Part shown: positions 1 through 46,972 of the stretch, piece after piece | Numbering within the stretch: the stretch's first letter is position 1 | How the letters are laid out: every line of letters begins with the position of its first letter | NCBI GenBank assembly: GCA_003223295.1 | Contig: QHYM01000318.1 | Coordinates: 1 to 46,972, forward strand | Length of the DNA: 46,972 nt | Origin: Acidobacteriota bacterium | Lineage (GTDB): Bacteria; Acidobacteriota; Terriglobia; Acidiferrales; UBA7541 | Direction of reading: 5' to 3' | Translations under genes and position numbers: made by a program | Notes under the pieces: model-generated | Seen by the model: only the letters and a program-made list of their open reading frames with translations | Databases searched by the model: none | What the model was told of the DNA's origin: nothing

Positions 1-846
1 CTCACTGTGGGACACTCCGTGGCCGCCGCGCTCATCAGCACCTTGTGGGTAGGATTTGCCTGGGCCTGGGTTTCCGCACTCTCAAGAACTTCTACATTCC
101 AGGGATTGGACCAGCGATTCGCCCCCCATCTGCGCACCCTCTTCGGCGCCGGATTCTTGCTCTATTTGCTGGCCATCGCCTATCACTATGTGATTCTCTC
201 GCTGGAAGCCTCACGCGAAGCTGAAGCTCGTGCGTTGGAAACCAGCATCCAGGCGCGTGATGCCGAGTTGAAGGCCCTGAAAGCCCAGATCAATCCGCAC
301 TTCCTCTTCAACAGCCTGAATTCCATCAGCGCTTTGACCAGCATCGATGCATCGCGCGCGCGCGATATGTGCGTTCTGCTCGGTGACTTCTTGCGCTTAA
401 CTCTGGGCCTGGGCGAAAAAACCTCCGTGCGGCTTTCCGAGGAATTGGACTTGCTTCAAAAATACTTAGCCATTGAAATGGTCCGCTTTGGCACACGATT
501 GAAGATCCATGAGGAGATTCAGGAAGAGTCCAGGGGCTGCCTGCTTCCGCCTCTGCTGCTCCAGCCGCTGCTCGAGAACGCCGTTAAGCACGGCATCGCC
601 GGGCTTCCCGAAGGCGGCGATGTGCGCCTGTCCGCACAGCGACAGAACGGACGGCTGTCCATCCTCGTCGAGAATTCCTGGGACCCCGAAGCTCCGCCCC
701 GCCGCTCGGGCGGCCGTGGACTCAATAACGTGCAGCGTCGTCTGGAGGCGCGCTACGGAAAAGACGCCAGCCTGCGCGTGAACACCGAAGGCGAAGTTTT
801 TCAAGTCAGCCTGGATCTTCCAGCGGAAAGCGAGGAAAAAGCGTGA
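1..846 (+). CDS. LytS-type sensor histidine kinase, 5'-truncated by window edge
   Basis: This is a membrane sensor kinase that would phosphorylate the LytTR regulator encoded next. The frame is open to base 1 and the first in-window start is GTG at 7, so the true start probably lies upstream. Counting from that GTG, two hydrophobic segments (about 4-22 and 45-63) are followed by a charged helix (65-93). The His_kinase domain has the phospho-acceptor His98 in NPHFLFNSLNS. A HATPase domain has the N-box LLENAVKHG (about 188-196) and a glycine motif GGRGLNNV (about 235-242). This NPHFLFN type is the LytS/YehU class. Its stop overlaps the next gene's GTG (GTGA), so the two are translationally coupled. 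The missing N-terminus may hold further membrane segments or a ligand domain. Confidence 0.93.
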   Translation, partial: LTVGHSVAAALISTLWVGFAWAWVSALSRTSTFQGLDQRFAPHLRTLFGAGFLLYLLAIAYHYVILSLEASREAEARALETSIQARDAELKALKAQINPHFLFNSLNSISALTSIDASRARDMCVLLGDFLRLTLGLGEKTSVRLSEELDLLQKYLAIEMVRFGTRLKIHEEIQEESRGCLLPPLLLQPLLENAVKHGIAGLPEGGDVRLSAQRQNGRLSILVENSWDPEAPPRRSGGRGLNNVQRRLEARYGKDASLRVNTEGEVFQVSLDLPAESEEKA

Positions 847-1607
847 GCCCCGCGCCGGACAAAAAATGGAAGGCGCTCATCGTCGATGACGAAGAGCTCG
901 CGCGCCATGTCATTCGCGAGTATCTGCAATCTCATCCAGAGATCGAAGTCGCAGCCGAGTGCGTCAACGGAATGGAAGCCGTAAAAGCTGTTGCCGAACA
1001 CAAGCCGAATTTGATTTTCCTCGACGTGCAGATGCCGAAACTGACCGGCTTCGATGTCTTGGAACTGATTGGCACCGACGTGCCCGTCATCTTTGTAACC
1101 GCCTACGATCAATACGCCATGCGCGCCTTCGACGTCCACGCCGTCGATTATTTGTTGAAGCCCATCGGCCGCGAGCGCTTTGACGCCGCCCTGCAACGAG
1201 CGAAAACGCGTCTCGGTGAAAAAATGCCGTCCGCGCATGAGCTCGCTGCCGCGGCCCGTCCTCCGCAACAATTTCTCGAGCGCCTGGTGGTCAAGGACGG
1301 CACGCGCGTGACGCTCATTCCCGTCGCCAAGCTCGATTATGTCGAGGCCCAGGACGACTACGTCGCTCTCGCCAGTCAGGGAAAGAAACATCTCAAGCAG
1401 CAGACCATTACCAGCCTGGAAGCCTGCCTCGATCCAAACTGCTTCGTCCGCATTCACCGCTCTTATATTGTGAATTTGGAGAGGGTCGTGCGCATCGAGC
1501 CTTATGGAAAAGACAGCCGCCTGGCCATCCTCAGCGACGGCACGCGCCTGCTGGTGAGCCGCACTGGCTACGCACGTCTCCAGTCGCTCCTCGACGAGCG
1601 AAAGTAA
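843..1607 (+). CDS. LytTR-family response regulator
   Basis: This is a cytoplasmic DNA-binding response regulator, partner of the preceding LytS-type kinase, of 254 aa as usual for the LytR/AlgR family. The receiver domain (about 10-125) has the acidic pair D15-D16, phospho-acceptor D61 (FLDVQMP), T86 and K106 (LLKP), all expected residues. The LytTR DNA-binding domain occupies about 150-250 (LVVKDGTRVTLIPVAKLDYVEAQDDYV, and FVRIHRSYIVNLERV). Start is GTG at 843, overlapping the kinase stop by four bases. Regulated targets cannot be read from the sequence. No obvious rightward target gene follows, because the next gene is on the opposite strand. Confidence 0.95.
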   Translation: MSPAPDKKWKALIVDDEELARHVIREYLQSHPEIEVAAECVNGMEAVKAVAEHKPNLIFLDVQMPKLTGFDVLELIGTDVPVIFVTAYDQYAMRAFDVHAVDYLLKPIGRERFDAALQRAKTRLGEKMPSAHELAAAARPPQQFLERLVVKDGTRVTLIPVAKLDYVEAQDDYVALASQGKKHLKQQTITSLEACLDPNCFVRIHRSYIVNLERVVRIEPYGKDSRLAILSDGTRLLVSRTGYARLQSLLDERK

Positions 1608-1777
1608 CCTCTTTCAGTAAGCAGGGTAACGGTCTTATACAGGGTGCCCGGACGATCCGATCTATGAAATGCAACATGCGCGCGCTGCCGGAGAAATGCA
1701 CGCGCACGGCACCTTTACTTTTGCAAAAGAAGCGGTGAGCCCCCGGGAGGTCAGCCACATTTTCAGCGCTTGATCCG

Positions 1778-2443
1778 TCAGCCCAGCTTCTTCACCCAAA
1801 TGCGGCTCGTGGCGGGCTTGCCAAGATGGACAGTCTTTCCCTCCACGCGCAACGTCATGGTTTCATCGTACTCGCGGTTCAGCACGTCTACGGTCGTGGC
1901 GGGCCGCAGGTGCAGCCCTTCCAAAAATTCTAAAAACTGGCCATCCTTTTCGTACACGCAAAGGATTTCGCCGGAGTCCTTCGCGCGCAAATCCGCAAGC
2001 AGCACCGCGCCTTGCTTTCGCAGCGTCGCGATGCCCCCGCGCATTGGCACACCATGCGGGCAGCTCTTTTTGTCCCCGAAGCGTTTGATCAGCAGCGCTT
2101 CCACCTCGGGTGAAATTGCATGCTCGAGGCGTTCGGCTTCATCGTGCGCTTTGGCCCAGGAAAGCCCGATTACGTCCGTCAGCAGCATTTCCGCAAGCTG
2201 GTGGCGTAGAGCAAGATGCTCCGCAAACTTTCTGCCCTTCTGTGTGAGGGCAATTTGCCCGCTGCGGTGCACGCGCACGTGCCCGTCGCGCGTCATGCGT
2301 TTCAGCGCCGCCGTCACCGCGGGCGGAGTGACCTGCAATTCCTCGGCGAGCCGCGCGCTGATCGGCGTCTGGTTCTCTTCCAGCATTTCCCAAATCGCCT
2401 TCAGGTAATCTTCTTGCGATACGCTGGTTTTTTCTCGCCGCAA
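1778..2443 (-). CDS. DtxR/MntR-family metal-dependent repressor with FeoA-like tail
   Basis: This is a metal-sensing transcriptional repressor of 221 aa. An N-terminal winged helix (about 8-70; ISARLAEELQVTPPAVTAALKRM) is followed by the dimerisation and metal-binding helices (75-140) and a C-terminal FeoA/SH3-like part. The ligand region is H100-D-E-A-E104-R-L-E107-H108. The position that is Cys102 in DtxR/IdeR is Glu here, and the N-terminal ligand is Asp12 rather than Met, which resembles Mn-sensing MntR. However, the residue matching MntR Glu11 is Lys15. A C128-P-H130 motif follows. It is the last gene of the pdx operon, nine bases after the phosphatase gene. Metal preference (Mn or Fe) is inference. 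No metal transporter gene is visible in the window. Confidence 0.9.
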   Translation of the reverse strand: MRREKTSVSQEDYLKAIWEMLEENQTPISARLAEELQVTPPAVTAALKRMTRDGHVRVHRSGQIALTQKGRKFAEHLALRHQLAEMLLTDVIGLSWAKAHDEAERLEHAISPEVEALLIKRFGDKKSCPHGVPMRGGIATLRKQGAVLLADLRAKDSGEILCVYEKDGQFLEFLEGLHLRPATTVDVLNREYDETMTLRVEGKTVHLGKPATSRIWVKKLG

Positions 2444-2452
2444 ACACAGCTC

Positions 2453-2920
2453 CTACCGTGCCGCTCTCTGGCTCATCCGTTTTCCCCGCAAACTGAGCAC
2501 GAGTTGATTCACGCGCCGCCGGATTCCTTCGAAAACGCGCTGATATGTTTCCGGATCCTCGCCATAAGGATCCTGCACGATCCAATCTTCAACTTTTTCA
2601 AGGCCGCGAAAAATGTCCTCGCGCGATCTTCCGGTCATGTTGATAATGAGTTCCGCTGCCTCCGTGGCCGCTCGCGTGAGAATGCTGGACGTCAGCCCAT
2701 TCGTGGAATAGCCGTTCTTCATGAGCGTCTGCTTCGTGAGCTCCGCAAGGTATCCCAGGGGGGACAATCCCGCGCTGGAGGGCTCCATCACGTCGGCGGC
2801 GTCGTAGCGCGCAATCGCTTCCGCCATGGGACTCCGGCAGGCGTTCCCAACGCACACGAACAGGACTCGCACGCGGTGGGAGCGTGACGTCCCCGGTGCT
2901 GCTGGTTTTTCCTTTTTCAC
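2453..2920 (-). CDS. Low-molecular-weight protein tyrosine phosphatase / arsenate reductase-like
   Basis: This is a 155-aa cytosolic phosphatase-fold protein. The P-loop CVGNACRS begins at Cys23 and fits CX5R (Cys23 to Arg29), with an extra Cys28. The general-acid loop is WIVQDPYGED, with Asp117 as the likely acid. These are the hallmarks of the LMW-PTP family, which includes thioredoxin-linked ArsC. The sequence alone does not separate protein-phosphatase from arsenate-reductase activity. Its ATG overlaps the pdxT stop by four bases, and it is followed nine bases later by the DtxR-like regulator, so it is co-transcribed with the vitamin B6 genes. A role in dephosphorylating a small phosphate ester is conceivable, but nothing in the sequence shows it. 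Confidence 0.9.
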   Translation of the reverse strand: MKKEKPAAPGTSRSHRVRVLFVCVGNACRSPMAEAIARYDAADVMEPSSAGLSPLGYLAELTKQTLMKNGYSTNGLTSSILTRAATEAAELIINMTGRSREDIFRGLEKVEDWIVQDPYGEDPETYQRVFEGIRRRVNQLVLSLRGKRMSQRAAR

Positions 2921-3522
2921 GATGAGGACTTGCCGCCGTTCGTTGGCTGCTTTGCTCTTGCCTTTGCCAGGCTCAGAAAATGTTCGTGCACTGTCGTGTC
3001 GTCCGTCAATTCGGGATGAAAGGTCGCCGCCATGATATTTTCGCGCTGCACCAGCGCCGGTTTCCCCGCGTATTCCGCAAGAACCTTTACGCCCGGTCCG
3101 GCGCGTTCAATCACCGGTCCGCGAATAAATACCATTTCGAGCGGCTCTTTTTTGAGCACCGTGGGCCCGCTCACCACGTCGCTGGCGATTTGCCGCCCGT
3201 ACGCGTTTCGAACCACGGTCATGTCCATGAGATGCAACGAGTCTTGCTCCGGGTGCCTCACGTCGCTGGCGAGGAGGATGGCCCCGGCGCACGTTCCAAA
3301 AATGGCTCCGCCGCGCTCGGCAAATTTCACAATCTTGTCGGCCAGCCCTTCTTCCTGCAAGAATTTGAGTTGTGTCGTGCTTTCTCCGCCCGGAAGAATC
3401 AGGCCGTCGCAGCCTTCAAGATCGGCGGGAGTGCGCACTTCGGCGGTTTGCGCGCCGAGCTGTTCCAGCATCGTCGCGTGCGCTTCGAAATCTCCCTGCA
3501 CTGCCAAAATGCCGATCTTCAC
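2917..3522 (-). CDS. pdxT: Pyridoxal 5'-phosphate synthase glutaminase subunit PdxT
   Basis: PdxT hydrolyses glutamine and channels ammonia to PdxS in the ribose-5-phosphate-dependent route to PLP. The 201-aa protein is a class I glutamine amidotransferase. The nucleophile is Cys78 in FGTCAGAI, and the His169/Glu171 pair lies in TFHPELT. The PdxT motif LPGGEST is at about 43-49. I chose the GTG at 3522 because the product then begins MKIGILAVQGDFEAH as in the family, and GAGG lies eight bases upstream. An ATG 90 bases further upstream would add an unconserved tail overlapping pdxS. It lies 83 bases after pdxS and overlaps the phosphatase gene by four bases. Confidence 0.96.
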   Translation of the reverse strand: MKIGILAVQGDFEAHATMLEQLGAQTAEVRTPADLEGCDGLILPGGESTTQLKFLQEEGLADKIVKFAERGGAIFGTCAGAILLASDVRHPEQDSLHLMDMTVVRNAYGRQIASDVVSGPTVLKKEPLEMVFIRGPVIERAGPGVKVLAEYAGKPALVQRENIMAATFHPELTDDTTVHEHFLSLAKARAKQPTNGGKSSS

Positions 3523-3605
3523 TTCAATCGCCTCGAAATAACGCGCTCCGCGACTCGAAGCCCTCTGGCTTGAACGCTGAGAAACTGATGACTGAAAACC
3601 TCTCT

Positions 3606-4526
3606 TCACCATCCGCGCGTCGACAGCATGTCTTTTTCTTCCAACTGCCGCACGTCCAAGCCGCGCATGGCCTCGCCCAACTCTTCGTGCGCTTCGAGCA
3701 CCGCCTTGGCATCTTCAAAGTGCGTGGTCGACTTCACAACCGCCTTCGCGCGCGCCTCGGGATCGCTGGACTTGAAAATCCCCGACCCGACGAACACCGC
3801 CTCCGCGCCCAGCCTCCGTACTAACGCGGCGTCCGCCGGCGTGGCGATTCCACCCGCAGAAAAATTCGGTACCGGCAATTTCCCAGTCTTCGCGATTTGA
3901 CGGACCAGATCTAGCGGAGCGCCCAACTCTTTCGCTTCGTGCATCAATTCGTCGTCGCGCATGGTGGTGAGCTTCTTCATCTGGCTCACGATGGTGCGCA
4001 TGTGCCGCACCGCCTCGACGACGTTGCCCGAGCCGGCTTCGCCCTTCGTTCGAATCATCGCCGCGCCTTCCGCGATGCGCCGCAGCGCTTCGCCCAGATT
4101 GCGCGCCCCACAAACGAACGGAACGCGGTAATCATGCTTCCAGATGTGGTTCTCTTCGTCGGCAGGCGTGAGCACTTCGCTCTCGTCAATGAAGTCCACT
4201 TCGAGCGCTTGCAGAACTTCCGCTTCCGCAAAATGTCCGATGCGCACCTTGGCCATCACCGGAATCGTGACCGTGGCCATGATTTCGCGAATCACTTTGA
4301 TGGACGCCATCCGCGCCACGCCGCCCTCTTTGCGGATGTCCGACGGCACGCGCTCCAGTGCCATCACCGCGCATGCTCCCGCGTTTTCGGCGATTTTCGC
4401 CTGCTCCGCGTTGGTGACGTCCATGATCACGCCGCCTTTGAGCATTTCGGCGAGACCCACTTTCACGCGCCACTCATTCGAGCCTTTGCTGCCGTTGCCG
4501 CTGCCGTTTGGCTTTTTCACTTCCAT
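3606..4526 (-). CDS. pdxS: Pyridoxal 5'-phosphate synthase subunit PdxS
   Basis: PdxS is the TIM-barrel synthase that makes PLP from ribose 5-phosphate, glyceraldehyde 3-phosphate and ammonia supplied by PdxT. The 306-aa protein carries the catalytic lysines at K93 (VMAKVRIGH) and K161 (IRTKGEAG) and the conserved Asp36, all offset by 12 from the Bacillus subtilis numbering (K81, K149, D24). The first ~20 residues (a Gly/Asn/Ser/Lys-rich tail) are a variable extension. It sits 55 bases after the thioesterase gene and 83 before pdxT. Length and motifs are complete, so this should be a functional DXP-independent PLP synthase. I see no pdxA or pdxJ in the window. Confidence 0.98.
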
Positions 4527-4581
4527 ATTCCTTCTCCTCTCAATCCGAAAACTTTTCCACGTTCTTCACACCCAATGTCTG

Positions 4582-5013
4582 CTATTTCCGGCTAATCACC
4601 ACGAATCGCCCTTTGCCCCGCGCCAGCACGTCGCCGCTCTCGTTTCGAATCTCGCCGGTCATGAACAAATTCCTTCCCTGCATTTCGGACTCGCGTCCTT
4701 CCACGACAATTTCGTTCTCCACTTTAACCGGCTTCAGATACTCCACCGTTAATTCCGCGGTCACGGCGCGAACGTCGCGGAACCGGCAAACCTTGCCCAT
4801 CGCTTCATCCAGCAGCAGCGCGATGATTCCGCCGTGCGCGAATCCCCCGCCGCCTTGATACCGCTCGCCCAGCACGAACCGCCCCATGATCCTGCGGTTT
4901 ACGTTGTCCTGTTCGAACGTCAGCTTCATTCCGCCGGCGTTGGCCCCGCCGCAGCCAAAGCATTGGTTCGTCGGATTCGGCTCCAGCCTGACGGTGTCAG
5001 CCACTGCCTTCAC
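4582..5013 (-). CDS. PaaI/YbgC-like hotdog-fold thioesterase
   Basis: This is a predicted acyl-CoA-type thioesterase of 143 aa. The N-terminal NQCFGCG motif (Cys18 and Cys21) followed by NAGGMKL, and the core GGFAHGGIIALLLDEAMG (about 57-72), are typical of the 4HBT/PaaI hotdog superfamily, where the HGG loop and the acidic residue on the long helix form the active site. Its ATG overlaps the pdxR stop by four bases, so it is translationally coupled to that regulator and precedes pdxS by 55 bases. The substrate is unknown. Its place inside a PLP operon is unusual and no link is established. Confidence 0.88.
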   Translation of the reverse strand: MKAVADTVRLEPNPTNQCFGCGGANAGGMKLTFEQDNVNRRIMGRFVLGERYQGGGGFAHGGIIALLLDEAMGKVCRFRDVRAVTAELTVEYLKPVKVENEIVVEGRESEMQGRNLFMTGEIRNESGDVLARGKGRFVVISRK

Positions 5014-6554
5014 ACCAACGCCACGCGGCTGCGTTCCGCTCGCCGCACGCCGCGCTGCCGCTTGCGCATCTCCACCTTCAGCATTTCCGCCAACGTCGCC
5101 ACGCCACGCGCAATTTGCTTTTCATCCAGGCTGGCAAAGCCGAGCCGCAGCGTATTCGGCAGCGGGCTTTGCACGTAGAAGTAGCGCCCCGGCGCAAACA
5201 GCACGCCGCGCTCCTTCACGTGAATCAGGAGTTCGCTCGCGTCGAATCCGGGCGGCAATTCCAGCCACATGCACATCCCGCCTTCCGGCCGCACCCAGCG
5301 CGTGCCTTCCGGCATGTGCTTCCGCAAAGCTTCATCCAGCGCCGCTAGCCGCGCGGTATAGATTTTGCGCATCTTGGCCAGGTGTTTGCTGAAAAGCCCG
5401 CGCCGCAAAAATTCCGCCAGCGTTGCTTGCGCCAATTGGTCGGTGTGCAGGTCGGTCGTCTGCTTGACCACGCGCAACCGCTCGATCGCCTGCGGGGGAG
5501 CGACAATCCAGCCCACACGCAATCCCGGAAACGCCACCTTCGCGAAGCTGTCGATGTGAATCACCAGATTCGAACGGTCCAGTTGTTTCAGCGAAGGGAT
5601 GCGTTCTTCCCGCGCATGCAGCCGCGCATAAATATGATCCTCGACCACGGGCACCTGGTAGCGCCCCGCCAGTTCCAGCAATTTTCGCCGCGAAGCCAGC
5701 GGCATCGACACGCCCGTAGGATTCTGAAAATCCGGAGTCAGCAGAATCAGCTTCACGCGATTCGCCGCCAGCGTCGCTTCCAGCGCTTCTAGGTCGAGCC
5801 CCAACGAGGTCCCCGGCTCCGCGTGCATGCGCACCGGGACGCTCAGGCAGCGCGCCCGCGCTCCGTGAAAAATCGCCACAGCGCCGGGATACGTCGGGTT
5901 CTCCATGATGACCGAGTCTCCCGGACGCACGAACGCCTTGCTGATCAAATCAAAGGACTGCTGGCACCCGTCGGTGATGAGCAGGTTCTCATCTTTCGCA
6001 GTGATTCCGTCGTGATGCAACAGTTCCAGCAAGGCGGCCTTCAACGGGGGATAGCCGTCCGAGGGGCCCAGAGTCAAGACGTCCGTGCCTTCGCGCCGCA
6101 GCACGGCGTTTACGCAAATCTGCAACTCGTCAATGGGGAAAAATTCCGGCGCGGGACACGCCATCACGAAAGACAAAGCATTTCCCGGCACCCCCGCGGT
6201 CAGCCGGCTCAGTACCTCTTCTCCGCGTTCATCGGCAAACAGCAGTTCCCAACGAACGCCTCCGTTGCCACTCAGCACCGGCGGAGCAGGCGGCGTGATT
6301 TTCAGGCCGTTGCCATTTCCCTTGATGAACGTGCCGCGGCCCACGTGCCCTTGAATCAACCCTTCCGATTCCAATTCCGCGTACGCGTTCGCCACCGTGG
6401 TGCGGTGTACGCCCAGCATGGTGGCCAGTTCGCGGCTTGCCGGAATGCGGTCGCCCGGGCGCAAATCACCGGCATGCACCAGGGCGCGCAATTGATCGCG
6501 AAGCTGAACATATAGAGGGACGTGGCTTTGTGGCTGGAGATGAAGTGGAAGCAT
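5010..6554 (-). CDS. pdxR: MocR-family regulator, probable PdxR (GntR HTH + aminotransferase fold)
   Basis: MocR regulators fuse a GntR winged helix to a class I aminotransferase-like domain that senses PLP. In this 514-aa protein the wHTH spans about 10-78 (RIPASRELATMLGVHRTTVANAYAELE). The aminotransferase domain spans about 110-500 and keeps the PLP contacts: DFQNPTG (Asn278), Asp306 in VVEDHIY, the Schiff-base Lys339 in DSFAKVAFPGLRVGW and Arg346. In known systems PdxR activates pdxST when PLP is low and usually represses itself. Here it leads the same transcript as pdxST rather than being divergent, and a palindromic operator lies just upstream of its start. The name PdxR rests on this context. 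Confidence 0.9.
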   Translation of the reverse strand: MLPLHLQPQSHVPLYVQLRDQLRALVHAGDLRPGDRIPASRELATMLGVHRTTVANAYAELESEGLIQGHVGRGTFIKGNGNGLKITPPAPPVLSGNGGVRWELLFADERGEEVLSRLTAGVPGNALSFVMACPAPEFFPIDELQICVNAVLRREGTDVLTLGPSDGYPPLKAALLELLHHDGITAKDENLLITDGCQQSFDLISKAFVRPGDSVIMENPTYPGAVAIFHGARARCLSVPVRMHAEPGTSLGLDLEALEATLAANRVKLILLTPDFQNPTGVSMPLASRRKLLELAGRYQVPVVEDHIYARLHAREERIPSLKQLDRSNLVIHIDSFAKVAFPGLRVGWIVAPPQAIERLRVVKQTTDLHTDQLAQATLAEFLRRGLFSKHLAKMRKIYTARLAALDEALRKHMPEGTRWVRPEGGMCMWLELPPGFDASELLIHVKERGVLFAPGRYFYVQSPLPNTLRLGFASLDEKQIARGVATLAEMLKVEMRKRQRGVRRAERSRVALV

Positions 6555-6568
6555 TGTCTCTCACCCTC

Positions 6569-6609
6569 AGCCAATTGTAGCAGAGATTGGCCTGCTACAA
6601 GAGCCAATT
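6569..6609 (-). promoter_or_regulatory. Probable PdxR operator and promoter of the pdx operon
   Basis: Two perfect 9-base arms, TTGTAGCAG (6575-6583) and CTGCTACAA (6592-6600), form an inverted repeat around an 8-base spacer. GCCAAT occurs three times: at 6570-6575, inverted at 6586-6591, and at 6603-6608, with 16-17 base spacing. The repeats cover a minus-strand -10-like TACAAT (6579 to 6574) and a -35-like TTGTAG (6600 to 6595) only 15 bases apart, which is short. The site ends 15 bases before the pdxR ATG at 6554. Mixed direct and inverted repeats are typical of MocR/PdxR operators, so PdxR is the likely binder. Confidence 0.65.
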
Positions 6610-6729
6610 TGTCTTCCGCGATTTGGGCCTCCGGCTCAAACGAAAAGGGTAGCGCGATTTCCCCGCTCATCGTCAGCCTGCCCTTCAAAACCCATGAGAC
6701 CACGCTTTAGGGGCTTTAGGGGTGGCTGC

Positions 6730-6758
6730 TTGACACTGGCTTCTTTCACTTCTAGGCT
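6730..6758 (+). promoter_or_regulatory. Possible promoter of the parDE module (leaderless)
   Basis: TTGACA (6730-6735) is a perfect -35 box. Seventeen bases downstream lies a weak -10 match, TAGGCT (6753-6758). Only seven bases separate it from the ATG at 6766, so transcription would start at or next to the start codon. No Shine-Dalgarno sequence is visible, which agrees with a leaderless message. Confidence 0.4.
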
Positions 6759-6765
6759 TGAGAAT

Positions 6766-7047
6766 ATGGAAGTCCGATTGAGTCCCGACCAGGAAGCCTT
6801 CATCCGCCGGGCCATCGAGTCCGGCCGGTTTCACCGCACCGAGGATGCCATACAGGAAGCGCTATCGCTGTGGGAAGAACGCGAGCGCAGGCGCACTGAA
6901 ATCCTGGCGGCTGCGGGCACTGCGGAAGCTTCCCTTGCCCGTGGCGAGGGCCGCGTGCTCACACAACAGTCTATGCGAGAGCTCGCCGATGAAGTAAAAC
7001 AGCGCGGCCAGGCCCGCCTTGCTTCCGAACCAGAATCACGCCGCTAA
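6766..7047 (+). CDS. ParD/CopG-like ribbon-helix-helix antitoxin
   Basis: This small protein of 93 aa starts at the ATG at 6766 with MEVRLSPDQEAFIRRAIESGRF and continues with HRTEDAIQEALSLWEERERRR. This beta-strand/helix/helix layout is the ParD-type ribbon-helix-helix fold. The C-terminal part is charged and helical and would wrap the toxin. It would bind DNA to repress its own promoter and neutralise the ParE toxin. The stop and the toxin ATG share one base (TAATG). The antitoxin is intact while the toxin frame is broken. A start further upstream in the same frame (6694) would add unconserved residues. Confidence 0.85.
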   Translation: MEVRLSPDQEAFIRRAIESGRFHRTEDAIQEALSLWEERERRRTEILAAAGTAEASLARGEGRVLTQQSMRELADEVKQRGQARLASEPESRR

Positions 7048-7339
7048 TGGCTCATTGCCTTGCTCCAGAAGTTGAAACTGAGCTGGACGAAATCTGGTAT
7101 TACACCGCCCGAGAGAGCGGCAGCACCCAAATCGCCAACCGCCTCATTGATTCCATCACAGAGCGCTTTTTCCTTCTCGCTGGCTTCCCTACGCAGGCCG
7201 CCTTCGCAACGATTTACGGCCCGGTTTGCGCAGCTTTCCTGTCGGAGACTCGGTCATCTTCTACCGCATCGCGGGGGAGGACGTGCACATTCTCCACGTG
7301 GTACACGGCAGACGTGACATTGAAACGCAAATGGGCTAA
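7047..7339 (+). pseudogene. ParE/RelE-family toxin, frameshifted
   Basis: The first 48 codons (LAPEVETELDEIWYYTARESGS, then NRLIDSITERFFLLAGFP) read as a ParE N-terminus. After about 7188-7190 the family sequence continues only in another frame: YAGRLRNDLRPGLRSFPVGD, then SVIFYRIAGEDVHILHVVHG and RRDIETQMG, stopping with TAA at 7337-7339. One base appears to be missing around the FPY codons. The original frame runs on to a meaningless C-terminus ending at 7361. If the lesion is real, the toxin lacks its C-terminal catalytic strands and would be inactive. A sequencing or assembly error is the main alternative. The gene begins one base into the antitoxin stop codon. Confidence 0.85.
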
Positions 7340-7354
7340 TTCCTTTTGGAGACC

Positions 7355-9598
7355 ATGGTGAACCTAAGGAAGCGATTGCGGGTGGCTTTGCCCGCGCTCT
7401 TTGTGATTGTGCTTCTGGTAGTTCTGCTCGCTGCCAATCTGCGCGGCCAACAATCTACCGCGTCCATGCCAGCCCCTGTCTCAGCCGCCAATTCCAGCGG
7501 CTTCCCTCCCCCGATGAATTGGACTGCCGACGAGGACCATCAGAACATGATGGATCAGCTCGGCATCAATGCGCTCCGCCCTGGCCCGAGCGGAAACGAA
7601 AACGCGCCCAATCACGCGAATTACCACGAATCGAAAGCAAATCCCTTCCCCGATCTTCCTGACGTGCTCACCCTGAAGAACGGCAAGAAGGTTACGAGTG
7701 CACAAGTGTGGTGGACGCAGCGCCGACCCGAAATCGTCGAAGATTTTGAACGCGAGGTGATTGGCCGCGTCCCCAAGAATGTGCCAAACGTGACGTGGAC
7801 TGTAGTCAATTCGGAAAACGCTGTGGTCGCCTCTCACCCGGTGATCAAGCAGCAGCTCGTTGGGCATATCGATAATTCGTCGTACCCGCTCATCAGCGTG
7901 GACATCCAAATGCTCCTCGTGCGACCGGCGGATGCTGCTGCTCCGGTTTCCGTGATGATGATGTTTGGCCGCGGCGATTTTGCGCGAGCCGGGGCCGCGC
8001 CGCTGCCGTTCGCCATTCCCGGCGCCCCGGGATCTCCCGGCAGTGATCCACCGGCAACGGAACAACTCATCACCGATGGCTGGGGCTACGCGTACATCAA
8101 TCCCGCAAGCATTCAGGCGGACAATGGCGCAGGCCTGACCAAAGGAATTATTGGGCTGGTCAACAAAGGCAAGCCGCGCAAGCCGGATGATTGGGGCGCA
8201 CTGCGGGCATGGGCATGGGGTGCATCTCGAGGCCTCGATTATCTCGAGACCGACAAAGCCGTGGACGCGAAACATGTCGGCATCGAAGGGGTTTCGCGTT
8301 ATGGGAAAGCCGCGCTACTGACAATGGCCCTCGACAGGCGCTTCGCCCTGGTGCTCGTTGGTTCTTCCGGCGAAGGAGGCGCAAAACTACATCGCCGAAA
8401 TTTTGGGGAAGCCGTCGAAAATCTCACCGGCTCCGGCGAATACCACTGGATGGCCGGCAACTTCCTGAAGTATGGCGCCGCGGAAGCTACTTTTGGCAGC
8501 AAGAACGCTGGCGACCTGCCCGTGGACGCGCACGAACTCATCGCCTTGTGCGCGCCACGCTTGACCTTCATCAGCTACGGCGTGCCGGAGAAGGGCGATG
8601 CGAAATGGCTCGACCAACAAGGCAGCTATATGGCCACAGTGGCCGCCGAGCGGGTATTTCGGCTGCTCGGAGCGAGAGACTTGGGAGTTGCGGAGGATTA
8701 TTACACCGCAAAACTGCCGCCAATCAAAACGGGCTTGCTCGATGGCGAGCTCGCGTGGCGCCAGCACGATGGCGGACACACCGATGGCCCGAATTGGAAA
8801 TACTTCATTACCTGGGCGGACAGATTCCTACATCACAAAGCTGCTTTTGCGCCGGCCCCTGCACCGGTGGTCCCGCTTCCGGCCGATCAGCCCGCTCCTC
8901 GCACCGATCCCAATTCGCTCATCGCCCACGAGCAGTTGCTGGACAAAACAAAGAAAGGCCGCATCGACATTTATTTTGAAGGCGATTCCATCACCCGCCG
9001 CTGGGGAGCGACCGATTATCCGGAGCTGCTTGCCAACTGGAAGCAAAGTTTCTTTGGCTGGAACGCGGCCGATTTTGGCTGGGGCGCCGACAAAACCGAA
9101 AACATTCTTTGGCGGCTCGAAAATGGCGAACTCGATGGAGTCAATCCGAAAATCGTCGTCCTTCTCGCAGGAACCAACAATGTCGGCCGCACTGTGCCCG
9201 CCGCCGGCGACGCCAAAGTTGCGGACGTCACGAATGGCATTCAGGCCATCCTCCGCGCCCTTCAGGCCAAGGCGCCCGACGCGACAATCATTCTGACCGC
9301 GATTTTTCCGCGGAACGATAACCCCGCGGTCATGCCGATCATTGACAGAATCAACGAAAATCTGTCCAAACTGGCTGATGGCAAAAAGATTCGCCTCCTG
9401 AATGTCAACGATAAATTGGCGGACCGCGACGGTAAGCTGTTCGACGGCGTGATGAATCCTGACAAACTGCATCCCGCGCTCAAGGGCTACCAGGTTTGGG
9501 CCGACGCATTAAAGCCCATCCTCACGGAACTGCTCGGTCCGCCGGCGAAGGAAGATCACGCGCCACCTCCCACCGGCGATCCCGGCGCCGCGCACTAA
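7355..9598 (+). CDS. Secreted CE15 glucuronoyl esterase fused to SGNH/GDSL esterase
   Basis: This is a two-domain carbohydrate esterase of about 747 aa. A signal-anchor (about 8-30, FVIVLLVVLLAANLRG) directs export. The CE15-like domain (about 100-495) has the nucleophile motif GVSRYG (Ser near 314), SGEGG (about 338-342) and HDGGHTD (His near 475). A proline-rich linker (about 498-517) follows. The SGNH domain (about 535-725) has GDSIT (Ser near 545), GADKTENI, GTNN and DKLHP (Asp/His). CE15 enzymes split lignin-glucuronoxylan ester bonds; SGNH domains often remove acetyl groups from xylan, so both may act on the same hemicellulose. I chose the ATG at 7355. It follows the broken parE by 15 bases. 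Confidence 0.88.
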   Translation: MVNLRKRLRVALPALFVIVLLVVLLAANLRGQQSTASMPAPVSAANSSGFPPPMNWTADEDHQNMMDQLGINALRPGPSGNENAPNHANYHESKANPFPDLPDVLTLKNGKKVTSAQVWWTQRRPEIVEDFEREVIGRVPKNVPNVTWTVVNSENAVVASHPVIKQQLVGHIDNSSYPLISVDIQMLLVRPADAAAPVSVMMMFGRGDFARAGAAPLPFAIPGAPGSPGSDPPATEQLITDGWGYAYINPASIQADNGAGLTKGIIGLVNKGKPRKPDDWGALRAWAWGASRGLDYLETDKAVDAKHVGIEGVSRYGKAALLTMALDRRFALVLVGSSGEGGAKLHRRNFGEAVENLTGSGEYHWMAGNFLKYGAAEATFGSKNAGDLPVDAHELIALCAPRLTFISYGVPEKGDAKWLDQQGSYMATVAAERVFRLLGARDLGVAEDYYTAKLPPIKTGLLDGELAWRQHDGGHTDGPNWKYFITWADRFLHHKAAFAPAPAPVVPLPADQPAPRTDPNSLIAHEQLLDKTKKGRIDIYFEGDSITRRWGATDYPELLANWKQSFFGWNAADFGWGADKTENILWRLENGELDGVNPKIVVLLAGTNNVGRTVPAAGDAKVADVTNGIQAILRALQAKAPDATIILTAIFPRNDNPAVMPIIDRINENLSKLADGKKIRLLNVNDKLADRDGKLFDGVMNPDKLHPALKGYQVWADALKPILTELLGPPAKEDHAPPPTGDPGAAH

Positions 9599-9640
9599 GC
9601 GTTTCGGGTTAGCCTAATCGTTGTTGAAGGAGCTTCTCCA

Positions 9641-10315
9641 GTGTCGTCCAGAGCCTCCCTGCCGCAAGTAGGGTCAAGGTCCCTCAACAACCGCTTCCGG
9701 AGTCGTCTGTTGCATCACGTTGTCTTCGGTGTCGGATCTCTTGCACTGATCATTGTCTTCATGCGCTTGTTTCCGAAGCGCGATTTCATATCTCAAATAA
9801 GCATTGGCACGGCCTACCCTGCGCTATTTCTTACTGCAGCCGCGCTGCTGTTGGGGCCCTTTAACGTGCTATGGCAGAAACCCAATCCGGTCAGCTATGA
9901 CCTGCGCCGTGACTTGGGCATTTGGGCAGGAATCATAGCACTCGTACACACGGTCGTTGGTTTGAACGTTCACTTGCGCGGCAAGATGTGGCTGTATTTC
10001 GTCGACGAGCATCACCATCTGAGGCGCGACGCATTTGGTTTCGGTAATTACACGGGCGGCGTCGCCGCGTTGGTTTTCGTTCTGCTTTTGGCGCTATCCA
10101 ACGATCTTTCTCTTCGCAGACTCGGTGTTGAGCGGTGGAAGTTCCTTCAGCGGTGGGCGTATGCCGGGGTTGCTCTTACCGTAGCGCACGCCATTGCCTA
10201 CCAGCACATTGAAAAGCGCATCTCGCCTTTCCAGGTGGTCCTTTACGCCACTGCCGGGATTGTCCTGGCCTTCCAGATAATGGGAGCATTCAAGAACCGC
10301 CAGAAAGCCCAATGA
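9641..10315 (+). CDS. Ferric-reductase-like transmembrane heme protein
   Basis: This integral membrane protein of 224 aa has about six hydrophobic segments and resembles the ferric-reductase-like transmembrane domain (MsrQ/YedZ-like heme b proteins). Candidate heme-ligand histidines lie in LVHTVVGLNVH, in the loop EHHHLRR and in VAHAIAYQHIE. The arrangement DLRRDLGIWAGIIALVHTVVG and RWKFLQRWAYAGVALTVAHA is typical of the family. Start is GTG at 9641, with AAGGAG about eight bases upstream. No MsrP-like molybdenum subunit or NADPH/FAD domain is adjacent, so the electron acceptor is unknown. It is convergent with the next gene, 29 bases apart. Confidence 0.8.
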   Translation: MSSRASLPQVGSRSLNNRFRSRLLHHVVFGVGSLALIIVFMRLFPKRDFISQISIGTAYPALFLTAAALLLGPFNVLWQKPNPVSYDLRRDLGIWAGIIALVHTVVGLNVHLRGKMWLYFVDEHHHLRRDAFGFGNYTGGVAALVFVLLLALSNDLSLRRLGVERWKFLQRWAYAGVALTVAHAIAYQHIEKRISPFQVVLYATAGIVLAFQIMGAFKNRQKAQ

Positions 10316-10344
10316 CCAGGTCCGTTGCATCTCGCACTGCCCTC

Positions 10345-11868
10345 TCACCGGTGCCCCGGCTTGCGCCCAATGTCTATGTTCAAATCGTCGCCTGCAGCCA
10401 GGTCGCGGATGCACAGCTCGGTCAAATCGCTCGCATCGCACTGGTAAATCTGTTTCAGGGGAAGATCCCGTTCGTCCACTTCGTACTCGCCCGCTGCCAT
10501 GTCTTCCGCTGTGTCCGTGGAGGAAGTAACCACGGGGCTCCCTTCCCCCACACGCACCCGAAACTCCTTCGAAGATGGCTCATAATTCGCGTAGCTGAAG
10601 CAGTGCCCGATGCACGCACGCTCCACGGAGTGATGGATGAACTGAATCCGGGAATCCTTCGGCGCATCGATGGTGACAATTACTCGCGTCCCGGGCGTCA
10701 GGCCACTCGTCAGTTTTTCTGCGTTGGCTTCCAGCCGGTTCAACCATCCCGTGTCCTGATAGAGAAACGCAAAGAAAACCATCGCGCAGACTCCGAAACC
10801 GGCGAGATGCCATTTGCGCGGCTTGAGCAATCCAAGAACACAAAATCCCAAGATGGCTGAGACCGTAGTTAGCCGCGAGCCGAGCAGCCCAATCCAGCCT
10901 GCATAAAGGGAAGGACGCAAATTTTCCGGCAGCAGGGCCGTCGCGCAAAATGCCACTACATTCAGTTCGAATGGCAATTCGAACCGCTTCCAGAAACCGC
11001 GTTCGCCCCGCCCCGCGAAACAATCCGCCGCAACAGTGACTAGCCCAAAGCAAAATGCCGCAACCGCCAGCCCGATGTAGCGTTTCCCGTACAGCACGAG
11101 TTGGTCCGCCCCGTTATACAAATAAAACGGCCCGCGGTCCCAATCCGCGGAAAGCGCGGGCTGGTGCGACGCGTACCAAAAAGCCGCGTAGATTCCTGCC
11201 GCGGCAGCCAGCGGCAATGCCAGCTTCCACCAGCCCCGCAATTTCGCTTTGAGTTTTACGTACGCCAGCGTGCCAACCAGCCACAGAAATCCGATCGGAT
11301 GCGCCAGCAAAGCCAGCAGCGCGAAAATTCCGCTGCCAATCCAATCCGCTTTTCTTTTTGCGTGCCACAAGATTGCCAAAGCGAAGCACGCCAGCCCCAG
11401 GGACAAATAGTAGTTCATGAAACCCATGCTAAACGAATAGCCGTAGGCCAGCATGGCGATGCAGGGCGCGAGGAGCCATGGCGGGCGCTCGGTCACGACG
11501 CCGATGAACGCGAAGACGCCCCAGAAGAATGTCAGCACGCAAACGGAGACGACAATTTTCTGTGCGGCGGCAAACCCAACAGCCTTCGCCGCGTGCACCA
11601 TCAGCACGTCAAACAAAACATTGTTCCATTGCTTGGCGATGTACAGCCCCGGCGCCTGGCCTTTTTCAATGAGCTGCGCCAGCCACGCGTTATACACATG
11701 ACTCGCCAAGTCGCCCGCTTCAATTCGCCGATGCCAAAAACAGGGAATCAGCACCGCCGCGCTCATAACAAGAACCAGCCACCGCCTGCGCCGCAAAAAT
11801 GCCAGCGTCGCGTTTTCTTCGTACAAGAAGCGCGCCCAAGTCTCCAGTATGTCCTGCAGCGGTCCCAT
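10345..11868 (-). CDS. Polytopic membrane protein, GT-C glycosyltransferase-like
   Basis: I do not recognise a named family for this ~507-aa protein. It has some 10-11 hydrophobic helices through residue ~400 and then a soluble C-terminal domain (about 410-507). After the first helix the loop RRIEAGDLASHVYNAWLAQL carries an acidic residue, as in GT-C enzymes that use lipid-linked sugars, so a glycosyltransferase-like role is possible. The tail contains several cysteines (ACIGHCFSY; QCDASDLTELC). I prefer the ATG at 11868, with AGGAG four bases upstream, over the GTG at 11871. It stands alone on its strand. Function unknown. Confidence 0.75.
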   Translation of the reverse strand: MGPLQDILETWARFLYEENATLAFLRRRRWLVLVMSAAVLIPCFWHRRIEAGDLASHVYNAWLAQLIEKGQAPGLYIAKQWNNVLFDVLMVHAAKAVGFAAAQKIVVSVCVLTFFWGVFAFIGVVTERPPWLLAPCIAMLAYGYSFSMGFMNYYLSLGLACFALAILWHAKRKADWIGSGIFALLALLAHPIGFLWLVGTLAYVKLKAKLRGWWKLALPLAAAAGIYAAFWYASHQPALSADWDRGPFYLYNGADQLVLYGKRYIGLAVAAFCFGLVTVAADCFAGRGERGFWKRFELPFELNVVAFCATALLPENLRPSLYAGWIGLLGSRLTTVSAILGFCVLGLLKPRKWHLAGFGVCAMVFFAFLYQDTGWLNRLEANAEKLTSGLTPGTRVIVTIDAPKDSRIQFIHHSVERACIGHCFSYANYEPSSKEFRVRVGEGSPVVTSSTDTAEDMAAGEYEVDERDLPLKQIYQCDASDLTELCIRDLAAGDDLNIDIGRKPGHR

Positions 11869-12040
11869 CACACTCCTAGCGCCGGCATTTTAGGTGCAGT
11901 CCAGCCGCGCGCCATTTTATCTGAAGCGGGAATTTTCTCTGCCGGAATTTACAGGTCGCGCAGCGAAGTACTCGCTATTGAGGTACAAAAAGGGGGCCGC
12001 CCCTGGGCCATGCAAAGCGTTCGAATGGAGAAACGCAACG

Positions 12041-12670
12041 TTATTTCGAGGCTTGGTTTTCCCCGAGGCGTTTCAGGCGGTCGCGCAGGCGGCGCTGCAG
12101 AGACAGCGGCGTGTTGGGATTGAACGCTACGAGGTACCACAGCGGCTGACTGCGGTCGCGGCTCAGCCACGCGAGCGTGGGCGCGTCCGCATTCGGATGG
12201 CGCGCGACGTTTTCGCGAATCGCGCCATAAGGATGCTTCGCGAGCTTCCCTAAAGTTTTGGCGTTGGCGCGGGGATGTTCGCTAATCAGCCGCAGCAAAT
12301 AGAAATCTTCAGGGGGCGCCTGCTTTGCCAGCTTTTCCAGCATCTCCGGTTTGGCATCTGAGCTCAAAACTAATCCAATTTTTTCGTCCCAGGCGACGTT
12401 AATCTGATTCAATTCCCGCGTGCGCGCGTGGATCAGCTCTTCCAGGATGCGCCGCTCTTGCTGCCTGCGCGCGATCGGGACGTCGGTGCCCTCCAGCGAA
12501 TCCAGGACGCGAAGAAGGTGCTGGCGCTCCCCGAACACAATCTGGGAAGTCCGAGTAACTGTGCCCTTCTCCTTCTCTTTGTGCTGCACCAAATCGGAAC
12601 GTCGCATCGTCGGGCTGCTCCACACCGCTTCCCCAGCGTCTTGAGGGGACTCCAGCATCGCCGTCTGCAT
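12041..12670 (-). CDS. Leucine-rich-variant-like repeat protein
   Basis: This is a 209-aa protein with no signal peptide. The first ~100 residues are polar and partly helical (VRRQQER-like charged stretch, LIHARTRELNQINVAWDEK). From about residue 110 there are degenerate ~24-residue repeats of the form xLAxHPxAxxxTLxxLAxH, for example ISEHPRANAKTLGKLAKH, ENVARHPNADAPTLAWLSRD and VAFNPNTPLSLQRRL. These resemble leucine-rich-variant repeats and suggest a protein-binding scaffold. I chose the ATG at 12670 because GAGG lies eight bases upstream. An in-frame start at 12688 would add six residues. Function unknown. Confidence 0.7.
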   Translation of the reverse strand: MQTAMLESPQDAGEAVWSSPTMRRSDLVQHKEKEKGTVTRTSQIVFGERQHLLRVLDSLEGTDVPIARRQQERRILEELIHARTRELNQINVAWDEKIGLVLSSDAKPEMLEKLAKQAPPEDFYLLRLISEHPRANAKTLGKLAKHPYGAIRENVARHPNADAPTLAWLSRDRSQPLWYLVAFNPNTPLSLQRRLRDRLKRLGENQASK

Positions 12671-12856
12671 TTCAATCACCTCACGCAATGCAAATTGGGG
12701 CTGGCTCTGGTGGCTGACGAATTATGTTCCCGGGGGAGCGGGCGGTAAAGTTAAGTGGAAGTGTGTGTGTCTGAAGTTGCACTCCGGTTTGCGGCAGAGC
12801 TCGGAAACAGCGAATTTTGAGTCACACCATTTCGCGAGAGTCTTAGACCGAGAAAA

Positions 12857-13126
12857 TTAATTTTCGGGCGGCGCTTTCGCTTTTCGTAATTCCTCCATCA
12901 CGGACTGCACCAGCTCTTTTGCGTGAACCAATTCCTGATTGATCATGCGCAAATCCATGGCCGGAACCGCCGGGTTGCGCTGGCTCGTGCAGTACACCCC
13001 GTGTTGCCCCGCAAGTACCAGGGCGTTGGTGATGCGATCGAGCGAGACCGCCAAGCGGCCGCGGTCGCGGCCAAACATTTGCTCGTAATGCTCGAGCTCT
13101 TCTTTATGTTCGTGAAACGCCGACAT
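12857..13126 (-). CDS. Small helical protein of unknown function
   Basis: This is an 89-aa soluble protein, mostly charged helix. MSAFHEHKEELEHYEQMFGRD is followed by LAVSLDRITNALVLAGQHGV, then a short loop with one cysteine (YCTSQRNPAVPAMD), and a C-terminal helix NQELVHAKELVQSVMEELRK. The helices could pair as a coiled coil. GGAG stands nine bases before the ATG, supporting translation. It lies upstream of the leucine-rich-variant-like gene on the same strand with a 186-base gap, so co-transcription is uncertain. I do not recognise a family. Confidence 0.6.
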   Translation of the reverse strand: MSAFHEHKEELEHYEQMFGRDRGRLAVSLDRITNALVLAGQHGVYCTSQRNPAVPAMDLRMINQELVHAKELVQSVMEELRKAKAPPEN

Positions 13127-13142
13127 GCTCTATCTCCAGTGG

Positions 13143-13206
13143 CAACGGCAGATTCCTCGCACCCCGCCTGCGGCTGGCAGGCAAATCCAGCCCTCGGGAT
13201 GACAAA
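13143..13206 (-). repeat. Dispersed repeat, TGTCATCCCGAGGG type
   Basis: Read on the minus strand, the spacer upstream of the small helical gene begins TGTCATCCCGAGGGC and contains the hairpin-like TGCCTGCCAGCCGCAGGC. A related TGTCATCCTGAGCG element lies within ygfZ at about 14700-14732. From memory of acidobacterial genomes, such elements occur in many copies; here I can show only two. Confidence 0.5.
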
Positions 13207-13227
13207 ACCTTCTGCCAGTTTTCTCGT

Positions 13228-14046
13228 TCACTCCGGCTGCAAGAATGGATTCGTTTCGCGCTCGCGGCCGATGGTGGTCATCGGGCCGTGGCCCGGATGG
13301 ACAATCGTAGCGTCCGGCAACTGCATGAGTTTGTCGCGGAGCGAGTCCATGATTTCTTCCATCGAGCCGCCCCAAAGGTCGGTGCGGCCAATGCTGCCGG
13401 CAAAAAGCGTGTCGCCAGAAAGAAGTTGCGGCGTACGAATTTCCGTTTTCTCGGAATCCGCTTTTGGTGTTTTCGCCTTATCGGTTTCCGACCGCGCGCC
13501 AGCAGCTCCTGCAGCGGGCGTTGCGTTAGGCTTGGCGTTCTTATCCGTCAGAGAGATTTTTCCCGCGTCGTGAGGGAGATACAGCGAGACACTGCCGGGC
13601 GTGTGCCCTGGCGTATGAATGACTTGCGCCTCGAGCGCGCCCCAACGGAGAACGTCGCCTTCCTTTAACAATTGATCGACTTCCGTCACATCAGGCGGCA
13701 GAACGCCGAGGAAGGATGCCTGCATATCCATGGCCTGATAGAGGGGCAAATCGTCGCGGTGCATCAGGACGGGCGCGCCGGTATATTGGTGGAGCTTGCT
13801 CAAGCCGCCGACATGGTCAATGTGCGCGTGGGTGCTGACGATGGCCTTGACGGTGAGACGGCGCCGGCCGAGAAGGTCGAGAATCCGCTCGATCTCGTCG
13901 CCGGGGTCTATCACGAGAGCTTCGCGCGTGAGCGGGTCGCCAATGATCGAGCAATTGCATTGAAGTATGCCGACGGGAATGGTGATGTGAATCAAACTCT
14001 CTTGGGCGGCATTGAGCGCGGGCAGACCTCGCAAGGCGTCTCGCAT
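13228..14046 (-). CDS. Metallo-beta-lactamase-fold hydrolase (glyoxalase II-like)
   Basis: This is a zinc hydrolase of 272 aa resembling glyoxalase II-like MBL proteins. The metal motif is STHAHIDHVGG (about 79-89). HTPGHTPGSV, GDTLFAGSIGRTD and HPGHGPMTTIG follow in the expected order. It starts IHITIPVGILQCNCSIIG after about 19 residues. An unusual Ala/Lys/Thr-rich insertion of some 45 residues (about 171-216; KNAKPNATPAAGAAG and SETDKAKTPKADSEK) separates the GHTPGS and GDTLF motifs. Substrate is probably a thioester or sulfur compound, but this is not determined. A consensus -10 box lies six bases before the ATG, suggesting a leaderless message. Divergent from ygfZ. Confidence 0.88.
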   Translation of the reverse strand: MRDALRGLPALNAAQESLIHITIPVGILQCNCSIIGDPLTREALVIDPGDEIERILDLLGRRRLTVKAIVSTHAHIDHVGGLSKLHQYTGAPVLMHRDDLPLYQAMDMQASFLGVLPPDVTEVDQLLKEGDVLRWGALEAQVIHTPGHTPGSVSLYLPHDAGKISLTDKNAKPNATPAAGAAGARSETDKAKTPKADSEKTEIRTPQLLSGDTLFAGSIGRTDLWGGSMEEIMDSLRDKLMQLPDATIVHPGHGPMTTIGRERETNPFLQPE

Positions 14047-14052
14047 TCCGCG

Positions 14053-14058
14053 ATTATA
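14053..14058 (-). promoter_or_regulatory. -10 box for the metallo-beta-lactamase gene
   Basis: On the minus strand TATAAT lies at 14058 to 14053, six bases before the ATG at 14046. Transcription would therefore begin at the start codon. There is no Shine-Dalgarno sequence. No good -35 match is visible at 16-18 bases. Confidence 0.5.
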
Positions 14059-14142
14059 GCATTGGATTCCGGAGTCTTTCGGAGGCATCAGGAGACCGCA
14101 ACGGCGATTTGATAGACTGAGAGAACGGGAATTGAGAGACGA

Positions 14143-15294
14143 ATGGAAACGCCATCGACAGCCAAGACGCCCGAGACCGCGAAAACTATCGACACGCCGC
14201 TGGCCGTCGTTTACGCCGGCACGGGCGCGAAGATGGGTTTGTGGTTTGGCTGCGCGCTGCCCAATGATTTTGGCAACGCAGAGGCCGAGTACCGCTATCT
14301 CAATCAGAGCGTGGCGCTGGTGGACAAGAATTACCGCGCGTACCTGGCGTTCACCGGGCCGGACCGCGTGCGCTACTTGAACGCCATTCTGACGAACAAC
14401 ATCAAGGACCTGGCCGCGGGACAAGGCACGGTGTCGCTGCTGCTGAATCCACAAGGACACATTCTGGCAGAGATCGAAACCTATGCGCTGGCGGACCGGC
14501 TTTTTTGCGTGTCCTACGCCATGATTCGCGAGCAACTGGCTTCGTGGATGGACAAGTACATCATCATGGACGACGTGACGCTGAGGGACGAGACGGAGCG
14601 CTGGGGCACATTGGCGCTGGAGGGGCCGAAGGCTGCCGCGGTCGTGAAGGACGTCGCGGGGGTGGATTTGAGCCAGTTGAACGAGCTTGCCAGTGTTGAC
14701 GCTGAGATCGTTCGCTTCGCTCAGGATGACAACATAAAGAGGGCGCCAATTCCCTGCCGGCTTGTGAAGCGCTCGCCGGGGGGAGTGGCCGCGGCGGAGT
14801 TTGTTGGGGAGCGCGGCCAACTGACAGCGCTTTGGGAGGTTTTGCTGGAGGCGGCGCGCAAACAGGGCGGCGGACCGGCGGGATATACGGCGCTGAGCGG
14901 GCGGCGGCTGGAGTTGGGAGTGCCGTGGTTCGGCTACGACTTTGGGGAAAAGCAGATTCCGCACGAGGCCGGACTGGAAAACAGCCACATCAGCTACACC
15001 AAGGGCTGCTACACGGGTCAGGAGATCGTGGAGCGCGTGCGCTCGCGCGGGCACGTGAACCGGCGGCGCGTTGGACTGCTTTTTTCCGGTGACGCCGTTC
15101 CCGAGGCGGGCGCGGCGCTGACGCTGGAAGGTAAAGAAGCAGGCAACGTCACGCGAGCGGCACGAATTTGGTATCCGGCGCGGGTGATCGGCATGGGCTA
15201 TGTCCGCAAAGAGGCGGAAGCGCCGGGGACTGCCCTCCAGTGGGCGGGAGGAACCGCCATGGTCGTCCGTTTGCCCCTTGAGATGAAGAGCTAA
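14143..15294 (+). CDS. ygfZ: YgfZ/GcvT-type folate-binding protein
   Basis: This is a folate-dependent protein of the YgfZ (IBA57-like) family, which helps build or repair iron-sulfur clusters. The 383-aa protein has a GcvT-like fold and the diagnostic YgfZ motif KGCYTGQEIVERVRSRGH (about 287-304) with its conserved cysteine. FTGPDRVRYLNAILTNNIKDL (about 70-90) is the N-terminal family signature. At about residues 188-199 the stretch EIVRFAQDDNIK looks like translation of an inserted dispersed repeat (14700-14732), in frame. Start is ATG at 14143, preceded by GAGAG. It is divergent from the MBL gene, with under 100 bases between them. No glycine cleavage genes are adjacent, which favours YgfZ over GcvT. 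Confidence 0.88.
   Translation: METPSTAKTPETAKTIDTPLAVVYAGTGAKMGLWFGCALPNDFGNAEAEYRYLNQSVALVDKNYRAYLAFTGPDRVRYLNAILTNNIKDLAAGQGTVSLLLNPQGHILAEIETYALADRLFCVSYAMIREQLASWMDKYIIMDDVTLRDETERWGTLALEGPKAAAVVKDVAGVDLSQLNELASVDAEIVRFAQDDNIKRAPIPCRLVKRSPGGVAAAEFVGERGQLTALWEVLLEAARKQGGGPAGYTALSGRRLELGVPWFGYDFGEKQIPHEAGLENSHISYTKGCYTGQEIVERVRSRGHVNRRRVGLLFSGDAVPEAGAALTLEGKEAGNVTRAARIWYPARVIGMGYVRKEAEAPGTALQWAGGTAMVVRLPLEMKS
14700..14732 (-). repeat. TGTCATCCTGAGCG dispersed repeat inside ygfZ
   Basis: On the minus strand this reads TGTCATCCTGAGCGAAGCGA followed by ACGATC. It resembles the element at 13143-13206 and keeps the ygfZ reading frame open, adding about 12 residues to a loop between conserved blocks. 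Confidence 0.55.
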
Positions 15295-15594
15295 ACCGAA
15301 ATTCCAAAACGAGAAGGACTTCAAGTAATCCTTTAAGTTGGGATTCAGCAAAAGTCATGGCCCTTAAATTATAAGTCGAACTCCCCCAGGAACTCTGCCC
15401 TTGAGTAGTTGAGCGGGGAGAGGGACGGCCGTAAAGGCCGCCCCTCGAAAGGCAAGCATTCAATCGTCGTTCAAGAGGCGCCAAGCCGATTTGGCCTTTT
15501 TGCGGCGGCCACCGGCGGACTTGACGGGAGCGCAGCCCTCACCGGCGTTCTTCCTTGTACGGAGGGACTTCGCAGGCCACTCGTCCCTGACGCG
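15295..15594. other. Intergenic region between ygfZ and sulfatase
   Basis: This 300-base stretch between the convergent ends of ygfZ and the sulfatase gene has no convincing gene. It contains the hairpin listed at 15420-15446. I see no T-run terminator. Confidence 0.5.
15420..15446. repeat. Hairpin repeat (GAGGG-A-CGGCC / GGCCG-C-CCCTC)
   Basis: Two 5-base stems separated by one A/C mismatch close a GTAAA loop, which is a strong hairpin. The GGGACGGCC core recurs on the opposite strand at 17271-17280, after the aminotransferase gene. It may act as a bidirectional terminator-like structure or be a REP-type repeat. Confidence 0.55.
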
Positions 15595-17052
15595 CTAGTC
15601 GTCCGGCCGTGTTGGCAGGTCAGGCGATTGATCCGCCTCCTTCGCTCCAAAGTGGTCGGCCAAGTGTTTGCCGTCAAAGCTGTGGGTATAGCTTTCCTTG
15701 ATCTCAGGCAACATCGTCGCATTCCAGTCAAACCATTCCCGGACCAGGCGGCGATAAACGTCTTTTTGGCGATCCTTCAAGTTGGCGCGCTCCAAGGGGT
15801 CTTCCACTACATTGAAGAGGAACGTGTTGTCCAGGATTTTCAGGAATTTGTAGTCGCCGTCGCGCATGGCCCGCTGCGCATTCGCCTTATAGCGCCAGAA
15901 CAGCTTGCGCGGGACCGGCGCGGCCTTGTGTGTCAGAACCGGCAGCAGATTGACCCCATCGAGCGAGTAGGCCGGATCGCCTTCGGATCCCGCAGCCGCC
16001 AGAAGCGTCGCAACCCAGTCCATACTGATCGCAACCTGTTCAATGACCGCACCCTGAGGAATCCGCGCGGGCCAGGAGATGACAGCGGGGATGCGCAACC
16101 CGCCCTCTAACAATTCGGTCTTCTTGCCACTGAAGGGCCAGGTGTCGGCAAAGCGCTCTCCTCCATTGTCGCTGGTAAAAATCACCATGGTGTTCTCGGT
16201 CAATCCGTTCGCATCCAGGGCCTGGAGCACGCGGCCAACCTGTTGGTCCATCGCTTCAATCATGCGCTGATAGGTTTTCTGCGATCCGCCATCGAAGTCG
16301 AAGAGTCCTGCGCTTCCCGGCTGTGCCAGGCGCTGGGACTCCGCTTCGTCGCCGGGAGCCTCCCAAGGCCAATGCGGCGCATTGAAGTGCAGGCTGACCA
16401 GAAACGGCTGGCGGGATTTCGCAGAGTTAATGACGTCCACGGCGCGGCCCCCCAACAACTCGGTCAGGTAGCCTGCCTGATGAATCGGGACGTCATCATC
16501 CCAGAGATCTTCCCTGTTCCCTGAGGCGTGCGAGTAATAGTCCACGGCCCCACCGCGGAATCCGTAGAAGTGGTCGTAGCCGCTTTGCAACGGACCAAAC
16601 TTCGGCAAAGCGCCCAGGTGCCACTTGCCGACCAGCGTGGTGCGGTAGCCCGCCTTCTTTAGAAGGGATGGCAAGGTCGGGTGTTCGGGCGGCAGACCGA
16701 CATTCGGATTTCCCGCCAATGGCTCCTCCAAACCGACGCGCAAGCGGTACTGGTAACGTCCGGTGATCAGCCCGACGCGCGTTGCGGTGCAGACGGCGGA
16801 GTTCGCGTAAGCCTGTAGGAATCGAACTCCTTTGGCGGCAATGTGATCGATGTTCGGGGTGTGCAGATCGGGGCGTCCGTAACAGGAAACGTCGGCATAG
16901 CCCAGATCATCGGCGAGCAGGAAAACTATATTGGGAGGTTTCGACAATGGCTGCGCAGCGCTGCGATCGCCGCGCAGGGCCAACGCCACCATTCCCGTGG
17001 CCGCCCCGCGCAGCAGTTCGCGTCGCGTGATGGAATGCTTATCAGCGAGCAA
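15595..17052 (-). CDS. Tat-exported type I sulfatase
   Basis: This 485-aa arylsulfatase-family enzyme removes sulfate esters outside the cytoplasm. A twin-arginine signal lies at about 10-33 (TRRELLRGAATGMVALAL). The metal-binding start of the domain is NIVFLLADDLGYADVS (Asp48, Asp49). The formylglycine motif is C88-T-A-T-R92 followed by ITGRY, a CxAxR variant of the CxPxR consensus that still needs maturation. VGKWHLG and FTSDNGGE are further family blocks. The start is TTG at 17052, supported by a perfect AGGAGG (17064 to 17059) six bases upstream. No maturase gene is visible in the window. It follows a Tat-signal aminotransferase gene on the same strand. Confidence 0.92.
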   Translation of the reverse strand: MLADKHSITRRELLRGAATGMVALALRGDRSAAQPLSKPPNIVFLLADDLGYADVSCYGRPDLHTPNIDHIAAKGVRFLQAYANSAVCTATRVGLITGRYQYRLRVGLEEPLAGNPNVGLPPEHPTLPSLLKKAGYRTTLVGKWHLGALPKFGPLQSGYDHFYGFRGGAVDYYSHASGNREDLWDDDVPIHQAGYLTELLGGRAVDVINSAKSRQPFLVSLHFNAPHWPWEAPGDEAESQRLAQPGSAGLFDFDGGSQKTYQRMIEAMDQQVGRVLQALDANGLTENTMVIFTSDNGGERFADTWPFSGKKTELLEGGLRIPAVISWPARIPQGAVIEQVAISMDWVATLLAAAGSEGDPAYSLDGVNLLPVLTHKAAPVPRKLFWRYKANAQRAMRDGDYKFLKILDNTFLFNVVEDPLERANLKDRQKDVYRRLVREWFDWNATMLPEIKESYTHSFDGKHLADHFGAKEADQSPDLPTRPDD

Positions 17053-17260
17053 CAGAGACCTCCTTTCGTTGGATTCCTGATTGTTTTGCGTGCCCGCTCA
17101 GCTCGCAGCATTAACGACAACTACTCGCCAATTCTGCCATGAGCGTATTAAGATCGACTGCGGCTTCCCCCCGATTGGCCCTGAGCCTCAGCAAGTTGGG
17201 TATCCCCTAGACACAAATCACGCACACATTCGGACCAGCTTGTTTGACCTCAATGCGGGA

Positions 17261-17280
17261 GGACAGCGGCAAGGCCGTCC
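17261..17280. repeat. Hairpin immediately after the aminotransferase gene
   Basis: GGAC and GTCC ends and inner GGC/GCC pairs fold around AAG, with AGC bulged. The element abuts the TAG stop codon of the aminotransferase gene (17281-17283) and shares the GGGACGGCC core with the repeat at 15420-15446. It has no T-run. Confidence 0.45.
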
Positions 17281-18537
17281 CTACACGCGGGGAACGATGG
17301 CTTCCACGGCAGCGCAGAACTGATCGATTTCCTCCGGGGAAGTATAGACATTGGCGCTGACACGAATCCCGTCAAGCCCCGGCCCTTTGATGGGCACGAC
17401 GAAAATACTGTATTTATTGAGCAGCGCGTCACTCAGCTTCGCGGGATCCATGGTATCGAAGTGAATCGTGCCGAAAGCACCGGATTGATCCGGCCCCAGC
17501 TCGACCAGCACTTTGGCGCCGGGAACCTTGCTCAGGCGCTCGGCCCAGCGGTTCTTCAAGTAGCGGAGGCGCGCGAATTTTCGCTCCGCGCCCATCTGCT
17601 CGTGGAACTCCAGCGCTTGCAGCGTGGCATTGTGCATCGCCGCCGGATGCGTGCCGATTTCTTCGAACTTGCGAATATTTTTGTCCATCGAGGGCGGCGC
17701 GGCCATGAGCGCCCAGTGGTTTTCGATGCGCTCTTTGCGAACGTACAACATGCCGGTACCGATCGGCGCGGAAAGCCACTTGTGGAGGCTGGCACCGTAG
17801 AAATCGCAGTCGAAGTCGGAAAACTGGAAGGGCACGTGGGCAAAGGCATGCGCTCCGTCCACGATGCTGGTGATGCCTCGCGCGCGCGCCAGCGCACAGA
17901 TCTCCTTGATGGGGAAGATCTGGCCGGTCATGAACACGACTTGCGACACGTGAATGACGCGCGTGCGCGGCGTGATGCCCTGCTCGAACATGCGCACCAA
18001 GTCGGCGGAGTTGCGAACCGGCACGGCGAAGTCCAGCTGCTTGAGCACGATTTTTTCGCGGCGCTCGCGCTGCTGCCAGGTGGTAATCATGCGGGGATAA
18101 TCCTGGCTGGTCGTTAGGACTTCGTCAGCGGGCTTCAGGTCCAAGCCAAACTGCGCGATCTGGAGTGATTCGCTGGCGTTGCGCGTGATGGCAATGCATT
18201 CGGGATCGGCGTTCCACACGTGCGCGAGCTTTTTGCGAACGTCTTCGATGCCGGGCTCCAAATCGTGCCACATGCGGTAGGCCGGGAGCTGGTTGCTATA
18301 ACGGATAGCCTCAATCTCCGCATCGAGGACGCTGGTGGGCGCCGGAGCGACTCCGCCATTATTCAGGTTAATGAGTCTGGGATCGCGGGCGTACGCGCTG
18401 CGAATTTTCTTCCAGAACTCTTCGTCGCCGGCTAAATCTTCCGCAGCGACGCCGGCATAGGCGCGGTTGAGGACGGCGGCAAGCACCAAGGCTTCCGCTC
18501 CATAGAGAAAATCACGACGGGTTACTTCAGCGCACAT
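17281..18537 (-). CDS. Tat-signal class V aminotransferase (isopenicillin-N epimerase-like)
   Basis: This PLP-dependent class V enzyme of 418 aa belongs to the group of cysteine desulfurase and isopenicillin-N epimerase-like proteins. It keeps the PLP residues Asp227 and His230 (IVDGAHAFAH) and the Schiff-base Lys253 in GASLHKWLSAPIGTG. The N-terminus MCAEVTRRDFLYGAEALVLAAV looks like a twin-arginine signal, so the enzyme may be periplasmic, which is unusual for PLP enzymes but seen in this subgroup. No cysteine that would clearly mark a desulfurase is visible after the PLP lysine. Substrate unknown. It lies 228 bases upstream of the sulfatase gene on the same strand. Confidence 0.85.
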   Translation of the reverse strand: MCAEVTRRDFLYGAEALVLAAVLNRAYAGVAAEDLAGDEEFWKKIRSAYARDPRLINLNNGGVAPAPTSVLDAEIEAIRYSNQLPAYRMWHDLEPGIEDVRKKLAHVWNADPECIAITRNASESLQIAQFGLDLKPADEVLTTSQDYPRMITTWQQRERREKIVLKQLDFAVPVRNSADLVRMFEQGITPRTRVIHVSQVVFMTGQIFPIKEICALARARGITSIVDGAHAFAHVPFQFSDFDCDFYGASLHKWLSAPIGTGMLYVRKERIENHWALMAAPPSMDKNIRKFEEIGTHPAAMHNATLQALEFHEQMGAERKFARLRYLKNRWAERLSKVPGAKVLVELGPDQSGAFGTIHFDTMDPAKLSDALLNKYSIFVVPIKGPGLDGIRVSANVYTSPEEIDQFCAAVEAIVPRV

Positions 18538-18623
18538 ATCGGTAACTCCCAGCCACAGGTTTTTCTATCGCAAGCATACCTCATGCGAGGCGAGTTGGGG
18601 GCGCGAATACGTGACAGGGGGAA

Positions 18624-18639
18624 CGGGTCTGAAGACCCG
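18624..18639. repeat. Palindromic hairpin CGGGTCTGAAGACCCG
   Basis: A 7-base stem surrounds the central GA. It lies between the XRE gene stop and the aminotransferase start and is followed by CCACTAC. The element at 23774-23787 has the same CTGAAG centre followed by GCTAC, suggesting one repeat family. Confidence 0.55.
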
Positions 18640-18659
18640 CCACTACAAGGAAGCGGAGA

Positions 18660-19043
18660 CTAGGATTTTTTCCTGTGGACGAGTTGCGAGGCGAAGTGCA
18701 CCAGCATCTTGCGGTCGCTTTCGCTGATGCGGCGGAGAAGATTGGCGAGACGATGAACGTAGCGGGCGGAGTCGCCGTTGAGGCCCCAGTGGTCACCGTC
18801 AGCAACTTGAACCGCATGCGGGAGAGAGGCGGCTTTGGGCGGCTCTTCGCCGTCGTAGAAGAACTGGTAGAGCGGGACTTCCAGGGCCTGGGCGAATTTT
18901 TCGAGAGTGGCGAGCGAAGGAATGGTGCGGCCATGTTCGAGGCGGGAAACGTAGGAACGCTTCAGGCCGGTGCGGTCCTCGATGTCGCCCTGTGTCATGT
19001 TTTTTTGCTCGCGGATGGATCGTATTCGCTCGGAAAGAATCAT
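18660..19043 (-). CDS. XRE-family HTH transcriptional regulator
   Basis: This is a 127-aa DNA-binding protein. The helix-turn-helix spans about 5-60: RIRSIREQKNMTQGDIEDRT, GLKRSYVSRLEHGRTIPSLA, TLEKFAQALEVPLYQFFYDG. The remainder (about 75-125) is a helical domain (HRLANLLRRISESDRKMLVHFASQL) that may dimerise. It lies upstream of the aminotransferase gene on the same strand, with a hairpin repeat in the 122-base gap, so the genes are probably transcribed separately. Targets unknown. Confidence 0.9.
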   Translation of the reverse strand: MILSERIRSIREQKNMTQGDIEDRTGLKRSYVSRLEHGRTIPSLATLEKFAQALEVPLYQFFYDGEEPPKAASLPHAVQVADGDHWGLNGDSARYVHRLANLLRRISESDRKMLVHFASQLVHRKKS

Positions 19044-19478
19044 GTCGTGCCTCTTGCGAATTCAGGATTTGAGGGGCCCTGGTGAAGGACGCAACGGATG
19101 CAGAGTCTTTTCACTGTCGGACCCTTGCCGGGGTCTTTCGCGTTAAGACCCTTGCCGGGTCATTGCGCTTTACGACTGTGCCCAGCCATTGTTACTTTAG
19201 ACCGTAGCTTGGCCGTTGATAATAACATGAATAAGATTATGAGACAGCCAACAAAAACAAGGGTTACGGCTAAAGGAAATTCCATGGAGGCATCGGGTAG
19301 ACACCGGATTGTATGGCTGCGAACGGATTCCTAGAGTATGGGCCTTGTCCGTACAGCTTTACGCAGCTTTTCAGAAGATCGTCGAATCGTGTCAAATCTG
19401 CCTTGGTTGGCAAGCGCTCGACTTTCCCCCCCCCGGTCAAGCCTCGGCTAACTGGAGGCTTTCGGCCCCGGAGGAAAC
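19044..19478. other. Long divergent intergenic region
   Basis: This 435-base region separates the leftward XRE gene from the rightward REC gene. It holds the paired hairpins at 19120-19161, an AT-rich stretch at about 19216-19250 that could contain a promoter (TTGATA at 19216-19221 with TATGAG 16 bases on), and CCGGAGGAAAC just before the ATG at 19479. I see no convincing coding frame. Confidence 0.5.
19120..19161. repeat. Two tandem GACCCTTGCCGGG(G)TC hairpins
   Basis: GACCC-ttgccg-GGGTC (19120-19135) and GACCC-ttgcc-GGGTC (19147-19161) are near-identical hairpins whose starts are 27 bases apart. The bases after each (TTTCGCGTTAA and ATTGCGCTTTAC) are also similar, so the repeat unit is about 27 bases. 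Confidence 0.6.
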
Positions 19479-19880
19479 ATGTCAAAGGAATGGGACGTCC
19501 TGGTTGCATCCGCTAATTTTGAACATCGCAGGTCATTGATCCGAATCTTAGAAGAACTCCCGCTCAACGTAATTTCCGTTTCCACGTTTCAACAGGCTGA
19601 AGAAGTTCTCTCTCGCCAGCACATTGCGCTCATGTTCTCCGATCAGCGGCTGCCAGATGGCACTTACAGGGAATTGTTGAGCCATACGCAATCCTGTGGG
19701 CAAGCGCCGCGCGTGGTGCTGACCACGGAGGAATACGACGTCGTCGATCCTCAAGAGGTGGCGAAATGCGGCGTGCTGGGCGCGGTGAAGTACCCGTTCC
19801 AGGCTACGGACGTCGAACTGCAAGTTATCCGCGCGGCACACGAAGACCGTCTGGAATTAGAGCCCGCAATCGCCCAGTAA
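19479..19880 (+). CDS. Stand-alone receiver-domain protein with a degenerate acidic pocket
   Basis: This is a single-domain response regulator of 133 aa. The phospho-acceptor position is Asp55 in MFSDQRLPDG, and the switch lysine is in GAVKYPF (about 107). The acidic pair normally found after the first strand is missing (VLVASANFEH), so magnesium-dependent phosphorylation may be weak. No output domain follows. The ATG at 19479 has a strong GGAGG. No kinase gene is next to it. It is convergent with the membrane-protein gene, 18 bases apart. It may be a phosphorylation-independent protein-binding module. Confidence 0.8.
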   Translation: MSKEWDVLVASANFEHRRSLIRILEELPLNVISVSTFQQAEEVLSRQHIALMFSDQRLPDGTYRELLSHTQSCGQAPRVVLTTEEYDVVDPQEVAKCGVLGAVKYPFQATDVELQVIRAAHEDRLELEPAIAQ

Positions 19881-19898
19881 GCCCAGACTTTGTCCCAA

Positions 19899-20717
19899 TT
19901 AGTTCGCTGCCACTGAAGTCGCGGTCTGGCTCGATGCGGTTTGCGCCGAGCGCGGCCGGAAGAGAAGGACCGCGGTTACGCCAAGAGAGAAATTCTGAGT
20001 GAAGATTTCCACCGTGTGAATGAAGCGCTGACCGACGCCCATTATCGCATTCGGGACAACCAGCAGACCGAGGCCGCCGGTGATCCAAAGGAGCAGGCCG
20101 ACGACAATGGCCGCGTGCCAGCGCTTCATGCGCAGGGCAAGCATGACAGGAACGACGGCCAGGGTCATGAGCAGACCGCGGGCGAGCTGGATGCCCCAGA
20201 ACCAAAGACCGAGGCGCGCGACGGCTTGCTCCGCTTCAGGATAGTAGCCTTTGGTGAAGAACTGATAGGTGATGGCGCCGAAAACGAGGTAATAGAGGAC
20301 GTAAGCGAAGCCCGAAAGAAGAACTGCCATTGCCGCGCCCGTAAAAGAACGATGAGTAGGAGGCAGGTCGGTGGGCTTAGCCAATTTCAGAAGTCGCGCT
20401 AACACGGCCAAGACGACAGCGAGGATCAGATACATGACGATGCTGCTGAGGAGGTCGCGCACTACATTCTGGCCGTTTTGCGGCAAGAAGATAAGTCCCT
20501 CGGACCAGAGGCAAAGCACGGTTACAATCATCAACTCCGGCGCGATAGCGGCGAATTGTCCGAGCGCGGTGCGGGGGCCGAAGAGCGCAATGGGAACGAA
20601 GGAACCCGCAAACAGAATCCCAGAGAGCCACCACCACGCAAAATGCCCCGCACCCAAAGCCGCGATGCTGAGCGGCAAACCTCCCAGCAAGCAGTAAAGA
20701 ACAACGCGCAGTTTCAT
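19899..20717 (-). CDS. Membrane protein coupled to PadR regulator
   Basis: This integral membrane protein of 272 aa has about seven hydrophobic helices (for example VVLYCLLGGLPLSIAALGAG, IVMYLILAVVLAVLARLL and WHAAIVVGLLLWITGGLGLL). I do not recognise a named family. I chose the ATG at 20717 because it overlaps the PadR stop as ATGA and has GAGGAG upstream; a start 57 bases earlier would lie inside padR. PadR proteins often control a membrane protein or efflux pump encoded just downstream, so a role in membrane stress or export is a fair guess, but there is no transporter signature. Confidence 0.8.
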   Translation of the reverse strand: MKLRVVLYCLLGGLPLSIAALGAGHFAWWWLSGILFAGSFVPIALFGPRTALGQFAAIAPELMIVTVLCLWSEGLIFLPQNGQNVVRDLLSSIVMYLILAVVLAVLARLLKLAKPTDLPPTHRSFTGAAMAVLLSGFAYVLYYLVFGAITYQFFTKGYYPEAEQAVARLGLWFWGIQLARGLLMTLAVVPVMLALRMKRWHAAIVVGLLLWITGGLGLLVVPNAIMGVGQRFIHTVEIFTQNFSLGVTAVLLFRPRSAQTASSQTATSVAAN

Positions 20718-21277
20718 TTTCGTGCTCCTCTCTTTTTTCTTCTCGCGTAAATCCGGAGGGCACTCTTGGTCCAACCAAGCAGCGTTTCGTAGCTGCGGAT
20801 TCCGCTCTCAAGAGCGAGCCGTCCAGAGAGCGGCATCCTTGCTCCTTGAACTTTGAGAAACTGGCGCAGACTGGGGATATAGGCGGCCACTTCCTTCGCG
20901 AGCCCTTTCAGGAACCGCGCGGCATGAACGGCACCAGCACTTTCGTCCATAAAACTGAACCGGAGCATCAACTCATCGACGCGATGGATGACGTCATTGG
21001 CGATGATGGGTTTTGTCTGCCAGGTCTTGAAGGCGCGCTTACCCGATGAAGTCGGACGAAAAAGCCTGCGCCGGCGAAGACCGGACGATTCGTGGACCCG
21101 GCTGCGAACGAGGCCGCGTTTCTCCAACCTTTGCAGCGCGGGATAAATTGCTCCCGGGCTATCACTGAACGTTCCCATCGGGCTATTGGCAAAAATCTTC
21201 CTGAGGTCGTAGCCAGAGCGGGGCTCCTGCTGCAGCAAACCCAAAAGGGCATATCCGAGCAGCGAATCGTTTTGCAT
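20714..21277 (-). CDS. PadR-family transcriptional regulator
   Basis: This is a 187-aa PadR repressor. The winged helix (about 1-90) begins QNDSLLGYALLGLLQQEPRS and continues GYDLRKIFANSPMGTFSDSP, GAIYPALQRLEKRGLVRSR. The C-terminal helical dimerisation domain (about 100-187) is of the Vir_act_alpha_C type. The ATG at 21277 fits the family start; an in-frame upstream start would run through the promoter. A near-consensus promoter with repeated operator half-sites lies directly upstream. It overlaps the following membrane-protein gene by four bases. Confidence 0.9.
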   Translation of the reverse strand: MQNDSLLGYALLGLLQQEPRSGYDLRKIFANSPMGTFSDSPGAIYPALQRLEKRGLVRSRVHESSGLRRRRLFRPTSSGKRAFKTWQTKPIIANDVIHRVDELMLRFSFMDESAGAVHAARFLKGLAKEVAAYIPSLRQFLKVQGARMPLSGRLALESGIRSYETLLGWTKSALRIYARRKKRGARK

Positions 21278-21285
21278 AGTACGCT

Positions 21286-21318
21286 GCGTATTATAACGCC
21301 GCGTATCATAACACGCAA
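21286..21318 (-). promoter_or_regulatory. padR promoter with direct-repeat operator
   Basis: On the minus strand TTGCGT (21318 to 21313) and TATAAT (21295 to 21290) are spaced by exactly 17 bases. Two direct copies of GTTATRATACGC (plus-strand GCGTATTATAAC at 21286-21297 and GCGTATCATAAC at 21301-21312) cover the spacer and -10. The start codon is 12 bases past the -10, so the leader is very short. PadR autoregulation is the likely meaning. Confidence 0.65.
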
Positions 21319-21531
21319 GCGAAAGATTACACACCAAGGTGACTCGAATTTCTTGATGCGAATGGCCTGAGCGGCCGAGTACCTACTCGACTTTGCGGCG
21401 AGGGGCGGCTTGCTCGAGGCCGACGGCGAAATCGGGGCCAATTGAAAGCCGATTCTACCGGCAATACACTAGCGGCGCTGGCAGCGGGACGTTCCACGGC
21501 GTGGGTCCGTGCGAGTAGCCAAGGGAACAGT

Positions 21532-22357
21532 ATGTTTGAGCGATACACAGAAAAGAGCGCGACGCGTGATTTTTTTGCGCGCTACGAGGCGAGTCAGTAC
21601 GGGAGCCCGTACACCGAACCCGAACATTTGCTGCTGGGGCTAGCGAGGGAAGATCCGGTGCTGGAAAAGCGTTTCCTAGGGCCAGAAACAGGCATAGAGA
21701 AAATTCGCGCCGAAATTGAGCGGCACATCACTCGCCGCGAACCTATTTCGACATCCGTGGAAGTGCCACTCACAGCTGATTCCAAGAGGATCCTAAACTT
21801 TGCCGCAGAAGAAGCGGCAAATCTTGGTCAGTGGCACGTTGGAACAGAACAATTGCTGCTCGGCATCTTACGGGCAGAGGGTTCACTTGCAGCGGAGATC
21901 TTACGCACAAGGGGTCTGAGACCAGCAGCAGTCCGCAGCCAACTGCCAAAGGGCCCGAATCCAACGACCCTCAAAGCCCGGCCAAACCCGCATGCATTAT
22001 TAAAACTGGATGATTTTCTCGCCGGCCTCAAGTGGCATAAGGCGGAAGACCTGTTGCCCATCTTCGCCGCGAACGCGCAGTTCGCGGACGTCTGTGGAAG
22101 ACGACTGAATCGAGAGGAAATCGAAAGAGAGTTTGTCACTCTGTTTTGCGGCCTACGCCAAGAAAAATGCAACACCCATCATCGAACAAACCATCGCGGA
22201 CTCGAGCGACGTGGTGATGGCGATTGTTCTGTGGAAAAACGTCATCCTTGCCAGCGTGGAACGTGTGTGGATCCATCAGATGAGTGTTGTGCTTGTTCCC
22301 CAGGGCGATGATTGGACCATCGTGTTGATGCAGATTACGCCCGTTCAACCTAAGTAG
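21532..22357 (+). pseudogene. ClpN-domain protein fused to NTF2/SnoaL-like domain, frameshifted
   Basis: From the ATG at 21532 the protein begins MFERYTEKSATRDFFARYEA and EPEHLLLGLARED, then a second repeat WHVGTEQLLLGILRAEGSLA. These are two Clp N repeats (about 1-140) without any ATPase domain. After a linker, a second domain starts LDDFLAGLKWHKAEDLLPIF, an NTF2-like (SnoaL/DUF4440) fold. At the T-run 22144-22147 the frame breaks: removing one T gives REFVTLFAAYAKKN and continues IIEQTIADSSDVVMAIVLWK and ends VPQGDDWTIVLMQITPVQPK. Either a real one-base insertion or a homopolymer error. If intact it would be about 275 aa, perhaps a Clp substrate-binding module. Function unknown. Confidence 0.75.
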
Positions 22358-22367
22358 GTTAACGCAA

Positions 22368-22871
22368 TCATTCGAATTCGCGGCGGGGGGCGGATTGCTC
22401 GGGACCGACGCGACCGGCGGCGATATCGGCCTTGAAATAGTTTTCGCCAAGGATGGGAGAGCCAGCCAGTCGGCGGAGCATGGCGATCTGGCCGATGTGA
22501 TTGAGGGCGTCCGCGACGGGGCCTTGGAAAAGTCCTTCCGCGGAACCGTGAAGGGGTTCAGAGGAAGCCAGGTAGTCGTCGAACTTCTGGATGGCGGCGA
22601 AGAAGCGCTCCATTTCAGCGTCCCAAGACAGCGGCGCCGAGTCGCGCCACGCTGGTTTGCCTTGCGCGATCGAGAGCGCCCAGTCAAAAAGGTCGCCCAG
22701 GTGCGCGAGGATTTGCGACGGCGTCCGCGTTTTGTCGCCAATGTGGAACGTGCCGAAACGGTCCGGCGCGCGGCGCAACGCCTTGCCGCCACGGTAGGCA
22801 ACTGTGGCAAGCGTGTGGCGCAAGAGTTGGCGGGCAGGGTCAGGAGATGCGGTTACGGGTGATGCGGTCAT
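22368..22871 (-). CDS. DinB-like four-helix protein
   Basis: This is a 167-aa protein of the DinB/YfiT-like superfamily. Helix patterns include PSQILAHLGDLFDWALSIA (about 51-70) and the C-terminal ALNHIGQIAMLRRLAGSPI (about 123-141), with the metal-binding histidines of this fold (AHL and NHIGQ). Members include bacillithiol transferases and other thiol-dependent enzymes. As BshB1 occurs elsewhere in this window, a thiol S-transferase role is possible but not shown. AAGGG lies nine bases before the ATG. It is convergent with the ClpN-fusion gene. Confidence 0.8.
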   Translation of the reverse strand: MTASPVTASPDPARQLLRHTLATVAYRGGKALRRAPDRFGTFHIGDKTRTPSQILAHLGDLFDWALSIAQGKPAWRDSAPLSWDAEMERFFAAIQKFDDYLASSEPLHGSAEGLFQGPVADALNHIGQIAMLRRLAGSPILGENYFKADIAAGRVGPEQSAPRREFE

Positions 22872-22886
22872 GGGATGGTCCCTTCG

Positions 22887-23762
22887 CTACAAGAAATCAA
22901 TCGGAAAGAAACGTTTTAACACAGCGCGGACGTAGTCGACGAGCATTTGTTGTGGGAAGACCGTGGTGTTATCGGGCGAGCCGGGCCAGTTGCCGCCCAC
23001 GGCCACATTCAAAATGATGAAGAAGGGATGATCGAACACCCAGGCCCCACCGGCAGGCCATTGGGATTGCGTGACGGTTGCGTACAAATTCGCATCTACG
23101 TAAAAACGCACGACGCCGGGCTCCCACTCGACGGCATAGAGATGAAAATCATCCGCGAACTTCTGGCCTGCAGGAAGACTGAAGGGATCGCTGGTGTCGC
23201 TCGTGGGACCAGTCGTGCTCGGCCCGTGGAGTGAGCCATGCACGGTGCCGGGCTCCTTGCCGATGTTTTCCATGATGTCGATTTCGCCGCACTTGGGCCA
23301 GCCGACGGTCGATATGTCATTTCCCAGCATCCAGAAAGCAGGCCACATTCCCTGCCCTGCCGGAATTTTGATGCGGGCTTCAAAGCGGCCATAGGCTTGG
23401 CTGAAAAGTCCTTGCGTCTTGAGCCGGGCGGAGGTGTAGTTGTTTGCAACGCCGTCGGAGCACGTGATGTTCTCTTTTTGCGCAGTGATGACGAGATTGC
23501 CGCCCTCGATTTGCGCGTTCTGCAGGCGATTCGTGTAGCACTCGAGCTCTCTGTTGCCCCAGCCTTTGCCGCCGGTGTCATAGGTCCATTTCGAGGAGTC
23601 GGGAGCGGAGCCGTCAGCACCGTTGAATTCGTCGGACCAAACGAGGTTCCAACCCTTTGCGGGAGGGGGCTGCAGCGTGGGGCCTCCACCACAACTCAAA
23701 GGTGAAAGCGCGATTGCCGCGAGAAGAAAACCAATTGCACGTTGCGAGACGATTTGCGGCAT
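22887..23762 (-). CDS. Secreted GH16 beta-glucanase (laminarinase-like)
   Basis: This is a glycoside hydrolase of family 16, 291 aa, that would cut beta-1,3 or mixed-linkage glucans. A signal sequence (about 8-25, AIGFLLAAIALSPLSCGGG) may also be a lipoprotein signal, although the lipobox is not canonical. The catalytic motif GEIDIMENIG carries the nucleophile and acid/base glutamates. WPAFWMLG, RFEARIKIP and YAVEWEPGVVRFYVD are further family blocks. The C-terminus departs slightly from the usual end (YVRAVLKRFFPIDFL). No transporter or regulator for glucan use is adjacent. Confidence 0.93.
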   Translation of the reverse strand: MPQIVSQRAIGFLLAAIALSPLSCGGGPTLQPPPAKGWNLVWSDEFNGADGSAPDSSKWTYDTGGKGWGNRELECYTNRLQNAQIEGGNLVITAQKENITCSDGVANNYTSARLKTQGLFSQAYGRFEARIKIPAGQGMWPAFWMLGNDISTVGWPKCGEIDIMENIGKEPGTVHGSLHGPSTTGPTSDTSDPFSLPAGQKFADDFHLYAVEWEPGVVRFYVDANLYATVTQSQWPAGGAWVFDHPFFIILNVAVGGNWPGSPDNTTVFPQQMLVDYVRAVLKRFFPIDFL

Positions 23763-23773
23763 AGGCGACGCGG

Positions 23774-23787
23774 ACAGACTGAAGTCT
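23774..23787. repeat. Hairpin CAGACTGAAGTCTG
   Basis: A 6-base stem surrounds the central GA, followed by TGCTAC. It lies between the nuoB stop and the GH16 start. The CTGAAG centre matches the hairpin at 18624-18639. Confidence 0.5.
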
Positions 23788-23797
23788 GTGCTACTGA

Positions 23798-24337
23798 CTA
23801 CGCGAGATTCAGGGCGCGCTTGAACGAGCCCTTTTCGCTCTCAATCTTTTTCTGGAGCTGCAGAATGGAGTACAGCAGCGCTTCCGGGCGCGGCGGGCAG
23901 CCGGGCACGTAAACATCCACTGGGATTACCTGATTGCAGCCTTGCACGATGGCATAGTTATTAAAGACGCCGCCGGAAGTGGCGCAAGCGCCCATGGAAA
24001 TCACCCACTTGGGCTCAGGCATTTGATCGTAGAGCTGGCGAACCACCGGAGCCATCTTCTGCGAAAGACGCCCTGCCACGATCATCAAATCGGCCTGCCG
24101 CGGCGAAGGCCGGAAAACTTCCGCGCCAAAGCGCGCCACGTCAAAGCGTGCCGCCGCCATGGACATCATCTCAATGGCGCAGCAAGCGAGGCCGAAGCTG
24201 AGTGGCCAGATGGAACTCTTGCGCGCCCAGTTCACAGCTTTGTCCAGTGATGTGAAGATGATGCCTTCGTCCTGGAGCAGGCTTCCGAAATCGGTCGGCT
24301 TGCTCAGCGTTACGTGTTTCCCCAGAGATGTGCTCAT
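23798..24337 (-). CDS. nuoB: NADH-quinone oxidoreductase subunit B
   Basis: NuoB is the complex I subunit that carries cluster N2, the last iron-sulfur centre before quinone. The 179-aa protein has all four ligands: the tandem Cys52-Cys53 (GLACCAIEM), Cys118 (GACATSGG) and Cys147 (PGCPPRPE). The length is typical. It is not flanked by nuoA, nuoC or nuoD; its neighbours are a GH16 glucanase gene and a small secreted-protein gene. It may be an extra copy, or the nuo genes may be scattered in this genome. It stands as a single transcription unit in what I can see. Confidence 0.97.
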
Positions 24338-24423
24338 GATCCCTCTTCATCCCTATTTTCGCACACACGCGCACGCCGGAACAAATATCAGTAACTCTGG
24401 AGTGCGTCGAGGATGTTATGGAT

Positions 24424-24454
24424 GGGCAGCAAAACGACAGCAGTAGTGCTGCCC
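24424..24454. repeat. Inverted repeat GGGCAGCA / TGCTGCCC
   Basis: Two perfect 8-base arms (24424-24431 and 24447-24454) enclose a 15-base loop, just beyond the stop of the small secreted-protein gene. It could be a weak terminator, but no T-run follows. Confidence 0.45.
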
Positions 24455-24469
24455 GTCGCCCGGAGACCG

Positions 24470-24934
24470 CTATTGCTTGTTGTAAACCGCTGTGCCGGTG
24501 ACCTTCTTGCCCTTTGAATCGGTCGTCGTGACGGTAACCGTACGGGTTTTTCCGTCGGCCGAAATGACAATGCGGCCGCTCAGAGTCTCTTTCCCGTCCT
24601 TCTTGCCGGTGAACGTCAAGGTATGTTCGTCGACCTTTTTGTACGAGCGCATGTCGGAAGTCGCATCGCCAGTGACCGGATAGTCTTTGTCGTCGAACTT
24701 GCCCGTCCACTCGTTATGCGTTGCCTTGCCTTCGCTGTCGGTTCCCTCTACGGTGACTTTGACGTTGTCGCTTACTACCTCATATATAACTGTGGTGTTC
24801 TTCGGCACTACCGGGCTCAACTTGGACTTTGCTTCGTTCAGCTTCCAGGTGCCCATCATTGGCTCGTCCGCCAAGCAAACGCCAACTCCGATAAAGCACA
24901 ATATGAGACCCATTAGCATTGTTCTTGCTTTCAT
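24470..24934 (-). CDS. Small secreted protein, lipocalin-like
   Basis: This is a 154-aa exported protein. A clear signal peptide (about 1-22, MLMGLILCFIGVGVCLADE) precedes a mature region starting MMGTWKLNEAKSKLS. The rest alternates short polar strands (TVIYEVVSDNVKVTVEGTDS, THNEWTGKFDDKDYPVTGDA, TLTFTGKKDGK, GRIVISADGKTRTVTVTTTD). This pattern suggests a beta-barrel of the lipocalin-like kind common in Acidobacteriota. Ligand and role unknown. It precedes nuoB on the same strand by 132 bases. Confidence 0.75.
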   Translation of the reverse strand: MKARTMLMGLILCFIGVGVCLADEPMMGTWKLNEAKSKLSPVVPKNTTVIYEVVSDNVKVTVEGTDSEGKATHNEWTGKFDDKDYPVTGDATSDMRSYKKVDEHTLTFTGKKDGKETLSGRIVISADGKTRTVTVTTTDSKGKKVTGTAVYNKQ

Positions 24935-25088
24935 CTCTCCTCCTGAGGAAGAAAAAGGTTGGGCGGTCTTCCAGTGGACGCGATTCTAGCTCCAAGGGAT
25001 GTATTTAGCAACGCGCGACCCTTTGCTTGCCTCTGATTCCAGCAGATGATGGCGGCCTTACTCTTCGATAGCTTTGGGAGATCGCTGT

Positions 25089-26612
25089 TCAGTGCCCGGG
25101 AGGGGCGGGCCTCAAGTCGTATTCGGAGAGGGAGACGGAACACACGTTGCGGCGGTAACCGATCACCGAACCGGGCCACAGCGTGGTGTTCTCACCCGTA
25201 TGCGTGTCCTGATACCAACTGCGGCATCCGCCGGACTGCCAGACGGTGCGCGCCATGTGGTCGTGGAGATTTGCGACGAAATGCTGCTGCGATTCGGCGC
25301 GAACTTCCATCGCGGAAATGTTGCGCTGGCGCATCAGCCTCAAGCACCTCATGACGTAGCCGACTTGCGCCTCAATCATCAGCACGACGGAATTGTGGCC
25401 CAGGCCGGTGTTGGGGCCGAGCAGCATGAAGAAATTCGGGAAGCCACTGACGGTAACGCCGAGATAGGCGCTCATGCGTTTGCGCCACGCATCGTGAATC
25501 TCGATGCCGCCTCTGCCGAACAGCTTCATGCCGATGAACTGGTCGGTCACATGGAAGCCGGTGCCGTAGATCAAGACGTCCACCGGGCGCTCGATGCCGT
25601 CCTGGGTGACCACGCTACGCTCGCGAACTTCGGCGATCCTATCCGTGACGAGCTCCACGTTGCGCCGCTTAAACACCGGATAAAAATCATCGGAAAGAAG
25701 GATGCGTTTGCAACCAATCTGATAGCGCGGCGTCAGCGCCGCTCGCAGCTTCGGATCGCTGACGCTTCTTTCCAGATGGCGGCGCGCGATTCTCTCAAAA
25801 TATTCGCGAACGACGCGGTCGCCAAGGAAATTCAGGACGCGCCACTCGAGGCTGAAGAAAAGGAATTGGCGGATGGCCCAAGTAAGGCTCGGCACGCGGC
25901 GGAAGCGTTCCCGCCATTTCTCGGAAATGCCAAAGTCGAGGCGCGGAACAATCCACGGAGGGGTGCGCTGAAACACGTACAGCTTGCCGGCACGCGGAGC
26001 GACGTGCGGGATGAATTGAATCGAGCTGGCGCCAGTCCCGACCACCGCAACGGTTTTGCCGCTCAGATCCACATCGGATCGCCATGTGGCGGAATGAAAA
26101 GAAGGCTCGGAGAAACGCTCGATGCCGGGGATTTCCGGATAGTTCGGGACGTGCAGCGCGCCCATGCCGGAAATGAGCACGCGCGCCCGGATCGAGAGGT
26201 TATCGAGCGAGTTGTCGCTCGCGGAGATGCGCCACTGCCCGGCAGACTCGTTCCACGCGGCCTCGTGGAAGCAAGTATTGAAGCGAATGTAAGGTGCGAG
26301 CCCGTATCGCTGAACGCAGGATTTCAAGTATTGCCAGATTTCCTGTTGGCTGGCGAACATGCGAGTCCAGCCGGGGTTTCGTTCGAACGAAAAAGAATAA
26401 AGATGAGCGGGCACGTCGCAGGCACAGCCCGGATAGCGATTCTCGTACCAAGTGCCGCCGAGGTCGTCGCTCTTCTCAATGACCAGAAAACTCTTCATGC
26501 CGGCTTCGAGCAGCCTGATGCCCATGCAGATGCCGGAGAAGCCCGCGCCGACGATGAGCAGGTCGACAGAAATATCCGCAGAGTTGCGATGATTGCCGGA
26601 GAGCTCAGGCAT
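25089..26612 (-). CDS. Flavin-containing monooxygenase (Baeyer-Villiger type)
   Basis: This is a 507-aa flavoprotein that would use NADPH and oxygen to insert an oxygen atom into a ketone. The FAD site is GAGFSG (about 22-27), with GGTWYENRYPG (about 52-62) following. The NADPH motif GTGASSIQF is at about 192-200. The Baeyer-Villiger fingerprint FxGxxxHxxxW appears as F167-S-E-P-S-F-H173-S-A-T-W177, with Glu in place of the Gly. It overlaps the end of the broken esterase gene by eight bases. Such pairs convert ketones to esters and then to alcohols and acids. The G-to-E change could shift it toward a simple flavin monooxygenase. Confidence 0.88.
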   Translation of the reverse strand: MPELSGNHRNSADISVDLLIVGAGFSGICMGIRLLEAGMKSFLVIEKSDDLGGTWYENRYPGCACDVPAHLYSFSFERNPGWTRMFASQQEIWQYLKSCVQRYGLAPYIRFNTCFHEAAWNESAGQWRISASDNSLDNLSIRARVLISGMGALHVPNYPEIPGIERFSEPSFHSATWRSDVDLSGKTVAVVGTGASSIQFIPHVAPRAGKLYVFQRTPPWIVPRLDFGISEKWRERFRRVPSLTWAIRQFLFFSLEWRVLNFLGDRVVREYFERIARRHLERSVSDPKLRAALTPRYQIGCKRILLSDDFYPVFKRRNVELVTDRIAEVRERSVVTQDGIERPVDVLIYGTGFHVTDQFIGMKLFGRGGIEIHDAWRKRMSAYLGVTVSGFPNFFMLLGPNTGLGHNSVVLMIEAQVGYVMRCLRLMRQRNISAMEVRAESQQHFVANLHDHMARTVWQSGGCRSWYQDTHTGENTTLWPGSVIGYRRNVCSVSLSEYDLRPAPPGH

Positions 26613-27427
26613 GGTGAGCCAATCCTACACCATCTGAATTCTCCGCCACAGCATGCCGACGCAAGAATGAGGCGCTTTCCTGCAGGGATTGGCGAGCCTC
26701 AGGGACTAGTTGGTGAGCGAGCTGCCACGCGTGAGGGACGACGGGCCAAACTTTCAATTCTGCGGTCACGCCTGCCGCGCGCGCTTTCTCGGCGAGCCGC
26801 GTGGAATCATCGCGCAGACATTCGTCCGATCCGACGTGAATGGCCATTGAACATGGCGCAGCGCCGCGTATTTGTGCGAATCGAATCGCCAGTGGCGGCG
26901 AGGTCGGTCCAAGGCGAGAAGAGGGCGGCCGCAGCAGGAAGCGGCGTGCCCGCGGCACGAAGTACGAGCAAGTGGGAAAGTGCGAGCCCGCCACCGGCAG
27001 AATCGCCGGCGACAACAATGCGCTGCGGCGAATAGCCTTCAGCCAACAGGCCCCGATAAGCGGCAGCGGCGTCATCAACCGCGGCTGGAAAGGGATTCTC
27101 TGGCGCGAGGCGATAGTTCGGAGCGAAAACTCGGAATCCGTGCAAGGCGAACCAGACGGTGACTGGACGGTGTGTCTCGGCGGAGCAACCGATGTAGCCG
27201 CCCCCGTGCAAATAGAGAAGAACGCTTTCCGCGGAATTTGGCGATTCGACCCATTCCCCGGGAATCCCGTTCACCTGGGCCGAGGTAATCCCTACGGATG
27301 GCGGAATTTTGTAAGGAAGGGGACGAAGAATCTGGCGCGCGACGCGATAATCGCGGCAACCTTTCAGGCGGCGCTTGACGCGCCACTTAATGATCCAAAC
27401 CGCGAGATGCGCTTGAAGGCTGGCCAT
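26605..27427 (-). pseudogene. HSL-family esterase with internal deletion and frameshift
   Basis: The N-terminal part (start ATG at 27427) is a hormone-sensitive-lipase-type esterase: LYLHGGGYIG is the oxyanion motif, GDSAGGGLA holds the catalytic serine, and SPWTDLAATGDSIRTN is a conserved block. The frame then ends at 26807. The C-terminus continues in another frame: AIHVGSDECLRDDSTRLAEK with the acid Asp, and VVPHAWQLAHQLVPEARQSL with the His. In typical family members some 43 residues separate these blocks; here only about 28 bases remain. So roughly 100 bases are missing, which is too many for a simple read error. It is the upstream partner of the monooxygenase gene. Confidence 0.85.
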
Positions 27428-27529
27428 GGCTGGTTCGAGAGGATAACAGACCTTGTGGAAAGGGGCCCTAAGTTTGGAGGTAAAAGAACCGGCGAGGGAC
27501 TGGGCGTCCCCGCCGGCATGGGCTAAGAC

Positions 27530-28855
27530 TTACAGAGATCGCAGGAAAGTGATGAGCTGGTTCTGCTGGGTTGTGCTGAGACTGTTGAAATTGTTGGTCA
27601 CGGGTTGCGCTTCGCCGCGATGTTGTTGAATCGCGCTAAAGAAGGTCACGCTCCGGCCGTCGTGGAGCAGTTCGGTGCGCGTTCGAACGCCCCAGAGGGG
27701 CGGTGTGCGCATTTTGTTGGCGGTCTCCTGGCCGCCGGTTTGCACGATACCGTCGCCAGTCCCCACGTTGTGGAGAAGGAAGTCGCTGTAAGGGTGAAAG
27801 ACCGTGTTGCCCAACGCCGGCGCGACATGGACCGCGCCTCCAGCGACGGCTGTTCCGGCCGGGGCCGTGATGATCGAGGAGACGTGGCAAATGTCACAGC
27901 CGACGCTGTGGAACAGGCTTGCGCCAGCCACGCCATCCGCCGAGGTAGCCAGGGCCGTGTCGCGAGGCGGCACTTTGGTGGCGCGCATGAACCGCGCGAG
28001 GTGGTCAACGTCATTGAGACCTTCCGAATCGACCTCGCTGTCGTTGGGATCCGGAACCACGTCGCAGAGCCGCGTCAAGTCAACATTGTTGGGCGCCAGG
28101 CGGTTGCTGATGCCCATTTCGTTCAAGTACGCATCGCTCGAAAAAGACAGAAGCGAGGCGTGTTGGTCCTTCCAACCAAAGCGCCCGACAGCGAGCGTTC
28201 CGTTGGCTTCCAGTACGGGGACTTTCACCGCCTGGCCGCAAATGGCTCCGCCGGTGTTGGCGCACTGCGCCGAAGCGAGGTTGAGAAGCGCCTGGTCCAA
28301 AACGGACTCGATGAAACCGTCCCCGAGCGTGTTCAACGACAGGCGAAGAGCGAGAATGTTTTCCGCGGTGGTAATGCGCTCCTGGCCCTGGGTTTGCGGG
28401 AAGTTAAAGGTCTGCTGCACGCCATCAACGGTGATGGTGTCCACAGCCGGGCAGATGGCTCGCTGGTTGATGAGCGAACGATTGGGAATTGTCACGGTGT
28501 TGTCCGCTAGGAAGGCCGTGGCACCCACAAATCGGCCGGTGGAGTCACGATGGCCCGCGCGAAATTCCTTGATCTGGCTGCCTGAGCCCGTGACGGGGTT
28601 TTGGTGGCATTCGCGGCAGGACTGCGCATTGAAGATCGGGCCGAGGCCTTCGCCGATGGTCTCGGTTTCTTCAAATTTGCCGCGGTCCATGCTGAAAGTG
28701 GCCTGGTCGGTAAGTCCGTTTGGTTGATTGTCGTAACCGGAAGGAGCCTCCGTGGCCGTGCTGGAGTTTTGCCCCAAGGATGGACCGGCGATGGCGAGCG
28801 CCATTGCCAGTCCGGCGATGAGACACACGTAGAGCATCGTATTCTTCGAACACAT
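27530..28855 (-). CDS. Di-heme oxidoreductase (cytochrome c peroxidase-like, DUF1111)
   Basis: This is an exported 441-aa c-type cytochrome. A signal peptide (about 7-28, MLYVCLIAGLAMALAIAGPS) leads to the periplasm. Two heme c sites are present: C80-R-E-C-H84 and C320-D-I-C-H324, the second followed by the SIITAP region. The sequence has the layout of the di-heme oxidoreductase family, putative thiol oxidoreductase or peroxidase (for example GLGPIFNAQSCRECHQNP and TPPLWGVRTRTELLHDGR). GGAGG stands eight bases before the ATG. It has no obvious operon partner. Substrate unknown. Confidence 0.9.
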   Translation of the reverse strand: MCSKNTMLYVCLIAGLAMALAIAGPSLGQNSSTATEAPSGYDNQPNGLTDQATFSMDRGKFEETETIGEGLGPIFNAQSCRECHQNPVTGSGSQIKEFRAGHRDSTGRFVGATAFLADNTVTIPNRSLINQRAICPAVDTITVDGVQQTFNFPQTQGQERITTAENILALRLSLNTLGDGFIESVLDQALLNLASAQCANTGGAICGQAVKVPVLEANGTLAVGRFGWKDQHASLLSFSSDAYLNEMGISNRLAPNNVDLTRLCDVVPDPNDSEVDSEGLNDVDHLARFMRATKVPPRDTALATSADGVAGASLFHSVGCDICHVSSIITAPAGTAVAGGAVHVAPALGNTVFHPYSDFLLHNVGTGDGIVQTGGQETANKMRTPPLWGVRTRTELLHDGRSVTFFSAIQQHRGEAQPVTNNFNSLSTTQQNQLITFLRSL

Positions 28856-28985
28856 CCCATGGTCCTCCGAGGAGAATTGAAAGGGACAAGTTGCTGGGCA
28901 CCGGGAGATGGCAGGGTTGGGGAGCCGTCACTTCGAGGTGGATGGGCGCGAAAAATATAAGATCGGGTAAATCCTGTCAATAGTA

Positions 28986-30041
28986 CTAAGGGAATTCATG
29001 GAAGCGGCTAGTCTCAACGGAAAGGACGACTTTGCCGAATTGCGAGCCGGATTCGAGATACGCGTGAGCGGCAGCGGCTTCCGCGAGCGGAAAGACGCGA
29101 TCGACGACAGGTTTGAGTTTTCCTGCAGCGACGAGCTTCATCACGTTGTGCAGCTCAGACTTCGTGCCCATGTAGGAACCAAGGAGCGAAAGCTGGCGGC
29201 TGAAGAGAAAACGCAAGTCCACCTTTGCGTCGTAGCCGGTGGTGGCACCGCAAGTGACAAGGCGGCCAGCGGGGGCGAGACTGGCGAGGCTGTCTTCCCA
29301 GGTGGCCGTGCCGACGTGCTCGAACACCACGTCGACGCCGCGCTTATTTGTAATGCGGCGGACTTCGTCACGAATTTTTTGGGCTTTGTGATTGACCAGA
29401 TGATCGGCGCCAAGGGCTTTGGCTTTTGCGAGTTTTTCGTCCGAGCCGGCCGTGGCGATCACGCGCGCGCCGAAGAATTTGGCGATTTGAATGGCCGCGC
29501 TGCCGACGCCGCTGCCCGCGCCAAGGATGAGAACGTCTTCGCCGGATTGCAATTCGGCGCGGGTGATGAGCATGTGCCAAGCCGTTTGAAACACCAGAGG
29601 AATTGCGGCGGCTTCTTCCCACTTGAGATTTTCAGGATAAGGGAGGCAATTCACTTCGGGCGCGCGGACGAATTCCGCGCAGCCGCCGTCAATCATGTAG
29701 CCGAGGTTGGTGGCCTGGCGGCAATAGTTGTCGAGGCCTGTGATGCAAGCCGGGCATTTGCCGCAACTCACCAAGGGCGCGAGGGCGGTTTTCTGGCCGA
29801 CCCGGATTGTGGTCACGTCCGCGCCAATTTTTGCGATTTCGCCGACGATGTCGCTGCCGGGAATGTGTGGCAGCGGAATTGGCACATTGGGCAATCCGCG
29901 GCGCACCCAAAGATCAAGATGATTAAGCGCGCAAGCTTTCACCCGCACGAGAACATCGTTCGAACGCAGCGTGGGCTCCGGTGCATCCGTGTATTTCAGG
30001 ACTTCAGGTCCGCCGTGCTCATGGAAAACACTCGCCTTCAT
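28986..30041 (-). CDS. Zinc-dependent alcohol dehydrogenase / quinone oxidoreductase-like MDR
   Basis: This 351-aa medium-chain dehydrogenase starts MKASVFHEHGGPEVLKY. The structural zinc loop has four cysteines, Cys93, Cys96, Cys99 and Cys107 (CGKCPACITGLDNYC). The Rossmann motif is GAGSGVGSAAIQIAKFFGA. Likely catalytic-zinc ligands are Cys37 and His59, with the Asp/Glu of the GSDIVGE region. It probably oxidises an alcohol or reduces an enal or aldehyde with NAD(P)H; the exact substrate is not readable. I chose the ATG at 30041 because an upstream in-frame start would add 64 unconserved residues. Divergent from xdhC. Confidence 0.9.
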   Translation of the reverse strand: MKASVFHEHGGPEVLKYTDAPEPTLRSNDVLVRVKACALNHLDLWVRRGLPNVPIPLPHIPGSDIVGEIAKIGADVTTIRVGQKTALAPLVSCGKCPACITGLDNYCRQATNLGYMIDGGCAEFVRAPEVNCLPYPENLKWEEAAAIPLVFQTAWHMLITRAELQSGEDVLILGAGSGVGSAAIQIAKFFGARVIATAGSDEKLAKAKALGADHLVNHKAQKIRDEVRRITNKRGVDVVFEHVGTATWEDSLASLAPAGRLVTCGATTGYDAKVDLRFLFSRQLSLLGSYMGTKSELHNVMKLVAAGKLKPVVDRVFPLAEAAAAHAYLESGSQFGKVVLSVETSRFHEFP

Positions 30042-30159
30042 GAAACTTCTGCCCTCCGTGCAAGAGCCGAACGGTATCATCGTGTACGAGGAGTGTCCAG
30101 AAAGCGCCCCGCATTGACAGCGCGAATGGCGCGCCGTAGGCTGGCAGGAGAGGAAGCCA

Positions 30160-31005
30160 GTGGACCTGTTCGAAGAAATCGTCAAGATGAGGCGCGGGGG
30201 GCAGCGCGGAGCGCTGGCCACGATCGTGCACACGAACGGCTCGATTCCGAGCTATGAGAGTTCGCGGATGCTGGTGCGCGAGGATGGCTCGATCGCTGGA
30301 ACGATTGGCGGCGGCTGCGTGGAGGCAGAAGTTTGGGCTGCGGCGAGAGAAGTGATGCAAAAAGAAGCGCCGCGAAAGATGGTCTTCCATCTGAACAATG
30401 AAGCCAGCTACGACAACGGATTGATCTGCGGAGGCACGCTGGAGATTTTTGTCGAGCCGATCTTGCCGCAGCCGGTAGTCTATTTGTTTGGCGGCGGGCA
30501 CGTTTCGATGGCAGTGGCGAAAGCAGCGCACGCGGCGGGATTTGGCATTGTGGTGGTGGATGACCGCGAGGCGTTCGCGAATAAAGAACGGTTTCCCATG
30601 GCCCAGGAAGTTCACATCAGCTACGAGGAAGCATTCGAGAAAATCCGGCCTAACGCCGCGGGCTACCTGGTGATCGTGACGCGTGGACATAAAGAAGATA
30701 TGCGCGTGCTCGCATGGGCCGTTCGAACGGAAGCGCGCTACGTGGGGATGATTGGAAGCAAACGCAAAGTGATGTCGGTTTACAAAGCGCTGGAGAACGA
30801 AGGCTACAAGCGGGAAGAATTCGAACGCGTGTATGCGCCGATGGGACTGGACATCGGGGCGCTCTCCCCAGAAGAGATTGCGGTCAGCATTACCGCGGAA
30901 CTAGTGGCGGTTCGGCGCAACGCTGCCAACGCGGAGCACAAGAAATTGAACATGGAGACGCGCGCGGCAATGCAATCCACAGGCAAACTCACAGCCGAGC
31001 GCTGA
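30160..31005 (+). CDS. xdhC: XdhC-family molybdenum-enzyme maturation factor
   Basis: XdhC proteins carry molybdenum cofactor, help add its sulfido ligand, and deliver it to xanthine dehydrogenase or CO-dehydrogenase-like enzymes. The 281-aa protein has the XdhC/CoxI N-terminal block (RRGGQRGALATIVHTNGSIP, then SRMLVREDGSIAGTIGGGCV) and the Rossmann part VYLFGGGHVSMAVAKAAHAA with the closing VGMIGSKRKV. Start is GTG at 30160, with GAGGAA just upstream. It is followed by mocA nine bases on, so the two form an operon. No molybdenum hydroxylase structural genes lie in the window. Confidence 0.92.
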   Translation: MDLFEEIVKMRRGGQRGALATIVHTNGSIPSYESSRMLVREDGSIAGTIGGGCVEAEVWAAAREVMQKEAPRKMVFHLNNEASYDNGLICGGTLEIFVEPILPQPVVYLFGGGHVSMAVAKAAHAAGFGIVVVDDREAFANKERFPMAQEVHISYEEAFEKIRPNAAGYLVIVTRGHKEDMRVLAWAVRTEARYVGMIGSKRKVMSVYKALENEGYKREEFERVYAPMGLDIGALSPEEIAVSITAELVAVRRNAANAEHKKLNMETRAAMQSTGKLTAER

Positions 31006-31014
31006 AAGGGACAC

Positions 31015-31602
31015 ATGCTGGCCGCCGTCATTCTGTCCGGCGGGGCCTCGAGCCGCATGGGCTCGCCCAAGGCGCTGCTTCCCTACCAGGGTCGGCCTTT
31101 CCTTGAACATTTATTGGAAATCACCACGCGGCCGGAAATCGGCGCGCGGAAAGTGGTGCTGGGCGCGGACGCAGAGTCCATCGCAAAAGCAATTCCTCTT
31201 AAAGCAAACGAAATGGTGATCAACCCCGACTGGGAAAAGGGACAGCTCAGCTCGATTCAGGCTGCGGTACGCAAGTTGCCCGCTGGCACGGATGGCATGC
31301 TGCTCTGCCTAATCGACCATCCGTTGATTAGCGGTGCGCTGGTCGGCGAATTAATCGCGCAATTCTATAAAACGAAAAAGTGTATCGCGTTGCCGGTTTA
31401 CGAAGGGCGGCGCGGGCATCCGGTGATTTTCTCCGCGTCGTTATATCAAGAACTGCTGCAAGCGCCCTTGGAGACGGGAGCACGGGCGGTGGTATGGGCG
31501 CACGCAGATGACGTCGAGGAAGTCCCCACCAACGAAGAAGGCTGTGTGCTGAACCTGAATGATCCGGAAACGCTGAACAAAGCGCTGGACGAGGATCGTT
31601 AG
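31015..31602 (+). CDS. mocA: Molybdenum cofactor cytidylyltransferase (MocA-like)
   Basis: This is a nucleotidyltransferase of 195 aa. The nucleotide-binding motif LSGGASSRMGSPKALL (about 8-23) is that of the MobA/MocA family, and the partner block LLCLIDHPLISGAL (about 96-109) holds the metal-binding Asp. MocA forms the cytosine dinucleotide cofactor of xanthine-oxidase-family enzymes; MobA forms the guanine form. Pairing with xdhC favours MocA. It begins nine bases after xdhC. Its stop overlaps the end of the convergent IscU-like gene by four bases. Confidence 0.9.
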   Translation: MLAAVILSGGASSRMGSPKALLPYQGRPFLEHLLEITTRPEIGARKVVLGADAESIAKAIPLKANEMVINPDWEKGQLSSIQAAVRKLPAGTDGMLLCLIDHPLISGALVGELIAQFYKTKKCIALPVYEGRRGHPVIFSASLYQELLQAPLETGARAVVWAHADDVEEVPTNEEGCVLNLNDPETLNKALDEDR

Positions 31603-31964
31603 CGGGCAGACGAGAGCTTTTGCAGAAGGGCGCCAACGGCATCAGCGGCAAGTTGCGCGCCATGAAAAGTTGCTTGGGGAAGGCCGCCGAGGGAGACGGA
31701 AATAGATTCCGGCGTGATCGCTCGGGCTTCCGCGGGTGTGCGGCCGCGGAGCTGCTCGGTGAGGAGCGAAGCGCAGGCGATGGCGGTGGTGCAACCGCGG
31801 CAGAGGAAACGGACTTCGCCGATGCGGCCCGATTCGAATCGGGCGAAAAGTTTGAGGATGTCGCCGCAGACAGGATTGCTCACTTCGATGGTTGCGGTGG
31901 CGCCGGGCAGTTCGCCCGCGTTGCGCGGATTGCGGAAGTGATCGAGAACGGCTTCGCTGAACAC
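31599..31964 (-). CDS. IscU/NifU-like iron-sulfur scaffold, third cysteine missing
   Basis: This is a 121-aa scaffold-like protein. It starts FSEAVLDHFRNPRNAGELPG as in the family. The first cluster site is NPVCGD (Cys33, Asp35). The second is RGCTTAIACAS (Cys58). The third family cysteine should follow His in a HC motif, but here the sequence is TFHGAQLAADAV, with Gly102 in its place. Extra cysteines occur at 55 and 64. Such a variant may hold clusters differently or not at all. I prefer the GTG at 31964; the ATG at 32000 is possible, and neither has a good ribosome-binding site. It lies convergent with mocA. Confidence 0.8.
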   Translation of the reverse strand: MFSEAVLDHFRNPRNAGELPGATATIEVSNPVCGDILKLFARFESGRIGEVRFLCRGCTTAIACASLLTEQLRGRTPAEARAITPESISVSLGGLPQATFHGAQLAADAVGALLQKLSSAR

Positions 31965-32024
31965 GGATGAAGTATGGCAAAACGTGTCGCAGGGGTGCAA
32001 CGCGACGCAAAACCAAGGCGAAAG

Positions 32025-32085
32025 AATTCAACGCAGAGGACACAGAGAGCGCAGAGATCTCAGAGATCTCAGAGAAGAGAATCCG
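32025..32085. repeat. GA-rich degenerate repeat ACGCAGAGGACACAGAG
   Basis: The spacer upstream of the IscU-like gene contains AACGCAGAGGACACAGAGAG and then repeats of AGATCTCAG (two to three copies). A weaker relative, AACGCAGAGATACAGGGGCT, occurs at about 37503-37522 at the end of the BtuF-like gene. Confidence 0.5.
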
Positions 32086-32107
32086 CTGCACATGCCGCAC
32101 GCCCCGC

Positions 32108-33139
32108 CTACTTCTTTGCGGGCAGATACTTTTTCTCGATTGAGGCAATGACCACGTAATTCGGATCGACCATCTCGGTCAAATGAACTTTTGCGACCTT
32201 GGAAAGCAGCTCATAGGCATCCAGCTCGGAGAGACCGTAATCGGCGTGAATCCAGTAGATGAGCTCGGTCATGGCAATGCGGACGGCATCGTCAACAGGA
32301 CGGTAGATGCCCGCAGTCATGATTTCTTTTTCGTTCTAGAAACGCGGCCAGCCGGTGTGCTTTCCTTTCACGAGTTCGAATTGGAGGCGCGCGCGCATGG
32401 GAACTTCCACCGCGCTTCCGGCAATTTCGCCGTCGCCCATGGCGGCGTGGCCGTCACCGAAGTAGAACAAAGCGCCCGGTGCGTTCACCGGCAGATAAAG
32501 CGTGTTGCCGACGGAAACTTCCGGCGCGTCCATATTGCCGCCAAATTCCGCGGGAACGATGGAGCTGCGAGCTTCGCCATTTGCGGGGGCCACGCCAATG
32601 CACCCCAGAAAAGGGTGCAACGGAAAGCTTACTTTGAAATTGGAATCGAGAGCCTGAAACGTAGCAGTTCCCCTCTCCTTATCGATGGGATAGAACCACA
32701 TGCGCTCGGACAGCGGTTGCGTTTCCAGAACGGGAGTGTAGTGCGTGGAATTGATGGCACCGAAGCCGGGGGAAAACGTGCCGACGCCCTGCTTACCGTC
32801 GACTTGTAAGTCAAGAATGCGGATGACGAGCGTGTCGCCGGGCGCTGCGCCGTCAATGTAAAAAGGTCCGGTCAAGGGATTGTCGCCTTTAATGAGCGAG
32901 AAACTGTCGCCGGGTTTTTGCAGCGCGTTACCAAAACAATCGAGAGAATTGGCCTCCAAGATGTTTCCGGGCTTCAGATGGGCGACCGGCGGCGCAACGC
33001 CAAAAACATATTTCACGTTGTCAATGGTGGCACGGTATTGCACGACGTCGGGGCGGGAATTCTGCTGCGAGAGAGTCTGCGCAACAGCGAAAGAAGGAAC
33101 GAGAATGGCCGCAAACAGGAAGAAAACTTTTCTGGGCAT
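32108..33139 (-). pseudogene. Exported acetamidase/formamidase-family protein split by an amber codon
   Basis: The first part (start ATG at 33139; signal peptide FFLFAAILVPSFAVAQ) is a typical acetamidase/formamidase-family protein: APVGDTLVIRI-like block (GAAPGDTLVIRILDLQVDGK), HPFLGCIGVAPANGE and DGHAAMGDGEIAGSAVEVPM. It stops with TAG at 32338-32336. The very next codons, in the same frame, encode NEKEIMTAGIYRPVDDAVRI and MTELIYWIHADYGLSELDAY, then LTEMVDPNYVV, the normal C-terminus of the family. So one base change (GAG to TAG is the simplest) splits a 343-codon gene. Without readthrough the C-terminal 76 residues are lost. Signal peptide suggests a periplasmic amidase. Confidence 0.88.
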
Positions 33140-33344
33140 GGATGAACCCTCCAGAGTTACCCGGTGAGTGCAACATAGGCGCAAACCTCTGTCAAATCAA
33201 GTACCGGGGAAATAGAAACGTTTGTTGCAAACCAGGATTGAGTGTGGCATAAGCTGGCCTCACCGACGGCGCGAGGGGACTTTCCCGTTTATTCAGATCA
33301 ACGAAACAGCTCGGCCGAAAGTGAAACAAGTGAGGAGCGGAACG

Positions 33345-36300
33345 ATGAAAGCGATAGCGGTAAGAGGTTTGCGCATTCTCGGTTGGCTAGCGGCTTTGGC
33401 GTTCTTGAACCTGCCCAGTGTTGTGGCGCAAGAAAAACCTGCACAAGAAAAGCCCCCCGCCGAGTGGGATACCACGAAGGCGCGCGGACAAACGCGCGAT
33501 ATCGATTTCGACACCAGCGAAGGCACTTGGATGGCGCTCACTCTTTCGCCGGACGGCAAATGGATCGCTTTCGACCTGCTTGGTCACATCTACCGGATGC
33601 CCGCAACCGGTGGCAAAGCCGAATGCCTGACGCAAGACACCGGGATCGCGTTGAACATGCAGCCGCGCTACTCCCCGGACGGCAAGACGATTGCTTTCAT
33701 CAGCGACCGCAAAGGGCAGAACAATTTATGGCTGATGGATGCCGACGGAAAAAACCCGCGCGCGGTATTCATGGAAAAAACGCAGCGCGCCCTCAGCCCG
33801 GTTTGGACACCCGACGGGAATTACATTGTTGTCCAGCGCCAGGGCACGCGGCGCGAGAGCGGCCCGGAATTCAATTGGTCGCTGGTGATGTATCACAAGA
33901 GCGGAGGCGCGGGCGTCGAGCTGGTCGGCAAGGACAAGGCGCCAGGCTGGCATTCCATTTCGAACGACGGGAAATATCTGTACTTCGACGTGCAAGCGTG
34001 TCCACCGCTTCCGTTTGGACACACCGATCCAATGCTGGGTTGCTCGCAACTACGCCGCATAAACTTGCAAACGCGCAAGATCGAAGAGATTACCGGGGGG
34101 CAAGCGGAACAGCAGGATCGCGGCACAAGCGGCGGCGGAGTGGCGCCGGAAGTCTCTCCCGACGGGAGATTCGTTGCCTTTGGCCGGCGCATCCCCGAGG
34201 GCCTGGAATCGTACAAGGGTCACACCTTTGGCCCGCGGACGGCTCTCTGGCTGCGCGACATGCAAACCGGCGATGAGCGGTTGCTCATGGATCCCATCGA
34301 ACTGGATGAATCCGAAGAAATCTCGCGCCAAATGCCGATTCTGCCTGGCATGGTCTGGAGCGCCGACGGCAAATCGATAGTGATCTCGCAAGGCGGAACA
34401 ATTCGCAGAGTTTCCCTGGACAGCGGCAAAGTGGAGAGGATTGCCTTTACCGCGCACGTGCATCGCACGATTTCCGAGATGGCGTATTCGCCGCTGCCGC
34501 TTCGCGACGACGCCTTCGAAGCAAGATTCATTCGCTGGCAAAGCGCTTCGTCCAATAACAAGCGACTGGTCTTCCAAGCCATCGGCAAATTGTGGCTGAT
34601 GGATTTGCCCAATGGGAAACCCCGGCGATTGACGCCTGATTCGTTCGCGCCAGGGGAATTTTCTCCCGCATGGTCGCCCGACAACAAAACGATTGCGTTC
34701 ACGAGTTGGAATGAGGACAAGCACGGCCAGCTCTGGACAATCTCGGCGGACGGCGGCGAACCAAAGCAAATCACAAAAGACGCGGGCGAATATTTGAATC
34801 CGACCTGGAGCGCCGACGGAACGACCCTCGCCTATTCGCGCGCCGCCGGCGCCACACTGCGCGGCCGAGACTGGGCCCGAAACGAGTGGTACGACCTTGT
34901 TTTACAACCCGCAAGCGGGGGAGACGCTCAAACGGTTCTGCGCCTGGGTTCGCAGGAAGGGCCCGGCGCGCGTCCGCAATTTGGTCCCGCGAACCGGATC
35001 TACTTCACGGAACACCGCATGGTCAAAGGAGAAGACCCGTTCGGCGGAAGAGTCGAAACCGACCTCGTTTCCGTGCAGCGAGACGGTTCGGATCGGCGTG
35101 TGCACGCCACATTTCCTGACGCGACTCTGGTGCAAGTCTCTGCCGACGGGCAGCGCGTGGCGTATCAAGAAGGTGACAACGTTTATGTCGCGCCGCTGCC
35201 GCTGCTGGCTACGGGTCAGGAAGGCATAAAGCTTGACAGGAAGACTGCGGCTTTCACCATCACGCCGGCCAGCCTTGACGGGGGCGTGTATCCCCGCTGG
35301 CGCGACGCGAACACTATCGAGTACGCCAATGCGAATAAATACTTTGTCTATCACCTCGACACCGCAAAGACGGACACGACCGAGATTCACCTGAGCGTGC
35401 AGCGTGCCATTCCCCAGGGCACCATCGCACTACAGAATGCCCGTCTGGTCACGCTGGCGAACAAGAAGGTAATCGATTCCGGGACGATTGTGATTAAGAG
35501 CGGGCGCATCACGTGCGTTGGCAATTGCCAAACCGCGGGAGTCGACCGCGTGATCGATGCCAAGGGCAAAACGATCATTCCCGGATTTGTGGACATGCAC
35601 GCCCATCATCACCGCGAATCGGGCGGCATCACGCCCACTCACAATTTCGAGTCTGCGGTGTATTTGGCGTATGGAGTAACGACCACGCTCGATCCTTCGA
35701 CGTGGGAGGAGGAGGTCTTTCCCCTGGCGGAAATGATCGAGGCGGGGCGCGCGATCGGCCCGCGCACTTTCTCCACGGGCATGCCGCTGCTGAACGGCAG
35801 CGGGCCCTTCTGGAACGAACTGACAAGTTACGAGGTCACTGAACACGAAATCAATCGACTCGCCTCCTATGGAGTCGTCGCGCTCAAGCAATACCTTCAG
35901 CCAGACCGCGAGCAGCGCCAGTGGATTACTGAAATTGCGCGAAAGCAGCATTTGCGTGTCACTGGAGAGGGCTCCAGCGATTTGCTGCACAAAATCACCA
36001 TGCTCATGGACGGCCAGACGGGATTTGAGCACCCCACGCCGTACGTGCCGCTCTATGGCGATGTGGCGAAATTCTTCGGGCAATCGCACACCGTTTATTC
36101 GCCGACATTCACGGTCGGTGGCACCGCTCCATGGAATGAGGAGTATTTTTTCCAGATTAGCGACGTTTGGAAGGATGCCAAGCTGCAGCGTTGGACTCCT
36201 TGGCGCGAGCTGATGCCGCATCTGCGGCGGCGCTGGATGCGACCGCTCACGGATTATCACTTCGGCGTGCAAGCGCAGGGCCTCGCCGACATCATCGCCA

Positions 36301-36689
36301 ACGGAGGCTATGGAGCGATTGGCTCGCACGGCCAAGCGCACGGGATCGGCTCGCATTGGGAAGTGTGGATGCTTGCCAGCGCGCTGGGCAACATGGGTGC
36401 ATTGGAAGTGGCGAGCGCGCACGGCGCGCACTTCCTGGGGGCGGACAAGGATCTGGGCACGCTCGAGCCAGGCAAGTTGGCGGACCTTATGGTGTTGAAC
36501 GCCAATCCGCTCGATGACATCCACAACACCGCGAACATCGCCATGGTCATGAAAGCGGGAACGCTTTACGACGCCGACTCACTCGATGAGATTTGGCCGG
36601 AGAAGAAAGCATTTGGCTCGTATTATTGGGTCAACCTCGACGAACTGAAAAATGACACTCGTCCCGTAGACATCTACGACAAAAAGTAG
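33345..36689 (+). CDS. TolB-type beta-propeller fused to amidohydrolase
   Basis: This is an exported 1114-aa protein. A signal peptide (about 6-27, GLRILGWLAALAFLNLPSVV) leads into a TolB/WD40-like propeller (about 50-660) built from repeats such as LSPDGKWIAFDL, YSPDGKTIAFISDR, WTPDGNYIVV, WSADGKSIVIS and WSPDNKTIAFTSW. The amidohydrolase domain (about 690-1090) has the metal motif GFVDMHAHHH and the closing LGTLEPGKLADLMVLNANPL. It may cleave peptides or cyclic amides, with the propeller gating access, but the substrate is unknown. The ATG at 33345 has GAGGAG. This fusion is common in Acidobacteriota and Bacteroidota, and nothing is missing here. Confidence 0.9.
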   Translation: MKAIAVRGLRILGWLAALAFLNLPSVVAQEKPAQEKPPAEWDTTKARGQTRDIDFDTSEGTWMALTLSPDGKWIAFDLLGHIYRMPATGGKAECLTQDTGIALNMQPRYSPDGKTIAFISDRKGQNNLWLMDADGKNPRAVFMEKTQRALSPVWTPDGNYIVVQRQGTRRESGPEFNWSLVMYHKSGGAGVELVGKDKAPGWHSISNDGKYLYFDVQACPPLPFGHTDPMLGCSQLRRINLQTRKIEEITGGQAEQQDRGTSGGGVAPEVSPDGRFVAFGRRIPEGLESYKGHTFGPRTALWLRDMQTGDERLLMDPIELDESEEISRQMPILPGMVWSADGKSIVISQGGTIRRVSLDSGKVERIAFTAHVHRTISEMAYSPLPLRDDAFEARFIRWQSASSNNKRLVFQAIGKLWLMDLPNGKPRRLTPDSFAPGEFSPAWSPDNKTIAFTSWNEDKHGQLWTISADGGEPKQITKDAGEYLNPTWSADGTTLAYSRAAGATLRGRDWARNEWYDLVLQPASGGDAQTVLRLGSQEGPGARPQFGPANRIYFTEHRMVKGEDPFGGRVETDLVSVQRDGSDRRVHATFPDATLVQVSADGQRVAYQEGDNVYVAPLPLLATGQEGIKLDRKTAAFTITPASLDGGVYPRWRDANTIEYANANKYFVYHLDTAKTDTTEIHLSVQRAIPQGTIALQNARLVTLANKKVIDSGTIVIKSGRITCVGNCQTAGVDRVIDAKGKTIIPGFVDMHAHHHRESGGITPTHNFESAVYLAYGVTTTLDPSTWEEEVFPLAEMIEAGRAIGPRTFSTGMPLLNGSGPFWNELTSYEVTEHEINRLASYGVVALKQYLQPDREQRQWITEIARKQHLRVTGEGSSDLLHKITMLMDGQTGFEHPTPYVPLYGDVAKFFGQSHTVYSPTFTVGGTAPWNEEYFFQISDVWKDAKLQRWTPWRELMPHLRRRWMRPLTDYHFGVQAQGLADIIANGGYGAIGSHGQAHGIGSHWEVWMLASALGNMGALEVASAHGAHFLGADKDLGTLEPGKLADLMVLNANPLDDIHNTANIAMVMKAGTLYDADSLDEIWPEKKAFGSYYWVNLDELKNDTRPVDIYDKK

Positions 36690-36716
36690 CACACGCCTCT
36701 CTGCTAAACTGCTGGA

Positions 36717-37535
36717 GTGAGCGCGAGTAGAGAAAATTCGCCGCTGCGCATTGTTTCGCTGGCGCCAAGCGCGACTTCGATTTTGTGCGGGATTGGGGCG
36801 AAGAAAACGCTGGTGGGTGTGACGAAATGGTGCTCGGACGTCGCACCGGTTGGCACCTTGCCGAAGCTGGGCGATTGCTGGCACATGGAGTCGGTCGATG
36901 AGATTCTTCGGTTGAAGCCAACGCTGGTTATAGGCTCCGTCCCCTACAAGCAGGAAACCGTGGGCAGACTGTTGAAACAACCGCTGAATTTTCTGGCCAT
37001 GAATCCGCGCATGCTTGCCGATGTGTACGCGGACATTCGCCTCCTCGGAGGAATTGTTGGACGCGCTCAAGCGGCGGAAGCGCTTGTGAATAAGATGCAG
37101 CGGGAATTTGCAGCGATTGAACGACGGTCGAAAAAGCAGCAGGCAAAGTTACGGGTTTATTGTGAGGCGTGGCCGAATCCACGAATCAGTTCCCCGCCAT
37201 GGGTCGCGGAACTGGTGAGCCTCTGCGGCGGTGAGATGGTGGTGCCCGGCGGCGAAAAGGTGAACGACGAGCAGGTGGCTGAAGCGAAACCGGATATCAT
37301 CGTGCTGGCGTGGGCGGCGGCGGGAGATCGAGCAAACCCTAAGAAAGCCTGCGAAGTCCGCGCGTGGCAGGATGTTCCCGCGATTCGAAACCGCCGCGTC
37401 CGCGTCATCCGCGATGAATTGCTGAACACGCCGGGGCCGCCGCTGCTTAAAGGAGCGATTGCGCTTTGGGAGGTGTTGCACCCGAAAGGCCAAGAAAAAG
37501 ACAACGCAGAGATACAGGGGCTCGCACAGAAATGA
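36717..37535 (+). CDS. BtuF-like periplasmic-binding-fold protein without signal peptide
   Basis: This is a 272-aa protein of the cobalamin/Fe-siderophore binding family. RIVSLAPSATSILCGIGA is the family start, and GDCWHMESVDEILRLKPTLV and KPDIIVLAWAAAGDRA are further blocks. BtuF is normally exported, but no signal peptide is seen from the GTG at 36717, so it is either cytoplasmic or a divergent member used for another ligand. The C-terminal NAEIQGLAQK tail is encoded by a dispersed GA-rich repeat and is not conserved. Its stop overlaps the mutT start as ATGA. No ABC transporter genes are near. Confidence 0.8.
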   Translation: MSASRENSPLRIVSLAPSATSILCGIGAKKTLVGVTKWCSDVAPVGTLPKLGDCWHMESVDEILRLKPTLVIGSVPYKQETVGRLLKQPLNFLAMNPRMLADVYADIRLLGGIVGRAQAAEALVNKMQREFAAIERRSKKQQAKLRVYCEAWPNPRISSPPWVAELVSLCGGEMVVPGGEKVNDEQVAEAKPDIIVLAWAAAGDRANPKKACEVRAWQDVPAIRNRRVRVIRDELLNTPGPPLLKGAIALWEVLHPKGQEKDNAEIQGLAQK

Positions 37536-37954
37536 AAACGGTCGTCGCGGCGGTGATTGAGCGCAGTGACCGGCGGCTGCTGATTGGGCAGCGGCGGCGA
37601 GGCGACACGTCACCGCTCAAGTGGGAATTTCCCGGTGGGAAAGTGGAGGCAGGCGAAACGCCCGAAGATGCCCTGGCGCGCGAACTCAAAGAAGAGCTTG
37701 GGGCTGCGCTGAAAAAGTGTGCGCCCATTGGCCGCGTGGTTCACAAATACGCGCAAACAGCGGAAGAATTGGAGATTCTTTTTTTCGCTGCGGCGATCGC
37801 GGAAGGCGAACTCGCGCCTCGCACGTTCGAGAGAATCGCCTGGGTTCTCCCTAAGGAATTAGGTGATTACGATTTTCTAGCAGCCAACGCAGGCCTTGTG
37901 GCCAATCTCGCGACGGGCCGAATCAAACCGGCGGAATTTCTGGAGAAAGCTTAA
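37532..37954 (+). CDS. MutT-type Nudix hydrolase
   Basis: This is a 140-aa pyrophosphohydrolase of the MutT group, which removes oxidised nucleotides such as 8-oxo-dGTP. The Nudix box GGKVEAGETPEDALARELKE followed by ELG (about 35-57) has all of the consensus GX5EX7REUXEEXG. FPGGKVEAGE and the start VVAAVIERSDRRLLIGQRRR fit MutT. The ATG at 37532 overlaps the BtuF-like stop by four bases, so the pair is co-translated. It is convergent with aceE, with 43 bases between them. Substrate is inferred from the family only. Confidence 0.92.
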   Translation: MKTVVAAVIERSDRRLLIGQRRRGDTSPLKWEFPGGKVEAGETPEDALARELKEELGAALKKCAPIGRVVHKYAQTAEELEILFFAAAIAEGELAPRTFERIAWVLPKELGDYDFLAANAGLVANLATGRIKPAEFLEKA

Positions 37955-37997
37955 AAACGAATTGCACGTCAAGCTGGAGCACATCGCGCCCAACACT

Positions 37998-40679
37998 TTA
38001 AGAAATGACTGGGTTGGGTTTTTCTTTGTTGATGCCGAGGTCTTTGATGGCCTTGTCGACCACAGCCTTTTCGATCTTTCCGTCCACGAATAGTTCATGC
38101 AGCGTGGCCAATGTGATGAAGCGTGAGTCCACCTCAAAGAAATCCCGCAGCGCAGTGCGTCCTTCACTTCGGCCAAAGCCATCGGTCCCGAGCGTCGTCA
38201 AGCGCCGCGGCATCCATTTGCTGACCATGCTGGGCAGCACTTTCAAGTAGTCGGAAGCAGCGACGAGGACGCCCGGCACGTCCCCGAGGGTTTCAGTGAC
38301 GTAGGGAACGCGCGGCTTCTCACCCGAATGCAGCCGGTTCCACCGCTCGGTCTCCATGCCGTCGTTGTACAACTCTTTGTAGCTCGTAACGCTCCAAACA
38401 TCCGCGGCCACGCCGTACTTGGTCTCGAGGATTTCTTGCGCGCGCAGCGCTTCATTCAAGATCGCTCCGCTGCCAAACAATTGGGCACGCAGTTTCGCCC
38501 TGCCGTTCGAGGCTTTCCGGAAGCGATACATCCCGCGCAAAATTCCGTCCTTCACGTCGCCCGGCATCGCAGGCATGGCGTACGGTTCGTTCATCACAGT
38601 CAGATAGTAGAAAATGCTTTCGCCGTCTTTGTACATGCGCCGAATGCCATCCTGAATAATGACCGCAATTTCGTACGCAAACGCGGGATCGTACGCTTTG
38701 AGGTTCGGAACGGGAAGCGCCAGCACATGGCTGTTGCCGTCCTGGTGCTGCAGACCTTCGCCGGAAAGCGTGGTACGCCCCGCCGTGCCCCCAAGCAAAA
38801 ATCCGCGGGTCCGCATGTCCGCAGAAGCCCAGATGAAGTCCGCAATCCGCTGAAAGCCAAACATCGAGTAATAAATGAAGAACGGAATCGTGTTGATGCC
38901 GTGCGTGGCGTATGCGGAACCTGCGGCAATGAACGAAGCCATCGAGCCGGCCTCGGTGATTCCCTCTTCAAGAATCTGCCCGTCCTTCGCTTCCTTGTAA
39001 TAAAGGAGCGTATTCACATCCACGGGTTCGTACCGCTGGCCGACGCTGGAATAGATACCCACAGTGCGGAACAGCGATTCCATGCCGAAAGTGCGCGCTT
39101 CGTCGGGAACGATCGGCACGATGAGCCTGCCAATCTCCTGGTCCTTGAGCATCTTGCGGAGCATGCCCACAAAAGCCATGGTCGTGGAGACTTCCCTGCC
39201 CTCGCTGCCCTCCAGAAATTCCTTGAAAAGTTCATCATGGTCCGCAACCAGCGGTTTCGCGCGCACCTTGCGCTGCGGCACGTAGCCACCCAGCGCTTCG
39301 CGCCGAGCCCGTAGATACTGAATCTCCGCGCTGTCTTCCGGGGGCCGGTAAAACGGCAACTCGATGCAGTCTTCGTCGCTCAGCGGAATGCCAAAGCGGG
39401 AGCGGAACTCGCGCAGTTCGTCTTCGTTGAGTTTCTTCTGCTGGTGCGTAACGTTCTTGCCCTCGCCCGCTTCGCCCAGCCCGTAACCCTTGATCGTACG
39501 CGCCAGAATCACCGTCGGCGAACCCTGATGGTCAACCGCCGCTTTGTAAGCGGCGTAAACCTTGCGTGGGTCGTGGCCGCCCAAGCGCAGCCGCCGCAAC
39601 GCCTCGTCGGGCAGTGGCTCGACAAGCTGCAGCAGCCGCGGATCGCTGCCAAAGAAATGCTCGCGCACGTACGCGCCCGAGGAAACCACCAGCTTCTGGT
39701 ATTCGCCGTCCACAAGTTCGCCCATGCGCTTGACGAGCAGCCCTTCCGTGTCGCGCTCCAGGATGGGATCCCACTCGCTGCCCCAGAGCACCTTGATCAC
39801 ATTCCAGCCCGCGCCGCGGAACGCGGACTCCAGTTCCTGAATAATTTGGCCGTTGCCGCGCACCGGGCCGTCAAGGCGCTGCAAGTTGCAATTCACGACG
39901 AAGATCAAATTGTCGAGTTTTTCGCGGGACGCCAACGTGATGGCGCCGAGCGATTCCGGCTCATCCGTCTCGCCGTCGCCCAGGAAGGCCCAAACCTTCG
40001 CATCCGTGCGCGGCTTCAGGCTGCGATTTTCCAGATAACGGTTGAAGCGCGCCTGATAGATGGCCATCAACGGGCTCAGGCCCATGGAAACCGTAGGAAA
40101 CTCCCAAAAATCCGGCATCAGCCACGGGTGCGGATAAGAAGAAAGCCCGCCGCCAGGTTTCAGTTCGCGGCGAAAATTCTCCAATTGATGGGCGCTGAGC
40201 CGCCCTTCGATAAACGCGCGCGCATAGATGCCCGGCGCTGCGTGGCCTTGAAAATAAACCGTGTCGCCTTCGAATTCTTCGGTCCGCCCGCGGAAAAAAT
40301 GGTTGAAGCCCACTTCGTACAGAGTCGCCGCCGAGGCATACGTCGAGATGTGCCCCCCGATGTTGTGCTCGACGCGATTCGCGCGCACCACCATCGCCAG
40401 CGCGTTCCAGCGAATCAGGCTCTTGATGCGGCGCTCGAGTTCCTGGTCGCCGGGAAAGAGCGGCTGCAAACGCACGGGGATGGAGTTCGCATACGGCGTG
40501 TTTGCGGTAAAGGGCAGGTCGATGCCGCTGACGGTCGCGTGGGCGCGCAAGCGTTCCAAGATTTCCGTTGCAACTTCCGGGCCGCTGGATTCCAGCACGG
40601 AATCGAGCGACTCGAGCCACTCCTGAATCTCTACGTCATCGATCGTGTGATGCGACCGAACCGCGGTCTCGTTATTCAT
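37998..40679 (-). CDS. aceE: Pyruvate dehydrogenase E1 component, homodimeric (AceE)
   Basis: AceE is the thiamine-dependent E1 of the pyruvate dehydrogenase complex, decarboxylating pyruvate and passing acetyl to E2. The 893-aa protein has the thiamine-diphosphate motif GDGETDEPES (about 234-243) followed by the VNCNLQRLDGPVRGN block. HISTYASAATLYEVGFNHFF and YFQGHAAPGIYAR are typical of homodimeric E1, and GLQHQDGNSH lies in the C-terminal half. Length is as in the family. I use the ATG at 40679; GTG at 40721, preceded by GGGGAG six bases earlier, is a serious alternative. No aceF or lpd is adjacent. Confidence 0.96.
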   Translation of the reverse strand: MNNETAVRSHHTIDDVEIQEWLESLDSVLESSGPEVATEILERLRAHATVSGIDLPFTANTPYANSIPVRLQPLFPGDQELERRIKSLIRWNALAMVVRANRVEHNIGGHISTYASAATLYEVGFNHFFRGRTEEFEGDTVYFQGHAAPGIYARAFIEGRLSAHQLENFRRELKPGGGLSSYPHPWLMPDFWEFPTVSMGLSPLMAIYQARFNRYLENRSLKPRTDAKVWAFLGDGETDEPESLGAITLASREKLDNLIFVVNCNLQRLDGPVRGNGQIIQELESAFRGAGWNVIKVLWGSEWDPILERDTEGLLVKRMGELVDGEYQKLVVSSGAYVREHFFGSDPRLLQLVEPLPDEALRRLRLGGHDPRKVYAAYKAAVDHQGSPTVILARTIKGYGLGEAGEGKNVTHQQKKLNEDELREFRSRFGIPLSDEDCIELPFYRPPEDSAEIQYLRARREALGGYVPQRKVRAKPLVADHDELFKEFLEGSEGREVSTTMAFVGMLRKMLKDQEIGRLIVPIVPDEARTFGMESLFRTVGIYSSVGQRYEPVDVNTLLYYKEAKDGQILEEGITEAGSMASFIAAGSAYATHGINTIPFFIYYSMFGFQRIADFIWASADMRTRGFLLGGTAGRTTLSGEGLQHQDGNSHVLALPVPNLKAYDPAFAYEIAVIIQDGIRRMYKDGESIFYYLTVMNEPYAMPAMPGDVKDGILRGMYRFRKASNGRAKLRAQLFGSGAILNEALRAQEILETKYGVAADVWSVTSYKELYNDGMETERWNRLHSGEKPRVPYVTETLGDVPGVLVAASDYLKVLPSMVSKWMPRRLTTLGTDGFGRSEGRTALRDFFEVDSRFITLATLHELFVDGKIEKAVVDKAIKDLGINKEKPNPVIS

Positions 40680-40849
40680 TTCTGAATTTGGTCCCTCGAA
40701 TCGTGGTTGTGACGATGCCACACGCATCTCCCCGAATTTCGCAATGTTTTCAGTCTATTAGAATACACCGCGGCGCGCTTCTCTGCACGGCGCTTTTCAC
40801 TGGAATTTCTCCGCAGACGACGCTGAAGTACATCGGTGGGGACTATTCC

Positions 40850-41623
40850 TCAGTGGAATTCACTTGCCGGTGAACCCAAGTTGCGTCCGCCATCGAGCAC
40901 AAGAACGTGCCCGGTCATGAACTCGGCGCAGATAAGATAAAGGACGGCGTCCGCGATGTCGCTCGGCTTGCCGGTTCGCCGCAGCGGCGCCAGCTTGATA
41001 AAGTCGCGCTCCCACTCCGGCGGATCGCCTTCCATGGTGATGGTCCCCGGAGCGATGGCATTCACGCGCACTTCCGGCGCGAGTGCCTTTGCCAGCACTT
41101 TCGTCAACATGACCACTCCAGCTTTCGAAACCGAATGCGGGATGTAACCTGGCCAGCCCAGCAGCCCGCCGGCATCCGCGAAATTGATGATCACGCCTCG
41201 CGATCTTCTCAGCCAAGGCGCCGCCGCCTGCGCGCAGAAAAACGGGGCACGGAGATTCGTGTCCAGCGCGGCATCCCAAATTTCCTCAGTCGTGGAAATC
41301 ATGCTCCCCGGCAGAAAACTCGCGGCGCTATTCACCAGAATGTCGAGCCGCCCGAAGTGTTTCCCGGCTTCGTCGAACAGGCGCTTGATTTCCGCCACTT
41401 CGCCAAGGTTTGCCGGAATGGCCACCGCCCGCCGTCCAAGTTTTTCTATTTCCTTTACGGCGTCCTGAGCCTCAGGCTGCGAACTCCGGTAGTGAACGAT
41501 CACGTCCGCGCCCTCTTCCGCCAGGCGCAAAGCCACCGTGTGTCCCAACCGCTTGGCCGCCCCCGTAACCAGAGCTGCTTTTCCCGCGAGAGACTCGCGT
41601 TTTTGGGCCGCGGACTCCGTCAT
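40850..41623 (-). CDS. Pteridine-reductase-like SDR with catalytic Tyr replaced by His
   Basis: This is a 257-aa short-chain dehydrogenase. The NADPH motif TGAAKRLGH (about 20-28) and LVNSAASF (about 96-103) are normal. The active site looks like PTR1/FolM: Asp150 (NFAD) takes the place of the usual Ser. The canonical Tyr falls on His163 (H163-S-V-S-K167), with Lys167 in place. Tyr160 is three residues earlier and could substitute. The Asp-to-Tyr and Tyr-to-Lys spacings match PTR1 (13 and 4). It may reduce biopterin or dihydrofolate, but the altered residue makes activity uncertain. Divergent from the BshB1 gene. Confidence 0.87.
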   Translation of the reverse strand: MTESAAQKRESLAGKAALVTGAAKRLGHTVALRLAEEGADVIVHYRSSQPEAQDAVKEIEKLGRRAVAIPANLGEVAEIKRLFDEAGKHFGRLDILVNSAASFLPGSMISTTEEIWDAALDTNLRAPFFCAQAAAPWLRRSRGVIINFADAGGLLGWPGYIPHSVSKAGVVMLTKVLAKALAPEVRVNAIAPGTITMEGDPPEWERDFIKLAPLRRTGKPSDIADAVLYLICAEFMTGHVLVLDGGRNLGSPASEFH

Positions 41624-41724
41624 GGCTCAAGACGATACCATAGCCCGGAACATCCAAAGGTTATCGCGTGCGGTGTCCCATTTCGCCTCACCGAATAAGC
41701 AAACTGATAGAATCTGCTGCCTCT

Positions 41725-41738
41725 GGAGGCGGCCCTTG
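41725..41738 (+). promoter_or_regulatory. Ribosome-binding site and TTG start of the BshB1 gene
   Basis: GGAGG (41725-41729) stands six bases before TTG (41736). No ATG or GTG gives a better start: an in-frame upstream ATG would add 36 or more residues not seen in the family. A -10-like TAGAAT lies at 41708-41713. Confidence 0.6.
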
Positions 41739-42461
41739 GAAAAACTGAACCTCGATCTCTTGGCCATTGCAGCCCATCCCGACGACGTGGAGCTCACCTG
41801 TGGCGGCACGCTGCTGACGATGGCCCAGCTCGGTTACAAGACCGGCATTCTTGACTTGACCGCCGGCGAGATGGGCACGCGCGGCACGCCGCAGATCCGT
41901 GCTCGCGAGGCGGCGAAGGCCGCGAAGCTTCTCCGGGTAAGCTGGCGCGACACTCTGGGCGTTCCCGATTCCGATGTTCAGCCGGCCCGCCAACATAAAC
42001 TTCGCCTTGCGGCGGTCATCCGTCAGCTTCGACCCAAGACCGTTATCTTGCCCTATTGGGAAGCTCGCCATCCCGACCACTACCATGCGTCCACACTTGG
42101 CTATGAAGGCTGCTTCCTCGCCGGTCTGAAGCAACTCCCCATCGCCGGGGAGGCCCACCGCCCGTTCAAAATTCTCTATTCCATCTCTTACGCTGACGTT
42201 CGCCCCACCTTTGTCGTGGACATCTCCGCCCAATACGAACAGCGCCGCAAGGCCATCCTCGCTTTTGCCTCGCAGTTCCGGCCAAAGAAAGGCGAGCGAA
42301 CCGGCAAAGTTCACCTGGCCATCGACCGGCTGGAAGCCGAGATGAACCAACTAGCGCGCCACTACGGTCAATTGATCGGAGTTCAATACGGCGAGCCGTT
42401 CTTGCAAAAGGAGCTGATGCAGGTGAAAGACGTTGTAAAGATGGAGGTTCGCTCGATTTAG
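41736..42461 (+). CDS. bshB1: LmbE/PIG-L deacetylase, BshB1-like (bacillithiol)
   Basis: BshB1 removes the acetyl group from N-acetylglucosaminyl-malate, the second step of bacillithiol synthesis. The 241-aa protein has the PIG-L zinc motif AAHPDDVEL (His14, Asp17) and HPDHYHAS (His115 region), plus the LTAGEMGTRG block (about 41-50) and the C-terminal GVQYGEPF typical of BshB1. Start is TTG at 41736 after GGAGG. BshA and BshC are not in the window. Other PIG-L enzymes (MshB, LnmX-like) share motifs, but GEPF-type ends favour BshB1. Confidence 0.88.
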   Translation: MEKLNLDLLAIAAHPDDVELTCGGTLLTMAQLGYKTGILDLTAGEMGTRGTPQIRAREAAKAAKLLRVSWRDTLGVPDSDVQPARQHKLRLAAVIRQLRPKTVILPYWEARHPDHYHASTLGYEGCFLAGLKQLPIAGEAHRPFKILYSISYADVRPTFVVDISAQYEQRRKAILAFASQFRPKKGERTGKVHLAIDRLEAEMNQLARHYGQLIGVQYGEPFLQKELMQVKDVVKMEVRSI

Positions 42462-42464
42462 AGC

Positions 42465-42686
42465 TTAGTAGGATTCTTCTTCTTGCGCGGGAGAGAATCC
42501 AGAAATAGTATGCCCTTTGCCGCCCCGCTCCACCCTCACGCGAATCTGCGCCTCGCCCTCGGCGCCCGACTTGCGTAGTACGGCCACCGTATTCAAAGCC
42601 TCTGAATAGAGGCGGGTTACCAGGTAAATGTCACCTGTACCGTCTTTCTTCCAGAGCTGGCCCACCTGAATTTTCCTAACGCTCAT
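42465..42686 (-). CDS. Small protein of unknown function
   Basis: This is a 73-aa soluble protein starting MSVRKIQVGQLWKKDGTGDI and continuing YLVTRLYSEALNTVAVLRKS, then a charged tail ending FSPAQEEESY. The first half looks like a small beta-rich module. The frame is free of stops and its codon use resembles real genes, but there is no Shine-Dalgarno sequence before the ATG at 42686. It is convergent with the BshB1 gene, three bases apart. I do not recognise a family. Confidence 0.5.
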   Translation of the reverse strand: MSVRKIQVGQLWKKDGTGDIYLVTRLYSEALNTVAVLRKSGAEGEAQIRVRVERGGKGHTISGFSPAQEEESY

Positions 42687-42966
42687 AATCGATCTTTAAC
42701 TGTCTTAGACTGTAGAGTGGAGCCAAAAGTGTGTCAACCACAGCACCTGGAACTCGTGCGCAAAGAACACGTTCCGAGGCGTGCCAGCCTTCCCCAGCGT
42801 TTGGCAACAAATACGGGCAATTATTTATGATGTCCAAAAACCTTGCGTCCCTCAAGAATGGCGGTCGCGGATAACCTTCTTTCCCCACCTAACATCATAA
42901 TGGCTGAAGGATTTTGAGGCCTGCCCAGCTTTGCGGGTGTATACTATTGGGTAGGCGGAGGTGCTT

Positions 42967-44103
42967 ATGAACGCCAACCTGAGGCAGACCCTGAGCTTCG
43001 CACTCGGCGGCGCCCTCCTGGCAATTCCGGCCTTCGCGGTCCCGCAGAGCCAGGATCCCCCTCGACAGCAGGATCCTTCCAAGACGCAGCAGCCTGCGCA
43101 GCAACAGCCCCAACAGGCTCAACAGCCTGCCACGGAACAGCCGGTCCCGCAGAAAGATACCGTCAACCCAAAGAATTCCAAGGAAGACGTTGACGCCATC
43201 GGCAACCGCAACGTCAGCGGGAAAGTGAACTTTTTCTCCCTCGAAAAGGAAATCGCCCTGGGCAAGAGTCTTGCCCAGGAAGTCGAGAAATCCTCCAAGC
43301 TGATTGACGACCCCGTGGTAACTGAATATGTCAATCGCGTGGGACAGAACCTGGTGCGCAACTCCGACGCCAAGGTTCCCTTCACAATCAAGGTCATCGA
43401 CTCGGACGAGGTCAACGCCTTCGCTCTTCCTGGCGGTTTCTTCTATGTGAATAGCGGCCTGGTTCTCCGCGCACAAGAAGAATCGGAACTGGCCGGAGTG
43501 ATGGCGCATGAGATTTCGCACGTCACCGCCCGTCACGGCACCCGCCAGGCCACCAAAGGCGAATTGATGCAGTTGGCTTCGATTCCGGCCATGATTTTCA
43601 TTCCCTATACTTGGGCGGGATATGCCATGTATCAAGGGCTGAATCTGGCCATTCCCCTGACCTTCCTCAAGTTTTCGCGCGACGCCGAGCGCGAAGCGGA
43701 TTTCCTCGGCATTCAGTACATGTATAAAGCGGGCTACGATCCCAATTCGTACGTAACCTTCTTCGAGCGCATCCAGGCGGACGAGAAGCGCCGCCCCGGT
43801 ACCATCCCGAAGGTTTTCTCCACGCATCCGCCCACGCCGGAGCGCATTGAGAACACGCAAAAGGAGATTGCGCGCATTCTGCCGGCTCGCCAGGAATACA
43901 TCGTAACGACTTCGGAATTTGACACGGTGAAGGGCCGCCTCCGCAACATCATGTTCTCCCGCAAAGCCACCGATGCCAAAGATAAGCCGACGCTGCGCAC
44001 CAAGACCGAGCAGTCCAAAAAGCAGCCAACCGGCAACGATCCCAACAGCACCAGCGATGACGACCGGCCAACCCTCAAGCGCCGGCCCGACTCCCAGCCA
44101 TAA
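42967..44103 (+). CDS. Exported M48-family metalloprotease with Gln-rich linker
   Basis: This is a 378-aa zinc protease of the M48 (BepA/LoiP-like) family, probably periplasmic. A signal peptide (about 6-24, RQTLSFALGGALLAIPAFAV) precedes a Gln/Pro-rich linker (about 26-63). The zinc site is HEISH (His181, Glu182, His185), and the third ligand is Glu241 in SRDAEREADFLG. ALPGGFFYVNSGL is the conserved block before it. The C-terminal ~60 residues are Lys/Ser/Arg-rich and unstructured. ATG at 42967 has GGAGG five bases upstream; GTG at 42961 overlaps that site. A -10-like TATACT lies at 42940-42945. Such proteases help quality control of outer-membrane proteins. Confidence 0.92.
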   Translation: MNANLRQTLSFALGGALLAIPAFAVPQSQDPPRQQDPSKTQQPAQQQPQQAQQPATEQPVPQKDTVNPKNSKEDVDAIGNRNVSGKVNFFSLEKEIALGKSLAQEVEKSSKLIDDPVVTEYVNRVGQNLVRNSDAKVPFTIKVIDSDEVNAFALPGGFFYVNSGLVLRAQEESELAGVMAHEISHVTARHGTRQATKGELMQLASIPAMIFIPYTWAGYAMYQGLNLAIPLTFLKFSRDAEREADFLGIQYMYKAGYDPNSYVTFFERIQADEKRRPGTIPKVFSTHPPTPERIENTQKEIARILPARQEYIVTTSEFDTVKGRLRNIMFSRKATDAKDKPTLRTKTEQSKKQPTGNDPNSTSDDDRPTLKRRPDSQP

Positions 44104-44190
44104 TTTTCGTGTTTGCGCCTGAGAAGTTTCAGGTGCAATGTTCCGACAATCCGGTTGCCCAGCTCATATCTTCTAATTCTGGGTGACTAC

Positions 44191-44523
44191 ATGCTTCGAT
44201 CAAAACTGCTTTGGGCCTTCGTTCTGGGAGTGGTGACTTCCGTACTTTTGTTCGAGGGGAAGATTAATCTCGGGTACAGCCCGGTATGGACTCGCGTCCT
44301 CGATGTGCTTGCCGCACCAGGGACACACGTCGTCGGCGCGATAAACACGCCGGGCGCCCTCACGGAAAACTGGACGAGATTCTGGGGAGTGGTTGCGTTC
44401 ACCTGCAATCTCTTGATCTACGTATTCTTCTGGTACGCATGCATCTGGATTACAGGTTACGCGCGCGCGCGTCGGCACCCCTACGATCGCGAAAACACTT
44501 TGGTGCCGCCGATCACAAGGTAG
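44191..44523 (+). CDS. Small membrane protein
   Basis: This is a 110-aa protein with two hydrophobic helices (about 5-22, SKLLWAFVLGVVTSVLLF, and about 69-91, VVAFTCNLLIYVFFWYACIW). The loop between is small and contains a Trp-Thr-Arg segment (PVWTRVLDVLAAPGTHVVGA). The C-terminus is short and basic (YARARRHPYDRENTLV). ATG at 44191 has only a weak GGGTGA upstream. It follows the M48 gene on the same strand by 87 bases. Function unknown; I see no named family. Confidence 0.65.
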   Translation: MLRSKLLWAFVLGVVTSVLLFEGKINLGYSPVWTRVLDVLAAPGTHVVGAINTPGALTENWTRFWGVVAFTCNLLIYVFFWYACIWITGYARARRHPYDRENTLVPPITR

Positions 44524-44741
44524 TCGGCAACCGTACCAAAGTAGGCGACCAAAGAGGTGGCATGACAGCCCATAATGCGTGGACTTCTCAATGTGGGTGT
44601 GCTCGCTGGATCCATCTCGCCTGACACCAAACCTCTAGACCTGCCTGGCACGGGCTTATACCATTAGGCAGAAACCAAGCACGCCATCTGCCGCGTCACC
44701 CATCCACTCGTCGGGGGCGTGCGTCCCTAGGAGGCACAAAC

Positions 44742-45617
44742 ATGATTCTGGTAACTGGAGCAAGCGGCACGATGGGAAAAGCCGTATTGAAGGAAGTAGC
44801 CAAAACTGGTGAGCAACACCGTGCGATGTATCGCTCGGCCACTGAAGCGGCAAAAGCTCCCGCAGGCGCTTCGACCGTTATCGCCGATTTTTCGAAGAAA
44901 GATACCCTGCCCCCGGCCCTCGAAGGCGTCACCAGCGTTTACCTGGTTTGTTCGCCGATTCCGCAGCTCATCGAGCTGGAGTGGAACATGATTGACGCGT
45001 GCGTCGCGGCAGGCGTGAAGCACATTGTCTTGAATTCCGCCATGGGCGCCCGCGAATACATGAAATCCTTTCCGAGTTGGCACCGCCGTGTTGAAGATAA
45101 ACTCAAGTCCACCCGCATTTCTTTCACGATCCTTCGGCCCAACAGTTTTCATCAAAACATTCTGACCTACTTCGCGCCCTCCATCCGCTCCCAGGGAGCT
45201 TTTTACGGCTCCATGGGCAGTGCCGCTGTCAGCTTCCTCGATGTGCGCGATATCGCGGCCGTCGCCGCCAAGGCTTTGGCCGGCGGCGAACACTCCGGCA
45301 AAACCCATGAACTGAATGGGCCGGAAGCTCTTACCTATGGGGAACTCGCCACGAAAATCTCGAAACATTCCGGCCGCCCTGTCCAATACGTGGACATCCC
45401 TGCCGACGCGCAGCGCAAAGCAATGCTCGAACAAGACATGCCCGAGTGGCAAGCCGACGCGTTGCTCGATCTGCAGGCTTACTACACCGGCGGCAAAGGC
45501 GGCAAAGTAGACGGCTTGTTGGAAGAATTGCTCGGCCGCCCGCCCATCACTATGGACCAGTTTCTCGCGGAATTCTCCAGCGAGTTCCGCCGCCAAGCCG
45601 AAGCTGCAACCGCCTGA
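44742..45617 (+). CDS. NmrA-like NAD(P)H-binding reductase
   Basis: This is a 291-aa atypical short-chain dehydrogenase of the NmrA/HSCARG-like type. The Rossmann motif MILVTGASGTMGKAVLKEVA (1-20) opens the protein. DFSKKDTLPPALEGVTSVYL (about 49-68) and ILRPNSFHQNILTYF (about 133-147) are family blocks. There is no classical YxxxK. AGGAGG stands seven bases before the ATG at 44742. These proteins may sense redox cofactor or reduce quinones; the substrate is not evident. The gene stands alone, with 218 bases of noncoding DNA before it and 437 after. Confidence 0.88.
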   Translation: MILVTGASGTMGKAVLKEVAKTGEQHRAMYRSATEAAKAPAGASTVIADFSKKDTLPPALEGVTSVYLVCSPIPQLIELEWNMIDACVAAGVKHIVLNSAMGAREYMKSFPSWHRRVEDKLKSTRISFTILRPNSFHQNILTYFAPSIRSQGAFYGSMGSAAVSFLDVRDIAAVAAKALAGGEHSGKTHELNGPEALTYGELATKISKHSGRPVQYVDIPADAQRKAMLEQDMPEWQADALLDLQAYYTGGKGGKVDGLLEELLGRPPITMDQFLAEFSSEFRRQAEAATA

Positions 45618-46054
45618 GGTTGGCCAAGACCTCTCATTTCAACCTTCAGCCCAAGAGTGACGAATATGAGATCGACTGCTATGATCCCTGACGGCTTAAA
45701 GAGCTAGACGAAACGGTAATAGAATTGCGACAACTGACCTGTCCTAGAATCCCAATTCACTGCGAAGGGTCGATAGCAGGGGCGGGAGGGGTGAACTCCT
45801 TGGGCTCCCGGGGTGTGACCGAGGATGTGGAACTTCCGAAGGAACTCACCCCTGTTACTAGCCACAGCATTGCGTTTGTTGCAGCTACTTTGCTCCCACC
45901 GGCCCCCCGCTCAATCAGGTAAACACCTGCATTTGCCCTCCGGTGAAGCCAACCGCGGGGCTGTGAGATTGCATGAGGAAGGCGCCCAAGTTGAACCCTG
46001 AACAAACTGAAAGCGCTAATACTTACAACTTAGAACTTACAACTGGAGACTTCT
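45618..46054. other. Noncoding region after the NmrA-like gene
   Basis: No convincing gene is visible in this 437-base stretch. It contains a large imperfect inverted repeat (45787-45803 against 45836-45853) listed separately. Weak frames here lack family similarity that I can recognise. Confidence 0.5.
45787..45853. repeat. Imperfect long inverted repeat
   Basis: AGGGGTGAACTCCTTGG (45787-45803) pairs with CCGAAGGAACTCACCCCT (45836-45853), with a few mismatches, around a 32-base GC-rich loop. It lies in a 437-base gene-free stretch and could be a structured RNA or a degraded element. Confidence 0.5.
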
Positions 46055-46363
46055 TTAAGAGCGGCGGCGGTCGTCGGGGGAGGCGGCGATGCCCAGGCGG
46101 CGGAGTTCGTCCTGGTAATATTTTTTGTGCAGCACATCCCATTCTTCGCTGCCTTCCAGAATCTCCTTTTTCTGCGAGGTGATGCGCTTGCGGACTTCCA
46201 GCTCGACTTTTTCTTCGTCGCGAAGCATGGCCGTCAGAATCTGCACGATTTGCTGGCGAATGGTATCGCGGTCGTCGATGAATTCCACTTCCTCGCTGGC
46301 GACCAGCACGTCGGTAATCTGGTGCGAGAGTCTGACAATTTTTTCGCGGCTCAATCGCAACAT
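46055..46363 (-). CDS. DUF507-family protein (downstream copy)
   Basis: This is a 102-aa soluble protein of the DUF507 family, starting MLRLSREKIVRLSHQITDVL and continuing VEFIDDRDTIRQQIVQILTA. The middle is a charged helix, MLRDEEKVELEVRKRITSQK. The C-terminus is DDRRRS. I chose the ATG at 46363 by family start. The upstream paralogue lies at 46486-46767 on the same strand, 122 bases away. Family function is unknown; in Acidobacteriota and some Deltaproteobacteria the copies usually come in pairs, by my recollection. Confidence 0.85.
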   Translation of the reverse strand: MLRLSREKIVRLSHQITDVLVASEEVEFIDDRDTIRQQIVQILTAMLRDEEKVELEVRKRITSQKKEILEGSEEWDVLHKKYYQDELRRLGIAASPDDRRRS

Positions 46364-46485
46364 GCTCTTAGGTTCCCCATGTCCGCCGAACAACTGCCCA
46401 GCCCGGAATGTGCAGTTTCGGCCCTTTTTCTATCGCGCAACCTGTTCGCTCTTCATTGGCGTCAGGCGAGTGGAGCCGGCCGCCG

Positions 46486-46767
46486 CTAGCGCAAGACCAG
46501 CTTGCGGTCCCGTGCCAGGTGCTGTTTCACCTTTTTGTACATTTCCTGATAGGAGACACCGGTGCTGCGCATCTCGTCCTGACGCTCGACGAGGATCTGA
46601 CGCACTTCCTCGTTCAGCCGGTCTTCCACAGTCAGCTCTTCGAGCATGCGCTGGCGAACGCGGGTGGTCACCGCCTCCAGCGCCTTGGTCTCAATTTGTC
46701 CGCCCTCCACCAGGCGCTTCACCACTTCACTGGCCATGTGGGCCACAAAATCCCGTACGAGCAGCAT
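46486..46767 (-). CDS. DUF507-family protein (upstream copy)
   Basis: This is a 93-aa paralogue of the DUF507 gene that follows it. It reads MLLVRDFVAHMASEVVKRLV, then IETKALEAVTTRVRQRMLEE, NEEVRQILVERQDEMRSTGV and YQEMYKKVKQHLARDRKLVL, sharing the layout of a basic start, a central charged helix and a KK-rich C-terminus. ATG at 46767 fits the family start, with AGGAAA upstream. Together the two may form a heteromeric complex, which is inference from their adjacency and size only. Confidence 0.85.
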   Translation of the reverse strand: MLLVRDFVAHMASEVVKRLVEGGQIETKALEAVTTRVRQRMLEELTVEDRLNEEVRQILVERQDEMRSTGVSYQEMYKKVKQHLARDRKLVLR

Positions 46768-46972
46768 CTCTATGCTTTTCCTTGACGTAAATGTAAGCAA
46801 ATCAGTTTACTGGCAGAGTGAAGAAAGTGCAAGAAACGCCGCACCTGACCGGAAAATCTGCAAGAAATCAGTGCTGTCCCAAGAAAGTCAGAGCAGTTCA
46901 CCGTAACTGCTTGATTGAGCGAAAGTAAGGGGTCTCTGTGAGTTTTTTCGATTTCAATTCTTTGCTTCTCTT

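Follow-up and report, generated by a model that had tools for sequence, protein, structure and literature searches.

The pdxS and pdxT genes for PLP synthase in a soil Acidobacterium of the order Acidiferrales (class Terriglobia) lie in a leftward block together with pdxR and genes for a hotdog thioesterase, an LMW phosphatase and an MntR-type repressor. We regard it as reasonably likely that these genes form an operon for PLP synthesis in which the regulator comes first, with a predicted PdxR-bound promoter, feedback by PLP, and accessory genes. Judged from the sequence, control of the operon by PdxR in this genome is very likely, while negative feedback rather than activation is the sign that we favour with moderate confidence. 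The window, that is, the whole stretch of DNA analysed, comprises 46,972 nucleotides of contig QHYM01000318.1 (Acidobacteriota bacterium, GCA_003223295.1).

Genomes and counting rules

The order-wide set holds 82 pdxS loci in 81 pdxS-bearing genomes, with 14 of the 95 order genomes having no pdxS match at E<=1e-50. Phylum matches outside the own genome numbered 103, of which four (G163, G179, G202, G233) were left out. A locus is scorable for a gene if the gene was found or if the contig extends 1.5-4.3 kb beyond pdxS on the side needed, and operator counts refer to the leaders of the 66 of 82 order loci with a usable pdxR start. Neighbour genes were called with a codon-score caller, and their start positions are approximate; codirectional counts are strand-aware, and separate recurrence counts come from a clustering of the neighbours. 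The phosphatase was searched for genome-wide in the order genomes and, beyond the order, in a close-relative scan.

The gene block

Six leftward genes of named families had been described in an earlier note on this DNA, and the six minus-strand reading frames between 1778 and 6554, with profile matches in agreement, bear this out (Table 1). Its spacings of 55, 83 and 9 bp are correct by the reading-frame coordinates, which give two four-base overlaps instead of the three it claimed, pdxR/thioesterase and pdxT/phosphatase, both GTGA. The start of pdxT is a GTG at 3522 (an in-frame ATG upstream at 3612 would give 30 more residues), and that of the MntR-type repressor is a TTG at 2443. With PdxS and PdxT equivalogs adjoining each other, the pair qualifies as a DXP-independent PdxST PLP synthase. 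PdxR fuses a GntR wHTH domain (PF00392, 66 bits) to an aminotransferase-like domain (PF00155, 142 bits), and its PLP-binding lysine, K339, is kept in 69 of 69 relatives; the curated PdxR model, applied to the window protein alone, is passed narrowly. A riboswitch or other RNA element in the window was considered and dropped, the Rfam scan of the window at gathering scores returning no family.

Table 1. Genes of the block and the predicted control element, in window coordinates
Feature	Position	Strand	Description
predicted PdxR operator/promoter	6553..6613	-	61-bp footprint at pdxR start, reaching just beyond the block end at 6554
pdxR	5010..6554	-	MocR/GntR-family PLP-type regulator; NF052282 PLP_TF_PdxR 329 bits (cut-off 320)
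thioesterase	4582..5013	-	PaaI/THEM4-like hotdog; 4HBT 50 bits
pdxS	3606..4526	-	PLP synthase lyase subunit; NF003215 498.7 bits (cut-off 395), TIGR00343 455.5 (cut-off 438)
pdxT	2917..3522	-	PLP synthase glutaminase subunit; TIGR03800 196 bits (cut-off 106)
LMW phosphatase	2453..2920	-	ArsC-like; LMWPc 75 bits; P-loop CVGNACRS, acid D117
DtxR/MntR-family repressor	1778..2443	-	Fe_dep_repress + FeoA; Fe_dep_repr_C 78 bits, FeoA 35 bits; FeoA-like C-terminus

Conservation of gene order

The check for conserved synteny in Acidobacteriota that the earlier note had proposed finds the gene order kept across the order, in 82 loci of 81 genomes; the lack of conservation that would have refuted the note's reading is thus not what is seen. 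Among scorable loci, pdxR is on the same strand as pdxS in 72 of 76 (opposite in none, none nearby in four), and codirectional with pdxS are the thioesterase in 60 of 76, pdxT in 77 of 79, the phosphatase in 57 of 72 (absent in 14, opposite in one) and the MntR-type repressor in 59 of 70. All six genes are codirectional in 25 of the 50 loci complete on both sides, a count in which the thioesterase of L086 was missed owing to an N run. By clustering of the 82 loci, pdxT recurs in 76, pdxR in 70, mntR in 58, the thioesterase in 56 and the phosphatase in 50, against 32 for the commonest flanking family, so the association is more than chance. Departures include extra genes inserted within the block (g212, g216, g217), which in g212 part pdxR from the thioesterase, an inverted phosphatase-mntR pair (L197), and the absence of both phosphatase and mntR from the locus in a subgroup of g221. 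Other recurrent neighbours are a benzoate-CoA ligase family, a molybdenum hydroxylase and a radical SAM protein.

Divergence from pdxST, usual in characterised cases though not defining, is not seen for the PdxR of this order. Across the other classes of the phylum, pdxR is codirectional in 33 of 57 scorable pdxS loci, opposite in three and not nearby in 21; the arrangement is thus typical of the lineage, and codirectional pdxR is the typical Acidobacteriota arrangement among loci having the gene. The earlier generalisation that PdxR normally sits divergent from pdxST holds for the characterised Firmicutes and Actinobacteria, as far as the accessible text of PMC5320631 goes, but not for Acidobacteriota, which are mostly codirectional where pdxR is nearby.

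A predicted operator before pdxR

The segment 6553-6613, at the edge of the interval covered by the earlier note and not mentioned there, is probably the PdxR operator-promoter of the block and would mediate PLP feedback repression. Its half-sites alternate, with ATTGGC at 0, GCCAAT at +17 (in the window's genus), ATTGGC at +33, and GCCAAT or GACAAT at +50/51. In the window, box1 is GACAAATTGGCTCTT (6599-6613, its ATTGGC at 6603-6608), box2 is the ATTGGC at 6570-6575, 33 bp from that of box1, and the inverted boxes are GCCAAT at 6586-6591 and GACAAT at 6553-6558, the latter covering the pdxR start codon. A repeat scan of the element reports repeats D2, I3 and I5. The candidate -35 (TTGTAG, 6595-6600) and -10 (TACAAT, 6574-6579) are set apart by a spacer of 15 bp, on account of which a sigma-70 consensus scan gives no site at the element.

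Conservation of this element is extensive among the 66 usable order leaders: box1 occurs in all of them at <=4 mismatches (35 exact), box2 follows 32/33 bp on at <=1 mismatch in 62 and fails in four, and the inverted box at +50/51 is present in 61, whereas that at +17 characterises the window's genus (27 of 29 leaders, against 7 of 37 of other genera). Between-genus identity is 0.50-0.73 across the operator and 0.26 upstream; for the box2/-10 region, unused in anchoring, it is 0.50, compared with 0.26 in three upstream segments. A two-box search of the 82 loci yields 72 distinct sites, the next gene being pdxR for 65 and the thioesterase for one, and two sites in the reversed-sequence control. 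Exact sites number 35, in 34 of the 95 order genomes (control 0). In its own assembly the site is unique at <=3 mismatches (control 0), and the search for a regulon beyond the operon finds no further site there at that threshold. No comparably conserved element is seen before pdxS, pdxT or mntR (by eye, in the best 34 of 74, 75 and 60 leaders, respectively), and a second operator before any of these was dropped as a candidate.

The PdxR-pdxST divergons of B. clausii, L. monocytogenes, C. glutamicum and S. pneumoniae likewise have a MocR-type PdxR adjoining pdxST and, in the accessible text of PMC5320631, operators of direct and/or inverted boxes, as here, with direct repeats spaced by two or three turns of the helix; the commonest MocR motif structure given there is two direct boxes plus one inverted, at helical-turn spacing. 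Unlike those divergons, the present block has a different layout, with pdxR as first gene on the same strand, so that one promoter would serve regulator and enzymes, a half-site ATTGGC, boxes that cover the core promoter, and three extra genes.

The three additional proteins

The thioesterase shares the 4HBT domain and HGG...D motif of PaaI/THEM-like hotdog enzymes, its HGG...DE motif being kept in 58 of 58 relatives; it does not pass the curated PaaI equivalog (44 bits against 118.9) and scores 37.2 for the general hotdog domain TIGR00369 (cut-off 36.6). Its structure model is poor (mean pLDDT 53.6). Unlike PaaI/THEM-like enzymes, it has its gene in front of pdxS, an arrangement shared by three families of a single class: beyond the order, it lies near pdxS in two further families of the class, in 24 of 40 loci, and directly 5' of pdxS in all five f93 genomes with both matches. 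The thioesterase-pdxS adjacency is therefore older than the order. Of the 76 scorable order loci, 16 lack the gene, and in one of these the absence is an artefact of an N gap; it was not found elsewhere (E<=1e-10) in any of the 15 order genomes lacking it at the locus. An apparent thioesterase-PdxS fusion (G467/L086, one 425-codon frame) was rejected as an artefact, the join containing an N run.

The phosphatase belongs to the LMW phosphatase superfamily by its CX5R(S/T) loop and Asp-Pro general acid, the P-loop C, R and S and the Asp-Pro D being invariant in 57 of 57 relatives. The sequences nearest to it are those of arsenate reductases and YwlE. It does not pass the curated ArsC model (51 against 158 bits; other ArsC models lower). 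Thioredoxin-type ArsC needs further redox cysteines, which the window protein lacks, its two cysteines both lying in the P-loop (two or three is the usual number among the 57 relatives); the count is still compatible with glutaredoxin-type chemistry. A poor structure model (mean pLDDT 60.1) matches LMW phosphatases and ArsC best in the PDB (best E 2e-4), and the structure search adds nothing to the sequence result. With ArsC and YwlE/Wzb-type phosphatases it shares the CX5RS P-loop and Asp-Pro loop; unlike them, it is encoded with PLP synthase. It lies within 8 kb of pdxS in 58 of the 64 order genomes that have it, the other six being without verdict (in one, G434, a pdxS fragment adjoins the phosphatase), so that no case away from pdxST is established among the 64. 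Sixteen genomes lack it at the locus or have a truncated locus: seven of them show no relative elsewhere (E<=1e-5), and in the other nine the only relatives are 27-41% identical. A 1999 study by Zhou and Van Etten is reportedly cited in connection with PLP and the human LMW phosphatase.

The repressor has the three-domain plan of DtxR/MntR repressors with a FeoA domain, differing from these in ending a PLP block, and its best PDB match is 5zr4, a metal-dependent transcriptional regulator. It passes no curated MntR model (107 against 350, NF047407; 66 against 153, NF008273) or DtxR model (118 against 290, NF053665), and is hence called MntR-type only. D12, H81, E85, H100, E104, E107 and H108 are invariant in 60 of 60 relatives, D12 and E104 providing, at the two metal-selective positions, the Asp and Glu (instead of Met and Cys) of the Mn type. 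Residues aligned with what we take to be H79, E83 and H98 of DtxR are retained, while, unlike B. subtilis MntR, all 60 have K at the aligned position presumed to be MntR E11. Its D, E, E and H resemble the B. subtilis MntR manganese site (D8, E99, E102, H103) given, with the metal-selective positions, in the accessible part of PMC4805248.

Proposed control and competing explanations

We propose that a single promoter before pdxR, covered by the alternating half-sites, would be bound there by the MocR-type PdxR. Because the boxes cover core promoter and start codon, the most likely effect of PdxR loaded with PLP is repression of the operon as a whole, and PLP would thereby limit its own synthesis and that of PdxR. 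Activation is a real, somewhat less probable prospect, because characterised PdxRs, in the accessible text of PMC5320631, are activators of pdxST in their apo form, and the only gene that they repress is pdxR. Transcription as two or more units, the operator controlling pdxR alone or with the thioesterase and a pdxST promoter lying in the 55-bp gap, seems unlikely. The 55- and 83-bp gaps are wide enough for a promoter and the pdxS leader retains a purine-rich RBS; moreover, a single transcript does not hold in g212, with its insertions, nor in L057 and L058, where the thioesterase has no operator in front. Against such a split, the pdxS front shows no conserved promoter-like element across genera (by eye, best 34 of 74 leaders), terminator-like sites are not in excess (8 against 6.7 in shuffles, sd 3.3), and in two loci without pdxR the operator stands at the block head, directly before a thioesterase that is there the first gene (both boxes in L049, box1 only in L046).

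In the operon that we favour, thioesterase and phosphatase would be co-transcribed accessory genes of B6 supply, and the MntR-type repressor mainly a passenger retaining its own (manganese) job. The earlier suggestion of joint regulation for PLP supply, acyl-thioester hydrolysis and metal status stands as regards a conserved-order block that joins a regulator to its target genes; as one physiological module it is quite improbable. Six-gene co-location across the order, the thioesterase near pdxS beyond it and not found elsewhere in the 15 order genomes lacking the locus copy, and the retained metal ligands speak for a module, but the thioesterase is missing from some loci, no conserved element is seen before mntR or pdxS in the leaders inspected, and metal coupling is weakened because a 60-67% identical MntR occurs elsewhere in nine of 13 genomes without a locus copy or with a cut one (G473 and G475, both among the nine, have truncated loci). 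Shared ancestry and promoter sharing alone, with no functional tie beyond pdxR-pdxS-pdxT, would be a less likely though serious account: thioesterase, phosphatase and MntR are each lost or moved in some genera and the non-block neighbours recur too, but the block genes are each seen in 50-76 of the 82 loci, above any flanking family, and thioesterase and phosphatase, unlike MntR, were not found off-locus in the genomes checked. That these two occur mainly at this place in close relatives points to a possible role in B6 balance. It is doubtful that the phosphatase itself dephosphorylates excess PLP to pyridoxal or, inhibited by PLP, reports the PLP pool; its invariant catalytic residues are in keeping with this, and the link to PLP is strengthened because no order case away from pdxST is established and PLP is an inhibitor of the human LMW phosphatase (accessible part of PMC4480753). 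Its absence or inversion at 15 of 72 scorable loci, its arsenate reductase and YwlE kin, and the HAD type of YbhA, the known bacterial PLP phosphatase (accessible part of PMC9997740), argue against it. Unlikelier still is a full balancing circuit, in which PdxR would stop synthesis at high PLP, a dedicated LMW phosphatase would act on or be gated by PLP as B6 sensor or overflow valve, and the thioesterase would remove an acyl-thioester linked to B6 use.

Implications

A literature search, with bioRxiv and most subscription papers outside its reach, found no PdxR study in Acidobacteriota, nor, in the titles and abstract beginnings of the matches listed, a pdxS-thioesterase link; the accessible part of PMC9997740 brings Acidobacteria, pdxS and pdxR together but leaves regulators out. 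For Acidobacteriota, the analysis predicts a PdxR operator and B6 synthesis that limits itself under a codirectional regulator. It also makes two questions testable: which bacterial enzymes besides the HAD phosphatases act on the PLP pool, and whether PLP inhibition of LMW phosphatases, an effect described for the human protein, has a natural use.

Gene content and order

The six minus-strand genes that the earlier note had placed at 1778-6554 were all confirmed as open reading frames (ORFs; table) on a contig that the window covers entirely, in an assembly (G000) of 6.03 Mb, 481 contigs and 95.2% completeness. GTGA overlaps join pdxR to the thioesterase gene and pdxT to the phosphatase gene, the two junctions that the note had named, though it counted three where only two exist; the remaining junctions are gaps of 55, 83 and 9 bp.

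Features of the window and of related loci (L numbers)
Feature	Position	Strand	Remark
pdxR	6554-5010	minus	ORF confirmed
Thioesterase	5013-4582	minus	ORF confirmed
pdxS	4526-3606	minus	ORF confirmed
pdxT	3522-2917	minus	ORF confirmed
LMW phosphatase	2920-2453	minus	ORF confirmed
DtxR/MntR-type gene (mntR)	2443-1778	minus	ORF confirmed
Gene upstream of LytTR regulator	7-846	plus	4-bp overlap with regulator
LytTR response regulator	843-1607	plus	
ParD-like antitoxin ORF	6694-7047	plus	likely start 6766
104-codon ORF	7047-7361	plus	at toxin position
Esterase-GDSL protein	7346-9598	plus	single protein
Benzoate-CoA ligase family gene	L074:4212-5765		
Hydroxylase/dehydrogenase neighbours	L053:8512-10842		
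Palindrome GGCRCRGCATGCYGYGCC	L193:7947-7964, L200:8957-8974, L204:7230-7247 and 14749-14766, L209:8865-8882		five sites, four genomes of genus g1

A match to pdxS was found in 81 of the 95 genomes of the order and in 104 of 396 genomes of a phylum draw, G000 counted. We compared 82 loci from those 81 order genomes, window included, with 99 of the 103 other phylum matches, using profiles made from the order's proteins and scoring position and strand relative to pdxS. The conserved order that the note had proposed as a check was found across the order: codirectional with pdxS at scorable loci were pdxR in 72/76 (none opposite), the thioesterase in 60/76, pdxT in 77/79, the phosphatase in 57/72 (one opposite) and MntR in 59/70 (one opposite). 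All six are codirectional in 25 of the 50 loci complete on both sides, spread over six genera, 15 of the 25 belonging to the window's genus. By one clustering of the neighbouring genes, families of the block are present at 50-76 of the 82 loci, against 32 for the commonest flanking family.

Among the 40 loci from other families of the class, pdxR is codirectional in 0/37 (one opposite), the thioesterase lies upstream of pdxS on the same strand in 24/40, often with an opposite-strand gene between, pdxT scores 30/39, and phosphatase and MntR 0/39. In family f93 of this class the thioesterase is directly 5' of pdxS in all five genomes with both matches (a sixth lacks a pdxS match), and distant relatives (30-41% identity) in families f3 and f96 and genus g2 do not adjoin pdxS. 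Across the 59 loci from the rest of the phylum, pdxR is codirectional in 33/57 (three opposite), pdxT in 54/58, the thioesterase in 0/58, and phosphatase and MntR in 0/53. Because these linkages differ with taxonomic depth, the block looks, from gene order, to have been built up in layers: pdxR-pdxST in the phylum, thioesterase-pdxS in the class and phosphatase-mntR in the order.

At locus L197 the phosphatase and mntR genes form an inverted pair, running against pdxST, and may move as a unit. In one g1 genome (L003, identical to L189) the thioesterase match is down to about the first 56 residues, and at L183 pdxR is divided between two frames; these defects reflect decay or assembly errors.

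Accessory genes

Two accessory genes are tied to the PLP operon. The thioesterase, with HGG...DE invariant (58/58), had no match elsewhere in the genome (E<=1e-10) in any of the 15 order genomes without it at the locus; a sixteenth, G467, carries it behind a run of N. The phosphatase, whose catalytic C, R, S and D are invariant (57/57), occurs in 64 of the 95 order genomes, within 8 kb of pdxS in 58; linkage in the other six was not scorable, three having pdxS on another contig and three no pdxS match, one of which (G434) has a pdxS fragment adjoining the phosphatase. The family's Asp-Pro is also invariant in the block phosphatases, and we take it to be the equivalent of Asp129 of human LMW-PTP. 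PLP is described as the most potent known inhibitor of the human enzyme, acting at that residue (PMC4480753). Together these points make the note's putative phosphatase-PLP link worth testing, without demonstrating it.

The metal ligands of MntR are invariant (60/60). The proposed coupling of metal status to the PLP block is unsupported: nine of the 13 genomes lacking MntR at the locus, or with a cut locus (G473 and G475), have a 60-67% identical copy elsewhere, and the remaining four have no relative or one of at most 42% identity.

Flanking genes

The ParD-like pair (6694-7361) points away from pdxR and lies some 150 bp from the predicted operator; its 104-codon member matched no Pfam or NCBIfam model. 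The next protein combines glucuronyl-esterase-like and GDSL lipase domains; homologues are present near the block at a few loci of g1 (L186, L188). On the other side, the LytTR pair is convergent with mntR, and its regulator recurs at 16 loci of the order. L074 (TIGR02262, 540 bits against a cut-off of 375) and 16 other order loci have a gene of the benzoate-CoA ligase family; it often ends upstream of the operator, and its product may act together with the thioesterase. In several genera (L053 and 11 other order loci) the stretch downstream of mntR holds either molybdenum hydroxylase genes together with CoxG or an aldehyde dehydrogenase gene; an aldehyde-oxidising gene beside a B6 locus may be coincidence. 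The palindrome GGCRCRGCATGCYGYGCC, first noticed in pdxS-pdxT gaps, was not found in the window; the remaining listed loci are copies of the tabulated sites, and it looks like a dispersed repeat.

A predicted operator and a proposed mode of control

All 66 leaders with a usable pdxR start (from 82 order loci) contain a first box, GACAAATTGGCTCTT, at no more than four mismatches, 35 with none. A second, ATTGGC (at most one mismatch), follows 32/33 bp later in 62/66, and an inverted GCCAAT lies at +50/51, over the pdxR start codon, in 61/66; another at +17 marks 27/29 loci of the window's genus versus 7/37 of other genera. Over the first box, identity between genera (64 loci, 13 genera) reaches 0.73, a value biased by that box being the alignment anchor; it is 0.50 over the unanchored second box and -10 region and, in three windows upstream, 0.26 each. 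In the G000 assembly the pdxR site is unique at three or fewer mismatches (control 0). The exact pattern has 35 sites in 34 of the 95 order genomes (control 0), 29 on pdxS contigs of compared loci and six on contigs outside that set. A two-box search of both strands of the 82 loci (1.12 Mb) gave 72 sites (reversed control 2), the next gene being pdxR in 65, the thioesterase in one, and another or none in six. By eye, nothing conserved to a similar degree was apparent ahead of pdxS, pdxT or mntR (best 34 of 74, 75 and 60 leaders), and pdxR leaders elsewhere in the phylum carry ATTGG/CCAAT-like boxes in other arrangements (without a control). Scanning found no consensus sigma-70 site, and terminator-like sites at shuffled-sequence level. 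We did not find this predicted operator described in the literature searched.

Where pdxR is missing, at L049 and L046, the thioesterase comes first, immediately preceded by both boxes in L049 and by the first box and the following stretch, with no second box, in L046; the predicted element therefore seems to go with the block, not with pdxR alone. Evidence against this comes from genus g212, in which inserted genes part pdxR from the thioesterase, and from L057 and L058, where no operator was seen before the thioesterase.

Two direct boxes and one inverted box are reported as the commonest MocR motif structure (32% of regulons), with direct repeats two or three helical turns apart (Suvorova and Rodionov, PMC5320631). 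In the characterised systems of B. clausii, C. glutamicum, L. monocytogenes and S. pneumoniae, apo-PdxR is described as activating pdxST and repressing pdxR from a shared intergenic region, with PLP as anti-activator (PMC5320631). In the window, pdxR and pdxST share one putative promoter, so activation of the one and repression of the other could not occur together. With the predicted boxes lying across the core promoter and the start codon, feedback repression of the block is the reading that we favour with modest confidence. The block is best regarded as a real, conserved PLP operon that probably regulates itself.
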